From Ligula intestinalis (lineage: Eukaryota; Platyhelminthes; Cestoda; Diphyllobothriidea; Diphyllobothriidae): a DNA stretch of 64,000 nucleotides. Shown in pieces: positions 1 to 64,000 of the stretch (positions within the stretch are counted from its first letter, which is position 1; every line of letters starts with the position of its first letter). Below the pieces are notes generated by a model, which had not been told where the DNA came from, did no database searches, and was given only the letters and a program-made list of their open reading frames with translations. The stretch lies in assembly GCA_036362985.1 (NCBI GenBank), contig JAYGXS010000010.1:5958871-6022870 (forward strand), written 5' to 3'. The translations under genes and the position numbers were made by a program.

Positions 1-104
1 GAACCCACTGGATATCAAAACCAGGGCAGGTGTGCCCTGTATCTGATTGCTGTACGCTTATCTACTTAAGTATGGTCCCGATCAACCGCCGTCAAGACGT
101 CGAG

Positions 105-262
105 CCCGATAACTCGATGGATAGGGTGTTTGCCACTGATCGGAGAGACGGGTTCGAAACTCGAGGATGGCGGCAATTTCCGCTGCTACACTTGAGTAGG
201 GTGTATCCAGACAACGACGCCTAATGAGGCAGAAATGGCCATCCTGGATTCTCTTGTCTTAC
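105..262 (+). repeat. tRNA-headed SINE with hammerhead tail (copy 1)
   Basis: A pol III B-box-like GGGTTCGAAACTC lies at 149-161, about 35 bp after a possible A box near 111-128. The 3' part at 205-249 is the hammerhead-like tail shared with copies at 1275-1415, 10375-10500, 22356-22520 and 42038-42090. The coding-looking frame across it is incidental. Confidence 0.6.
205..249 (+). ncRNA. Hammerhead ribozyme relic in SINE tail
   Basis: Helix I is AUCCAG (205-210) with CUGGAU (244-249), six pairs. Helix II is GCCU/AGGC around AAUG (219-230). GAAA is at 232-235, then the self-complementary UGGCCA and UC at the cleavage position. The first core strand CUGAUGA has become ACAACGA, so it should be inactive. 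Helix I differs from the other copies on both strands yet still pairs. Confidence 0.6.
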
Positions 263-543
263 GGTAAAATGTCTTAGAAAACATACCACTCAAGTAGCCA
301 TTTTTACGGGGTATGCTTTATATAGGTGGTCAGAAAGAAGCTTGCTCAAAAGTAAACATCCCGTGAGAATCGAAGGATATATATTGGGATTGGGCTGCAC
401 GATAATCAATCTTAGAAGTTTACTCAAGTACTATGTTCGGTAGGACTGTCTTTGGAGCATCTATTTGCTTTTGACCTAAAATAATAAACTACTTTTACAT
501 TTTCAGTAGCTTGAATTTTCTCCTTTCCGTTAACTTCCGTCAA
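263..543. other. Unassigned stretch
   Basis: No gene or recognisable element seen. Weak resemblance of 290-420 to arms of the foldback family (3047-4164) was not strong enough to call. Confidence 0.4.
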
Positions 544-988
544 TACAGTAGTCGCCGGTTATTAAGCCCACCTCGGGCCCAGACCAAATTGAATTTACTA
601 AGCGGCGGGTGCAATAGCCGGTGAGTCCTTGTTCTTGATTAGCAAACGCAGGATAGGCACTATACATTACATTACATTGCATTATGTGTAGAGCTTGGTT
701 ATTTACAAGAAAAGACCCTAATGTCTGCTGCCGTTCGAACAACGCGTCGCGAAATTTAACTTGAAAAGTGAAAACAAGTCACATCCGGCATCTTGTTTTG
801 CATAAGACTGCCCAAAATTATGTAACCAGTTGCGCACACAGAGAGATGAGAATCTCACTCTATCCTGTTGGCAAACTGGGCTTTGTAGCCGGCGGATTTT
901 GCGATGTAATATTCCGTCCCAAGCTGATGTGGGCTTAATACGCGGCTGGGCCTATTAACCGTAGGCGTAATAACCGGCGACTACTGTA
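544..988. mobile_element. TA-flanked MITE of Tc1/mariner/pogo type
   Basis: A perfect 19-bp terminal inverted repeat starts CAGTAGTCGCCGGTTATTA at 546 and its exact complement ends at 986. Each end is bordered by TA (544-545 and 987-988), the target duplication of the Tc1/mariner superfamily. The element is about 441 bp between the TA copies and carries no transposase, so it is non-autonomous. Subterminal motifs (ACCGGC, GTGGGCTTAATA) are also repeated inverted. Confidence 0.8.
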
Positions 989-1274
989 TAAGACCTGAGG
1001 AGCAGAAGCTTATGTTGATGGAGTTGATTATATTTAGTCCATTAAAACAATTATACGTGGCTTTAATTCAATATTCCTGAATCACTTTCAACAAAACTTA
1101 ATATATATTTACATTCGTTAGCGAAGCATTAAACGTTAACCACCTATTCCACAAGGCACTTGGGCGGGGGGATAAATATTAAGCCGGTCCCACAAAACAG
1201 TTTTTGCCCTTTCTTCAGATCGAAAACATACGTTTAAGGTGTCATTTCTTGAGACCTAGGGAACCTACTGTATA
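989..1274. other. Unassigned stretch
   Basis: No coding, RNA or repeat signal that I can support. Confidence 0.4.
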
Positions 1275-1415
1275 CAGGAGCAATGTCAAAGGCAAGGAGG
1301 ACCCGAATAACCATTTTCGGCTCATTATTTGTCATCAGCTAGCTATACCTGACCCCAGGTCTGTAGCGCCTTGGATTCGAACCCAGATTTCTCGATTATC
1401 GGGCCACTGATCTGT
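1275..1415 (-). repeat. tRNA-headed SINE with hammerhead tail (copy 2)
   Basis: On the minus strand an A-box-like GATCAGTGGCCCGAT (1411-1397) is followed by a B box TGGGTTCGAATCC (1385-1373). The 3' tail contains CTGATGA at 1338-1332 and a variant of the GAAATGGCCATT block. A T-run lies upstream of the head on the minus strand. Confidence 0.6.
1291..1345 (-). ncRNA. Degenerate hammerhead in SINE tail
   Basis: CUGAUGA is intact at 1338-1332. Helix II is disrupted, the GAAA segment reads AAAA in alignment with the other copies, and helix III is UGGUUA rather than UGGCCA. It is recognisable by homology rather than as a working fold. Confidence 0.45.
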
Positions 1416-1649
1416 AGTTTTTTTGTCAGGAAACATGCTTCGAGGGTTCTACGCGTACTGCATATTAGTAAAGTCTCTGACTAGGTCTGTCATTGCTAGG
1501 GTTGGTGTTTGCAAAGTTACGCCAAAGCCGGCACGTGCCGAACTTTGATCCTTTTATTAACGTCCGGCGGCTGCAACTGTACTTTCACCCTTGAAGGCTA
1601 ATATCCCTAGGGTCACTAACTAACGCCCACTTTTTTCTTCTTTGGCCAG

Positions 1650-1980
1650 TGCGATCCCCGATGCTCCCATCTATCGGCTCGTTGCCACTACCGGTAAGCG
1701 TCAAGGAAAACGTCCTATTGGTTGGTTACGAGGCGTTGCCAGGCGACCGGCGGTGGACAGTCATAACAAACAATTCGGTATCGCTTTGTTTCGTCTCGCC
1801 GAGACCGCGGACGCCATTAAGTCTGGTGATATTCTCTGGAGCAGACTGACTTCAACCGAACCCCTGGCTGACGACGTCATCGAAGTTGAGCACCTTGAGG
1901 AGGGCGTCATTCTCCGTCCTTTTGTGCCCTCCTGGTGGCCTAAAAACATTGCTCCTGACCTACCCACGCAGCCCCAATGA
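1650..1980 (+). CDS. Unrecognised reading frame behind a splice-acceptor-like tract
   Basis: The frame runs about 110 codons without a stop and ends at TGA 1978-1980. It reads SAIPDAPIYRLVATTGKRQG near its start and FVPSWWPKNIAPDL near its end, with an acidic stretch (ADDVIEVEHLEEG) between. It has no ATG at its start. Instead it follows ccacttttttcttctttggccag, a good acceptor shape, so it could be the 3' exon of a plus-strand gene or retroelement. It is more G+C-rich and less degraded than its surroundings. I do not recognise the protein. It might be a fragment of a gag-like or host protein, or chance. Confidence 0.3.
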
Positions 1981-2154
1981 TTGAGTAGAGTCTGAGGCAT
2001 CTCTATTGACTACCTCTTCCCCTGACTCCCCCTCTTCCACTGCTTAGCCTGTACAGATCTTATCGCTTTGCATTCCATTTTTTTGTAGGAAGCAGTCTTT
2101 CTTCCCAGCATCTGCCATTTTGAACTCTATTTTGAGACATCAGTGATCCTGCTC

Positions 2155-2156
2155 GT

Positions 2157-2189
<33 letters not shown>
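2155..2189. repeat. (AGCC)n microsatellite
   Basis: About eight uninterrupted CCAG units. Confidence 0.95.
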
Positions 2190-2190
<1 letters not shown>

Positions 2191-2259
2191 TGTCTTCTTC
2201 GTTGCTCGATGAACGGCTTTCACTCTATGAGATAATAGGGCGCTTTCGGTGTTCCTAAA

Positions 2260-2960
2260 TCATGAGCGTAAAGGAAGTTCGGGTTTCCTTACGGAACCTT
2301 TATTGAGCTGAGAAGAAGAAGAAGACTCAATCGCTGGGACAATAAGTTTATTTGCCTGACGTTTCGATATCCGTCGCGGATTCGTCATCAGAGACATGAG
2401 TAGCAGAAACAGGTTGAGCATGCACAGAAGTTTGCAGTATTTATAGGATACAGTCATTACTGCAAACCTACAGCGACAATTCACGTTAATTGTCTTCTTG
2501 TGCGTAGACTGCTTGTTGGACGGCACGCGGGCTCTGACCTGTTGAACTTTCGTCACGGGCGGTGAGCTCGGGCATGATGATTGCTCGGCCGTCTGGCTCC
2601 CCGGTGTTGGCGTGCGATGAGGCGGTGGCTTGCCCGTTCCTCAAGTGACGGCTTGCTTTGGCCAAATTGAATCTCAGGATTGAATATGGATTGGGCAAAT
2701 CGTTGTACTTGTTTATGGATTGGGGGCCTGTGAACCACAACTCAAGTAGTTCTCGGCTCACCCGATTGTCACCTTTTGCGAGAATTTCGGCCTCATTAAT
2801 TTGAACGTGTGGCCGAGTCTCGTCGAATGAGCCGCAACTTGAGAATTGGCATTATTTCGCCGGACTGCTGCCGCGTGTTCGACAATTCGCGTCTCGAGAA
2901 GTCTGCCAGTTTCTCCGACATATTTGCTTTGACCGCAACTGCACCTCATCATGTAGACGA
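2260..2960 (-). mobile_element. PLE family A, 3' end with GIY-YIG endonuclease relic
   Basis: Minus-strand frames give a zinc-like CSCGQ followed by KYVGETGRLLETRIVEH and VAAHSTRLGHTF (2952-2760). This is the GIY-YIG-type endonuclease of Penelope-like retroelements. A frameshift leads to SRELLELWFTGPQSIN and a low-complexity tail. The reverse transcriptase is missing, so this is a 5'-truncated copy, the usual product of target-primed insertion. A hammerhead motif sits in the tail at 2354-2395. Confidence 0.8.
2354..2395 (-). ncRNA. Minimal hammerhead ribozyme of PLE family A
   Basis: 5'-GUCU, CUGAUGA, a helix II with AUCCG/CGGAU around CGA (plus a GA/UC base below a bulged A), GAAAC, GUC, AGGC. 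Helix I is GUCU/AGGC and helix III only A-U and C-G. All catalytic core residues are present. Two-pair helix III forms are known from metazoan PLEs, where they are thought to act as dimers. Confidence 0.78.
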
Positions 2961-3046
2961 CCCCAGATGTTATTTTGCCGTAGCAGTGGGTCCTTCGGCC
3001 GTTAGTTTAAAATAGATCATGCTCCTAAGGCCCGTTGTAACCCCTT

Positions 3047-4164
3047 AAGTGCGCGCCAGAATTCGTACAACATGCCGCCGTATGTGAGAGATTGATACTC
3101 TTTCGCTAATCGGCGTTGACTCAGGTTGTGATGCTGATTATCGTGTAGTCTATTCTGGAGTTATTTCAGTTCTTATAGGATGCAGGCTTGTTAAGGAGCT
3201 TCGTTATGACCACTAGCAAAACGTATGCACTGTAAAAAGTTATGACTTAAATAGTAAGCCCTTTTATCATTGATTTTGACTGCCTTTATAAATTCAAATA
3301 TATTTTATGGAAAGCTTGCAGAAACAAGTATTTCTTGTACTCGTTTGGTAGGAAATTACGCCTTCTTTAAATTTTATATTCAAAGAAAGGGAACCTTTCG
3401 ACTTTAGAAAAGTTTGTAAATTGCCGATTAATTTTGAAAATTACGGACTGCCTTACTCGAATTCAGGGTTTGACAACTGTGCAGTGTACATTTTGTTTAA
3501 GAAAAAGTACGCTTTCGCCTACGATTTGAGGAAGAAATCACATATTTATCATACATTTTGCAGTAGATGCGGAGCATGCTTTATACAGTCTAGACAGCAT
3601 TATTGAGTTGATGGATACGATGTTATAGGAATGAACACCTCGAAATCGTAAAGAAGCTCGTAGTTAGACATTCCTTATGAAACCGAAGGATACCCTTTCT
3701 TAAAGTATGGAAAGTTAACGAAGGCGTAATTTGCTACCAAACCTTGAATTCGAGTGTAACAGTCAGTAGGTTAGAAAACTATTCGGCAACTGAGAAACTT
3801 TTCTAAAACCGAAATATCACCTTTCTTTGTGTATACATTTTAAAGAAGGCGTAGTTTGCTATCAAACAAGTACATTAAATTTTTTCGTGCATGTTTTCCA
3901 TAAAATATATTTGAATTTATAAAGGCAGTCAAAACCAATGATAAAAGGGCTTACTATTTAAGTAGTTACTTTTTACAGTGCAAACGTTTTGCTAGTGGTT
4001 ATAACGAAGCTCCTTAACAAGCCTGCATCCTATTATGACTGAAATAACTCCAGAATAGACTACACGATAATCAGTATCACTACCTGAGTCAACGCCGATT
4101 AGTGGAAGAGTATCAATCTCCCACATACGTTGGCATTTTACACGAATTCTGGCGCGTGCTGTAC
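3047..4164. mobile_element. Foldback element with ~345-bp terminal inverted repeats (copy 1)
   Basis: The left arm (about 3047-3390) and right arm (about 3820-4164) are reverse complements with only scattered differences over their whole length. The ends read near GCGCGCCAGAATTCGT. Between them lies a ~430-bp spacer with no convincing gene. Related copies are at 20985-21690, 28860-29640, 53500-54400 and partly at 43265-43960 and 54420-54780. No transposase is seen, so it is non-autonomous. Confidence 0.82.
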
Positions 4165-4329
4165 CTCTGGCGTTCATGTCGTGTAGGAGGTCATGTAATC
4201 AGAGTTATCTATCTGCCTAAGAGACAGCCAATTTCAGGAGTCCACAAACTACTATCGGCCAACTGACTGACCAAGCAGTCGGAGACTCACTGTCACATGA
4301 CGTTCGTTAACTCAAATCCACATCACAGG
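4165..4329. other. Unassigned stretch between foldback and LINE
   Basis: Nothing recognisable. Confidence 0.4.
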
Positions 4330-5402
4330 ACAGAAACGTGCGCACGCTTGTTGTACTGCGGCTACGATCATGACTGATCTGACTGACCTCAATAATGTCC
4401 CGTACGGTGCTCTTCCACGCGCGACGATCCGTGGCGCAACAGACCTGGACGGTTCGCGCCATGCTCTTCGCCAGCGCCAGCGCCAGCGCCGGGGACCGAA
4501 AACCGAATGTCCGAGAACCACTTCCATGTCCTGACGGACTGCGTCCAGCCAGGTTTTAAGCTGACCCCCTCCTCGATTTCGTCAGTGGGGTAACGGTTTC
4601 GGGCCAAGGGTAGTAACACTGAGCTGGTGAGGCTGACGCCGAAGAGCGTGTCCAACCCATCTTAGTCATCTTTCTTGGATTGCCTGGGATATCCGTGCGA
4701 TGTTCTCGTTAACAGTGTGGACTGTCTCATTTGAGACGAAGTTGGTGTACTTCACTCAAAGGATGGTCCTCAAACGGTAGCAGTCGATCTGCGTCAATTC
4801 AGACGACAATGTCATCCCTACTCTGTCCATTCGGCAGCAACCTCGTTCCGAGAAATTTGAAACTGTCTACTTCTTCAAGTTGATAGCCACTAATCTAGAG
4901 AAGTGCCTTCTCTTGGGCAGGGACGCAGCATGAAAAAAATTTAGTCTTCCCAGTGTTTATGGACAAACCGACCGGTTTCGCGATCTCGTTTACCCGTGAG
5001 ACCATAGACTGTAGCTCGCCAGAGCTTTTAGGTAGTGAAGCGATATCATCGGCATAGTCGAGGTGAGCCAGTTGGCGCTCAGGGGCAGGCTCAATGCCGT
5101 CATTTTTTTTGCAGGGCCTTCCCGACAGCCCAGTGAATGGCGTAATTAAAGGGGATGGGTGACAGGACACAGTCTTGTCGAACGCCAGACAGACTAACGA
5201 AGGATTCTGGGACGTTGTTGTGGACAAGAACTCGCGCAGTGGTGGAGCGGTAGTATGCCTTGATAGTGTCGATTATTTTTATTGGCATACCATCTAATGC
5301 CATTAACCGCCATAGAGAGTCACGATGGATGGAGTCGAACGCTGCGGCCAAATCAAGAAAGTATACAACCACTGGTTGTTTGTAGCTATGGCGGAATTCA
5401 GA
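4330..5402 (-). pseudogene. RTE-like non-LTR retrotransposon, reverse transcriptase 3' half (5'-truncated)
   Basis: Read on the minus strand from about 5400: VVVYFLDLAAAFDSIHRDSL (RT palm A motif, Asp in FLDLAAAFDS), GMPIKIIDTIKAYYRSTTAR, SGVRQDCVLSPIPFNYAIHW, then after a frameshift near 5100 LDYADDIASLPKSSGELQS (catalytic YADD) and GLSINTGKTKFF. Further on come ENIARISQ-like and LKTW.DAVRQDMEVVLGHSV, the basic C-terminal region common in flatworm RTE-like LINEs. Several stops and frame shifts make it a dead copy. The same C-terminal motif recurs in the plus-strand relic at 55570-56590, so the family has at least two insertions here. Confidence 0.85.
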
Positions 5403-5800
5403 TTATTACAGCTTTATACCTACTAACCAATAATCAGTAGGTCTACCTGATTGCATTTATTTCAGAGCAGGGTAGGGATGGTGAAGGCGGGTCTACAATC
5501 TCACGGGTGTGCTCACAGAGGTGGTCCGTCAGGCCGTTACGATCAAAGCGTTCCTCAGGTACGTGAATCAGCAGTGCTCCTCACGCCTGACTGGTGTAAT
5601 TGGGATGCGTGCCGACCCCAGCTCAACAGCGAGCGCGAATTTGGACGATACAACAACTCGACGACACAGGTTTCCTTGTTGTGCTACTCGCAGTATTTTC
5701 TGTGGTCAGTGCGGGAAAAATAAGTGTTTTGTAAAATTCATAGCAAACATCACAGTGGGAAACGCCGTTCTGATGATTTTAGGGTTAAGATAAAGATGTA
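5403..5800. other. G+C-richer unassigned stretch beside the LINE
   Basis: It may be an older fragment of a retroelement in minus orientation, but no motif could be identified in either strand. Confidence 0.3.
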
Positions 5801-6457
5801 CAAAGGGCTGTCAAAGACCTTCCTGGACTCTATTTTCTGTTTGGGAAGTTCTGCTTTCAAATATTATGTTTAAAGTACAGTCTGCCTAAACTGGAGTCAT
5901 TGGAACTTTTTGCAACCAATTTAAGCTCATTATATCTGGGTTACGAAGTCGAAGCTCTCGCCAAAAAACCCTAAACGCGTCTCCTGAAAGCAAAGGCTTC
6001 CAATTATTTTGCAGTATTGATCCCAAATGTGTTCTGAATCTCGCATATATCTCCCTTAAATTTATGCACGAAATTACAGCATCGCTCGTAGTCTGGCACT
6101 GAGGGAAAAAAATGGAGTCTTATCTAGTTTACTGTCATTTTATTACAGTAACAGCTGCTCCGGCTGGAGGCGTTTGTTGGCTGGGTAAACACTTCTCGCT
6201 TACGCTTTGTGGGAACTTCCACAGGTTCTCTTCTGCGTGTGAGTCGCAAATCGGGGGGGGGATGTTTCAACTCACCCAGTGGGAACCTGAACAGTTGCAT
6301 CAAAGTATCTTTTTGCTGAAGCAGTTACATCCACCCCACCCCCCCCCCCCTAGTAAGATCATTGAGGACTGCAGACCGAAGTTCACGGACCATCAGCTTA
6401 ATCTTTTTGAGAGAATGGTAAGTTTAAAGAAAGGCAAAAGTAGTTAACGAAGCGCAC
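5801..6457. other. Unassigned stretch with a short poly-C run
   Basis: Contains a C-run near 6337-6350 and a G-run near 6254-6261. No gene or repeat recognised. Confidence 0.35.
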
Positions 6458-6665
6458 CTCATATATCCCTAGTTCCAGCACTTTTTCCTACGGCATTTGG
6501 GGGTATAGGAGGTTTGGGACCGAAAAAATAGGATAGACAGTGAAGGAAATTTGGAGAAGAAAGTGGAAAAAAGTTAGTTTAATTTGTTTCCCACGGCCGC
6601 TTGGAGTAAGTTGTTCCACATGTAAATTGAAGGTGTACGGGGCGCTTTGCGTACTCGCACTCGCC
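6458..6665 (+). mobile_element. Partial copy of the ~570-bp MITE family (copy 1)
   Basis: Shares the left internal part of the family (CATATATCCCTAGTTCCAGC, then CCCACGGCCGC and a CATGTAAATTGAAGGTG block) with copies at 50552-51125 and 59188-59759. The right part is replaced by a different repeat. Confidence 0.6.
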
Positions 6666-6832
6666 GAAAATCGTTGCCGAAATCGACGGTCGAACTTGCA
6701 TGCAGGATATTCTCAACTCCGTCTTGACACCGGACTCAGCTGAGTGAGCGGGGACAAGAGGCGATAGATTAAATTCAAAACTACTATCCCCATAAATTAT
6801 CCACGTACCCACCATGCTGGGGGTATGCTGTC
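6630..6832 (+). repeat. Direct-repeat unit a of a local duplication
   Basis: Closely matches 7445-7655, including the block CGGACTCAGCTGAGTGAGCG and a shared ATAAATTATCCAC end. The two units lie about 0.8 kb apart. Confidence 0.7.
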
Positions 6833-6879
6833 GCAAGTTGTAGTGCCAACATGTTGTGTAGTCACTTGTTCTGATCTTA

Positions 6880-7330
6880 AGTGTTCACCTGCGTCTGGTT
6901 TGATCACCTGCGTCGCCACTATTATAACCGAGTGTGTTCCTGTGTAAACATCGGCTATGTCCCCCATTTACATGTTAGGAAGAGAAGACAGGATAGGATA
7001 ACTGATGCTACTTTACTGTCAGTTGTACTAGTACATCAACTTTGTTTCCTGTGTGTCCAGCAGCTTGTCTCCTGTGGTCGGTCTCGTCTCGGCAGCAGTC
7101 TCGGGTAGTCGGCAGCGTCTCCAGCACCAGAAAGTAGCCCCCTTCAGCGGTGGCAGAATATTCAAGGGCCAGTATTAATTGCTCCCCATTGGCTCTCTTT
7201 ACGAGTGGCCGTGCGCGCGCTTGCTTACGCGCGCCTGGGCATCTGTCCTCAGCGTGACCTCACTAATAGCAGAAAACCGGCCCCGGGGCAGTCTCGCTTG
7301 CGCGTACCTCCTTTGTTCTGGACTACTTTG
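6880..7330 (+). repeat. G+C-rich LTR-like repeat (inverted partner at 41470-41860)
   Basis: Starts near CGAGTGTGTTCCTGTG and continues through GTACTAGTACATCAACTTTG, TTGCTCCCCATTGGCTCTC and CATCTGTCCTCAGCGTGACC. The reverse complement of each block occurs in the same order at 41470-41860. No internal gag/pol seen. It could be a solo LTR or part of a retroelement body. Confidence 0.55.
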
Positions 7331-7444
7331 AAGGTTGCTTGTAACTGCATCAACCGGTCGCAAGTAAGGACCCTTTTTTCTGGTACTGTCAGGCTTGCCC
7401 GAGTGATAACTTGCGTCCAGGACGTTCAAACAAAGTTGTTACGC

Positions 7445-7690
7445 ATGTAAATTGAAGGTGTGCGCGGTGCTTTGCTCACTCGCACTCGCTGAAATTCGTA
7501 GTGGATATCACCGAAATCGACGGTTGAACCGTCATGCATGATATTCTCGACTTCGTCTTGACACCGGACTCAGCTGAGTGAGCGGGGACAACAGGAGATA
7601 GATTAAATTCAACACTACTATCCCCATAAATTATCCACCATGCTGTCGCAGATTGTAGTAGCGACAAGAGAAGGTTTCCCAAATCAGAAG
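7445..7690 (+). repeat. Direct-repeat unit b of a local duplication
   Basis: Second copy of the 6630-6832 unit. It extends further, into a block also found diverged at 18530-18650. Confidence 0.65.
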
Positions 7691-7784
7691 TCAGAGAAGA
7701 CGGAATGAAATGGAACAGCTTTACTGCCGGAAAATGAACTGTAAAAAGGTTGTGTGTGTCATGCCAGCTGCCAGCTATGTTTGC

Positions 7785-7960
7785 ACGCCAGTTATGCAGC
7801 TTTGCCTGCGCGATGAAAACTCTGCGTCAGCAGCCAATAAAAATGAAGTGGCAGTATCGATTGACTTGGAGTTTATACGCTTATCAAGCAGCGAGTCAAT
7901 CGATAGCGTGAGAAAGTCCGCGGAGTAAATAATCATGCTAGGGAGAGCGAACGCCGGATG
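7785..7960 (+). repeat. Dispersed repeat, inverted partner at 14736-14912
   Basis: Blocks CAGCTTTGCCTGCGCGATGA and TATCAAGCAGCGAGTCAATC are found reverse-complemented at 14736-14912. The open frames seen in both are on opposite strands of the same repeat and are not conserved as protein. Confidence 0.65.
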
Positions 7961-8174
7961 AGCCACACACGGCAGATGTCTACAGGTACACGGTAGACAT
8001 GAGGGTTTAATTGCCGAAGACTAGGTCGATCAGACGATACATCCTTAAGTGGATGGTCATTTACTGCACAGCCTATCTGCCCTTATCCGCATTGACATCA
8101 TGCAGCATGCCAGACACAGGCGGGCTAACAAGTAAGCTAGAGGTTTAAACGGATTTTGAATAATTATTTTGATC

Positions 8175-8272
8175 TAGTTGTGAAAATCTGGGCGGCATTA
8201 GTGCGATTCGAACGCCGGGGAAAGAATTTGGGGCAGCCAACACTCTAAGCTAAGGGGCTCCCACCAAGAGCC
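8175..8272 (-). repeat. tRNA-like SINE head, second family
   Basis: On the minus strand an A-box-like TAGCTTAGAGTGTTGG is followed about 30 nt later by GGCGTTCGAATCGC. It cannot fold as an intact tRNA acceptor stem, so I call it a tRNA-derived repeat fragment rather than a gene. No hammerhead tail follows. Confidence 0.45.
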
Positions 8273-8444
8273 GTGAATTTAATCACACTTATGTTGATTT
8301 GCCCACCCAGCCTATTGCAATGTATGGAATCCACCAATACTAATGCAATAAGCTGACTGCCCAAGGCGGATTTCCTAAGCTATTCATAAAGAACCCGCCA
8401 GATAACTACCAGACAGACTTGATCAGTAAAACATTTTGGCAGAC

Positions 8445-9020
8445 GGCAACAGTAGCTTATGTAGGCCCACTCATTTATTCCTACAGCCTGCACGTTTTCC
8501 TACGAAAGTGGTTTTTATCGGATTTTATGGGCGTGCAATTAGGACGCGCAGTGTAACATACTTTAATAAATGCTAAAGGAATTTTTAGTTTACTATAGTA
8601 AGAAATGTTGTTGATTTATATCTGTACATTTTCGTAATCTGTGTTATCATTTAACTTATTGCGAAGAAACCCGATTATCAAATTGCACGTTTCTTTAATT
8701 TTCCGAATAATTGAATTGGTGTTTAGGAGGTCGTCTACGTCAACTTACCTGTGGTCCAACTGAACGTTATGGAGTTAGATGAATATAGTCCGCGGCACGG
8801 AGCGCCGCGCACGCCTTCAAATTACATGCAAAACAACCTGCTCCCAGCGGCCGCGGGAAGCAACTTTGACTACATTTTTTCACTTTACACCTACTTATGC
8901 AAATTTCCGTCCCTGTCTATCCTATTTCCCCACCCCGCAAAACTCTATAACCACCGTTTTTGCAGAACAAAATGCTGGAACTAAGGATATATGAGTGGGG
9001 CTATATAAGCTTCTTTTGCC
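8445..9020 (-). mobile_element. ~570-bp MITE with 28-bp inverted ends (copy 2)
   Basis: Left end GGCAACAGTAGCTTATGTAG at 8445, right end complementary and finishing CTTCTTTTGCC at 9020. The inside is the reverse complement of the 50552-51125 copy. No protein is encoded; open frames across it have no family support. Confidence 0.75.
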
Positions 9021-9029
9021 TGGCAGGCT

Positions 9030-9725
9030 TTTATTAATTCTACTAATAGAGTTGAATATGCGAGTTCCAGGAAGCAGTTCAGAAGGAGAAGAAACGACCA
9101 CTGGAACAAGAGTTTTATTGTCCTGAAGTTTCGGATTCTGTCGAGAGTCCTTAACTATAGGCAATCGTAAAGAAGTCTGAGACATGCACAGATATGATTG
9201 ATACATGCACAGATTGCACGGTATTGATAGTTCACAGCGGTCACCCGCATGCGTACTATAATTGTCAGTTCCTGTAGCCACCACTTGAGGTCTTAATTGG
9301 TGCGGTGATGGCTCGTTTATTGCAACAGCGTTCTTGTCTGCGTCAGAGGCAGGTTTGATAATTGCTCAACAATTGCGCCCGCTGTCGTCAGAGTTGCGCC
9401 CAGTCCTTCCCACGTGACTGATTCTCTTGCTCAGGAAATTTCTCAGTACACCGTATAGAAAGCCAAATCATTGTGCTTGTTGATAGACTGGGGGCCTGAG
9501 AACTATGACTCGAGCAGCTAGCGGCTCACGTGGCTGTCATCTCTCGCGAGGATTTCGGCCTCATCAAACTTGAACATATGGCCGAGTCCAATCGAGTGAG
9601 CTGCAACCTGGGAGTTGGTGTCTTTCTTACTCACCGCCGCTGCATGCTCGGCCATTCATGTCCGGAGGAATCTTCCGGTTTCGCTGACGTATAAAACTAT
9701 TTTTCCAGTGGTTTCATCTCCTTCT
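9030..9725 (-). mobile_element. PLE family A, endonuclease relic and 3' tail
   Basis: The minus strand reads a degraded endonuclease (VAAHS-like and SRELLE-like pieces, about 9700-9500) and then the same C-terminal tail as the 22.7-kb copy: ELSIPCNLCMYQSYLCMS and LQDNKTLVPVV. It then runs straight into the MITE at 8445-9020. The hammerhead position (near 9125-9165) has lost its first core strand. Confidence 0.7.
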
Positions 9726-10374
9726 TCCGTAAAGTGATAGCTTTAAAGCGCGCATAGCTCATCATAATAGAAAACGTAGGAGATCGGTCCTCTATGCGCA
9801 GATGGGCGTCTGAACCCTGCAATGTTACGTATTGGTCAGGAACCCCACAATTGGTACTTATGTCTACTGACAATGAGTCTCAACGCACCGGAATAGCGCT
9901 TTTACGCAGCTGCATTTGCGACCAATTGGGTGGTTGCTGTTGGAGTTCAGAACTTGCATACGGTTGGTTGCTTTCCTGAACACTTTAGTTTTTAGGCCAT
10001 CATCGTCTTTGCGGCAAAGGAATGAAACCCTCTGCAGCCTCGGTAGGATACGAAGTTGTTACACAGTCACTAAGGCTGGTGAATTGTTGTAAGGAGTAAT
10101 GTTTTGATCGCTAGCTATCAAGCTGTTTTTTTTTCGTTCAAGTTACGGGAAAAAAGTTCCATTGTACCTTTGTGCTTAACCTCTAGGCCTGTTAACAACC
10201 GTAAAACGGTTAGTAGTATAGACAGCATAATCGTACTAACGAATACAAGAGAGAGAGAGAGACTGGAATGACCACAGTTAGCTTATTATTTATTGTTAGC
10301 CAGCTACGCCCATCGCAGTCGATAAAAACTACCTCTATCAGTGTTAATACACCCACTCGCAACTGATAAGACAA
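9726..10374. other. Unassigned stretch with a short GA run
   Basis: (GA)n at 10248-10261. Nothing else supportable. Confidence 0.35.
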
Positions 10375-10500
10375 AGAGTCGGTGGCTGAAGGGTTAGGGC
10401 TTGTTCGAGTCACATGAGTCAAAAAACTCGGGGCTAGATGTGACTGGCTGATGACAGCTAATAAGCGAGAAGTGGCCATTACATCCTCCCTGACCTTTTT
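10375..10500 (+). repeat. tRNA-headed SINE with hammerhead tail (copy 3)
   Basis: A-box-like GTGGCTGAAGGGTTAGGG at 10382-10399, B-box-like TTGTTCGAGTC at 10401-10411, and the shared tail at 10442-10486. Confidence 0.65.
10442..10486 (+). ncRNA. Hammerhead ribozyme in SINE tail
   Basis: GACUGG then an intact CUGAUGA (10448-10454), a weakened helix II (GCU/AGC), GAAG, UGGCCA and UU. The 3' strand of helix I reads ACAUCC rather than CCAGUC, so helix I is broken. Confidence 0.62.
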
Positions 10501-10509
10501 TCGGCACTA

Positions 10510-11190
10510 TTATTTTGTCAAATTTGAAAAGTCGATTTGGCAAACATATGGTTTTAGCAACTCTCCATCAGGCCAAAACATTTGCAGGGCTAATGAGAAC
10601 TGTACAGTTGGATAGGATTATTAAGTGTATATTGATTAAACTCCATCGTTTACACGTCGTTTGCATGACAAGGTTGGTATGTAGAATTTCTTGTGTTGGA
10701 GGAGAGAAAATCGAGTTAGGTTGTGGGCATTGATCAGAGGTTCGATAAATAGAGTGATAATTGCTGTTACTTGGACGAAGCGAACAACTGTCACTAGGGT
10801 CTGGGGGCGAAGTGCAATCGCAATCTGGCGTCGGAGTCGGCCACAGAAGTGCAAAGGCTGATGTCAGCGTCTTCCGACAGCACGGCACTGGAGTCACTAG
10901 CCGTATAGCCACTGCTTCGGCTGTTGCAAGCATTCACTGGCATAGGCACTTGGAAAATTAGCTGGTGTCCGGTAGAAAACCTGAAAGGTTTCATTAGTAC
11001 CGACTCGGTGATTCGTACCGACAAGATATGCGAGAACAGAACTCGGGATCAATCTAGTTTCACCATTACTTAACCAGGCCGGTATGTGCTCACGTACCCT
11101 CTTTTCCAGGAGTCTCGTTGTTCGACCGATGTATCCTGCCCCACAGGAGAAAGTAAAAGAGTAAATGCACATTAATGTGGCCTTCATCGG
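10510..11190 (-). mobile_element. PLE family B relic: endonuclease plus pLTR
   Basis: Minus-strand frame FTFSCGAGYIGRTTRLLEKR, then REHIPAWLSNGE and VGTNETFQVFYRTPANFPSA (11187-10960). This is the family-B endonuclease with YIGRTTR in place of YVGETGR. Downstream (10760-10510) lies the same non-coding terminal repeat as at 33370-33570 and 34085-34290. A degenerate hammerhead (GGC CUGAUGG ... UUUGCC) is at 10539-10574. Confidence 0.75.
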
Positions 11191-11799
11191 GAGTCAGTCT
11201 TTACCTTTAAATTTTGAGATGCAATGCACTATGGACCTCACATAGCCATCCTCCGTACTTAATTGTGAATTCACTGATATGCTTGCATAACTTCTACTTC
11301 AACATATCCAAAGCCAAACGAGAAATTTGGCTGCGAGCAGCTCCTTGCATGGTATACACATTTTGGCTCGGGCAAGTAAGGAGCCCGAGGTTGTGCGATA
11401 GGCTGTTACAGATAAAAAAGATCGTATCACAAGCCTAGAGTAAAAATTGCTGGGCATCCTTGACATCTCTAATTACAAGCCGAGATCGCGACAATGTACA
11501 AGTCACTTTCAAGTCAAATATTCGCAAGTGACTACCATGCAAAAGAATGAAGCCTAATTAAACTGCGCTTGCAGGAAGACAGTGTTCAGGCGGAAGAGAG
11601 ATGTTATGGTTGTTATGTGATGAAAATGATAAAGAATGATGCCAAAAGTGATCATTTCAGTCGAATGAACGTTCGACTATCGGGCTTCGACGATGTGCTT
11701 CATGACAGGCGGTAGGCATCTGCGGTGGCTTGCGTGTGGATTATGCATAAGAAATAGTGGTATTCCCTTGCGTCAACCCCACTCCCAAACAATCAATAT
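11191..11799. other. Unassigned stretch
   Basis: No supported feature. Confidence 0.35.
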
Positions 11800-13235
11800 T
11801 TTTTAAAATGTGCATTGTGGTAAAGAAGAATTCCACTATAAGTAGAAAGAAGCGGAAAACATATCCCTTTCAGAACTGGAAAATTTAGTGCGAAGTAGCT
11901 TAAATGGAAGTGAAGCCAAGATTAAAAAATCGAAGTTATTTTCAGAAACCAGCAGCAATTTAAACTTTAAAAATATTTTGTTAATCCGTAAAGTTTTTTA
12001 CACAAAATGCAGTTAGAAAAAGTTTGGTCGGAAATTTTGTTTTACCGCACAGCTGTCCTTGCGCATAAACAGTGTCCCATATGTTACCGCGAGTGCAATC
12101 TAAAGAAGGCCTTATTGAATGTAAGTCATGTAGAAATATAGTTTTTTTTCAATTTATACGTTTCGCTTATGCATCATTTAGAAACGGAACAGACAGAGAA
12201 ATAATAAGCATTTCAAAAAAGGCCATATATGACCAGTTGTTTGCATTTGTAAGCTTATAACAGATCGTGGAATTAATTCACTTATGCGGAAAAAATCCAT
12301 TATCAAGAGAAAAGTAAGTCCTTTCATCTCCAGTCAAATTGAGTCACTTATCTTCAGGTAAGTTTTAGAAAATATGAAAAGTCTCCGATTTCCTTGTGAC
12401 ATGATCTTGGAAAAAGTTAATCTACACAAAAATTCGTTAGCCGAATATCTAATCAAAGCACTTTTTGAAGAAACAACCTTTTATGGAAATTTTTTAAATT
12501 AATATTAGGAATAACAATATCAGAATTCCGTTCTGGACATGATTTATTCGCGACAATGAGGTTTACCGTTTTGGGGCATTTCTAAAAAGGAGCAACATGA
12601 CCATCACCATAAGAACTGATATCAAAAAACACTTTTGGTTAAATGCTTTTTTTATATATACCTTATTTTAAAGGCTTTAGTGTCACCGTCGAACAGAAGC
12701 GCGATTTATCAATGAAGACACTGTAAACGAAGAAAATAATGACAGACTTCATTCAACGATATTCAATAAGCAGTTATCCACTAATAGTAACATGCAAACA
12801 ATAGTAACACTAGTAACATAGTAACATGCAAACAATATTTTGGCTAAAGAAACGTCCTTTTTATATCAAGAAATTGGTTCCATTCCGTTTTCGACTTCAT
12901 AAAATATTAAAATTTATTTTTCTAATTTATGGCACCCTTTTACAACTCCGGAACTTGGGGTTTATTGGAAAATATTATTTTTCTTTACAAACACGTAGTA
13001 CTTCTTATAGTTCTTTTAAGTACTTAATATGCCTTATGCTGCTCATTATTATTTCTACGTTTTTGTAAATGTGTTCTCGCTGGTATGCGAGAAATATTCA
13101 AGCTTATAAAAACTTAGGCAAGTTTCTTGCAGCACTCGCCATACTGTATATACATTTTAATAACTGTAGACTTGGTATTTATTATAATTTTATTATTTCA
13201 AAAATATAAAAATATTTGTAAGTATTATTTTATTG
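11800..13235 (+). repeat. Long A+T-rich dispersed repeat (copy 1)
   Basis: Very A+T-rich. Ordered blocks (GAACTGGAA...GAAGCCAAGAT, AATAATAAGCATTTCAAA, CTTATGCGGAAAAAATCCAT, CCTTTCATCTCCAGTCAAAT, then an ATCAATGAAGAC block) recur at 61830-62980 in the same order and spacing, and more loosely at 26150-27400 and 49330-50500. No conserved protein frame. Confidence 0.65.
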
Positions 13236-13244
13236 TTTTTTTTT

Positions 13245-13715
13245 TCACTGAATTTTCTCACATTGACACCCGTTAGGATCCAGACACCGCTGACAACGGG
13301 AATCACTCACACCAAGAAGCCATTCCCCTGGTATTTGGGCGCATTCACGTTCAATGGCTTCTCTTAGTTAAGGGACTTTTGCAGGTTTCGTAGGTATCCC
13401 CATAAGAAAAAAGTCTAGTGGTGTGAGGTCTGGTGTGAGGGGGGATATTCAACAAAACTTCTTCATCCAATTCACCTGTTTGGTAAGATTCAATCTCCAA
13501 TTAATCCTTTTGATGATAAACGGCACCAAACCGTGATTCCCGGTGAATTGAAATGACGGTGGACAATAACATGTGGATTCTCAGGTCTCCAATAGGTAAA
13601 GTTTTAGCGGTTGATGAAACCGCTTAGTTTGAATGTGGCCACGCCAGTCCACACAATTGTTTGAAATAATAATACTAAACACCAAGTTTACACTGATTTA
13701 AAAAATGTGCATGCA
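13245..13715 (-). pseudogene. DDE transposase relic of the Tc1/mariner superfamily
   Basis: In minus-strand frames, with frameshifts and stops between: [23 protein letters not shown] and ITVWC (13640-13530), then SPLTPDLTPLDFFLMG (13460-13410), then LREAIERECAQIPGEWLL and the terminal SRCQRCLDPNGCQCE up to a stop near 13245. The order of motifs (F.LSG.VNR.N...NPH, V.VWC, SPDLTPLDFFLWG) is that of a mariner-superfamily transposase common in animals. The N-terminal DNA-binding part and most of the middle are missing. Terminal inverted repeats were not found. Confidence 0.72.
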
Positions 13716-14095
13716 GTCCTCAGTCCTCGGTCGATACAGCAAAGAGCTCCACAGGCGACATCCCCTCGGACAATTGCAACACATCAATAGCAAATTAATT
13801 GAATGCGTTTTACATCCATATTAAAGCAGCTGCCATCATCATTGCTCCCACAGCACAATACGCAGACTTTCGGACACAACTGGACGCAGTCGGCGCCACT
13901 GCGACTGAGGCAGCAACGTCGGGTTCTGTGCACAATAAAACCGTCAGTCTGCTGACCTCTTGTCTTTATCCTTCAACCTCAGATTCGATCTGCTGATTAT
14001 AGTGATCCGAGTACAACTATTGCATAGATTCGACGCCATATTTGGTAAATTAGTCACCCGTGTCTCAACCTCGTGACCTATTGATTAAAAATCAA
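13716..14095. other. Unassigned stretch
   Basis: No supported feature. Confidence 0.3.
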
Positions 14096-14600
14096 GCAAA
14101 ATTAGCTTATTTAGTCCCCCTCATTAATTTCTACTTCCAGCAGGTTGTCCTTTGAAAACGGTGTTGATAAAGTTTTGGGAGTATTAGCAGTAAAATATAC
14201 TTTAATAACCGCTATATGCATTAATATTTTATTTTATTTGGAAGTGTTATTGATTTATATCGGTACAATTTCCTAGTCTGTAGTATCGTTTAACGTATTG
14301 CGGAAAACCCGATTATCAAACTGCAGGCTTCATAAAATTCCCAAAAAATAGAAATGGTGGTTAGGAGGTCGCCTACTTCAACGTACCTGGGGCTCAACAC
14401 ACCGTTCTGGAGTTAGATGAGTATAGCCCGTGGCGCGAAGCACCGCGCACACCTTGAAATTACATGCGGAACAACTTACTCCAAGCGGCCGTGGAAAACA
14501 AGTTCGACTATATTATTTCACTTTACACTTTCTTCCAAAAAATTTCTTCCCAACCTACCCTATTTCCTCTCCTCCTGAAAACCTATATGGGCGTGACTAC
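14096..14600 (-). mobile_element. MITE of the ~570-bp family, right end damaged (copy 3)
   Basis: Left terminus GCAAAATTAGCTTATTTAGT, then the same ordered interior as 8445-9020 (GTCTGTAGTATCGTTTAAC, ACCCGATTATCAAACTGCAG, GGTTAGGAGGTCGCCTACTT). The right terminus is not preserved. Confidence 0.7.
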
Positions 14601-14735
14601 ATTGGCCACATTTGCCAAAAACTTAATGCTCTAACCGATGAGCCGCCGACATGCTGTCCTTTCGGTCGTAATAAGCTATATTTGTAGATGTCTGTCATTC
14701 AGCGCAACTGCACGTGACTCATCTTACCTTCGCTC

Positions 14736-14912
14736 TACCAGGCCCTTCTCACACGCGTAATTATCCACTCCGCGCGAGCTATCGGCCCTTCTCACACTAT
14801 CGATCAACTCGCTGCTTGATAAACGCACAAGCTCCAAGTCAATCAGTACTTCCACTCCATTTTTATTGGCTGCAGCCGGCAGAGTATTCATCGCGCAGGC
14901 AAAGCGACGCAA
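14736..14912 (-). repeat. Dispersed repeat, inverted partner of 7785-7960
   Basis: Reverse complement of 7785-7960 over about 175 bp with scattered changes. Confidence 0.6.
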
Positions 14913-14919
14913 CAACACA

Positions 14920-15285
14920 CAACTTCATACAGACATTTCGCATGCTGTGGGGTCAGGATTGCTGCCTAACATCCGATGATTTCTTTGAGCGGGCCACCAC
15001 CACTAGCTTGTGCGGACATCCTCTAAAACTATGTGTGACTGGGGCAAGATTGGACACACTAAAATTGTTCTTCTCTAAGAGGGTGATTCAGGCATATAAT
15101 GCTTTGCCCGCGGACATCGTCCTACCGCCATCTGTGGACACGTTTAAGATGAAGTTGGGCCAGTATAGCAGATACGTCCTCTTAATTGAAGCTAAGCAAG
15201 CTATGGCGATGATATTTATAAACACATACTACTCTCTACATTTCAGTTATATATTTATTTAGAATAAATAAACACTGCACTTCCC
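14920..15285 (+). pseudogene. CR1-like LINE, extreme 3' end
   Basis: Plus-strand frame ends CGHPLKLCVTGARLDTLKLF, FSKRVIQAYNALPADIVLPP and VDTFKMKLGQYSRYVL. This is the C-terminal R.FFS.RV...WN.LP..VV...S...FK..LD pattern of CR1/Jockey-type LINE proteins. AATAAATAAA follows about 60 bp after the stop. The rest of the element is absent (5' truncation). Confidence 0.75.
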
Positions 15286-16899
15286 TTTATACAAATTGTA
15301 TCAATCACCACCACCGAAACTCTTGATCCTAGGCTACGCGACCATGTAAAGTCCTTCCCAATGGCTGCCCATGACGGATTGCTGAGGATCGTGGTGGGCC
15401 CCCGTGTTTCGTCATGTGACAGACCCGGTAACCAGCGAAAGCATATGATGGGTGCATCTCCGACACTCGGTGATGTTCTCGTGACCTCTGTAATCTTCTC
15501 CTCGTGTGATCCTTAAGATATTGATAAGGACCACAACGGGCTCTTCCTGACATGCTTCAAACAATTTCAACAGTAGGTCATCAGATTTGCAAATAATTTA
15601 TCCCACCCTCCCCCACGGACGGCAGTTTTTCTCCTTAAAATCCCGAAAATGACATTTAAAACTATAGAATTCTGAACAAGGCCTAAAGAGTTTTGTTAAC
15701 TGTCTGCCCTTGTTACGCAGTTCCATTACGGGCAACGCCACACGTTCTGCATCATAGCTACTCTGTACCAAGAGGGAGTTCAAAGATATTTACCTAAACT
15801 TCCCTAATAAACCTGACGTGATCTTAAAAAACTGGCATGTACATATAGCTGGCAGCTGGTTTGACACACGGCCTTTGCACAGTTCATGTTCTTGTAGTAA
15901 AGCTGTTTTTACCAACTTTGTCTTACCTGACTTGTGCTTTTGGGAACATTCTCTTGTCGACACTACTACTTACTACAGTGCTCAGGCAAAACGTAACTAA
16001 ACCTACTCGTGACGCTTTGCCTTGAGCCTCCTTCTCGCCGTATGATAGTTTATGTGGAAGACGGGCTTGTAGACCACGACTATACCAACCCTTAACACAT
16101 ACGATTGTCCTTCTTGCGGGGGTTGTGGGCTCATGAAACCTGGTGTCATTCCGTCCGCCATTGCAACATCCTCAGCCATTCGCTTCTAGACTAATCTCCC
16201 ACTTTCTTCGCCTACCTACTTATGTTTATCTTTAAAACTTACTACTGAAAGAGTATTTCCACTAGAGGCTACGATTATCTTTGAATAAAGCGACCATCAT
16301 GACCACCATCAGCGCCATATGATTGGTGCCACGTGCTGGCCTTCGCATTTTCCAATCGACGAAAAAGGCATAAGTATATATAGCATATTAAAGTAAAGAG
16401 TACAACAAGGTATAATTACCAAAATAGGTCTGGAGTCGTACAAAGAAAGGGGCTATTGTTAGCAAGAAAAACAATACCAATCTACTGTGAAGGCGCTTTC
16501 ACAAATTGTGACAGTTTTGTTTTATATATACGAGGACATGCCCGGTCAGTTAATCTACGGGGGGGAGGTCTAGTAAGGAAACTGGACAGGGAATCCGGTC
16601 GAAGATGGGTGGTGCTAGAAGGCAGACACTACATAAGGGTTTGGAAAGGACGCGCGCATATAGGGGGCGAACCTAGAAGTCGTTGAAGAGCTGTTTGTCG
16701 CTTTCTATGGGTTTGACTAGTAGGCGGCATTATTGCTTCTGTTGAGTTTGCGGTGGAATCAGCTCATAGACGGGCTCCCGTATTTCTGCTGCTTGAGGAG
16801 TACTCCCTTTTCAGCCCAGTCAACGAATGGTCCTGGAATCTACACAACAGAAAACATAAATGTGAAGAACAGAGCAGAGCTTGAAGATTTCAAGACGAA
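15286..16899. other. Unassigned stretch
   Basis: Scattered short frames only. No conserved motif, RNA or repeat recognised. Confidence 0.3.
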
Positions 16900-17480
16900 A
16901 TAGAAGACATGAGCTCTGGAACGGCCATTTTATTTTTTCGTGCCTTCGGCCCCACACGAGAAGACATCATCAGAGAAAATGAGAAAGCAGCAAACGTTGG
17001 CAACGCGTAACTGAGGGTGGTAAAGAAGTGACACTTGTGATTGTTTCATGCCCACGCAACGTCCACGCTCAAGCCATCTTATCGCGTCTCCCCTGCGCGC
17101 GTCCCTGGAGTTACGACGTGTGACCTTGATGTGGCGGCCTGCGTGCTTGGACGGGAACTAAGCCGTGGTTTCTAGTCGCGAGTACGGATAGAAAAATAAC
17201 AGGGCGGTATATCCACATGCCTATTGATGCAGTTGGAGTCTGATATCCAGGCCTTTAGTAGGTCTCTCCCCGTCTTATTAGCGGCGTGTGCCATTATCCG
17301 TGTGCCCAAGAAGTAAAATTTGTGGCCTTCTTCCAGATTTTGGGTAGCGATCCGGAACAGAGGGTCGCCTCTCTGCACTGCCCATTTGTGCTCCATTATT
17401 CGCGAGCTAAGTCGTTGCCACTCCCCTCTCATCTGCATTTACGCGTAGCCAACGTTTTCGGCTTTCTCATTTTCTCTGAG
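16900..17480 (-). mobile_element. PLE relic (endonuclease C-terminal part and tail)
   Basis: Minus-strand frame RIMEHKWAVQRGDPLFRIA, EEGHKFYFLGTRIMAHAANK and LLKAWISDSNCINRHVDIPP (17400-17190), matching the EH..A..R.D and N.H.DLP..Y features of PLE endonucleases. A hammerhead-like tail with CTCTGATGATG and a CGTG/CACG stem lies at 16935-16985. The GAAAC-GUC segment is lost there. Confidence 0.65.
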
Positions 17481-19049
17481 GATAGCTTCTCGTGTAAAGT
17501 CGAAAGCTCAGAAGAATAAAATTGCCGTTGCAGAGATCGCGTCCTTATCCTCTTAGCAACAAGAACCTGAGGCGCGCATACGTGCTTCTATTCAAGAGGT
17601 AACAGTAATGTGCGCGCTCATGCCATAGATTAAGATGAGGTCCGATGATGCCCTCGGCTAAATCGATCATCCGTCGCATGCGGTACAACTGTTCCCGGGC
17701 TAGTGGATGGGAACGCGAGCTCGTGACACATCCTTGCCAGCGTAGATGCCTCAGCTAAGGCTGCTGCTGTCGACGGAACGCTTGCTTGTTGACGGCCCAC
17801 TAAGCAGTCAGTTCAGTCCTCCGACTAAACATCCATTTTGCGGGGTGAGATAAAATTTAACCACAACTGTTATGCGTGACTGAAAGGAGATTTCAAAGCA
17901 TTCAATGTGCCTGCGCTCTTAATGTACCGATTCTTCCAGATGGGAGAGAGAACGATAGTTTTTGACATAATACGAATTCAGTCTTTATTTTCATTTATGA
18001 ACCACAGGTTGCACGTGGGAGTTATAAGGACATGCTGAAAGCTGAGCCAGTGTCTTTTTAAACGTTCTCACCTATATGTAACTCCCTCTGGATACAGGCA
18101 TCTCAGACGTCACCAGTTCAAATGGAGAAATGATGCCATGGAACTTATGTCCTTTTCTTGCAAGGATTTTTAAAGTTTTGTTTAGTCTTCCCCCTCCTCT
18201 CCTCTTCCGAATTATTGCTTGAATATCCTCTCGAGATTAGTCCAGCCCAGACCTTATTCACCGATCTAATGTGCGCCGTTGAATGTTCATTAATCGCGGC
18301 ATTAGCAAGTTTGTGCTTAATGTGGATTTTACTGCGAAGTATCAAAACAAATGCGAAAGTGATTTCCGCTTGAGAAGAAAGAGACCTGATTTCTGGGAGA
18401 AGAAAGTAATCTGCCTCTTATTTCATATCAGACCCGATCTCATAACCGGGGATGGCACCCTTGATTGTAGTGCTTTCGCTGATTAGTTTGAATGCAACTT
18501 CGAAAGCTTAGAAGATTACTGTGTCGCAACTAGTCGTGTCGACAAACAGAAGGTTCCCCCAAATCACATGTCAAGGAAGACGGTGTTGGTGGAAAAAAGT
18601 TTTCTGCCAGAAAATGGACAGTTAAGAGGCTCTGTAGTGCGCCAACCGTTAATACGTCTGCTCTGCAGCTGTGTCGGCCAAGTTGTGTGCTTCCTGCAGT
18701 TAGGCCTTGCCTGCCGGGCCGTTGAAGAGTAATCAATCGTTTGCCGCAAATCAGACGAGGCAGAATTATCGGTTACCTATGAGTGTGCGCGCGTATGAAG
18801 CGGCGAGCTGGTCGATAACACGCGGGGTAGCTGACTAAGCACGAGTGTAAGTCCTGACAGGACGAAAGCAGAGTCAGTGCGGCAAGTTCCCACACCTGTT
18901 CCTATTCCAGTGATCGCGTCTAGTTCTTCTATGGATATTCAGAGTATTTCTTATCCCTTTCCTCTTGCCAGAGGCGCTTTTACGAGTAAAACTTTGTCTG
19001 CACTCAAAATAACTTCATTTTAAACTCTTAGGTTTTGTCTTCCAGACCC
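17481..19049. other. Largely unassigned stretch
   Basis: 18530-18650 is a diverged copy of the repeat block at 7650-7770. Otherwise no supported feature. Confidence 0.35.
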
Positions 19050-19860
19050 GCTGCCAGCAACAGAGCAATCAGCCGGGGTCTACAGCACACCATGCAAAAA
19101 TATCGATGCAAGGTATGTTGGTGAAACGGGCAAATGCCTGGGCACAACATTGCACAAACATATACTTGCAATCAATCGCAAGGCGAAGCTGCCTTCGTCC
19201 TAAGGCCACGTGGAACAGCTTAACCACGAATTTGCCTTTGAGAAAGCGAGGGTGATCGACAAGGCCAATAAGTAGATGGCCAGGCTAGTGCTGGAAAGTT
19301 GGCCCTCTACTGGTAGAATCAACAGAGTTATAGACTTGAACCTTGCCTAACAGGCGCCTTGCACAAGGTTCGGATCAAGTCAGCTAGACCCAGTAAGGCC
19401 ATCGAGCACGCGGAATCGAGAGTCTACGCTCACGGAAAATAGAGGTAGCGGTCTGAGGTCATGTGGTGAACATCAATCATTGTTTCATCGTCGCACCCGT
19501 GAAGCAAACAACAAATAAAGTGAACAGCAACACGTGATCAGTCTGCCAGTTGACGTGGGGGAGGCCAGCAAGTATATTGACTGGCCTACAACTACACTGA
19601 CGGCAGAGGGGACGGAGCTCACGTAAACCCGCCTGCAGCTAACTTTCGGGAGACAAAAAGTAGTCACCAATGAACGGGCAGGTCAAAGTTCACGCGTTCA
19701 GCATGAATATAATACAAGGCAGACGGCAAGGCTGGCTAACTCAAGGCCACCAGACGCAGCAACAACAAGAATCTGACGATGGTTAACGAACCCGTCCCCT
19801 CTTCTTCCCCCTTTACTTTTGAAGATGATGAACGCAATAACAAACTACTTATCGCTTTCT
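19050..19860 (+). mobile_element. PLE relic with endonuclease fragment and tail
   Basis: Plus-strand frame RYVGETGKCLGTTLHKHILA (19105-19165), then LNHEFAFEKARVIDKANK and LESWPSTGRINRVIDLNLA, interrupted by stops. The 3' end shares CCCTTTACTTTTGAAGATGA with the PLE tail at 47660-47700. A degenerate hammerhead (CUGACGA at 19773-19779, GAACCC-GUC) precedes it. Confidence 0.62.
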
Positions 19861-20689
19861 ATCACTCCATTGCACTCCCCACACGGAAATCTCTAGCTTG
19901 CTGCGGTTACCTTAAGTTTTATCAGCTTAAGTAAAGTTAAGTTTTATTAAACGCTTTGCTTACGCTAGACTTACTTAATTACAGTTTAGCTTTAACTACA
20001 ATTTCCTTCACTTTAAAGTACTCATCCGCCACACCCGTACTGCTACTACTGATGACGCAGCAGATACCAGAAGTCTATAAATTCAAAAATCCGAAAATAT
20101 TACAAATGTGATTATTTAATGCGCGGTCTCAAGAGAGCTTTTTATTGAAAGAAACAAACGAGCGAGTTCCGAGAGGGAGAAAATGCGATTAATAGAACAG
20201 GAGGGTTGTTGGCCTGACCTATCGGATTCTCGCTCGCTCGCTCCCATCTCATCAGATCTATTGTCCCCGATGATTGGTTCGAGCGAGAGTTGCGAAACGT
20301 CAGACCAATAGCCTTACCGATTGCACCTTCCCCTCTTAGAGTTTTTTAAGCTTAACATTAAATATTTTGCCACGCTTCCTTTACCCGACAGAGCTTTTCT
20401 ACTTCCGTCTGCAAGAACTTGCGTGCAGGAGTTAATTAAAAATCTTCCATATTTTAGAGTGACCCACCGTCCATTAGTGACTGCAGACACCTCTGGCTAA
20501 GACGTCTTTTTATCCATCCCACCTAGTTCTTACGCTTTTGGGTAATACTTTATAAGAATGTTAGAGCAGCTATGAGCACCCAAAGAGAGCGTAGGTGACG
20601 AGCGTTACTATCGGCATTTTCCACGCTCTCTCACCCTCTCGCCTTCCCCTATTGCTAGGTAGCTAGCTGCCTATTTACAACACCGACCC
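19861..20689. other. Unassigned stretch
   Basis: No supported feature. A short direct repetition of CTCG near 20231-20241. Confidence 0.3.
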
Positions 20690-20940
20690 CCTCCCCTATT
20701 CTCATGACTAATTTGCCTATAAGTATGAGCATAATTACCTGCAATCTACCATTTACCTTATAAATGTAGTTGGCCCGATAAGAATTTATTGAAAGTACAG
20801 TAGATTCCCTATCATATGACATGTCACCCGGAATTCTGAAATGCGTTTTCGATTCAATCATAATAATTACGTATGGTTTTAAAAATGACGATCGTACAGC
20901 CTGATCGCAATATATTTGGGTCACGTCAGGATGCCGGCTT
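20690..20940 (+). mobile_element. Solo PLE family B pLTR
   Basis: Homologous to the region downstream of the endonuclease at 46070-46290 (TTTACCTTATAAATGTAGTT, then the hammerhead-like block). The hammerhead at 20772-20807 is damaged: GGC CCGAUAA GAAUUUAUU GAAA. Confidence 0.5.
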
Positions 20941-20984
20941 TTAATGAGCTGCTTTCTGACCGCTAATTAAAAGCATGTACGATA

Positions 20985-21690
20985 AAATGTGGCTACTTAA
21001 GTAGTATGCCCTTTGTTATTTATTTTGACTGCCTTTATAGATTCAAATATATATTTTGGAAAAGATGCAGGAAAAAATATTTCTTTTACACTCGTTTGGT
21101 AGCAAATTACGCATTCTTTAAATTTTGCACTTGAAGAAAAGGTATCTTTTGCTTTTAAAAAAGTTCTAATTATGAGCGCTTTTACAATTTTTGGGTTTTC
21201 ATTCATAGAAAATCGTATCTGTCAATTTGCTAATGCTGCCTTTACTGTATAAAGCATGTTCCATATCTATTGCAAAAGTTTATGAGAACTATGGGAGATC
21301 TTCCCTGAGCTGTTGGTGAAAACGTACTTTTAATTAAACAGGATGTACACAGTGTGCTATTTGCAAATCTTGACTTCCAGTGTAGCAGTCAGTAGTTTTC
21401 GAAATTACTCGGCAATCTAGAAACATTTTTAAAACCGTAAGATACCTTTTTCTTAAGTATAAAATTTGAAGAAGGCGTTATTTGCTACCAAAGGAGTACA
21501 AGATATAATTTTTTTATGCATGTTTTCCAAAAAATATTTTGAATCTATGAAGGCAGTCAAAATAAATGACAAAAAGGCATACTATTTTAGAAGTAATCTT
21601 TTATAGTGCAAACATTTTCTTGGCGGTCAAAAAGAAGCTCTTGAGGTGTCCAAAAAATATTAAAATGAGGCTATGCGATCGTCCCTATTA
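20985..21690. mobile_element. Foldback element (copy 2, shortened arms)
   Basis: Arms at about 20985-21165 and 21440-21640 are inverted to each other (CTTAAGTAGTATGCCCTTTG; GACTGCCTTTATAGATTCAA; GGTAGCAAATTACGCATTC). The spacer includes TATAAAGCATGTTCCATATC, also present in other copies. Confidence 0.72.
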
Positions 21691-21719
21691 CAACCATCCG
21701 CTAGTAATATGTTCTAATC

Positions 21720-22110
21720 AAAACTCAGTTCAGAATTTCCGGTGACACTTCATAGGATGAGAAATCTACTGCATACGTATGCTCGCCAACAACTCTTCTG
21801 AATTCTCTGATGGGAATTTTTGAAACTTTAAAATTGATAAACTCATGATGAAAGGCAGGCATTTTAGTATTATGTATTATCAGCAACTTCAGTGGAAGAG
21901 GTCCTGCAAATAATATTTTTACGTGTGCATCTTGTAAAACCTGGGGTGTATGTTTTTTTTCAGTAAAGTCTTTGTTTCGGAACATCTTTCCTTTGTAATC
22001 TGCATCAAATAAGCACATTTTGCCTTCAAAAATTTTTTGAACAAGATTTTTGGGGGCGACGGATTCGCTGCGATCCCTGACCAGCCCTGACAAATGCAAA
22101 TGTATATATA
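21720..22110 (+). mobile_element. PLE family B pLTR fragment
   Basis: Begins with the 3' half of the family-B hammerhead (21753-21787: AUGAGAAAUCUACU, GCAUACGUAUGC, UC, GCC). The GAAA strand is deleted. Continues into the shared CTCTGATGGGAATTTTTGAA block. A 169-codon minus-strand frame spans it; I regard that as antisense to non-coding repeat. Confidence 0.55.
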
Positions 22111-22114
22111 TATA

Positions 22115-22330
22115 TGATACTGGAACTGGAGTGTTTATCCAATCTATCTGATGAGGACATTTACCTGTCTCGGAAGTGCCTTGAGGTTCGTGCTTGAGTG
22201 ATATCAGGCTGTCGCTTAGCGAGCTCAGACACATGATGGAGTGAGATTATTCAAGTACGAACCTCAAGGCACTTCCGGGACAAGTACATACCCTTATCAG
22301 ATAAAACGGATGAACACCCCAGTTCTATCA
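22115..22330. repeat. Large imperfect hairpin (~80-bp arms)
   Basis: 22115-22197 pairs with 22251-22330, best across GGAAGTGCCTTGAGGTTCG and GATACTGGAACTGG. The loop is about 50 nt. Each arm contains CTGATGA- or CTGATAA-like sequence followed by a short stem and GGAAG. Confidence 0.7.
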
Positions 22331-22355
22331 AATTCAAGATCACAATCGACAAAGC

Positions 22356-22520
22356 AGCGAACCGGTGGAACAATGGTAAAGTGGGAAATTCAATGACCAC
22401 GGGTCCCGGGTTCGAATCTCGGGAGTTCCGACCCCTGAGATTGGATATGACTGGCTAATGATGGCTAACAAACCAGAAATGGCCATTCCAGTCTCCTTTC
22501 GCTTTGTCGGAGACAAGTGC
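22356..22520 (+). repeat. tRNA-headed SINE with hammerhead tail (copy 4, best head)
   Basis: A-box-like GGTGGAACAATGGTAAAG at 22364-22381 and a near-perfect B box GGGTTCGAATCTC at 22408-22420 give an internal pol III promoter. The anticodon region is unconvincing. The hammerhead tail follows at 22449-22493. Confidence 0.72.
22449..22493 (+). ncRNA. Hammerhead ribozyme in SINE tail
   Basis: GACUGG (22449-22454) pairs perfectly with CCAGUC (22488-22493). The core strand reads CUAAUGA, one change (G to A) from CUGAUGA. Helix II UGGCU/AACCA is followed by GAAA, the palindromic UGGCCA and UU at the cleavage position. The fold is clear. The G5 change should abolish cleavage in this copy. Confidence 0.75.
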
Positions 22521-22689
22521 TTTGTCAATATTCTACAACTGATGAATACGGTACAAGGGGTTTGACTCATAACTGGGTTCTCCAGCGTCCCCAGTGTGTT
22601 TCTGTGTAGACACCTCCAGTCGTAATTGTCGCCTTTGGATCTCCTTCAAGACGAATGTACTTATTTTTAGAAAATTCTGAAAAATTTCT

Positions 22690-24440
22690 AAAAGTTAATA
22701 CAAAAAAGCAAAACCAAAAAGACATTTCGATTTGTTTGAGTAAACTAACCTAGACAAGTTAAAACAGCTCCGACAGAACAAAGATATCCTAGTTACTAGA
22801 CCTGATAAGGGAAGGGGGGTTGTTATAATAAACAGATCGGACATTAAAAGGAAAATGCAAACCATCTTTTCAGATGAGACGAAAGTTAGGCAAGTAGACA
22901 AGGAAACAGATTGTTGTACGGAAGAAATAGAGACACATCTGACTGACTGCTTACGAAGACTCTACACTGGAGGTTTCATCAGCGACCGCGACCTCGAAAG
23001 CCTCCGCCCAGTAGGCACTCACATTCCCCACTTGTATGGTCTACTAAAGATTCATAAGAATGGCCGGCCAGCTCGTCCGATTCTGGACATGCGCAACTCA
23101 CTGCGTAATGCGATAGCAAATTGCTTAGCAGAGAAACTCAAACATTTTCAGCATCAGCTGGCACCATGTAGCTATCGAGACACGTTCGAATTTATCGACG
23201 ATGTCAAAAACGTGAATCTAAGCGGCATGAAGACGCTCTCTCTAGACGTCTCATCGCTCTTAACAAACGCACGGTTACAGAGACAGTCGGTTACATTTGC
23301 GAATACCTAGTGGCAAATCAGCCGGAAATAGGAATACCGATAAATGCACTAAAGGAACTATTACCAAGAAACTAGTCTTCTAAACTCAAGGCTAACAAAA
23401 AATGCAGCGAGGAATCGTATATTTTAATTTGCAGGCCAGTAACACACAGTGCAAATGCTGAGCTGCAACAGCAATCACCCAATCAGTTACAAACGCAGCT
23501 GCGTAAGAGCGCTTTACCGGCGCGTTGAGACGCATTGCAGCGAAGCGAAAGACAAAGTTGCTGAATTACAACATCTTCGACAAGTACTGAGAGCGACTAG
23601 ATACCCACGCAATTTTTTCAACCAATGCATATGCAAACGAGAGAAGAAGCCACATTGAACTGGCCCAAAACGTCTGGCGATCTCTTCCATACGTGAATTA
23701 TGTATCGGCAATGGTCAGCCGTCTACTCATCCCACTTGGAGTTCGAGTTGAGCACAGGCCAAAAAGCAACCATCAGGCTCCAGGTTATGAGACCGAAAAC
23801 CCACTGTCACCGCAGAAAACGGCTGGAGTAGTTTACCGGATCGGGTGCAGTTTTCGACGTAGCAACTACGTCGGAGAAACCGAAAGATTACTCCAGGCGC
23901 GAATAACCAAGCATACAGCGGCGGTGGGGACGAAAGACGCCAACCCCCACGTTGCAGCTCACTCGACGGGATCCAGCCATATTTTCAAGTTTGACGAGGC
24001 CAAAATTCGCGCAAGAGGTGACAATCGTGTGAGTCGCGAACTGCTGGAGGCATCGTTCTCAGACCCCCAACGCAACGATTTGGCGTTCCCATACAGTGTA
24101 CTGAGAAATTTCTTAAGCAAGCGAATCAGTCACGTGAGATGGGCCGGGTGCCGCGACAGTGCGCATAATTTTCGCACAATTATCCAGCCTGCATCTGATG
24201 TGGACAAAAACATTGTGGCGATTAATGAGCCATCACCGCAACAATTAAGACCTCAAGTGGTGGCTACAGTAACTGACACTTATAGTATGCATGCGGATGG
24301 TCTCTACGAAGTATCAATACCATGCAACCTGTGCATGTATCAACACGTTATCTGCGCATGTCGCCAACTTTCCTAAGATTAATTATGGTTAAGGATTTCT
24401 GACGGAATTTGAAACGTCAGGTTAATAAAACTCTTGTTCC
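22690..24440 (+). pseudogene. Penelope-like element, family A: reverse transcriptase plus GIY-YIG endonuclease, internally deleted
   Basis: PLEs carry a telomerase-related RT fused to a GIY-YIG endonuclease. Frames here give: ILVTRPDKGRGVVIINRSDI (about 22785-22845), HIPHLYGLLKIHKNGRPARP (RT YGLPKIHK motif, 23020-23080), SLDVSSLLTN (palm A Asp, about 23240), then after a frameshift TVGYICEYLVANQPEIGIPI. The segment with the catalytic DD motif is deleted near 23375. The thumb resumes with CVRALYRRVETHCSEAKDKV, and the endonuclease follows: VVYRIGC, NYVGETERLLQARITKH, VAAHSTGSSHIFKFDEAKI, NRVSRELLEA (23840-24090). The C-terminal tail includes CNLCMYQ. Frameshifts plus the palm deletion mean it cannot move itself. 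A vestigial hammerhead (24399-24425) and a (TTC)n run follow. It ends next to the HCN terminal exon, in antisense orientation. Confidence 0.9.
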
Positions 24441-24449
24441 AGTGTTCGA

Positions 24450-24502
24450 ATCTCCTTCTTCTTCTTCTTCTTCTTCTTCTTCTTCTTCTTCTTCTTCTTC
24501 TA
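24450..24502. repeat. (TTC)n microsatellite at PLE 3' end
   Basis: About 16 TTC/TCT units directly after the PLE tail. Its complement creates an arginine-rich spurious frame. Confidence 0.95.
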
Positions 24503-24610
24503 CTTCTTCTCCTGAACTGCTTCCTGGAACTCTCATATTCTCTTCTATTGTAAATACACACAGAAATCAAGAAGACACTCACTTACCTTGCTCCTGATTG
24601 GTCCACATGC

Positions 24611-24855
24611 CTAGTCAGCTGAACTGTTGACATCGGTCACTATTATGTCGACGGAGCTCGCTGGACTACAACGATTTTCCTCGTAGAAGGGAAGTTCTTG
24701 CAGTCTGTTCTCCACTTCTCTCATCAACTCCTCCTTTATGGCCGGATAATTCTTCAAGACCTCAAAGAGGTCACTCTGTGCCAGGGAGTAGAGGCTACAG
24801 TAGGTTTGCGCCAAGATGGTGACTTTCCGTCGACTTTTGGTCAGCACACTGATCT
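24611..24855 (-). CDS. HCN: HCN/Ih-type channel, exon with C-terminal half of the CNBD and the stop codon
   Basis: The reading begins EISVLTKSRRKVTI, then TYCSLYSLAQSDLFEVLKNY and EELMREVENRLQEL. This continues the exon at 60967-61210 through the phosphate-binding cassette (GEI..LT..RR), the TYCRLYSL strand and the B/C helices (family: [35 protein letters not shown]). The acceptor is tttacag at 24862-24856. The split Glu codon is restored exactly (G + AG). After the C helix the frame runs about 25 low-conservation residues to TAG at 24613-24611. I take this as the terminal exon, though a donor could lie inside those residues. Compared with HCN2, the Arg of the RTA motif is kept, Thr is Lys, Ala is Val and the Cys after GEI is Ser, so cAMP contacts are altered. 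The usual long HCN C-terminal tail is absent if the stop is real. Confidence 0.92.
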
Positions 24856-25479
24856 CTGTAAAATCAAATGAGAAAAAAGAGTACAGGTGAGGACAGAGGG
24901 CAAAAGTATCACGTCCCTTTTTTATTCTCACATCGATGATCTTGCACAAAGAGAAGCTAAACTTCAGTTTGTGTAAAAGTTATATGCGGGACAGTATGGA
25001 CGTTTAGGCTGTAAGGCTGCAAAACCACACAGTAGGTCAACTAAATTATACAAAGATTTGATTGAAATTTGACTAGGCAGCTAAGCGTACATTAGGTCAG
25101 GTTATTTTGATCTAAAGACTAACTTCAAAGCAATGTTTCCCAAATGCAAATTAGTAGATTACAAGAACAGCGGATCTTATTAGATCCATAAATTTCAGGA
25201 GCGCTCATCAGCGGCTATCTCCCATTGCATAGCGTGAAAAACGTAACATAAATACAAAATTGAATTCATACAGAAAAATCGATACAAATAGCAAGGTCAT
25301 GGGACATGACAAAGGGCAAATCAATAATGTAAGAAAGTTTAAACACCGTTGGCAGCAAAACGTCTAAGGCAAACAAATTTTAAAGGGAACTTTGCAAATC
25401 TGAGAGCCTAGGACAAAGCTAGGTTAACCACATGCTCTGACTGTTTACATAGGTCTGGTTTTGGCCACCGTATATAGGC

Positions 25480-25790
25480 TGCCTGCAGGTAGCGTGAGGT
25501 ACGAGTTGTTCGTGCTCGTGCAAGTACTCGGAAGGAAGTTTTAGGGTCCACTTAATGGCCCGTATCTAGCAAATGTTCTGCAATGGAGGACAGAGGCGTT
25601 CTATGCTCCTGCTTGAAAAGCCAACTAGGCAAGTGCCCCTTAGCTCTGGCTGCCAGTTGAATTTGCCGTCGTTCTATGTACTTGCATCCGCAAGTGCATG
25701 TAAATTCATAAGCACGATTGGAAGTGGCGGGCAATGGTAAGGCATCGTTTGCACCAGTAATTGCTAAAGTCTTAGGTTAAGAGCAAAATA
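25480..25790 (-). mobile_element. PLE family B endonuclease relic
   Basis: Minus-strand EFTCTCGCKYIERRQIQLAA, AKGHLPSWLFKQEHRTP and IAEHLLDTGH (25734-25555), then DPKTSFRVLAR in another frame. Matches the YIGRTTR...EH.P.WL...SGH.VDP..AF pattern of the other family-B copies. No pLTR detected beside it. Confidence 0.68.
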
Positions 25791-26149
25791 TGAGCTCAGC
25801 AGCATACTAAGTAGAATTAATGGTGTTGAGCAAGTGTCTCGTGATGATTTATAAAATGTCACTGCCCTCAAGGGACAAGGAAACGAAAACAAGCTTTTTT
25901 GGAGCTAACTTATCAATAAACTGACCTAAGTATCCACGCTTCAGTAAGGTGTCTTTGCGAATTTCTTTTTTGGCATTCAATGTGTCCATAGAACAAATTT
26001 TCTAGTCGTCTGGAAAAGAGTATAGACCAACTTGCGTCTCCATTGAATGGGACTACTGACCTTCCATTACAAGAACTGTCTTCCATAAAAATACCTGCCT
26101 TATTTTATTCTTTGTGAATGATGAACGTTTTGCTGCAAATTTTGAGTGA
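25791..26149. other. Unassigned stretch
   Basis: No supported feature. Confidence 0.3.
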
Positions 26150-27400
26150 TATTGTCAAAATAAATTAGTTAATGCAAGCAAAACAAGCAGAATTCAGGGG
26201 AAATCAGAGGTTGCCTGATATCGAAAAAATTCCTATTCTATTTAGTATGACAGAGTCCAATATTTGATTTGCATACGTTTTGCTATAGAGTAACGTCAGT
26301 TTAAGGAAGCAAACTGTAAAGTATATTCCTATATGAAGGGGAGAACCAAATCTTAAGTTAATAAAAATAAGGTGAAGCCATGCTCAAAGAATCGCATTGA
26401 GTTTCAGCAACAAGAAGTGATTTCAGCTATAAACTTTTATTTTTGTCAATATCTAACGTTTTGTGGCAGATAACGCAGTAGAAAGGTTTTGCCGTAGTTT
26501 GCTGTATCACATCAGATATTTGGGACGACAACAAAAATTGCATATACTTTAGTGCGCAAATGAAGGTAGAAAAAATTCTTATTTAATCAAAATGCTATGG
26601 TAAGACACTATTTTTACAATATAATTTCGGTTTACGTGTAATTTAGAAACGAAATAGACAAGAGGTTAATAATTATCGCGAAATTTTAGTCTGTATTTGG
26701 GCAGTCATTTTTGTACACGCAACTTAATCAAATACGGAAAAAAATACTACAAATAAACAGAGAAAAGTGAGTGATTTCTTCTCTACCCAAAGGTATTTCC
26801 TTAACGAGCACCAGATAAATTTGATCCGGTGCTCGACAAGTCTTCTGCCTGATCCATACCTGGAACGCAAACCTTTTCATTCATTCGGGTATTTCCTTAA
26901 ATTTCAGGTAAATTAAAAAAACTGGTCAGACATTCTTTCTTCCACTTTGAGATTACCTTAGGAAAATGTAAGCTGCACAGTCTTGCACCACCTGAATATC
27001 TAAGCAAGGCGCTAGTTACAAAGATAATAAATTATGGTAAGTTTATTAAAAACTCTTAGCCATAACAAACTTTTGATCTGGACGTTGTTTTTGTGCGAGT
27101 TTTAGTTTTAGTGTTTTGCATAGTGTACAGTTATGACTCACGTGGTTATCTTTATAAGAACTTATGCTCAGAAATTCACGTTTTTGGTATGTACTTCTAA
27201 GAAGTATATTATTTTAGAGGTTTCGATTTACACGTTAAACAAAATCTTCATTCACGATAGCAAGCTTAAAAACACTAAACGTCCTCTTAAATATTCCGCA
27301 CTTTAAAATGCGACCTAAAACTATGTATTAATAAATTTGACGAAAGAAATTTTTTAGAACATTCACCTGACGATTATATTAACACGCTATGGTCAAGTTA
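26150..27400. repeat. Long A+T-rich dispersed repeat (diverged copy 2)
   Basis: Shares short ordered blocks (AATTTAGAAACGAAATAGAC; AAATAAACAGAGAAAAGTGA; a TTCCTATTCTATTTAGTATG block) with 11800-13235 and 61830-62980. Too diverged to bound exactly. Confidence 0.4.
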
Positions 27401-28229
27401 AAAGCAATTTTTTAATGTCTTGAGAATTTGAGCATTCTTAAGAAAATTTCATTTTTCGAAACAGTAAACTGCGACTCTCTGTATTAAATTTTAGCTCCGA
27501 ATTCGCCCAAGGTTATTCATAATTATCTTAAAGTTTTCATATATGCCATACCACCGGTTGGCAGGTCACGATTTGCCTTTTGCAAATTTTGGCGTCTTGC
27601 ATGAATTTCCGGTCTTACTGTTTGTCGGAGATTTCTAGGTCTGCTGTTAGACAACTGAAGTTTCTTGTCCTTGCTGTAAATAGAGCTTGCCTCTCAATGG
27701 ACAGAACAGAGCCAACGTCTTAGCGCCGTCATTTTTTTGACATTTAATTAACTCAACTCGCGATGTGTATTTCAGGTGCACCAAAAAAGTGTTAAATAAA
27801 ATCATACACTTTATGATCAAAAAGCGGATGGGCAAAATTAGCGCAACCTTCAAGATCCAGGCACCGAACTCAGATAAGAGTTTAAGGCTCGGACTGTTAC
27901 AAATAAATCGCCAGTTCGGATAATGCAATTGTTTATAAAAAAAAATTAATAAATCCACTGGGCTATAGTTAGTACATTTTACTTTTAATTTTGATGTAAA
28001 GTCAGTACAAGATCTATATAAAAGATAAAAAATTCCGAATAACGTTTTCTATGCGGATAGTTTAGTTAGGTGGATTTGTAAAGTCGACCATCATACGACA
28101 CACCCGCATGATATTTCATACACGTCAGAGTGACAGTTTTTAAATACACATCTCTTCACCGCTGAAGAGACCAACCCTCGGCAAAAAATGACTACTTAGG
28201 CAGTACACATTTTTATACTGATTAACTAT
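27401..28229. other. Unassigned A+T-rich stretch
   Basis: No supported feature. Confidence 0.3.
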
Positions 28230-28266
28230 GCCCCTAGAAATTCAAATACATTTCAGAGCAACATTT

Positions 28267-28302
28267 GGCGAGTGTACACTTTCGGTATATTCTCCTCGGA
28301 CC
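28267..28302 (-). ncRNA. Hammerhead ribozyme, PLE family B (left pLTR)
   Basis: GGU/GCC helix I, core CCGAGGA (U4 to C; position 7 is free in hammerheads), short helix II, GAAA, palindromic helix III GUGUACAC closed by A-U, then C at the cleavage site. Confidence 0.65.
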
Positions 28303-28617
28303 ATACCTTTACACATTTACATGTATCTTGCATACATGATTGACTCCGGACATCGTGTGGACCCCAGCAAAGCCTTTAAGGTAATTTATAAGGTCCCGCA
28401 CAACTACCCATAGTCCCTGGATCAACGTCTGCTAGCAACAGCAGAAGCAATTGCGATCCGGTTGTGGAAGCCAGTTTTATGCGCGCAAAAGTACCTTCTG
28501 TAAGCCCCGAACATGGCATGGCCAACGGTTACGTAACTTCCCGCATTTTTCCGCGCTCTGATTAGCTCGATGACTATCGATCGATTGTTTAAATTTAAAC
28601 CTTCCCTGTAAATGTAT

Positions 28618-28653
28618 GGCCTGACGAGAATTTACCGAGAGTGTTCACTTGCC
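28618..28653 (+). ncRNA. Hammerhead ribozyme, PLE family B (right pLTR)
   Basis: GGC/GCC helix I, CUGACGA core intact, GAAUUUACC helix II, GAGA in place of GAAA (A14 to G), helix III AGUG/CACU around UU, U at the cleavage site. Confidence 0.65.
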
Positions 28654-28859
28654 AAATGTTGTTCTGAATTATCTAATGGAAATTTCTGCAACGTTCAATA
28701 AAGTTTGAGGAAGTGCATGTTAAATATAATTTTCGTAGCAATTTGCTAGCCAGTGGCCTCATCTTCAAATGTTCTGTCTGCTAAAGGGCTATTTTTTAAT
28801 TTTAAACAAGTTTTATCAGTACTGACGGTGACATGATCTGAATTTGCAACTGCTAGATG

Positions 28860-29640
28860 TGGCTGAGCTTTATCCTCACAGATCCGCCTTCAAATTCAAA
28901 TAAATTTTCCTGTGTCATTTGGTATGACAACGGTAGGGAGGATTTAGTCACCACAAGCCTGCCATAAAGCGTTTAGTAGCAAATTACCCCTTCCTTAAAT
29001 TTTATGGTCAGGGTTGCTTCGGTTTTAGAAAAAAATATTACAATGAGATATTTACGATTGTGAGGTGTTCATTTACGATACATCGAATCTTTCGATTTAT
29101 TAATGTCGCTATAATGCATAAAGCATGATCCATATCTATTGCAAGATTTTATGAGAGCTATGTGACTTCTTTCTCAAACTGTAGGCTAAAGCGTACTTTT
29201 CCTTAAACAGGATGTACACAGTGCGCAGTTTGTAAACTTTGAATTGAAGTGTAGCAGGCTGGTTTAAAAATAAATCGGCAATTTAGCAACATTTTAAAAC
29301 CGAAGGATTCGCTATCTTTGAGTATGTACTTTAAAGAAGATGTAATTTTCTACCAAAAGCGAGAACAATATTTTTTCGTGCATGTTTTTCGTAAAATATT
29401 TTTGAATTTATAAAGACAATCAAAATCAAAGATACATAACATATGTTTTGTAAGAGGGCAGAAAAAGGCTAGCTTAAATGCCGGCATCCTAGCGAGACTG
29501 AAGTGTTTTGAGAAAAGCTTGCACAAGAATCGGTATTATAACCTTACTCAATGTCGATTAGCGAGTGAATATCAATCTTTCGCGAATTGTGGCATTCTGC
29601 ACAAATTCTGGCGTGTATTGTAAGGTGGCGTGGTCATTAC
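28860..29640. mobile_element. Foldback element (copy 3)
   Basis: Right arm 29300-29635 matches the right arm of 3047-4164 up to the end motif ACAAATTCTGGCGTG. The left arm (about 28870-29030) is shorter and rearranged. The spacer again contains TATAATGCATAAAGCATG. Confidence 0.65.
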
Positions 29641-29748
29641 CCTTGTTAATAGACTAGGAGCCCATAAACTGAGACTATTCTCACCGGCTTCCTGAGACTC
29701 GCATGTTCGCTTGCAGCCGTTGCAAGATTGCCAGTTTCTGCTCAAAAC

Positions 29749-29999
29749 TCACTCACTTCCTTCAAGGCAAGCCGAGATTGCCTGCTGCTTGAATTCCTTG
29801 GCGATGGAATCATCCAAAATGTGGACACACTCCCTTCTGACAAACATGCTATACAGTACTCCCGCAAAGGTACTAACTAAAAGCTCGGACAGGTGTTTCG
29901 CCAATGTTTCTACTGCTGCTTGATACAGCAACGAAGGGTGCGGCTCCTCAGTGGTCTCCCAACGTTCCCTATACGGTTTCTCGTATATCACTTCCAGCT
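29749..29999 (-). CDS. Unrecognised coding-like fragment, unit a of a local duplication
   Basis: An 80-codon open stretch reading EEPHPSLLYQAAVETLAKHL, STFAGVLYSMFVRRECVHIL and AKEFKQQAISACLEGSE before a stop. A TAG lies just upstream in frame, with no ATG nearby. The amphipathic helix-like composition and a diverged second copy at 30205-30345 suggest it descends from a real coding sequence. I cannot assign a family. Confidence 0.3.
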
Positions 30000-30204
30000 A
30001 TATATCGGGCTTAAAAAAATGGAAATTATAAATTGCACGGCTTGGAGGTGGATGACTGGTATATGACTTTTTAGGGTCAGAACGGAGATTTCTATAAATA
30101 TTTTGATCGAAGACAATCAAACATTTTTGAAACAACCACGCAAATGCCCATTCTACAAACGAGTAGTACTAAAAGAAGTATGAATCTATATAACAAAGAT
30201 GCTC

Positions 30205-30345
30205 TACCGTTCTCCTGCATAGGTACTATCTAAAAACCCAGATACGTGTTTTGCTGATGTTTCTGCTGCTGCGTGAAACAGCAACGAAAGGTTCGGCTCC
30301 TCAGTCGGACCATCAACCTTCCCTATATGGCTTCAGATAGTAATT
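30205..30345 (-). pseudogene. Unrecognised coding-like fragment, unit b of the duplication
   Basis: The minus strand reads EEPNLSLLFHAAAETSAKHV and STYAGER before a stop. It aligns with EEPHPSLLYQAAVETLAKHL and STFAGVL of unit a. A stop and frameshift lie upstream. Spacing between units is about 350 bp. Confidence 0.35.
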
Positions 30346-31439
30346 AGATAAATAATTATCTTAATCATTCTATTCTGTTCGAGCATAGCCACGCATTTCT
30401 ATAGATGTCGACAAAAGGCAGTCATCGTAAATCTCTTTGTATGCTTCGTGAAGCACCTCTCAATTTCCTTCCTTTTCCAGGGCTGTCATAGCAGGAGCCT
30501 TATCTCGAGGCATCAGACTTGCTTGGATGCCATTTTTGAAGGAAACTAACGTTGTTCTTAGCTCGCAGCTGTCTGAAGTGCTTATCTGATCTCGTGATGA
30601 CAATCGTCACAAGATTGACTGAAAGTGTCCGGTGTGGGGTTTGAGGGAGGGAAACCTATTTTCTACTATATCATATTGGGTGACCTAAGTCCACATAGAA
30701 CGCTTCAAAAACACGTAACTACTGCACACGCCAGGCCGTGCGAAAGATTTCTTACCAACCAAAAAAGGGAGGATTGACTTAGACCTTGATCAGCTGTCTT
30801 TTAAAAACCGGTCAAATAAATACCAGCGAGACCAACCCGCGACTGGAGAAGTTTCAGTCTAGGTCATACCGCTTGACGGCATAAGAAACGCAGTGAAAAG
30901 TTAATAACCGACTCTAGCATGGAGAGTTGCGTTCAATGGATGCAGAATTTAGTCATAATCCATCTCAAGGTCATTGGATCGGTAGCGAAAGGAACGAAGT
31001 TTGATCAAAATTTTTCAGTTTAGTTAAGGTCTATGGAAGTGAGGCTTCTTCCGGAACAGTCTAATTTCCTGAATTATTTATGCAACAGAATTCGATAAAG
31101 CGACGCCATTTCTAAAAGAGCAAGGGTGGTTGGTCAGAACTTAAAATTTATGCTCATTACTCCTATGTGCGACAAAAAAGATGAGCGCGGCAACTTTCCG
31201 TAAAGTTCTTCGAGCTGCTAAAAAATAACATCTTCTGTTCACGTGAAAGAAACAGCACAGCATGCAACGAATCACGTGAAAATAAAAACAAATAATCTAG
31301 ATGGACAGCTTTAGGTTAACCGCGACATCAAGCTTAAGGATCCCACTACATAAGATCGAAATTTGAGTGGGTGATTTAATACACATTTAAGATTTTTTGT
31401 TTTGTTCATTGTATTGACTTGAGGCTTAAAATGCTGTCT
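30346..31439. other. Unassigned stretch
   Basis: No supported feature. Confidence 0.3.
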
Positions 31440-31780
31440 CCTAGAAAATAAGTCAGTTCAGATCAGTATATTGGAGAAAAATTATGTCAACATTGGGCAA
31501 AATGCAAGGTTTCTTGATATTCAAACCAATTCCTATGCTAGTAAATGCTACGGATAAAAATGTCTTACTTGTGCATGTTGTACTATGAAAAAAAGTTAAT
31601 ATAAACTAAAACGTTTTATCTGCATACACAACGTTATTCTATTTGTCTTACCTTATTCATGAGGTTTTTTGTATGAACAAGTTTTTTCCACATTTAAAAC
31701 TTATGTTTACCCAGTATGCTCCATTTTGCACTTTTCTGAAATTTTCCGCTTTCCCTAAAAAGCCGGTATTTCGGAACAAC
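31440..31780. repeat. Fragment of the A+T-rich dispersed repeat
   Basis: Block CAAACCAATTCCTATGCTAG with its surroundings matches parts of 49440-49510 and 61870-61910. Confidence 0.35.
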
Positions 31781-31834
31781 GTAATATAAATGTGCAGACC
31801 AAAATATGCCTTTTTTTTTATAAAGCGACGGTTA

Positions 31835-32030
31835 CTCTTATGCTGCCGTGGACTATACTTAGCTCACTCCAGAACAGTAAGTTGGAGTCAAAGTTGGAGT
31901 CGAAGTAGACGACCTCCTAACCATAATTTCTATTTTTTGTGAATTTCAAGAAACCTGCACTTTGATAATCCGGTTTTTCCGCACTACTTTAAAGATAATA
32001 CACAGTAGGAAAATCAACAGCTTAATGTTT
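31835..32030 (+). mobile_element. Internal fragment of the ~570-bp MITE family (copy 4)
   Basis: Matches 50780-50965 of copy 7 (GTGGACTATACT, CTCACTCCAGAACAGTAA, GTAGACGACCTCCTAACC, GATAATCCGGTTTTTCCGCA). Both termini are missing. Confidence 0.65.
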
Positions 32031-32459
32031 ATTTCAAAGCCATATTCTTTCAGTTACCGAGTCTTTCTAAGTTCAGCAGTCTTACCAGGCATGTGCCTTC
32101 AAAGAGGTAACCAGGATACCTAAAGAACGTTTAACAATATATAAATTAAACATCGCGAAATTGTGAAGAAGTCTCATAGACGTTAACGCTTTATGACGTT
32201 TATGTAATAATGCAGGCATTTGGACAAGTCCCACAAACACAAATGTTTCCTTATCTAGAATTAAAAGAGAACAAAGATAATTTTATCATAATAATTATTA
32301 GTGTAAACATCTGAAATATAATGTCGTCGAAAAGGTGGTGTAAGAAAACACACTGCTTAAAAGTAACATCTGATAGGAATAACAGACAACAGGTCGAAAG
32401 ATGTAGACATTTTTGAAAGATACAAAACACTCAATATCTGGGGTCAAAGCAAATATTTT

Positions 32460-32640
32460 AGGTGGGTGAAAGATCACCTAAAATCGCAAGAGACAAGATA
32501 TTTAGAAGAAATGCGAAAATTCCCATCAGAGAATTCAGAAGTCCAGTTTGGCGAGTATACGTGCACTTTCGACCAATTCTCGTCAGGCCTTACATTTATA
32601 TGAAAACTGGGTGCGAGAAGAAGAAGCATAGCATAAATCA
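32460..32640 (-). mobile_element. Solo PLE family B pLTR
   Basis: Reverse complement of the pLTR beside the endonucleases at 28.4 and 45.8 kb. Carries the best-preserved family-B hammerhead (32550-32589). Open frames on both strands here are incidental. Confidence 0.65.
32550..32589 (-). ncRNA. Hammerhead ribozyme, PLE family B, intact core
   Basis: GGC (32589-32587), CUGACGA, helix II GA..UC around AUUGG, GAAA, helix III GUGCACGUAUAC closed by A15.1-U16.1, C as cleavage residue (32553), GCC (32552-32550). Every core position matches the consensus, so this is the family-B copy most likely to cleave. Helix III is nearly palindromic and could pair within one molecule or between two. Confidence 0.8.
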
Positions 32641-33198
32641 TTTGGCTTAACTGAAATAAAACCAAAAGTATACCGCAATTTCGATGCTGCCACAAGTTAG
32701 CTTACCCATCGAAATACAGCGAAAGCAAAGTTGTTATTTTTAGCTGTTGGAGATTATTAAGACTCCAAGCCCTTTCTGTGAAGAAACGGTTGATTTATCA
32801 ATATTTTATTAGTAAACTGCAGAATATTTTCGGTAAATTGACGATTCCTTGCGTCCTACTGAAGCCAACTTGGGAAATTTTGCGCATGTTTCTAGGACAC
32901 TGAACATGTGAGCAAAAGCCATAGTGTCCGCTGGAACTTGAATCATGACTTTTACATTCACTAAAGCCAGTCGAGGTCAGGCGAACCTATATTGCTTTAA
33001 AAATATAATTTTAAAATTAGTGTTATTGGTTGCCTTAACATACTAGAATAAGTTCAGCGACGACACCCATGTTAACATTCAACAAGTCAAGTTAGCCGAA
33101 CGAAAATTTTCGATAAATAATCATCAGAGAGGGGGTAGAGTGAACAACAGTTTAAGCAACCAATCAATAATTATAAGGGAAAGGCGTTATCGGACCAG

Positions 33199-33324
33199 AT
33201 GGTCAGATTTTAGTCACAATTCTGGACCTGAGAGGAGAAGAAGGGGCGATATGCATCAATTGTCAGAGCCCTTTCCTCCCCGAACCACCTCACTCGTGTC
33301 CAAATTATGACTAAAATCTGACCT
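33199..33324. repeat. Hairpin with ~31-bp arms
   Basis: GGTCAGATTTTAGTCA at 33201-33216 is complemented near 33308-33323, with pairing extending outward. Loop about 60 nt. No family assignment. Confidence 0.7.
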
Positions 33325-33369
33325 TTTGATACATTTACACTTCTTCCACCCCCCCTTATTATAACTGAT

Positions 33370-34295
33370 TGGCTACTTAAATGTTTGAGAAGTCAATTTG
33401 ATAAACATACATTCATGAGGCCAAAACATTTGCCGGGGTAATAAAAACTGTACAGTTGGACATGGTATATAAGGGTAGTCCGATTACAATTTATCGTTTA
33501 CACGCCGACCGCATGGTGAGGTCGGCGTGTTGAGGTTCCTGTGTTAGGGGAGGGGGGAGTAGAAAGGGAAGGGAATTTGATAAGGTTGTGGGCGTTGATC
33601 AGAGGTCAGATGCATGGAGTGATAATAACTGCTATTTGCAAGAAGCGAACGACTGTCACTGGGGCGTGGCGGTGAAATTCGTTCGCCACCCGGCGTCAGG
33701 GTCGGCCACGAAGTGTAAGGGCTTGTATCAGCGTCTTTTGATAGCTCAGGACTGGATTCGCTAGCCGTATAGCCACTGATTCGGCTGTTGCTAGCACTTG
33801 TCGGCCTAGGCTCTTGTAAAAGTTAGGCGATGTCCGGTAGTCAATCTGAAAGGTTTTGTTATTATCGACTAAATGATTCGCATCGACAAGAGGTGCGATG
33901 AAGGCGTTTGCGATTGCATTCCTCAGGCATCTTCTGACCAGATCGCTTGTTGCATCACCTAAGAAAGGCAGTCTTATGAACACGTATTTCTTTTCTGCGG
34001 TTAAGGTAGCAGGCTTTATGGCGCGTTCGTCAATATTCCTGAGGATGAACCTTTCCGGAACAACGCCCGAAATCTAACCCATTACCCCCCCCCTACCCCT
34101 CCTCCCCTCCCTGGACGCACAAACCCCTACACGCCGACCTCGCCATGTGGGCGACGCGTAAACGATGAATTGTAATCAGATTTCCCTTATAAACCGTCTC
34201 CAACTGTACAATTTTAATTACCACCACACATTTTTTGGCCTGATAAAGATATGCTGACAACATATGCTCGCTAAGCTTGACTTTTTAAATACTAT
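33370..34295 (-). mobile_element. PLE family B-like mini-element with inverted pLTRs
   Basis: The terminal repeats at about 33380-33570 and 34085-34290 are reverse complements (CAATTTATCGTTTACACGCC against its partner; ACTGTACAGTTGGA; TATAAGGG). Between them a minus-strand frame gives LVDNNKTFQIDYRTSPNF and LATAESVAIRLANPVLS (33900-33740), the endonuclease C-terminus of family B. A damaged hammerhead (CUGAUAA ... CAUAUG CUC GCU) lies at 34237-34273 on the plus strand. Confidence 0.72.
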
Positions 34296-37200
34296 AATAA
34301 GTCTGTCTTAAAATAACTCATCTTACGACGCCTTCAATTTCGCCAGGCAGAACTACATATATGAGAGAATCAAAGACATAATGGTTCTTTTCCACCATCA
34401 TCTCGAGTAGTAAAGATGCCGAAAAATGCGTGACAGGGGAGTTATCGCATGAATAGCTATCAGCAGATGAATAATTAATAAGTCTAGACGTAGGTCAGGA
34501 GAACCAAAGTAAAACAGACAACACTTAAATGCATCCTTGTGTATAATTAGTTTCAACATTTGCTCAGTTGAGGAAAATGTACCCCAATGAGCAGTGGGGA
34601 CGCAGACAACCTGACGTATGTGTGCAACAAGACCATTCAACAGGCGGGTCTCTGCTCTCAAGCATTTTGAGTTGCGCCCTCTCGTTTATAGCTTACATTT
34701 TGATGTGTTGTATTTCGAATACCTACTTAACCAATGATAGCATTTTTGCCTAATATTTATTTTCAGAAAAAATGTAAAGGATGTCTCTGTCCAGTGGAAG
34801 TTAGTCATGCAGTCAGGCGTTTTGGTATATGAAGGGTCCCCAATAGCGAGCTAACAGAGAGCCGTAGGATAAGCATCTAAAAGCTGAACACTATCTGGAG
34901 CCAAAAGGTAGTGCAAAACACAGGAGAACAAATACCTGACAGCTCGACCATCGCTCTCGAAGAGGCCACGCGGTGGCTCCCGCGGGCTTAGAGACAAAAG
35001 AGGCTTTCGGAGAATCTACCCTCCGTCGCTCTCTCACCTCTCCAACATCCGAACTGGATGTCAGCACAAAATCGAGAAGACCAGTGAGGGCGCAGACGAC
35101 TGGCGCAACAAACATTCAACACGCGTACCAACAGAACACCTCGCTACGTAGGCTCCTGCCTGGTAGCGCCTTAAAGGTCCTGGTAAGAAGGAGCCATTAA
35201 ATCTGACTCTCAGCCTGCAGACAGCTACTACACACAAGAAGACACACTGGACCGACTTTGGTGTCCGAGTTAACCCTTCAGCTGTCCGTAACAGCCCACC
35301 GCCTAGCTGATCTGTCGCCTGAGATGGGCTGGGCAGAACAAATGACCAATGTTGGTGTAAATGTAAATACCAGAACTGACGGTTATCTTATGTCAACATA
35401 TAGGATGGTTATTGCCTCTAGAAGCTCGCACATGCATGAATTATGCCATCAAAATCTGCTGGGAATGCGCTCATTCCCACGAGCACTCATGTTACGAAAA
35501 GGTGGCTGAGTGCAAATCACGCCGCTGTCATTAAAGTGCGCGCTGTCGCTATCGATTTTTCGTCAAAGCTGATTGGTTTCCTATCGCTGACGCCTGCTCA
35601 TTGAGCGGGGTGAATAAATACCTCGCAGACGTTTTGTAAGAGAGACTTGCTTGACTTGCTCGGTGTAAATAAACTTCTCCTCGTGGTAGATTGTTTCCTC
35701 TTGCTCCCTATGGTACTGGTGGTAAAGACAACAGTTCGTCTCACTCAGAGCTCCTGCTAATGACAAGTACCAGGGCAGGTCGCGGGGGAATTATGCCATC
35801 AAAATCTTAAAAAAATCTCCAGCGGTTGGACAGGTGAACTGTGGTTTTTAATTTGGATCGCTCACGTAACTCTGAGGAGAGGGGAGAATGCTGTCATAAG
35901 TGTGCTTCCTTGGCAGTGAAAAACCGCTTTACTTTTTTTGAAATGTCGAAAGTCTGTGATTAGAAAGGCTAAGTAGCCTGCTGGTTTGCTAGGCTAATTT
36001 TAGAGGCAAGGTTTGGCAGAGAAGGCCGTAAGCTCCAAAGTTTGTAGTTTCCGTGAGGCTTTATTGGTACTTGTGTTGTTTCGAGTGAATCTAATAGATA
36101 CATGTGTGACATGTACTAGTTTATAAAGTGAAAAGTCGGAAATAGGACTGGCCGCTAAGTTCGCCAACCGGTAAAAATCCTTGCAAAAAGTGGATTGCGG
36201 AAACCAGTGCTTTACATTTTATGAATTCCACCCCTTGCTTGCAGGTGATCACAATAACTGAACACTCCATCAGAGTCGTAGGAAACCAAGTAAAACAATT
36301 GAAAATGCATTGCTTTTCTCGCAAAAATAACCGGTATAGCTTGTAAAGCTTGACCAACAGAAAGTAGAAATAATTGCTTTAGGCGAAATTGAAACGCGCT
36401 TTTTTAAAAAAAAACAAAAAATCCAAATAAAAAATATGGCTTTTTTGAAGATGGGTGCGTATATCAACCATAAATTTTCCGAAAAAATATATTGTGCCTG
36501 GCCATTGCTATTTTTGTTCTCCCCCAAGAAAGTCAAGAGTAATCTGCTTCATGATCGATCTTCTACGGAATACTTCATTTTATAAAAGTCCCTGTGTTGA
36601 ATTGGTTTGCATTTCAGAAGGGAATCAATGCTTTCACGCCCTTTTCAAAGGTAAAGTGAGCACAGTGCTGTTACTATGCTTTTTAGGAAGTTGCCATGTA
36701 CACTCCAGGGAATTATTCAAGGAAGAGTTAATCAGATTTGCCAGGTAAACGCAGCCTTAGGAATTTTGCAGATTTCTTTGTCAGGTTGGACGGTGTATCT
36801 CATGTTTTGGCTCCAAAAAATAGAGGGAATGCAACAGAGAGTTGTGCAAGGTGCTCTGCACAGAGAAATGGAAAACATAAGGAGCTAAGAAGGCATTCAT
36901 CAAAAGAAAAACAAGATACTTTTAGCTTACTAGATGTTCCATATGAAAGTGATTTCTAACGTTACCAAACTGACATATCCTAGATGTCGTAGATGTCAGG
37001 TTTTCGAGGAAATTTGAATAAGCTTGGTAACAGAAAACCGCGTAGAAAGCCAACTTTTTAAAATATGGTGTAACACCTTAAACAAACGCTCGCCAGTGAT
37101 GCAGATTTATAAAGAATGCCAAGGAATGCATACTACAGCTACCTGAAAGCCATTGATCCGGGTACAATAATGAAAGGCTCGAAACTTGCGACAAAGCTCT

Positions 37201-38949
37201 CTTTCTTTAAGTTTAAGGTTTTAATACGCAATTAGAAGACAGGCCAGTCAGTGATTTATCTGCGATTCGTCTGGTCCTATTCAAACGACGTCAGGCTAAA
37301 AATAATAAGCGTCGGTTCGTGCCTTTTGTTCTTATCAGCCGTTTCTGTCTCACTTGTCAGTTAGCACCCTACTACACGTGAGCATCGAGCCATTTGTTCG
37401 ATTTTGTTACAATCTGGCACATTGTGCAAGGACTAAGCCATGTGAGATATTTCTCCCAATCGTCGCACGAAATAGCAGACAGGATTTGAACGTGAAGGGG
37501 TGCATCGAGGGAGGTCAACATCGGGGTCTTCAAACTCGCAGACTTGCAGCATACGTTTCACTATAATTTATCAGAGGTGTTGAATGTGCTCAAAGTTATG
37601 GTTTCGAAGGTTGATGATTTTCGGTAAACATCGATCCTCGTGGCCAAGATTATCTCGCTGATATGTTTGGCTGGAAAACTTGGCGTCAATGACACCATCT
37701 CGAACCCGAAATTCGAGCAAAAAGGAGCCTCGGACGACGAGCAGCTCCATTATCGAGCATTTTAGGTAATGAGCGAGCCCCTAACGGACATTTTGTTTTG
37801 CTTGATGAGCTTCCGCTCAGTTAACGAGTAATCACAGCCAATCAGTGAACTGCTGCAGTTTGATTGGCTGTGTAAATTTAAACATGAGGCCAACCATGGC
37901 AAACTGTGTGAAGTCGGTGCAAACAAACGAGCGTTTCAGATGACGAACTCGATAACAGAACTGATTAAACTGAATAATTAAGGTTCCACTGTAGTTCCTT
38001 CGGTTTTTTGAAAAGCTGGTCAATATTCAGCAGACCAGGAGGTGTTTATTTATAGCAGCCAGTGATTTTGACCCTGTTCCGGGAAGTGCTGGTTCTGGTT
38101 TGTCACTAGTCTCAAAGTGCGGATAGAGTGCGGTAAATGCTGCACAGGCCTGCTACCGCTACAAGTTACTTTAAGCGTGCAAGACCGCCTTGCGTGAAGG
38201 TCATACTGACCAAAAACCAACTCCTAATGATGTAAATGCCTACTTTGGTGTGATGGCTGTATAATAGTTGATTGGTATTTGATTGTGCAGTTGTATGCAT
38301 GAGGCCAGTCATGCTTTAGTACTTCAATCGAAACGCTCAATTGCAAATATGAAAGTTTTCATCGGTAAAAGTCCAGCTGAGAACCGCGGGGCAAGGTTGT
38401 GGTGAATGCAACTCGGTTATTTAAAAAAGATGCGTATTCTCTTGACATTCTGGTCTCGAACTAGACCTTATGACCAAGTACAGCACCAGAAGAATATGCT
38501 GGATTGGTTGAGAAAACAGAAAACATTCGAAAAATATGGTATGGTCTCCGTTTGGGATGTGTCTCATTTTCGTGCAGAATAACGCATTTATGTCACCATC
38601 TATGTCCCCAACGCCACGAAACATTATCGGTGACTGCTATTTCCGTGGCCTAGTCAGAGAAAAAGAACCTGGTTGCATACTTTAGCTTTGATTACCAGAT
38701 TGTCATACAAACTACCAAGAAAATGCAACCCCCCCTTGAACTATATTATACGGGACCGTGAAAAAGTGTGATGATTGAAAAATATATCTAAAAAGATAAA
38801 TTAAAATAAAAATTCAATAACTATAAAAACCAGTCAAGTATTGCTTTTTGTTCTCTGTATTTATCCATATAATATACTGATACTAGGCTTTACGAGAGAC
38901 AAAAATAAATCAGAAAGCTCAATTCCATACCAATCAGGAAGGATTCGAA
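34296..38949. other. Long unassigned stretch
   Basis: 4.6 kb with only short frames. 34890-35260 is G+C-richer and shares the short motif CTGACTCTCAG with 39800-39830, perhaps an old LTR. 36400-36960 has overlapping frames of 70-97 codons without any recognisable motif. No RNA gene or clear repeat found. Confidence 0.35.
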
Positions 38950-38973
38950 GGCAGGCCGGATTTCCGGCCTGCC
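38950..38973. repeat. Perfect 10-bp hairpin
   Basis: GGCAGGCCGG, loop ATTT, CCGGCCTGCC. Confidence 0.9.
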
Positions 38974-40276
38974 GTTTATGAACAATTACAATGCTCTTCC
39001 GCTCCCTATTCAGTACTGTGAATGCATGCTTAAACTAATTTTGCGTTAGCAAACATAATGCTTACTGTCCGTAATAGGGAAAGGAATAAGCTGGCAACTT
39101 TTGCTTGCATCGACTTGAAGGTGCACGACCAAGCCATCCTGGTCCGCAGATAAAATGCACGCATAAATGTGGAATGTGCATATTTTGTTTTTTTGGGTAT
39201 GTTTGCATAGTGAATGTAGTATTTACATACTGTTGTCTCTCTACGTTTGTTAATTTCTTCTCTGGTTGCCTCTGATGACGAAAGCTTAACTAAAGAATAC
39301 CAAATAGTGGTTTTTTGGTTCGTTTTAATCAAACGAGAAGGTTAAAACACATGTTATCGAAAAAATGCTCAAAATGTTTCAGTTTTAAACCTGCGATTTT
39401 TCTTGGTAGTTTCAAGTTTTTATGGCTTTGCACCCAGTCGGCTTTTAGATCATCTGCCTGATAAATTATACAGTACAGTTTCCAACAAGTCACAGCAAAC
39501 GCTGAAACAAGCCAAAGCAGACATTAAGGCAAGCTGGGCAAGCTGCACGAAGGCTGCAGCAAGCTGAAGCAACGCAACGAACTACTGCAGATGAAAAAAA
39601 AGAGTGAGAAGAGACTCGCAAAGAATCTTCCCACTCGCTCGCCTCTCCCGCCACCGTTTCTGGTGTAAAAACAAAATTATAAGCCACGGGATGCGAAGGA
39701 GTGTAAGAAGCTGGCGTGATTATCACTCAACACGCACACACTTGACTAAGCACATCTAGCTAGGTAGTCTTCCGCATGCGCGGGATCGCTATAAATGCCT
39801 CTCCAGCCTGACTCTCAGTCCTCCATCTTTTCACATATGCACACACAAATACCCACGTACTAGAGAAGCTGAAAAATAGGAGGCCCAAGTTGTCCCGTCT
39901 GTTAGCCAACCCTCAAAGCCACGGCTTTAAGCGCACTAAGATAGATTTAAGCGCATGAGTTTGATTATAGTGAGGAGAGCAGCGCGCTGAGGGCCGACCT
40001 CACTCTCTCCCCCACCGTCTAGCAACCGCCTTGCTACTTGGGCGCCTGAGGTGGGGCCTTAAATCCAGTGTAAGCACGAACGCATGCACTGACATGGAAA
40101 AGGAACCGAGAGAAAGTGCCAGTGCCTACCAGGCTGCGGAAACTATAGTTTACTGACGTCCGGCATTGAATATGCATACCGGCGTTGAATCTCAGAAGGG
40201 TGAGAACAGCCGTGTACAAGATATAGGCAAATAGTACCACCAGCAAAGACTAGAAAGATTGGCTTGTACGCCGTGG
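38974..40276. other. Unassigned stretch, partly G+C-rich
   Basis: A TATAAAT at 39791-39797 precedes CTGACTCTCAG. It looks like an LTR promoter but no terminal repeats were located. Confidence 0.3.
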
Positions 40277-40350
40277 TCATCCTGTGACATTCGAACCTGC
40301 TACCTGTTGATCAGAAGTCGAACGCCTTAACCATTGAGCCACGGTCTCGC
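40277..40350 (-). repeat. tRNA-like sequence, SINE head or tRNA pseudogene
   Basis: On the minus strand: A box GTGGCTCAATGGTTAAGG, an anticodon-loop-like CTTCTGA (TCT, Arg if real) and B box GGTTCGAATGTC. The outer arms do not pair as an acceptor stem, so a working tRNA is unlikely. No hammerhead tail follows. Confidence 0.5.
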
Positions 40351-40399
40351 TGTCTTGCTGGCATAGATCAGAAATAGTAGGGGTTGCCAATAGGTCATC

Positions 40400-40670
40400 T
40401 TCATCTTGCCAATGCAAATGAAAATTCGAGTCCCAGGAAGTAATCGAGAAGAAGACTCGACAATTATTTTATTCGCCTGACGTTTCGACATCCATCGCGG
40501 ATTCATCATCAGAGACACTAGCAGAAAACAAAGTAGGAGCAGAAGATCAAAAAATGACAACAGAGGCCGTCGCATCGGCAGAAACTGCGGCACCAGAAGC
40601 AGCAACAGCAGCAGCAGATGCGGAGGCAGCATCAGCAACAGAGGACGTTGCGAGAGAGGCAACAGTGTAG
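40400..40670 (-). mobile_element. PLE family A 3' tail
   Basis: Same tail as 2260-2420: low-complexity GCA/GCT-rich sequence, then the hammerhead at 40475-40516, then a CTCGATTACTTCCTGGGACT end. No endonuclease retained. Confidence 0.65.
40475..40516 (-). ncRNA. Minimal hammerhead ribozyme of PLE family A
   Basis: GUCU (40516-40513), CUGAUGA, helix II AUCC/GGAU around GCGAU with GA/UC below, GAAAC, GUC, AGGC. Core complete. Differs from 2354-2395 in helix II (CG pair to wobble) but keeps pairing. Confidence 0.78.
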
Positions 40671-41469
40671 TGGTCGTATCTGTCCGACGCCCTCCTAACT
40701 CTTGATGCCACAGACAAGGTCACTCAGAGCATACGACCTCGCGCGCAAGCAGCTTTACCACGTGCCTCGGGGCATGCCCAAACGGACGGGCACCGCCACG
40801 GCTGCCAGACGCACCTGACGCGCACCCAAACACACGCACCAAGTTTCCCCCATTCTGGACTCAACAAACAGTGGGGTGACCTCAATCCATCCAGTGAGAT
40901 TCCCGCTTGAGTAGACTGAACTCATTTCGTAAGTTGGCCTCAATCCGTGGGACACAGACAACAATGTGGCGTCTGCCTTCAAGCCTCACTCCAGACCTGA
41001 CTTGATTTGGATGAATCCGCAACAGAGATGCAGACGCTACCGAGCTGCAGACCAGACCAAGGTGCAGATGCTACCGAGGTTCAGACAAGCTCGAGGTGCA
41101 GACACTACCGAGCTGCAAATCAAGATGGTATGCAGACTAATTCACGGCGCTGAATGACGCTGGAGAAGACGGTAAGGCTCCGTGGCCGACGGTTGTGGAG
41201 AAGGTCCAACCATTTATATCTGCCATGAGATCATTGACGTGAGCAGAAAGGCACTACAGTAAGGCAGATGATTACCAGGACTACAGGAGGCCAATTAAGA
41301 CTAGACTTTTGCTAGACAAGTCAACCTTGTAACAGTGGGAGTTGGTAAGATGACCGAGGACGTCGTTCAGTCAGACAGACATCCCAAAGTCACGCCAGAA
41401 CATGGCGCGCGAACAGGCCAGTCCGGTGCATACAGAACGGGCCAAGTCACGCGACCTTTAAAGAGCAAA
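40671..41469. other. Unassigned G+C-rich stretch
   Basis: Contains a locally repeated GCAGACGCTACCGAGCTGCA-like unit at about 41027-41120 (three diverged copies). No gene recognised. Confidence 0.4.
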
Positions 41470-41860
41470 CATTAGGCCAGGACGAAGGAGGCACGCACGA
41501 GCGAAACTGCCCCGGAGCCGAGTTGCTGCTTTAGTGAGGTCACGCTGAGGACAGATGCACAGGCGCGCGTTAGGGAGCGTGCGCACGGCCACTCATTGAG
41601 AGCCAATGGGGAGCAATGAATACTGTCCCTTAAATAGCGAGGCTGCGAGCAGAACGGGACACTGTTGCCCTAGACGAGAGACTGCTGCTGAGACTAGACC
41701 GACTACAGAACACAAGCTTCTGGACTTACAGGAACAGAGCTGATGTACTAGTACAACTGACAGTAAAGTACTAGCTGTTAGCCTTCTCTGCCTTCTGTTT
41801 CTAACACGAAACTGGGGAACATAACCAGTGTTGACACAGGAACACACTAGGTTATAGCAG
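41470..41860 (-). repeat. G+C-rich LTR-like repeat, inverted partner of 6880-7330
   Basis: Reverse complement of 6880-7330 in the same block order. It abuts the hammerhead-like block at 41860-41902, which is on the opposite strand. Confidence 0.55.
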
Positions 41861-41902
41861 TCTCTGATGACGAATCCACGAAAGTGTGTCGTGACGCCAA
41901 GC
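41860..41902 (+). ncRNA. Degenerate minimal hammerhead, PLE family A type
   Basis: GUCU, intact CUGAUGA, CGAAUCC then a rearranged helix II, GUGAC in place of GAAAC, GCC in place of GUC. Homology to 2354-2395 continues downstream (GCGAATA, ACCAGCG). Confidence 0.5.
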
Positions 41903-42037
41903 GAATATATGTATTGCACCAGCGATCGATACATATTCTTTTCAATATTTGGAGTGCTCTTCCATCTTCGCGGCGTGCCCTGAACTTCATCTTTGAGCCT
42001 CGTCAACAGCCGCATTGTGGGACCTGGATTTATGTGT

Positions 42038-42090
42038 CTTTGGCTGATAAGGACCTTAAGGCTAGAAATGGCCATTCTACTCTTTTCTGT
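42038..42090 (+). ncRNA. Hammerhead relic of the SINE type
   Basis: UUUGG, CUGAUAA (G8 to A), helix II with CC/GG around UUAA, GAAA, UGGCCA, UU, then CUACUC in place of a full helix I partner. The tRNA head is not visible, so this is a 3' fragment (copy 5). Confidence 0.5.
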
Positions 42091-42904
42091 CTTTTTCGGT
42101 TATAGATATCTGCCTACACTGCTAGTCGCAGTACGGCTCTAAAGTAAATCCCAAGGCATAGCGTGAAAAGTGGGCTCCGTTCGTGATCGAGGTTTGATAA
42201 TCAACAAATGCCTCTACACTTTTATTTTTTGTTGATAGTGTGTACTAATCCTTACAACGTAGAAAACCATTAAATAGCGTACACTGTTCAAATTCTTGCC
42301 ACGTATACTGCTGGAATGACGTACTTACGTAATTCTTAAACAAATATCAGTCATCATTTTATCTTTCCACAAATAAATAGCCAAATGAGCAGGAATTCCT
42401 GGATAATTTGATAAAAAAAGCCTTATCTATTCCAGATTAGCTATTTAAAAGCTAGTCCACTAAAAACTGATTGATATGAACCCGTTTAATCGTGAAAATA
42501 TCTAGGAACCATTAAGGTGCTTTTACTATTTAAAATGTTATGTTATTTCCGCTATAAATATTCAATTTATTTATTTATGATAGCTGAAATATTATCTTTT
42601 ATGTTTTATTGCGAAAAAAGTTGTAAATTATATATTGGACTACACTTCGAGTAACTGCATGGGAATCGATGCTTAGTTTCGTCAAATGCAGTAAGAACTT
42701 CCAGATTTCGATTTCGGTTAGGAGGATCTATTAATAAAGGTACAAGATGAATCATCATTAAACATATTTTGGTCACGCCACAATTCTGACTTTGGATTGC
42801 ACGTTTTCGGTCCCACACAAAATGTGAAAAAGGTGTAAGCACTCCTAAATTAGTCTGCATTTATCCATCGAGTTCTGATAAATCAAAAGATTTAAAGTTA
42901 TTAA
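42091..42904. other. Unassigned A+T-rich stretch
   Basis: May hold fragments of the A+T-rich repeat family but not clearly. No gene. Confidence 0.3.
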
Positions 42905-43271
42905 AGAATCCACGTTCAAACCCGATTATCAAAATGCAGGTTTCTTGAATTTTCCGAATAACTGAAATGGTGTTTAGGCAGTCATCTACTTCAACTTACC
43001 TGTGGTCCAAATTAACATTCTGGAGTTAGATTAATAAAGTCCATGGTGTAAAGCGCCGCGCACGCCTTCAATTTTCATGCAGAACAACCTGCTCCCAGTG
43101 GCTGCGGAAAGCAACTTTGACTACATTTTTCCATTTTGCACTTACTTCTAAAATGTTTCATCTATGTCTATCCTATTTCCTCGCCTAATTAAACTCTATA
43201 ACCACCGTTTTTGCAGAACAAAATGCTGGGACTAGGGGTATATGAGTGGGGCTACATAAACTACTTTTACC
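42905..43271 (-). mobile_element. MITE of the ~570-bp family, left end missing (copy 5)
   Basis: Matches 8660-9020 closely (ACCCGATTATCAAAATGCAG, GCGCCGCGCACGCCTTCAA, GACTACATTTTTCCA) and ends in GAGTGGGGCTACATAAACTA. Confidence 0.75.
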
Positions 43272-43960
43272 AAATGAAGTTCTATGTTAAAATATATTTT
43301 TTCGCATTTAGATTAACTGCTGTTTTAAATTCAAATATATTTTGTCGAAAGTGTGCACAAGTCGGTTCTTTTTTATGCACAGTTGGCGGAAAGTAAGTCC
43401 TTTTTAAATTTTATAGTCAAGAAACGAATGCCTTTCGCGTTAAGAATACATTCTACATTGCCGAATAAGGCTGAAAGCTGACCGTTACACAATGATTAGG
43501 GGTTTCCAAAATACATGTTATACGTTAATACTGTCTACAGAAACTTGCAAATTCCACTACTCTATGAGGCGAAGTTCACAATGTTCTCACAGTATTTTGC
43601 ATGGGTGTGAAAAGCATTGTATACTTTTCAACTTACATTAACATATTGACGGGTATGATGCACTGCAAAAAACAATTCATGGATTTGAATAATCTCATAA
43701 TAAGACACTTTTTAAAGTAAAAGATACTCATTCCACGGGGATAAAAGTTTAAGAATACAAGCAGGAATATTTCGTATGTTTAAAAAAATAAAATACTATT
43801 AGATTTAAAAGTGTACTGACAATTAATTTAGAAAAATGTATGCAAATTAAGTTGCATACCCTATGTAAGCAGTCGCAAAGAAGCTCATTTTAAAAGCCGG
43901 CGTTCTGACGTGAATAAAATTGTTTGAGATTAAAAAAGTAAAATATCCATACTAGCGACT
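43272..43960. mobile_element. Probable diverged foldback copy (4)
   Basis: TTAACTGCTGTTTTAAATTC-to-GTAAGTCCTTTTTAAATT resembles the left arm of the foldback family. Pieces near 43840-43910 resemble the right arm. Boundaries uncertain. Confidence 0.4.
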
Positions 43961-44099
43961 CTCATGTTTTCAATCAAAAACGCATTTTAAAATTTTGATC
44001 GGCAGTTTATGTGGTAAGAAATCTACTCTAAGTATTACATAATTGTTTTGTGAATGAAAGAGAACGTTCGCGTTCCAGATATTTGCATGGATAACCGAG

Positions 44100-44400
44100 A
44101 AAGAGGATCGAACAATGGAACGATTTGTTGGTTGTTCTGAGCTTTCAGAATCTCCTACTGGCGCAGACTTACATTGTCCGCAGTGGACAATCTGCGCCAC
44201 ACACCAGACAATTACTGATTTTGTACTTGTGCAAACTTTGGTTTCGTTAACTTGCTTTAATCAGCCCCCCATTCGTTTCTGGTTTCTATCTCTGACGATG
44301 GACTCAAGTGGATATCCGAAAGCTCAGACTAACAAACAATCTGTTCCGGTGTTCGACCATCTTTACACTTTAACGACGACTTTTATGCAAAGCAGTTAAT
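44100..44400 (+). mobile_element. PLE 3' tail with hammerhead
   Basis: The open frame ending LTMDSSGYPKAQTNKQSVPV reads through a hammerhead (44289-44328), as in other PLEs where the C-terminal coding region overlaps the ribozyme. No endonuclease motif retained. Confidence 0.5.
44289..44328 (+). ncRNA. Minimal hammerhead ribozyme with swapped helix III pair
   Basis: UCU, CUGACGA, helix II GGA/UCC, GAAAG, CUC, AGA. Helix I is UCU/AGA. Helix III is A-U plus G-C, where the other family-A copies have A-U plus C-G. Core complete. Confidence 0.72.
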
Positions 44401-44695
44401 CGTTCAAAAGGTATTCAGCTGAAGGAAAGCATAAGGCTGGAAAGTATTCACTGAAAAAGTTAAATTATCAGACAATTCTAAGTTGGTATATTAAAAATTA
44501 GGAAAAGACCGATTTAATTAAACTCTGTTCAGTGCATTTAAACTAACGACACATGCTAGCCTACAACATGGCTTTTGGGAAATTAAGCAACTTATGGCTT
44601 CACAAAATCATTAGTAATCAGCCTGCAGAAGACCATATAAGTTTACGTCAATATTTGCGTTGGTACTCCCTAGCTAGAGGTAGATAACCGCGTGT
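44401..44695. other. Unassigned stretch
   Basis: No supported feature. Confidence 0.3.
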
Positions 44696-45251
44696 GGCAG
44701 AAAAAGCTTATGCGATTCCAATTATATACCCCTAGTGCCAAAATTTTGCCCAATAAAAACTGTGGTTGTAGGGTTTCGGCGCGTGGTGAAGTAAAAAAAG
44801 CAGAGAAGGAGATTTTTAGAAGAAAATGTAAAGTGAAATAATGTAGTCGAATTTGTTTCCCACGGCCAAATTTAATTTCAAAGTGTGCGCGGCGCTACGC
44901 GTCTCGGATATACCAATCGAACTGCAAAACGGTAATTTGGATCTCAAGGTAGTTGAAGTAGACAACGTCCCAACCAGAATTTCTATTTTTTTGGGAATTT
45001 TAAGAAACTGTCAATGTGATAATCAGGTTTTTGCGCAAAACCTTAAACGAAAGTACTTATTGGAAAAGTCTATACATATAAATCAACAAAAATTCTAAAT
45101 GCAGTAAAAGAAAAATGCATGTAGCAGTTATGACAGTAAACTCCATTGCATGTCCTGATTCGTCACCACCTAAACCTTAAAAACACCATTTTCGTTGGAC
45201 AACGTGCTGAAGTAGGTATTAATGGGCAGGACTACATAAGCTACTTTTGCC
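44696..45251 (+). mobile_element. MITE of the ~570-bp family (copy 6)
   Basis: Near full length. Left end diverged, right end GACTACATAAGCTACTTTTGC intact. Interior as in copy 7. Confidence 0.75.
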
Positions 45252-45532
45252 CCACGTACATTACATTACCCGCTGCTAAATTATAGTATAATCCAACCGT
45301 AGTCATCTGAAGTCGAGACTTGTGTACTGCATGCACTAAATGAACTGCTGCAATGCCTTTAACAGGAGCATCTGCGTTTTGTGAATCGCTCGTGTGATGA
45401 CTGTCGCTTAGCTTTATATGGAAATTACCGATTGTATGGCGGGAAAATTTAACGTTAGCTAACCGAACTCAAAGAAACTGTAGCATTTAGACCTTTACTA
45501 CTGAGGATATAGTGGATGCAAACGGAGAAATT

Positions 45533-45572
45533 GTCAGGCATACGTATGCTTTCAATATATTCTCATCAGGCA
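45533..45572 (-). ncRNA. Hammerhead ribozyme, PLE family B (left pLTR)
   Basis: CUGAUGA and GAAA intact, helix II GA..UU, helix III the full palindrome GCAUACGUAUGC. Position 16.1 is C rather than U and helix I is weak (UGC/GAC). Confidence 0.65.
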
Positions 45573-46185
45573 GTTACCTTGCCAGCAGCGAGAGTTCGGG
45601 TATTACTCTCCACCAACCCGGTCTTACATGGGAAAGGTAAGGACAGGTTACCGTCTCAGACACCATCCCTATGCATCTACTACTTTACTTGAACCTGTGC
45701 AGCAGGTTATATTGCTCGCACGAGTCAGCGCCTATCCAAAAGAATAAAGAACACCTCCTGCAATGGCTAAGAAAAGGTGAGGTCAATAACACCAGGCCCA
45801 TCAACAGTTCTTTTCCGGTGCACATGGTGGATTCTGGATATCGGGTAGACCCCAACGAAGCCTTCAAAGTGATCTACAAGGTCCCACCAAACTACCTTGA
45901 GTAACTGGGTCAGCGCTTACCAGCAACAGGAAAAGCAACCGCTATCCGATTAAGAAAGGTGGTTTTGTGCGCGAAAAAGAACCTGCTGCAAACTTTAAGC
46001 TTAGCAGGGCCAACGACTACCTAGCTACCGGCATTTTACATCCGTTCTCTCTTCCCTCCTTGGCAGCTTGTTACTACCCCTACATCCCTCCCCTATTCCC
46101 TGGACTAAATTTGAACGTAAACTTGAATGTAATTTACCTACAATTCTGCCTTTTACACTGTACCATCCTCCCATGAAAATGAAAC

Positions 46186-46224
46186 GGCCTGATGAGATTT
46201 TATTGAAAGTAAACGTATGCCCGT
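46186..46224 (+). ncRNA. Hammerhead ribozyme, PLE family B (right pLTR)
   Basis: GGC, CUGAUGA, helix II GAU/AUU around UUU, GAAA, GUAAACGUAUGC, CC, GUG. The core strands are intact. Position 16.1 is C and helix I has one mismatch. Confidence 0.65.
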
Positions 46225-46300
46225 GAATTACTCTTACGATTTCTGTGATGGGGATTTTTGCAACCTTGAGGTAATTAATAAAAGGCAATCTCTTTTTTGC

Positions 46301-47530
46301 ATAAAAACAATAATACTATCTTGGATAACTTTGAGCAACTTGTTTGACAGCAGGATTTATAGTACACTGACTACCTGGATGTTGACCTACTTTTAAATTT
46401 TCGACAATTGCTCAGCAAATTTCCGTTGAATAGACCTCAAATTGTTGCCGTCATCTTCCCTAGAAGTTGCTATCTTTGCCAGTTGCATATTTGAATATTT
46501 TGTGGACGGGTGTTGCCTCTACCTGCACGAAGGTGCATTAAAGAATGAAAAAAACTGGCCAGCTGAACCCGGCTAGACTGTGAAATGAGGGGGAAAGGTA
46601 GGGGGAATTAGGTACCTGACAAGATCTGTCGCCGAAAACGCAACAGTTGCGGTAGCCGCGACTGGGCACAGTCTAACTTCGCAAATCGGGTGCTTTGCCA
46701 TCGGCGCCGGGCGTTTTAAAACAATTTTCGCACCTCATACTGCGCATATGGCACGCCCCAACTCCGCATTCATTTTTGAAAAGTCAGTTGAGCATAGAAA
46801 CCAAAAAGGAAACTAATGCGCAAATTTCGGTCTATGGAGAAAAAGGGCAACTTCTAGATCTTCTGTGAGATTTATTTGAAATAAATGCTGTTTTTCTCGC
46901 CCCATCTCGGCACCCCACCAGTTTTGCTCCAGTGTTCGTTTAATTTAAAGAAACGCGTTCTTGTGACAGTCATTTATTCAGACCAACTCCAGTCAAAGGT
47001 AACCTTCTGAAGTGAAAACGAGGTTTATTGACTTAGTTGTAATAGAGGGACACAAGGTATTGTGACGGAGTTAATCTTAAAAGCCTTTTTACGAGGAAAT
47101 AAGATAAGGAAAAAGAGAGAAAATTGTCAGATGTGAGGTGCAAGTTTGTGATTTTATACATGAAGACGTAAACCATTTAAAATGCTCAAAAAACGTATAG
47201 GATTGTGGATGCAGTTCCTTATCAACGTCTTTGTTATTTAAAATTAATCACATTAATTCAGCAAGTAGATTAGTGCTATCTGTTCACTGACGCACTAGAT
47301 GATCAATGTTTGGTATACAAGGTGAAGACAATGCAATCTTCAGGCATGATTGTTTTTCAAGTGTGTAGGATTCCAGGACGTCACAAAAGCGGATTGACGA
47401 GTATTCAAACCGTATTCAGGGTTTTAAACAATAAGCCAAAGGCAAACATTTAACCGCTCTGCTAAACATGCTTTTTAGGCAAAATAAACAACAACATTTG
47501 CTCTAGGTTATTAGACTATAAAAAGAAATG
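46301..47530. other. Unassigned stretch
   Basis: No supported feature. Confidence 0.3.
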
Positions 47531-47539
47531 GCCGAAAGG

Positions 47540-47720
47540 CAGATGGTAAGGTGGGCTACCTCAAACGCAGCTACCACTAAACGCTGATGATGGAATAGAA
47601 AAGGTATTCGAAACGTCAGTTTAAATATAATTTGGTCCATGAACCCCCCTCTTTTCTTCTTCCTTACCTTTGGGAGATGATGAACGCGATAGTGAAAAGT
47701 ATAAAGTTTACTTTAAAAGT
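47540..47720 (+). mobile_element. PLE 3' tail with hammerhead
   Basis: Shares its 3' end (CCCTCTTTTCTTCTTCC, then GAGATGATGAACGCGATA) with 19800-19850. The hammerhead is at 47578-47623. No coding sequence retained. Confidence 0.6.
47578..47623 (+). ncRNA. Minimal hammerhead ribozyme of PLE family A type
   Basis: UAAAC/GUUUA helix I with one mismatch at the junction, CUGAUGA (47584-47590), helix II GAAUA/UAUUC, GAAAC (47610-47614), GUC. Helix II is unrelated in sequence to other copies yet pairs fully. Core complete. Confidence 0.75.
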
Positions 47721-48369
47721 GTTATGCTTCAATATGCAGCAAAATCTTCGAGTCACGTTAATGCTTGTTAGCAGCTTTGTGACCCCGTAAAACTATCTTT
47801 AGCCCTCCTTTGGGATGTTGCTGATGAGTAATGACTGCAAGAATACTTTTCTCTGGCGCAGTTTATCCTATGTAAATTTCATTACAGCCCCAGGGCGCGG
47901 TTGTCGGTTATCCGTTGGGAATGTTGCTTTCCACATGCTTGTTAAAAAGTCAATCTTATTATCTTTAACCTAAAAATAAACACTGTTTGATTTAATTTTC
48001 TATTCTTACCGTCCTTCGCAGGGTAAATTTTATTGCCGAATACTAGTCCCACACGTATGAAGGTAAGAAACAAATTGTCAAATAACGGACATCAAAAAAC
48101 GGTTGCAAATTGAGCGAAAACAGAATCCATAAACCTTCTTCAGTTTTTGAATTCTGTCATTCTGGTTACTAAAAATATCGACTACAGGACTACAACGTCA
48201 TTTCTGGAGGGTAAGAGAGGTGGAAAGACATGTTTCACACAATCAGATTTTAATTAGAATCTGAAATTTCTTTCTTGCTTAATATGTCTGCGAGCAAACC
48301 TCAAGAGAGTTTCAGCTAAAGGTAGTACCAATACGGTTGGGGGAGGCCCTTATGGCTAATTTTGCTTCA
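47721..48369. other. Unassigned stretch
   Basis: No supported feature. Confidence 0.3.
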
Positions 48370-49170
48370 TTCTTTGTCAAGGCGTGGACAAATCTCATTT
48401 TTTGTCAGCGGCCTCATACTTTTTGATCCTTCTTTTTATAATTAACCCAACAAAAGTACTGAAGGATGGCCTTGACCACGTGTCAACATGGCCATCAGCA
48501 AATGGACTTCTAGTGAACGAACGGAAGTCCAATGCATTTTTTGGCTGCAAACCAGTTCCAGTCCTTAAACTATTGACATTATGCCCAACGTGGTCACCTC
48601 TTTTCGATACCTTGGTGTTTCTCTTGCATCCAACCTCAAAGTTTTTCTCCATATGGAAGATCATTTATATTATATCCGCCGCCTATGTTCGCATCACACA
48701 CCACAGGCCCTAATCTGGCGACTTATAGTTGCCTGTCTTCTCTCCCTTATCCTAATTGCTCTCCAGTTATTTTTCCAGATTTACTTAAGAAGACCTGATC
48801 ATTCTTAAACGTATCTTCTGAATGCTCTCTTTGACTGCCTGTGTTTCCTATTCTTTTAAGCTAACGTTATAATACAAAACCTCTTTAAAGCGGTCAAGCA
48901 ATTTGTCGATCAGATCGTTACTGAGGTTGCTCACCTTTCCACTCTGAACAAATGGCTGCGCAGTCTTCCCGTACTATGCATATCAGCACTCGATACTCCC
49001 ATTCATATCACGCTACCTCACGTGTGAAGAATCGGAAATTGAGAAGTAGAAATCTGATCTGTCTGACCTTATACCATGACTCCTTACTTACCTAATCCAT
49101 TGCTCCTCGTGAAAAGACCCATTTATTTGACGATTCAGGATTTTCCTTTCTAAATAAAGCATTCATCTCT
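48370..49170 (+). pseudogene. CR1/Jockey-like LINE, RT 3' part
   Basis: Frame 1 gives LKDGLDHVSTWPSANGLLVN followed by ERKSNAFFG, the D...W...N.L.LN..K pattern after the catalytic site. A frameshift leads to VVTSFRYLGVSLASNLKVF, the YLGV..S..L.W thumb-adjacent motif, and then a hydrophobic stretch. The catalytic YADD segment and everything upstream are absent. Dead copy. Confidence 0.68.
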
Positions 49171-49329
49171 CTCCCTTGAAAGGGTTCTTGTGTGCACTGA
49201 TTTGATATGTATGCCATAAGAAATATACGTTGAATGTTTAAAGACAGTGGAAAAAACAAGGAATTAGTTCAGTCTCACTGACCAAGGCATAAGTTAAATA
49301 TCAATTGGTAATTGGTAAACATATCGGTC
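49171..49329. other. Unassigned stretch
   Basis: No supported feature. Confidence 0.3.
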
Positions 49330-50510
49330 ACGTTATTTTGATGTAAGTCCTGCATTTATTCCTGAAAGAGCTTTCAAGTAAGGAAACCAACCTGTTAAGT
49401 TCAACATATTTAAGGGTACTAGGTAAAAGTTTGGAGAAATCGGAGGAAGCTTGGCATCAGACAAATTTCCTATGCTATTTGATGCGACACAACTACTAAA
49501 TATATTTAAATAAATTGTGCTATATAAGAAGTAAATTTGGGCAAGTTAAGCGTAAAAATTATCTCTTTAAGAACCAGCAAGCCTATTCCTAATTTAATGA
49601 AAGTGAAGCATTTTTTCAAGAAGCAAGAAAGGATATCATTTGAAAACGGATAGCACAGAAGATTTACCGTTACCGCAGAATCTTTCTTTGTATAAATCCA
49701 CTTCCTTTTGCGTTTACTCTCCATCAACAGGAGCTAAATATAATTAAGTATTCTAAAATACAGTCAAAGTTTTGATGACGATTGAGCTCTTCCATTTAAA
49801 GCCAACCCTGTATCATTTTTCCGGGTAAATTGAAACATTGCTCAAAATTCCCCATGTTGACTGTAATATAACCTGGAAAAAGGGTAAAATGCATAGAAAT
49901 TTGTTATTTGAATATCTGATAAACATACTTTTTAAAGTGGTAACCTATTTATATAGTAAGTTGATTACGCCTCGGAGAAAAGGACGATGTCTTGTTGCGG
50001 ACGTTCCTTTTTTTCGGGAAAGTATTTTGCCATTTTTAAAGTTAAAAAACCCACCTTGCCATTTTCATAAAATTGATATCCAGTGGCCATTTTTTTGGTA
50101 AATGCTTTTATAAAATATGTTATCTTGAATGTTTAAAACCAATAGTTGAATGAAATTTTGATTTATGGAAAAAAGCTTGAGAACTCTGGCAATGGTCAAG
50201 AATTTGCCGGAATCAAACGACGATTGTAAACTTATTTAGTGCAACAGCAGAAGCATATTTAAAGATATTTAACTTAAGAAATATTCTTTAAACATTAAAT
50301 GGTGTGGTGTGGCATTGACCTGACGATTAAATTTTGGTTTCTAGGCCCAATTAATAGCTATATTTTATGTCTGCGAAACTTGTGCTTTGTCAAGCAAATA
50401 TAATTTTTACTAATAATAAGTACATTTATATTTCCTTTTAGTTTTAAAATTCTAAGAGCGTAGATAATTATCATTTAGATAGTGCCATTATTAAGTTAAT
50501 GCCAGTTTGT
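49330..50510. repeat. Long A+T-rich dispersed repeat (diverged copy)
   Basis: Blocks around TTTCCTATGCTATTTGATG and later parts follow 61860-62500 in order. Divergence is high. Confidence 0.4.
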
Positions 50511-50551
50511 GAAGGACTATCAATATTCCGAAAATTTCCGCATTCTTCATG

Positions 50552-51125
50552 AGGCAAAAGTAGCTTATGTAGGCCCACTCAAATACCCCCAGTCCCAGCA
50601 TTTTGTCCTGCACAAACGGTGGTTATAAAGTTTAGGGGGTAAAGAAATAGGAAAGGCAGAGATAGAAATTTTTAGAAGTAAATGTAAAGTGAAAAATATG
50701 CAGTCGAAGTTGCTTCCCACGGCAGCTGGGAGTAAGTTGTTCCGCATGTAAATTGAAAGTGTGCGCGGCGCTTCGCATCGTGGACTATACTAACCCCACT
50801 CCGAAACGGTAAATTAGACCTCAGATAAGTCGGAGTAGACGACCTCCTAATCAAAATTTCAATATTTCGGGAAATTCAAGATACCTGCCATTTTATAACC
50901 AGGTGTTCCCGCAATAAGTTTAACAATAGTACAGATTAGGAGAATGGACACATATAAATCAACAACACTTCCAAATACAGTAAAATCAAAATGCATTTAG
51001 CCTTTATTAAAGTATATTTCACTGCGTGTTCTCATTCCCTACCCAAAAAACTCTAACTATAATTTTTATAGGAAAACTTGCAGGGAATAGCGATAAATGA
51101 ATCAGCCAACATAAGCTACTGTCGC
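50552..51125 (+). mobile_element. MITE of the ~570-bp family, reference copy (7)
   Basis: Left end GGCAAAAGTAGCTTATGTAG, right end ACATAAGCTACTGTCGC, inverted over about 28 bp with a few mismatches. 574 bp. A G+C-rich island (TTCCCACGGCAGC to GTGCGCGGCGCTTCG) sits in the left third. Non-coding. Confidence 0.82.
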
Positions 51126-52439
51126 TTTTCATGAAATACTGACCGCACTCTCTGTGCCCGGGGGAGTGAAAGTCTTACCTTCCATGGTAATGTGGTCTTC
51201 TTGACGGAATACGCGTGCTAAAAACTTTATAGTCCGGAAAGCGTGGTGAAAGCGTCGTCATTAGGTGCATAATATTTTTGTAGGTCTTTGGGGAATAAAG
51301 GAGGAGCTATATTTGGCCCTGTTTGCAGGTAAAGACTGCAAAATTCTCGCGTCTTTAAGCTCTCCTTTAGTTTGAGTCCTAAGAGCCTAGAACAGGGAGA
51401 TATCAAGTTTCGTGGAGGGGTCGAGACTAGCACTCAGCACAGCATTCAAACAGAATTCAAGAGATTGGTGAAATTTTATTCGCCAAAGGCTGCCTAGCTC
51501 TGGCTTGGATAGTTGGCAAATAATCAATAGTGCAAAGACAGGAAAATTATTGGACAGACAGTCCGCCGTTTCTATTTGCTGTGGTTTATCAGCCTGTGGT
51601 TCCACACCATTCAGATGTATTATTTGAAACCCATGAGTTTGTAGATGACATTATTCCTAAAAGTCCTGCAACATTAAGAGAATGCACAAAATTCCCTCAA
51701 CTTGCACCCATAGGTGTGGGCTGTTGTTTTTTTAAAAAAACGGCAGATGCCAGTAGAATCGGATAATGGGGGTTTGACAGCCACTGACTCGTTTTTACGT
51801 ATGATTCGCCATATGAGAGGTCTTGGCCTTTGCCTTTTCATAGAAAAACGCCAGGTGAAAAATAGACGCTCGATTTATCAGCAATGAATGGAAATGGAAT
51901 TTATTGTGGGTAATATCTTGTCACAATCTCTCGGATGATAGATTTTTTATTATACCAAGCTTACAAACTCTCGAGGGTATTAGTAAAACAGGCAATTCTT
52001 TTATGAAAGGTCTCACTAAATAAACGGTGATTGCAGGAGATAAAAATCCAAATAAACTAGAATGTAATGCTTATTTGCCATACTTGGATATTGACGGCGT
52101 CAGCGCACAAAATAGTGTCTTTCCGGTGTACCTAAACCTCTCACACAAAATGTTTAAATGTCCTGAAGACTGTAGACACGCATTCAGGGTATAATAGATG
52201 ATAGGGCATTGGTTGCTATTGCAGAAAAAACGCAGAATCACCTGAATTTGAACAAAGCCATGTCCAAGTGTCCTTATGACAACTTTCATTTAAAGCCTGA
52301 TAAGTTCCGACTGCATTTAATATTTGGATATTCGTCGACGCAGATTACCCTCGTCTGTTTTAACGTTGAGGAACGTCGCTAAGGATGACAGATCTGTTTG
52401 TTTTCAGCGTTAAATTAGTTTGGCAAAGTATACTTGCAC
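51126..52439. other. Unassigned stretch
   Basis: Minus-strand frames at 51230-51600 show no family motif. Nothing else supported. Confidence 0.3.
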
Positions 52440-53440
52440 TATTGTTCGTCTTCTGCTCACCAGAATAAATTTGTAGATTTGCTGACGCTTCGGACAGCTA
52501 GGCCGGCTATCCTTTGTTGAAGCGAATGTTGACTTTATTGGTCAGCAATTTCAAAATTGTGGCTGTGCATTTCGGCCTTGGGCTGATCGATTTTTCTCCG
52601 GTCGCTGTTTGGCCCTGCATGTGGATTTAGGCTTGGCGTGACGGCAGTTGGTGTTCTGTTTCATCCCACAGTAAGAGATGCTGGTAATCCTGCTTTGTCT
52701 TCTGGTGGTTTCATCACAGTGCCGTCTTCGTCTGCAAGTCCTGACTTTGGTTTTACCGTGTCCTGTTCTTTACTGAAGAAATGGCATTGGACTTTGTAGG
52801 CCGCAGTGAGGTCAAGATGATTGTTGACAGAAGTGAGTATGAGTACCATGCCTCAAACGTCGATCTTTCAGCTTTTGCGGTTCCTCGGCCGCCCCTTGAA
52901 TATTAAAGTCATGGATAGTCTCCAATATGCTTTGCCAGCTTCAATCTCCGGGCCGCCGCTTTGTGTTCCTGTAGGTGTGTCTGCAATTTGCGTCCTGTTT
53001 CTCCAACGTAATTACAGTCTCCATCGTTGCAAAATATTTTTTAGACAACTGCGGAGGTTTCAGTAGGAGGCAGTGGGCCCCTTGGGTGGCAGCACTCGTT
53101 TGGCAAAACATGTTTGTACTCTCCTTCGTCTTTGATGTTATGCGAGAAGGTACACTTCTAACTGTGCACCAACACACCTACTTAGCTGAGCAGATTCCGC
53201 CGTTTCACCTTGACGTCCTAGCCAAATTGTCTGCCTATTTCAGCATAGGAAGTTTTCTTGGAGAAACTATGCCAGATTGTCGGCTCAGACAGTCGGCCCC
53301 TTGGGTTGCATCACTCGTTTGGCAAACTTTATTTGTACATTTTTATTTTTAATGATATCCGAGAAGATATTCGTGTAACTACATAATAACAATTCTAGTT
53401 AGCTGAGCAGGTTCCACCCTTTCACTCCGAACTATATGCT
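52440..53440 (-). mobile_element. PLE relic with GIY-YIG endonuclease
   Basis: Minus strand: CNDGDCNYVGETGRKLQTHL and QEHKAAAR (about 53040-52965), then after frameshifts LSTIILTSLRP/VNNHLDLTAAYKVQCHF (about 52840-52790). These are the endonuclease and its N.HLDL..AY element. The 3' tail at 52485-52525 has GAAGCGUC after a seven-pair helix II, a hammerhead that has lost its CUGAUGA strand. At the 5' side, 53068-53213 and 53290-53430 are diverged tandem copies (CCCCTTGGGTGGCAGCACTC). Confidence 0.7.
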
Positions 53441-53499
53441 TAAGGTCAACAAATGTTCCTTACCGTATGGAAAGACGTCATAAAGTCCTTATAGAATCG

Positions 53500-54400
53500 T
53501 ACTTTGTACAGTACGTGCCAGAATTCGTGCAACATGCCGACATATGCAAAAGATTGATTATTTTGTTGTCTATTCTGAAGTTATTTCAGTCATGAAAGCG
53601 TACGGGCTTTTCAACAAGCTTCGTTCTGAACACTAACAAAACGTGTGTACTGAAAAAGTACCTGTTTAATTAGTATGCGCTTTTATCAATGATGTTGACT
53701 GCCTTTATAAATTCAAATACATTTTATAAAGAAAATGCACAAAAAAAATTATATCTTGTACTTCTTTGTTAGTAACTTACGCCTACTTTCAGTTTAATAC
53801 TTGAAAAGGGTATCTTTCTGTTTTAAGAGAGTGTTAAATTGCCGACACCTACACTTGAATTCAAGGTTTACAATTTTCGCACTGTGTTTATCCTTAATAA
53901 TGAAAAGTACGTTTCCGCATACAGCTTAAGAAGGTAGTAATACAGTCGTCATAAAATATTTAAATAGATGTGGAACATGCTTTATACACTAAAGGCAACT
54001 ACAATAAATTAGCGGGTACGATATTTTATGAATAAACTCCTAAAAATAAAAAAACTCATAATTAGACATTTTTAAAACCGAATGATACAATTTTTTAAGT
54101 TTTAAATTAAAGAATAGCGTAATTTGCCACCAGATGCGTACAAGAAATTTATTTTTATGTGCATGCCTTCTAGAAAAATGTATTTAAATTTATAAAGGCA
54201 GTCATGATCAATGACAAAAACGCATGCTATTAAAGTAGTTACTTTATACAGTATAAACGTTTTGTTAGTGGCCAAAATGGAGCTCGTTGAAAAGCCAGCA
54301 TCATACCGTGAATTTAAGGACTTGAGAAAAGGGCTGCAAGCTTATCAGTATAACAAACTAAGTCAATGCTGATTAGGGAAACATTATCAATCTTGTATCC
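53500..54400. mobile_element. Foldback element (copy 5)
   Basis: Left arm about 53505-53830 (GCCAGAATTCGTGCAACATG at the end), right arm about 54090-54390, inverted to each other around GACTGCCTTTATAAATTCAA. The spacer contains AACATGCTTTATACACTAAA. Confidence 0.78.
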
Positions 54401-54419
54401 TTATGAAACGAAAAAAACG

Positions 54420-54780
54420 GTAGTAAAAGATATCTTAATAAAAAATCACTTTGAAACTTAACCATACCTTTTTTTCACACATAAAGTTTTAGAAATGCAC
54501 ATTTTGTACTAGACAAATACAAGAAAAATAGCACTGAGTATTTTTTATCTAGACAATATAGTTGAACATATTTGATCAGTTAAAATCGACAAGAACAATA
54601 CTATAGCATAAAAAGTCATTTTTTACAGGATATGGGTTTTGCAGCAGATAATAAAGAGGCTTATTTGAAAGCCAGCATCCGAACGTGATAAAAATATGCT
54701 GAGATAAGATAAGCAGTATTGCGAACCATGCTCGCTTAATAGTTTCGAATCGAAAATGATTCAGAATTTACCTCGAGAAC
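54420..54780. mobile_element. Single foldback arm fragment (6)
   Basis: TTATTTGAAAGCCAGCATCC and neighbours follow the right arm of copies at 53500-54400. No partner arm seen. Confidence 0.4.
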
Positions 54781-55569
54781 TTGTAGTACAGTTTTCGGTT
54801 CAGGCCTAAATAAAAGACTCTTTTGTTGATTGACTTACACGTTCAGCTCACGCTAAAACTCATGCATAATCCCGAAGTTTGCGAAGGATTAGTAGTGGCT
54901 CACAGAGCGGCATTAACACATACAAGGAAAGTTTGCATTAAAAAATGCATAACCCTAGGCGAATCTAAAACCTAAAAGAACTATGAAACGTACTAAATTT
55001 TCCGGTTGAAATGCCAACATAGAAAGCCCTTTAGTTCAGAAAGCATGAAAAATAGCTATACATTTGACCAATATCTATGAATAAAATCGTCAGATGAAAG
55101 CGAAACCACATCGTTTTCTTTACAAAAAAGAAGCTTGAAAAATGTTTTCTAAATTGAAAATGTTTCTTTTTGCGGGAGAAAAATACGACTCCTGCAACTG
55201 ATTTTCATCTTATTATGACTAGAATTTCTGAAAATGTGTTTGATATCGGACACCCTCTGAGTTTTTAAAAATTGTGCTTGTTTTCTTAATAAAATTGAAC
55301 TTACCAAGTAGTTTTCCATACTAAAAATGTTCCCAGGATGATAAAATCAAGATAAGGAGACGAAATGCATGATAAAATAACCATTTTAAATTAAAGTGTG
55401 ACTTTGTCCGCGTTAGGTCACTTACTGCATGTCAATGAGAAGCAGACTGTTTGGTATATTCTGGTGCCCCAACTGGCATACACAGACGGCCTTTTTGAAA
55501 CATTTGAGGAATGTTGCGAACATGTAAGCTGCGGCCCATCTTCTTACCATTAAAGTACACCAACCGGCT
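54781..55569. other. Unassigned A+T-rich stretch
   Basis: No supported feature. Confidence 0.3.
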
Positions 55570-56600
55570 CAGGGCAGTGTTTGAGATTGGGCGTAGATAG
55601 TGAGATCAATTTCTTAGCTCATCATTCCCCTGACACGTTTAAGTCCGTAAGAATATTACCTGACCGTTTTGAATTCATCTTAGTGTTTAAGGATTTTTCT
55701 ATCCTGTCACTCACCTTGTTCAAATACGCCATTAACTGGATTCTCGAGAGGGTTCTATACAAAGATACCAGTGGTTGCCGAAGATTGCGGGCGGAATGTG
55801 CTCAATTACACCGGCAAGCTCAGTTTACTGTTTTTAAGATTTTGTAATCTGCAGTGCGTGTCGGGGGAGGATTAAACTGGTAGACAATTCTTTTTTCCAT
55901 AAGCGCTGGGCAGTCGAAAGCTGTTTTTTTAACTACCTTTCTAACTAGGAGAAGACAAATCTCTCAAATGACGTCTGTCTGCTTGAAAAAGTAGACAATG
56001 TAAAATACGTCTGGATGATGTTGCTGCCAAGTAGATAGAGAAAAAAATTGTCTGCCAAAATGATGATGACCGTCGCGTTTTCTCCACCGTTACGATGTGC
56101 CTATGCATTTGACGCGTTAGCTTAGTCACCATAAAGATCTGTTTGCACTGTGCATCTGTCCATCTTGTTTTTTAATCCGGTAGTGAATGCTGGGCTTTAT
56201 ACGTGAAAGATTAGCAAAAAATGGAGTTGCCTAGTCACTAGGGCTTGAAGGCCATCCTAACAGTGAAATACACAAATTTTATCCAAAACGGGACAACAAC
56301 ATTGCAAGAATATCCCAGGCCATCGAAGAAAGACAAATAAGGTGGTTTAGGCACTGTTTTCCCGGTCATTGAAGCTATTCTCGGACCTTCGGTATCGACT
56401 CCTCATCGTTCGAGAACAAAATTGGTTGATCTGTCTAGTCCTGCATTACCAGATTGTCATTAATGGAGAAGTGCACACTGTGAGACAGCAGGCAGGATCA
56501 CAGCCATATCAAGTACAAACCCGAAAAACTCTGGTATTGAAGTGGATATAAGGTCACACCCCTGACGTTTGCAGCTTTGCATGTGTACGTTATTTTATTA
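55570..56600 (+). pseudogene. RTE-like LINE relic
   Basis: Plus-strand frames: RFEFILVFKDFSILSLTLFK and YAINWILERVLYKD (the GVRQGC.LSP..FN.AI.W region, decayed), then KVDNVKYVWMMLL (a YLG-type motif, decayed), then DNNIARISQAIEERQIRWFR (56290-56355), the C-terminal IARISQAI motif shared with the 4330-5402 relic. Many stops and missing segments, including the catalytic YADD. Older than the 4330-5402 copy by appearance. Confidence 0.72.
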
Positions 56601-56759
56601 AGTTAAAATGTATCCCTACAAGGGACTATGAAAGCCAGTGATCGCATCCTGATACTCTGAAATGCTCCCTGAAACGAGCATCCACTCCACTATAGGCAAT
56701 TTCAGATTCCGTTATGATATTTAAAATATATTAGTGTGATATGAAAGCAATGTGGCCCT

Positions 56760-57960
56760 TGAAACATTGCCAAAATGCTTAAAACCTGATCCCTTTTACA
56801 TCCACAATGGAGACAGAACAAGACAAACGGACAGGCCAGCCAATTTCGTCCCGTGGAACATCAAAAGGTGAAGGAATCAGTAGCTTTTCCAAAAAATAAA
56901 TCTAGCTTCTGGCTCTGTTATGAAAATGACACGTTTTCGTCATTAAAACAAATAATTTAAACCTTAATCCACAAGAAGCATAACTCTTAATCTCCAAGAA
57001 TTAAATTCCCATTTCAAGCGGAGTTTGATACACAGCTCCCAGTTCTGGATGAACATCGAACTATTGAAAGATAACTCGATATATCAGGTTATCATATAAA
57101 ATGTAGTCAGAAACCATCTTACATTTTAAAAGCAACCACTCAGTCTCTCACAAAAGGAGTTCTGTCTGCAGGCTCTTAAATCAAGCCAAAACAAGATGCT
57201 CTGATAATGAAAGCCCACAAACAGAAATGAACTACGTCTTCCAACTATGCTCAAACAAATTGTAAAGCCACAAGACTTCGTGCGTTAGTACATGCAATCT
57301 ACAAGTGAATGTTAAATCATATGACCACGCAAGCATCAAAACCGCTGACATGGTGAACTGTCTCATAAGTGAAAATGTGTCTGATATTTTCGAAGGACAA
57401 CTAAGAAAACATCATATACACGTTTCCCACCGTTTAGCAACCACCTTAAGCTCACAGCTTGTATACCCGAAGGAAAGGGCTGGCTGCATTTAAAGAAATG
57501 TTGTAGCCTACAGAATACCGTGTGCCAGTTGTAATGCAGTTTATTGTAGCCAAAATGGGGAATGCAACTCCTTCTGCAAATATCAGTAGTCAGGAGAAAA
57601 GACTGTGTATACCAGGTGGCAGTGAACACACTAGAACACAATCACAAATTCGTCTCGAAGAACACATGGATTGTCGGTACCTACCTAATCAGAAAAGACC
57701 ATGAATTCTTTGAAGAATGCACTCAGATAACGCATGCAGCAACAAGCATATTGATTTGCATTATAGCTATAATTACCTAAAGGACAAAGTTCAACGCGCG
57801 CGGCGAACCACGAAAGGAATACGAGATGTATGTGACGCATATTGGCGCAGATTTCAGCTTATTGTAGTAAAATTTATTAGACGCGGTTAACTGTTCCTGT
57901 ACATATCCCATAGTCTGACGACCAGCTAAGGAACCAGCCTCGAAAGTGTGCAAATTATAG
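56760..57960 (+). pseudogene. PLE relic, third endonuclease type
   Basis: Frames in order: SYDHASIKTADMVNCLISEN, LVYPKERAGCI then NVVAYRIPCASCNAVYC (57440-57550, the cysteine-containing entry to the endonuclease), NTLEHNHKFVSKNTWIVGTY and REF-like HEFFEE (57620-57715), then NKHIDLHYSYNYLKDK (57740-57790). The LEHNHKF and N.HIDL..SYNYL features differ from families A and B. Frameshifts throughout. No hammerhead found downstream. Confidence 0.7.
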
Positions 57961-58967
57961 TGTCAACTTTCGCAAAGCACCACTCCCCTTCTCAATTAAA
58001 TATCTTGAGATGCTCACAAGCCAGGACATTCGTTGTGTTTAAACTATGCCAAATGCTGCCAGGAGCCGACATACCGGCGCAGGGTTTCGCCTGAGGGGGG
58101 GAGGAGGAAAGTGAAGAGTGCCCAGGGTCACTGGCCGTCATCGGGTTTTATTTGGCCACTGAATATTGCACGCTTTGGTACATCGTCTGTATAATCTACT
58201 GGTTTAGCTCAGCTGCTTGCAACCTTTGCCTTTTGCTCTGAAACACTGATCGGTTCAACACTCTTAAGGCTTTCTCGTTCAGATAGTTCAGTCGGATTCG
58301 GAAAAAGGACCTCCGGAATGCACTCTGTTGGGCTCAGTTTTAAGCAAACATGGGCAACACTGTGCCCTCAACAGTCTAAATAAGTAATGATTTGGAAGAA
58401 GCAAAAGGAGACAAATATGTGAAATCCGTGAAGAGGATATTAGCTAGAGGTGGCATAGTTACTACTGCTATGTCTCTGCACGTGATACTTCCTGTAGAAT
58501 CCTCTTAAATGTACAAGTAAATGTTATTTCTGCTTTTTTTCATTAGTTGACTGATCTGCACCAGGTTTAAACTACATCGCAGGTACGCTGAATACATATC
58601 TCGCTGACAAACAAAGGGAACTTTGCAAGTGCCTAATATTCATTCATCAAATCAGCGATTGACTTAAGAATTAATGGGGCAGAATGGAGCCTGATTCCTG
58701 GTCATCCCCTCTGTCAAAACAGATCGAAGATTAAAGAATCGTCTTTGCTTCTCAAAGTTGAAGATTTGAGGAAAATAAAAAGACTCAGTGGCCCTATTCT
58801 GTGCTGCCAGCAGTTGCCTAAAGTACGACAAATTTCTTCATAAACAAAAACTTTACAAATAGTACAAAATTCCAAAAATGTGTAAAAATACTGTAACATT
58901 GGACTGTAAAGGTAAACTGAACTGAGAAAACGCAGATGTGATTGCTGGTATGAGAGCACTAGTAATC
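57961..58967. other. Unassigned stretch
   Basis: No supported feature. Confidence 0.3.
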
Positions 58968-59001
58968 GACCTTTCGGGTTCCATCACAGACCCATCCTCA
59001 G
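58968..59001 (-). ncRNA. Possible hammerhead of uncertain family
   Basis: CUGAGGA (allowed core, position 7 is free), helix II GGGU/ACCC, GAAA, GGUC. Helix I is weak and the two Gs before UC leave helix III with one pair. The 5' flank GUCU is as in family A. Confidence 0.45.
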
Positions 59002-59187
59002 AGACTACAGCATTGTCAAATAAAAGTCAAATTTTAAGGCCGAATAATATACACAAAAATGTGTGTATGATAAAAGAAATTACCTTTCAGAAAATTTAAA
59101 TTTGAGGAATTCTGGTTTCGGATTACAACATCACAACTAATAGCCTTTGAATCAACCGCAAGGTAATGACTTATATTTACATTAACG

Positions 59188-59759
59188 GGTAAAATTAGCT
59201 TATGTAACCCCACTCATATGCGGCGTAGACCTATCATTTCGTCCTACAAAAACGGTATTTATAGAAATTTTTGGCATGGAGAAATAAGATGGGCAGAAAA
59301 GGAAATTTTTAAGAAGTAAAAATTTGAGTAACTGTAGTTGAAGTTGCCTCCCACGGCCGCTGGAAGCAGGCTGTTTTGCATGTTACTTGAAGGCGTGCGC
59401 CTCACGTTTCGCAGCAGACAATACTAATCTAACTCCAGAATGGTTAGTTGGACCACAGGTAAGTTGAAGTAGATGACCACCTAAACACCATTTTAATGTT
59501 TCGGGAAATTTAAGAAATCTCGAGTTTGATAATTTGGGTTTTTCCGAAAATTGCAAGATAGTACACATTAGGACAATCTACAGATAAATATCACCAATAC
59601 TTCTATACAGAGTAAAATAAAAATGTATTTAGCATTTATTAAAGTATATTCCACTGTGTGTCCTAATTGCCCGCCCACAAAACCCGACAATGGCCATTTT
59701 CGTAGGAAAACATGCAGGTTGTAGGGATTAATGAGTGGGGTTACACAATCTACTGTTGC
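59188..59759 (+). mobile_element. MITE of the ~570-bp family (copy 8)
   Basis: Left end GGTAAAATTAGCTTATGTAA, right end GAGTGGGGTTACACAATCTA, inverted. 572 bp, collinear with copy 7. Confidence 0.8.
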
Positions 59760-59879
59760 ATATTTAGGCTGAATTGCACGTCTTCCAAAACGAAGCTATG
59801 ATTGGTGAGCTAATGACGTCTTCATTGTAAATACAATTAACCAAGTGTATAAAAAGTGGTTTCCAGCAGGAGAATGTAC

Positions 59880-59908
59880 GATATATATATATATATATAT
59901 ATATATAT
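59880..59908. repeat. (AT)n microsatellite
   Basis: About 14 AT units. Confidence 0.95.
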
Positions 59909-60240
59909 GGTACCACGCCTAAATGCCACGCCTGCCAGATGTTGAGGTGGCGGGGGGATGGAGGGATGGAGGGAGGGTTGAGCACGGTTTACCGACTGGG
60001 TTGGTCGAGTTAGCAACGGAAAACACAATGAACACTCGGGGCGCCAGGAGGCGATATGGGTGGGCGTCTTAATTTATCGATTAATACGGCCTTAAAGGGG
60101 ACAGGAGGTGTAGGGGTGAGTAGTCAGGTTATCCAGAGTGCGAGTAGCATAATATCGCACGAATTGCCTTGTGCAGGTGGTGCCTGCTTCTGGCTCCTCC
60201 TAACCGAGACCCAACTAGCACCTGTGGCCCCCAAACGTGA

Positions 60241-60249
60241 GCTATATAG

Positions 60250-60292
<43 letters not shown>
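60241..60292. repeat. (AT)n microsatellite, interrupted
   Basis: About 25 AT/TA units with GAT and GT interruptions. Confidence 0.95.
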
Positions 60293-60966
60293 AGTTACAT
60301 GCATAATAAGGGAGACAGAATTGCGGCTCAGTTTCAATAGCCCACCAAGACCAATGGCGTAAGATTTTTTGAAATAATTTCTTATGAAGATGACCGCCTG
60401 CATCTTGTCTGTTAAGTCACCCAAACAGTAAAATCGATATCGAAGAAAAATAAACATCCACAATAGAAGCTGGCATGAAAATGTCGTGAACATTAGTAAA
60501 AGGCCCTTTGTATCTGAGGTTCAAATCGAAACAACAAGGCCAAATTTACGCTTGGTTCCAAAATCATTTTTCGATCACGAAGTTGCATGAGATAGTTTAC
60601 CTACAGTATCTGCGATTTATCCATGATTTCTTTGAGTTTATTCTTCAAGATTTATTTGACAAAAAGGGCATTGATGACGTACCAAGTTATTTTTTAACAT
60701 ACAATAAAGTAGGCCTTCACAGTAAAATTCTAGTTCACATGCTCCGGTAAAAACAGTAGACAACCAATATGCAGGGAACACATGGAATCAAAAAATCTAA
60801 CAGATCATACCCACTTTTGTAAACGTCGCTGAACGGAATACATCCACCCCAAGTCCTTTGAAAGATTATCCATGCATCAATAAACTGAAAACCGTAAACT
60901 AGAAATACGATATTCATGTAGCTTTAATGCAACCTATCTTAATAAGTCCAGCATTATGTGGCTTAC
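60293..60966. other. Intron sequence next to the HCN donor
   Basis: Short frames on both strands, no supported feature. Confidence 0.35.
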
Positions 60967-61210
60967 CTCCAAAGTAAGTGCCGTCAGAGTAGGTATCCAC
61001 AATGGAACCGTCCCTGTCGAGGACGTTGGCCGTACCTTCCCGGACGAAATACATTTTAGTTCCACAAGTGCCCTGCTTTATAATGACGTCTCCGGGTTGA
61101 AACACCTCAAATTGGAGCCGCCGGAGGACATCTGAGACGAAGTTCTCGTCGCCAAAACTGAAGAAGGGCACTGAGGCAACTAGGGCTCGACAGTTAAAGT
61201 TGACGATTTG
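60967..61210 (-). CDS. HCN: HCN/Ih-type channel, exon with N-terminal half of the cyclic-nucleotide-binding domain
   Basis: HCN channels are plasma-membrane cation channels opened by hyperpolarisation and tuned by cAMP bound to a C-terminal domain (CNBD). Read on the minus strand this exon gives, in order, IVNFNCRALVASVPFF, then ENFVSDVLRRLQFEVFQPGD, KMYFVREGTANVL and SDGTYFG. This follows the HCN family from the C-linker/CNBD junction through the first beta strands almost residue by residue (family: IVNFNCRKLVASMPLFA, FEVFQPGDYII, KMYF, LSDGSYFG). A pyrimidine-rich tract and AG at 61212-61211 give the acceptor. An in-frame TGA lies just upstream, so the exon cannot extend further. The donor GTAAGC starts at 60966. 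The exon ends in phase 1, leaving one G of a Glu codon. The transmembrane part and most of the C-linker are not seen up to 64000 and must lie beyond the window. The family call is secure; the exact 5' boundary is likely. Confidence 0.93.
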
Positions 61211-61829
61211 CTTGAATCAGGAAAATAAAGTAAAATAAAAACAAATAAATTATTCCGAAAATGAAATGTAATAAGAATAAATCGAAATTTTTTTAAGGCT
61301 AAGCAAGAATTGCATCACCAGCGCCGTTTAGGAATAAAATTTCAATCTTCGATCAGCAGCTCCCAAATTATTAATTGGTCCGTTCCTTGTTATAAACAGA
61401 AAAAAATATTTCCTTCTCTTGGTAAGGAGCAATGTAGACAGCTAAGAATTTTGCATTCACCAATAAAGCAAATAATTAAGGAGGACCGAAAATAATATAT
61501 GAAGTACACCTTTTTAACTTCGAAAGTGAACTGACGAAACTGTTTCGAGACTGGTTTCGTAGTTTGGAGGCCACACCCGCCAAAATGGAAAGTGAAATAA
61601 TAAGTTTCAGCAATTATTCATATGCAGCACTGTAAAAGCGAGGTCTAGATATACGATGAATTGCAAACAAAAAAAACAAGGAAGACTGGATCGGGCATCT
61701 GTGACATGCAATTTTCATGATAAAATTTGACTGGGTACTGCAGCGTATTTTTTTGTAACTCATTTAATTTAACAAGTTATTTGAATCCTGCGAAAGTCTT
61801 TTACAAAGTTAAATTGTAATTTTAATGAG
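61211..61829. other. Intron upstream of the HCN exon
   Basis: Contains the polypyrimidine tract for the acceptor at 61211 (minus strand). No further exon seen. Confidence 0.4.
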
Positions 61830-62980
61830 ATTTTTCAAGAGAAATGACCATTTACTTTGGGGAAATTGGGAGCAGTCTCATACGAAAGAATTTCCTATGC
61901 TATTACGAAAGAGAGAACCAAACTGCATGTTAGTGTTGATTTTACTATGAAGGAACCCCAAAGTAAGTTGAATAGGTATAGAAGATATCCCTTCGAGAAC
62001 TGGAATTTTTTGCCCAAAATTGTTCAGATTTGAATCTGAAGCCAAGATAAAGTAATCGCATTTATTTGCATTTACATTGCAGATTAAATTTTACGAATTA
62101 CGATACAGACCAAAGAATAATAAGTATTTCAAATAATGGCAATATATGTGGCCAGTTTTTAGAATTCGCAAGCTTACAGTCGATTGTCGAATTGATCAAC
62201 TTATGCGCAAATTAATCCATTATTAAGAGAAAAGAAAGTTCTTTCATCTTTAGTCAAATTGAATCGTTTAACTTCAGGAAACTAAAAGAAATTCTTGAAA
62301 TTCTCCAATAAAATTGTGATATTCCGTTGAAAAATTTAATAAACGCAGAAGTTCGTCGGCCCAATAGCTAATTAAAGTATCATCTAAGAGGTAACATTTT
62401 ATGGAAAGTTTTTTTTATTCATCTTAGGAACAGTAGTTTTACAAGTCCACTGCGGATATGATTCACTTTCAACAATGTGGTTTGCGGTTTTGGGGCATTT
62501 TTTCATATCAGAATCGTTGCCATACGCATTAAAAATATTATCGGAAAGCATTTTCTTCCGGTAAATGCCCTTTATGTTAATGTTATTTGAACGGTTTTGG
62601 AGTAAACGTCGAACGTAAACGCATATTAAAATTTATCAATGAAGACCGTGAAAACAAGAAAAATGATGACACACTTTTTTCGACGCCATTCAGCATATGC
62701 TGATCCAGAAACGGAAAAATTTAAAGAATATTTTGACTCAAGAAAAGGTCTTTCTATATATAGCAAGTTGTTGCTTCAAGTTTTCAAATAAACACTATCG
62801 TACTTTATTGTTCAAATTTATAGCTCTTTTTTACGTCCCCAGCACCACTGGATTATCGAGGAAAGTTTATTTTTTTACAAATACTTAGTAATTCCTATAG
62901 TTATAGTTAATATGCCTAATGCTGCTCATTATTATTTCTAAATTTTTCTAAATGCATTCACATTGGTATATGAGTAATGA
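61830..62980 (+). repeat. Long A+T-rich dispersed repeat (copy best matching 11800-13235)
   Basis: Collinear with 11800-13235 over about 1.1 kb: GAAGCCAAGATAAAGTAATC, AATAATAAGTATTTCAAATA, CAACTTATGCGCAAATTAAT, TTTCATCTTTAGTCAAATTG, then ATTTATCAATGAAGACCGTG and GCCTAATGCTGCTCATTATT at the 3' end. No conserved frame. Confidence 0.65.
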
Positions 62981-64000
62981 TCAAACTTATACAAAATTAT
63001 GAATGTTGGGTGGTCTTTGGCGACTACTGTACAGTAGGCGGCCTCACTTATTAACTTAAAGGATTTTTTATACATAACACCCAGTTACTCAAATGCAGCC
63101 CAAACTGCGCTCTCCAGTGTCTTACAGCAATAAAGAAATGGTCGCTCTTCATAATAAGGCATATTGTGATATACGAAGGAGCATACAGTTTTATAGAAAT
63201 ATAAGATTTTTAAGCAAAGTGGAAAATTCCGAAAAAGTGGAAATTGGTCGTACTAGGTAAATTTAATTTTCACACGTACGAGAAACCTTTTCATGCAAAA
63301 CCACCGAAGGAATAAAGCAGCACATATAAAAGGAGATTGGAAAATAATTCTTTTTTAAAGCTTTTGGCTACATTTGCTTCCAAATTACGTGCATTTTGAT
63401 GTATGGATATTTACGAACAGCCCAGATTTCGCTAATTTAATCCAACACGTTTTCGTAAGAATTGCTAGCTGTTTTTCCGTCAATACACTGCTTGGGTTAC
63501 ACTGAACTAAAGTAGCCACATTCTCGTTTGATTTTGCACATTTTGAGGTTACAGGGATAAGATATTTTGGATGCTCACGTGCGGATATGCCGGTCAGTTA
63601 CTGATATATTTAAATTGAATTGCAAGTTGCAATAGCAACATTCAAATTTTTTGCAAATAAAGATAAATCTACTTCCGTCACATTCCTTTGCAAATAATTT
63701 GGGTGTGTAATTACAAGGATCTTTCTTGAAATGTGAATTAACAATTAACAATTACCACTGGCTTCATCGATTGACTATACGTAATAATTATGTTCTTCGT
63801 GTTTACCAGAACCTTTAATTAAAAGTATTTCTTAAAAGTGTTCACATCAATAATGAGCTTTTAAAAATTTATTCTTACACAGCTTTATGTGTGCGTCATG
63901 GACTCAGAATCACCGAAACATATCCAAATGATTTCAAGAAAAAGCGAACGTCCACAAAACTGGTCGCGCATGAATATGCCTTGGATTAATTGAAAATGTT
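62981..64000. other. Unassigned A+T-rich stretch
   Basis: No exon, RNA or clear repeat seen. Confidence 0.3.

What the first reader, a model, noticed from the sequence alone, without database searches (positions are those of the whole stretch)
22356..22520. A tRNA-headed SINE whose 3' tail is a hammerhead ribozyme, in five copies
Copies at 105-262, 1275-1415, 10375-10500, 22356-22520 and (tail only) 42038-42090 share a pol III A/B-box head and a tail that folds as GACUGG, CUGAUGA, helix II, GAAA, UGGCCA, UU, CCAGUC. Helix III is a bare palindrome with no loop, which suits pairing between two RNAs. Schistosome Sm-alpha repeats are the known precedent for a pol III promoter plus hammerhead. The sequence and helix III here look different, so it may be a separate family. 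Each copy carries different core damage, which argues for active ancestors.
Basis: partly seen in the sequence, partly recalled or inferred. Interest (0 to 1): 0.85.

Follow-up and report, generated by a model that had tools for sequence, protein, structure and literature searches.

The report
Tapeworm jumping-gene family carrying a self-cutting RNA
A short, many-copy jumping gene in what looks like a tapeworm genome joins a tRNA-like promoter to what looks like a self-cutting RNA (a hammerhead ribozyme), and the way its copies sit in the DNA hints at which enzyme family spreads it.

Summary
All five copies are there (one on the minus strand), plus a sixth. A covariance model built partly from them scores them at E 5e-19 to 3e-12, and helix I covaries at 6 of 6 pairs. 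Copies with an intact core occur elsewhere. Of 20 fetched loci from a head-only query, 18 carry the tail and 10 have core and helix I intact.

Two parts of the interpretation change. First, the "SINE" is one stretch of a 309-nt unit that recurs in tandem, permuted, and as a satellite of about 32 copies in 10 kb. It is retrozyme-like, of the schistosome Sm-alpha kind. Second, helix III is no difference: Rfam's type I consensus has the same loopless palindrome.

The insertion pattern is the least expected part. Of 74 readable 3' ends, 56 lie at two sites inside the unit, both in TCCATCATAT; 43 of these 56 lie beside an AT run. 26 of 52 loci are head-to-head pairs; in 14 of these 26 both 3' ends lie at the two sites. 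This resembles the published in vitro behaviour of a Penelope-like element. The helper is inferred; no RNA or cleavage data were available.

The parts
22356..22520 (+). Copy 4 (the finding): tRNA-like head followed by hammerhead tail and TTTGTCGGA
22367..22430 (+). tRNA-like head with A/B-box stretches
   Evidence: Rfam tRNA 18.1 bits, below gathering 29
22445..22497 (+). Hammerhead type I tail; helix I GACTGG/CCAGTC, core reads CTAATGA, helix III ATGGCCAT, N17 = T
   Evidence: R1 70.2 bits, E 5e-19 (it was in the training alignment); descriptor hit
22242..22318 (+). Unit spacer joined upstream of copy 4, same orientation
   Evidence: 83% to the L007 spacer, E 2e-17
22090..22243 (-). Inverted arm of the same element: spacer reading outward to a TATATATATAT run
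   Evidence: 77% to the L007 spacer, E 1e-27; sequence
105..262 (+). Copy 1; helix I ATCCAG/CTGGAT as in the Rfam Hammerhead_1 consensus; core damaged (ACAACGA)
1275..1415 (-). Copy 2, on the minus strand; tail 1296-1348
10257..10309 (-).
   Evidence: nhmmer E 4.9e-8; R1 48.5 bits
10375..10500 (+). Copy 3; tail 10438-10490
42034..42086 (+). Copy 5, tail only

Best explanation
This is a non-coding retroelement of the Sm-alpha/retrozyme kind in a flatworm that is probably a cestode. One 309-nt unit holds an internal tRNA-like promoter, a type I hammerhead and a spacer, and occurs as dispersed stretches of 0.2-2.6 units and as a tandem satellite. Proposed cycle: RNA polymerase III starts at the tRNA-like head of one unit and reads through further units; the hammerhead can cut the multimer into units, probably as a dimer that pairs the AUGGCCAU of two units; uncut or circular RNA is the template for insertion. 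Reverse transcription starts inside the unit, at UCCAUCAUAU (u30-39 or u146-155), on DNA ends in (AT)n. Both target ends can prime, which gives head-to-head inverted insertions. A Penelope-like element (PLE) is the likeliest helper. Shown from sequence: hammerhead family, covariation, unit, satellite, preferred 3' ends, AT runs, head-to-head pairs. Inferred: pol III transcription, cleavage, circularity, PLE helper.
For: Covariation: 79.5% of cells paired against 22.9-45.6% for structures slid by 1-3 columns; score 0.303 against 0.204 shuffled, 0 of 500 shuffles as high; 10 of 15 pairs with changes on both sides (19 of 500 shuffles as many), helix I 6 of 6 (25 distinct rows). Intact cores in L006, L007 and others; 18 of 20 head-selected loci have the tail, 10 with core and helix I intact. 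Unit of 309 nt; satellite of 32.3 copies over 10 kb, with 19 units matching CTGATGA-N14-GAAA-NGGCCATY. 3' ends: 56 of 74 at the two sites, 43 of those 56 with an AT run of at least 8 within 25 nt, against 6 of 5,000 random 25-mers; head-selected loci 11 of 16. Head-to-head in 26 of 52 loci, both 3' ends at the two sites in 14 of these 26. 5' ends: 9 of 74 at u187-190, the first bases of the head (u187 = GTGG); 0 of 74 at the cleavage junction. Circular fold of the unit: -104.0 kcal/mol, z -3.4 against 60 dinucleotide shuffles. A PLE protein in vitro cuts and extends both strands, prefers AT-rich DNA, starts at two internal RNA sites and uses uncleaved RNA (passages of PMC11167929). PLE coding in the window.
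Against: No RNA data, so transcription, cleavage and circularity are untested. The monomer hammerhead is not the best fold. Pair 10.1-11.1 is unpaired in 17 of 25 rows, and helix II overall is paired in only 69.6% of cells. In the spacer-selected set only 17 of 33 3' ends fall at the two sites, and only 1 of its 10 head-to-head loci has both 3' ends there, against 13 of 16 in the other set. The query bounds bias both end distributions. The PLE next to copy 4 ends in (CTT)n, not (AT)n, and 0 of 5 PLE-type hairpins matched in the window have (AT)n within 260 nt. I did not search the genome for an autonomous PLE or LINE that shares the 3' motif. The array consensus differs from the reference in the B-box-like stretch.
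Confidence: 0.7

Rival explanations
1. An ordinary tRNA-derived SINE mobilised by a LINE. The (AT)n is its own 3' tail made by slippage, the head-to-head copies are twin priming or fold-back, and the satellite arose later by DNA-level amplification.
For: AT runs go with 3' ends and, on average, not with the 5' ends of arms that are not head to head (TA-step 0.46, n 56, against 0.20, n 23; random 0.12), as a 3' tail would. Some head-to-head junctions lie at complementary stretches of the unit (L031, L073). SINEs can seed satellites (title and abstract start of PMC10702118 in the listing).
Against: Two separate 3' sites 116 nt apart share one motif inside the unit; in 14 of 26 head-to-head loci both arms carry their own 3' end at these sites; arms longer than one unit with intact junctions (up to 798 nt); an older copy is also tandem (L048).
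Confidence: 0.23
2. The hammerhead is an inherited relic with no catalytic part in the life cycle; the tail is kept only because it lies next to the 3' end of the mobile RNA.
For: 0 of 74 5' ends lie at the cleavage junction; monomer fold weak; the PLE of PMC11167929 inserts unprocessed RNA and ribozyme mutants do not change insertion in vitro (passages).
Against: Helix I covaries at 6 of 6 pairs. In the satellite array the core CTGATGA has divergence 0.018 against 0.058 for the whole unit and 0.093 for the head. 10 of 20 head-selected loci have core and helix I intact.
Confidence: 0.2
3. The insertion template is the circular RNA made by hammerhead cutting and ligation, not the linear pol III transcript.
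For: 7 of 34 5' ends in the spacer-selected set lie at u28-37, the 3' start site itself; the listing holds copies of 305-313 nt that run once round the unit from there (L055, L057, L058, L067, L078).
Against: 9 of 74 5' ends lie at the first bases of the head, u187-190, which a circle would not give. Both templates may be used.
Confidence: 0.35
4. Chance resemblance to a hammerhead in a repeat.
For: Rfam finds no hammerhead in the window at E<=1, in copy 4 or in L007.
Against: Rfam Hammerhead_1 matches a family member, L034 415-459(-), at 24.9 bits, E 3.4e-4, though below its gathering score of 34; covariation; descriptor hits 0 in 5 shuffles.
Confidence: 0.03

Closest known systems
Schistosome Sm-alpha / Sj-alpha SINE-like elements
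   Same: tRNA-related sequence plus type I hammerhead, 335 bp for the W-element that represents Sm-alpha, over 10,000 copies estimated (passages of PMC8490949 and PMC2770079). Window copy 1 and L034 share helix I AUCCAG, and all share a loopless palindromic helix III, with the Rfam Hammerhead_1 consensus.
   Different: Different host class (cestode-like); young copies have another helix I sequence, and AUGGCCAU where the Rfam consensus has ACGcgCGU; the rest of the unit was not compared because no Sm-alpha sequence was at hand.
Metazoan non-LTR retrozymes
   Same: Type I hammerheads in 150-450 bp tandem repeats, circRNA proposed as template, PLEs proposed as helper (PMC7229834: abstract, part 1 of 3 of Results, Discussion).
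   Different: The passages read name a tRNA only in the schistosome repeats (PMC4918200) and describe no preferred internal 3' ends at (AT)n or head-to-head insertions; circles not tested here.
Penelope-like elements (PLEs)
   Same: Minimal type I hammerheads, tandem copies, AT-rich targets, internal priming at two sites, both strands extended (passages of PMC11167929, and PMC7761336).
   Different: PLEs code for RT and GIY-YIG endonuclease; this unit has no such coding and has an 8-nt palindromic helix III.
Rfam Hammerhead_HH9
   Same: A second family beside some of these copies matches it at 24.9 bits, E 0.016, gathering score 52.
   Different: Longer helix III (ACAGUUCUGU); another unit, copies 368 nt apart in L018.

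Membership tests
Type I hammerhead ribozyme | CUGANGA and GAAA cores, three helices, open at helix I, NUH site | tested here: met
   Natural copies L006, L007 and others; covariation. Copy 4 itself departs at one core base.
Type I hammerhead ribozyme | Reaches Rfam gathering score | tested here: not met
   Best 24.9 of 34 bits; none.
Type I hammerhead ribozyme | Self-cleavage | not testable with these tools
   Needs in vitro transcription.
Sm-alpha-type element | tRNA-like promoter region upstream of a type I hammerhead in a repeat unit of about 335 bp | tested here: met
   309-nt unit; tRNA model 18.1 bits on copy 4, below gathering. Against: no tRNA match on the L007 head, and ARAGORN finds no tRNA in a head of the 22 loci given.
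Sm-alpha-type element | Sequence homology outside the ribozyme | not tested
   No Sm-alpha sequence held; Ferbeyre 1998 not held.
Metazoan retrozyme | Tandem repeats of 150-450 bp with type I hammerhead | tested here: met
Metazoan retrozyme | Linear and circular RNAs of unit length | not testable with these tools
   No RNA reads.
Metazoan retrozyme | Target site duplications longer than 4 bp | tested here: inconclusive
   Flanks of 30 loci printed; no duplications seen by eye in the few single-orientation copies looked at, but AT runs and inverted arms hide them.
tRNA SINE mobilised by a LINE | 3' end shared with a partner LINE | not tested
   Partner search not done.
PLE-mobilised element | Genomic marks of AT-rich targets, of two internal start sites and of priming from both DNA ends | tested here: inconclusive
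   Two internal sites in 56 of 74 3' ends, AT runs at 43 of 56; both ends of head-to-head loci at the sites in 13 of 16 in one set but 1 of 10 in the other. The mechanism itself is inferred.
PLE-mobilised element | Autonomous PLE in the genome with the same 3' signature | tested here: inconclusive
   PLE-type hairpins are followed within 40-110 nt by (AT)n in 6 of 9 rows from loci (one a duplicate), loci chosen for this element, and in 0 of 5 in the window; no shared motif shown and no genome search made.

The most novel reading that the evidence does not exclude
A tRNA-promoted hammerhead retrozyme is mobilised in trans by Penelope-like elements. PLE reverse transcriptase primes on both ends of (AT)n targets at an internal UCCAUCAUAU of linear or circular retrozyme RNA, leaving head-to-head insertions with two outward 3' ends. 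This would be genomic evidence for the helper that the retrozyme papers read here only propose.
Probability: 0.4. Interest if true: 0.8.

Novelty: new variant of a known kind. Interest (0 to 1): 0.6.

Why it matters
Retrozymes are widespread in animals, but which enzyme copies them is open; the papers read propose PLEs from co-occurrence and shared ribozymes. Here one genome holds many copies whose ends can be read: two preferred internal start sites, AT runs beside them and paired inverted arms. That makes the PLE hypothesis directly testable with a purified PLE protein and a retrozyme RNA. It also extends the Sm-alpha type of tRNA-hammerhead element from schistosomes to what looks like a cestode, with one subfamily that keeps the helix I sequence of the Rfam type I consensus, so a common flatworm ancestor becomes plausible.

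Tried and rejected

Led nowhere: ARAGORN on the window (0 genes) and on 22 loci (one tRNA-Ser, not in a head); Rfam on the whole window (two unrelated weak hits); a LINE-like ORF at 14675-15262 gave no homologues; metazoan SINE domain papers (search listings, passages of PMC11121367) gave no tail sequence to compare; the Helenus/Ajax passages are about LTR elements. The species was not pinned down: the cox1 search did not complete.

Changed on recount: the odds of the best explanation (0.72 to 0.70), of the LINE rival (0.20 to 0.23) and of the novel case (0.45 to 0.40), because one search showed that only 14 of 26 head-to-head loci, and 1 of 10 in the spacer set, have both 3' ends at the two sites; the status of the PLE marks went from met to inconclusive.

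Rows dropped before counts: from the 34 distinct diverged stretches printed I left out L013 1272, L024 756 and L011 1831 (5' junction cuts helix I), L003 1392 and 1402, L012 1118 and window 48393 (no full tail) and the HH9-like rows, and I took only a few of the near-identical young ones; A1 has 26 rows, 25 distinct, of the 68 distinct stretches found. In one search I left out L020, L037, L051, L053, L056, L059, L060 (duplicates or the same place) and L062 (satellite), matches under 88% identity and arms under 50 nt; ends beside N gaps or locus edges were not counted. In the head-selected set one of 20 loci (L081) gave no arm under these rules.

Full report
SETTING. The window lies at G000:C10:5958871-6022870 of a 644-Mb genome in 2,377 contigs. 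A Penelope-like (PLE) reading frame at 23591-24376 has 69 homologues; those with an organism name are Spirometra, Sparganum, Dibothriocephalus or Schistocephalus, at most 63% identical. I therefore take the host for a cestode, not one of these species. This rests on one mobile-element protein; a cox1 search did not complete.

THE OBSERVATION. All five copies are there. The one at 1275-1415 is on the minus strand, and there is a sixth tail at 10257-10309(-). The tails align without gaps over 53 columns: helix I (6 bp), CTGATGA, helix II of 14 nt, GAA, ATGGCCAT, T or C, helix I. The named copy reads CTAATGA in the core. Ten 5-kb stretches that I chose only by round coordinates hold 3 further matches at E below 1e-4 in 50 kb, two of them in one locus (L048), against 6 in the 64-kb window. 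Scaled up, that is of the order of tens of thousands of copies, with a wide margin (my arithmetic). First-look candidates in the four answered genome searches were 1,047-4,019, of which 40 were scored each time.

STRUCTURE. On 25 distinct tails, 79.5% of pair cells are standard pairs, against 22.9-45.6% when the partner is slid by 1-3 columns. The covariation score is 0.303 against 0.204 in shuffles (0 of 500 as high). Helix I has changes on both sides at 6 of 6 pairs, helix II at 4 of 5. Against: the helix II pair next to the core (10.1-11.1) is unpaired in 17 of 25; the number of pairs with a change on both sides is reached by 19 of 500 shuffles, and the number of further pair types by 81 of 500. 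Relatedness inflates such scores. A family member, L034 415-459(-), matches Rfam Hammerhead_1 at E 3.4e-4 but below its gathering score.

DIMER IDEA. AUGGCCAU cannot form a four-pair hairpin without a loop. For the L007 tail the monomer hammerhead fold is -8.6 kcal/mol against -16.0 for its best fold. The double hammerhead of two RNAs is -37.9 against -32.0 for two monomers at their best, and -39.7 for the best cofold. For L034 it is -23.5 against -15.0, best cofold -28.3. For window copy 4 it is -25.9 against -33.4, so that copy does not favour it. Neighbouring units of a tandem transcript could pair in the same way (inference).

THE UNIT. In L006, L004 and L007 the head-tail stretch is joined to a spacer, and the spacer to the next head, with a period of 309 nt. 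Contig C1083 (15.3 kb) is a satellite in the 10 kb read: 32.3 copies of 309 nt, with 19 units matching an intact core pattern. Within it the core CTGATGA has mean divergence 0.018, the whole unit 0.058, the spacer 0.046 and the head 0.093. An older tandem pair lies in the round-coordinate sample (L048). Copy 4 in the window also has unit spacer upstream of it, at 22242-22318, and an inverted spacer arm at 22090-22243. Folded as a circle, the unit gives -104.0 kcal/mol, z -3.4 against 60 shuffles, 60% of bases paired.

HEAD AND TAIL TRAVEL TOGETHER. A head-only query (1,615 first-look candidates, 40 scored, 41 matches) gave places of which I fetched 20, mostly ones not seen before. 18 of 20 have the tail within six substitutions; 10 have core and helix I intact; one is cut by an assembly gap inside the tail; one (L090) switches into the second hammerhead family.

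THE ENDS. I mapped two sets: 28 loci from a query of u187-u149 and 24 loci from a query of the spacer. Of 74 readable 3' ends, 33 fall at u28-39, 23 at u144-156 and 18 elsewhere. The motif TCCATCATAT occurs in the unit at exactly u30 and u146. By set the two sites hold 39 of 41 and 17 of 33; the first query itself ends near u149, which favours the second site. In the head-selected loci it is 11 of 16. An alternating AT run of at least 8 lies within 25 nt in 43 of 56 ends at these sites, in 3 of 18 other ends and in 6 of 5,000 random 25-mers. 26 of 52 loci are head-to-head inverted pairs. In 14 of the 26 both 3' ends lie at the two sites, 13 of 16 in the first set but 1 of 10 in the second; both ends carry an AT run in 10 of the 26 (9 of 16 and 1 of 10), two loci being cut by gaps. 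So the second set holds more irregular inversions, some at complementary stretches that suggest fold-back. 5' ends: 9 of 74 at u187-190, where the head begins (about 1 expected if uniform; the first query starts at u187 and biases its own set); 7 of 34 at u28-37 in the spacer set, giving copies that run once round the unit; 0 of 74 at the cleavage junction. Arms reach 798 nt, 2.6 units, with intact junctions.

MECHANISM. These ends resemble what a PLE protein does in vitro: it cuts and extends both strands, prefers AT-rich DNA, starts at two internal sites of the RNA and uses uncleaved RNA (passages of PMC11167929). Retrozyme papers propose PLEs as helpers from co-occurrence and shared type I hammerheads (PMC7229834 Discussion; PMC7761336 passages). 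PLE coding is matched at eight places in the window. PLE-type hairpins (CTGANGA...GAAACGTCAG and the like) follow PLE coding at 2391(-) and near 24399(+). (AT)n follows such hairpins within 40-110 nt in 6 of 9 rows from loci (one a duplicate), but these loci were chosen for this element, and it does so in 0 of 5 in the window, where two are followed by (CTT)n. The PLE beside copy 4 also ends in (CTT)n. So the helper is inferred, and no shared 3' motif was shown. The 5' ends at the head suggest pol III transcripts as templates; the once-round copies suggest circles; both may occur.

NOVELTY. The kind is known: Sm-alpha and Sj-alpha in schistosomes (passages) and metazoan retrozymes. My searches of the held library listed no report that I recognised of such an element in a cestode or of such an insertion pattern for a retrozyme. 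This is weak evidence: only the listed titles, abstract starts and the passages named were seen (in one search, 8 of 4,329 papers, none of the 8 with the words hammerhead ribozyme), and most subscription papers are not held. I call it a new variant of a known kind. The general interest lies in the ends, which make the helper question testable.

Noticed in passing
L004 1180-1290 (reverse complement of the locus), L015, L018, L032 and others: A second hammerhead family (core CTGATGA AGGCTAATAAGCCC GAAACAGTTCTGTA), 23 matches to its core motif in the loci held (one of them at a locus edge), copies 368 nt apart in L018, 24.9 bits to Rfam HH9; some copies abut (AT)n.
   Followed up: partly
window 2391(-), 17476(+), 40512(-), 44292(+), 47584(+), near 24399(+): Hairpins of the form CTGANGA...GAAA(C/G)(G/C)TCAG (the one near 24399 is shorter) that look like minimal PLE hammerheads; two lie just after PLE coding (2489-3001 minus, 23443-24313 plus); CTGAG/CTCAG and CTGATG/CGTCAG variants.
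   Followed up: partly
window 46189(+), 45569(-), 32586(-): Three copies of a short repeat GCCTGA(T/C)GAGA...GAAAG...ACGTAT(G/A)C, with a palindrome GCATACGTATGC in one; nature unknown.
   Followed up: no
L090 near 287: Chimera: head and start of the tail pass at TATGAC into the second hammerhead family, as if the reverse transcriptase had switched templates.
   Followed up: no
L031 1400-1969, L073 456-909: Head-to-head junctions at u15/u168-169, which lie in complementary stretches (CTTTGTCGG / CCGACAAA), as if a fold-back had primed the second arm.
   Followed up: no
L001/L002, L019/L020, L036/L037: Pairs of loci with the same insertion and similar flanks, 37 kb apart, 51 kb apart in inverse orientation, or on two small contigs: local duplications or uncollapsed haplotypes.
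   Followed up: no
L048 691-774(-): A tRNA-Ser (anticodon ACT) predicted by ARAGORN, outside the element's heads.
   Followed up: no
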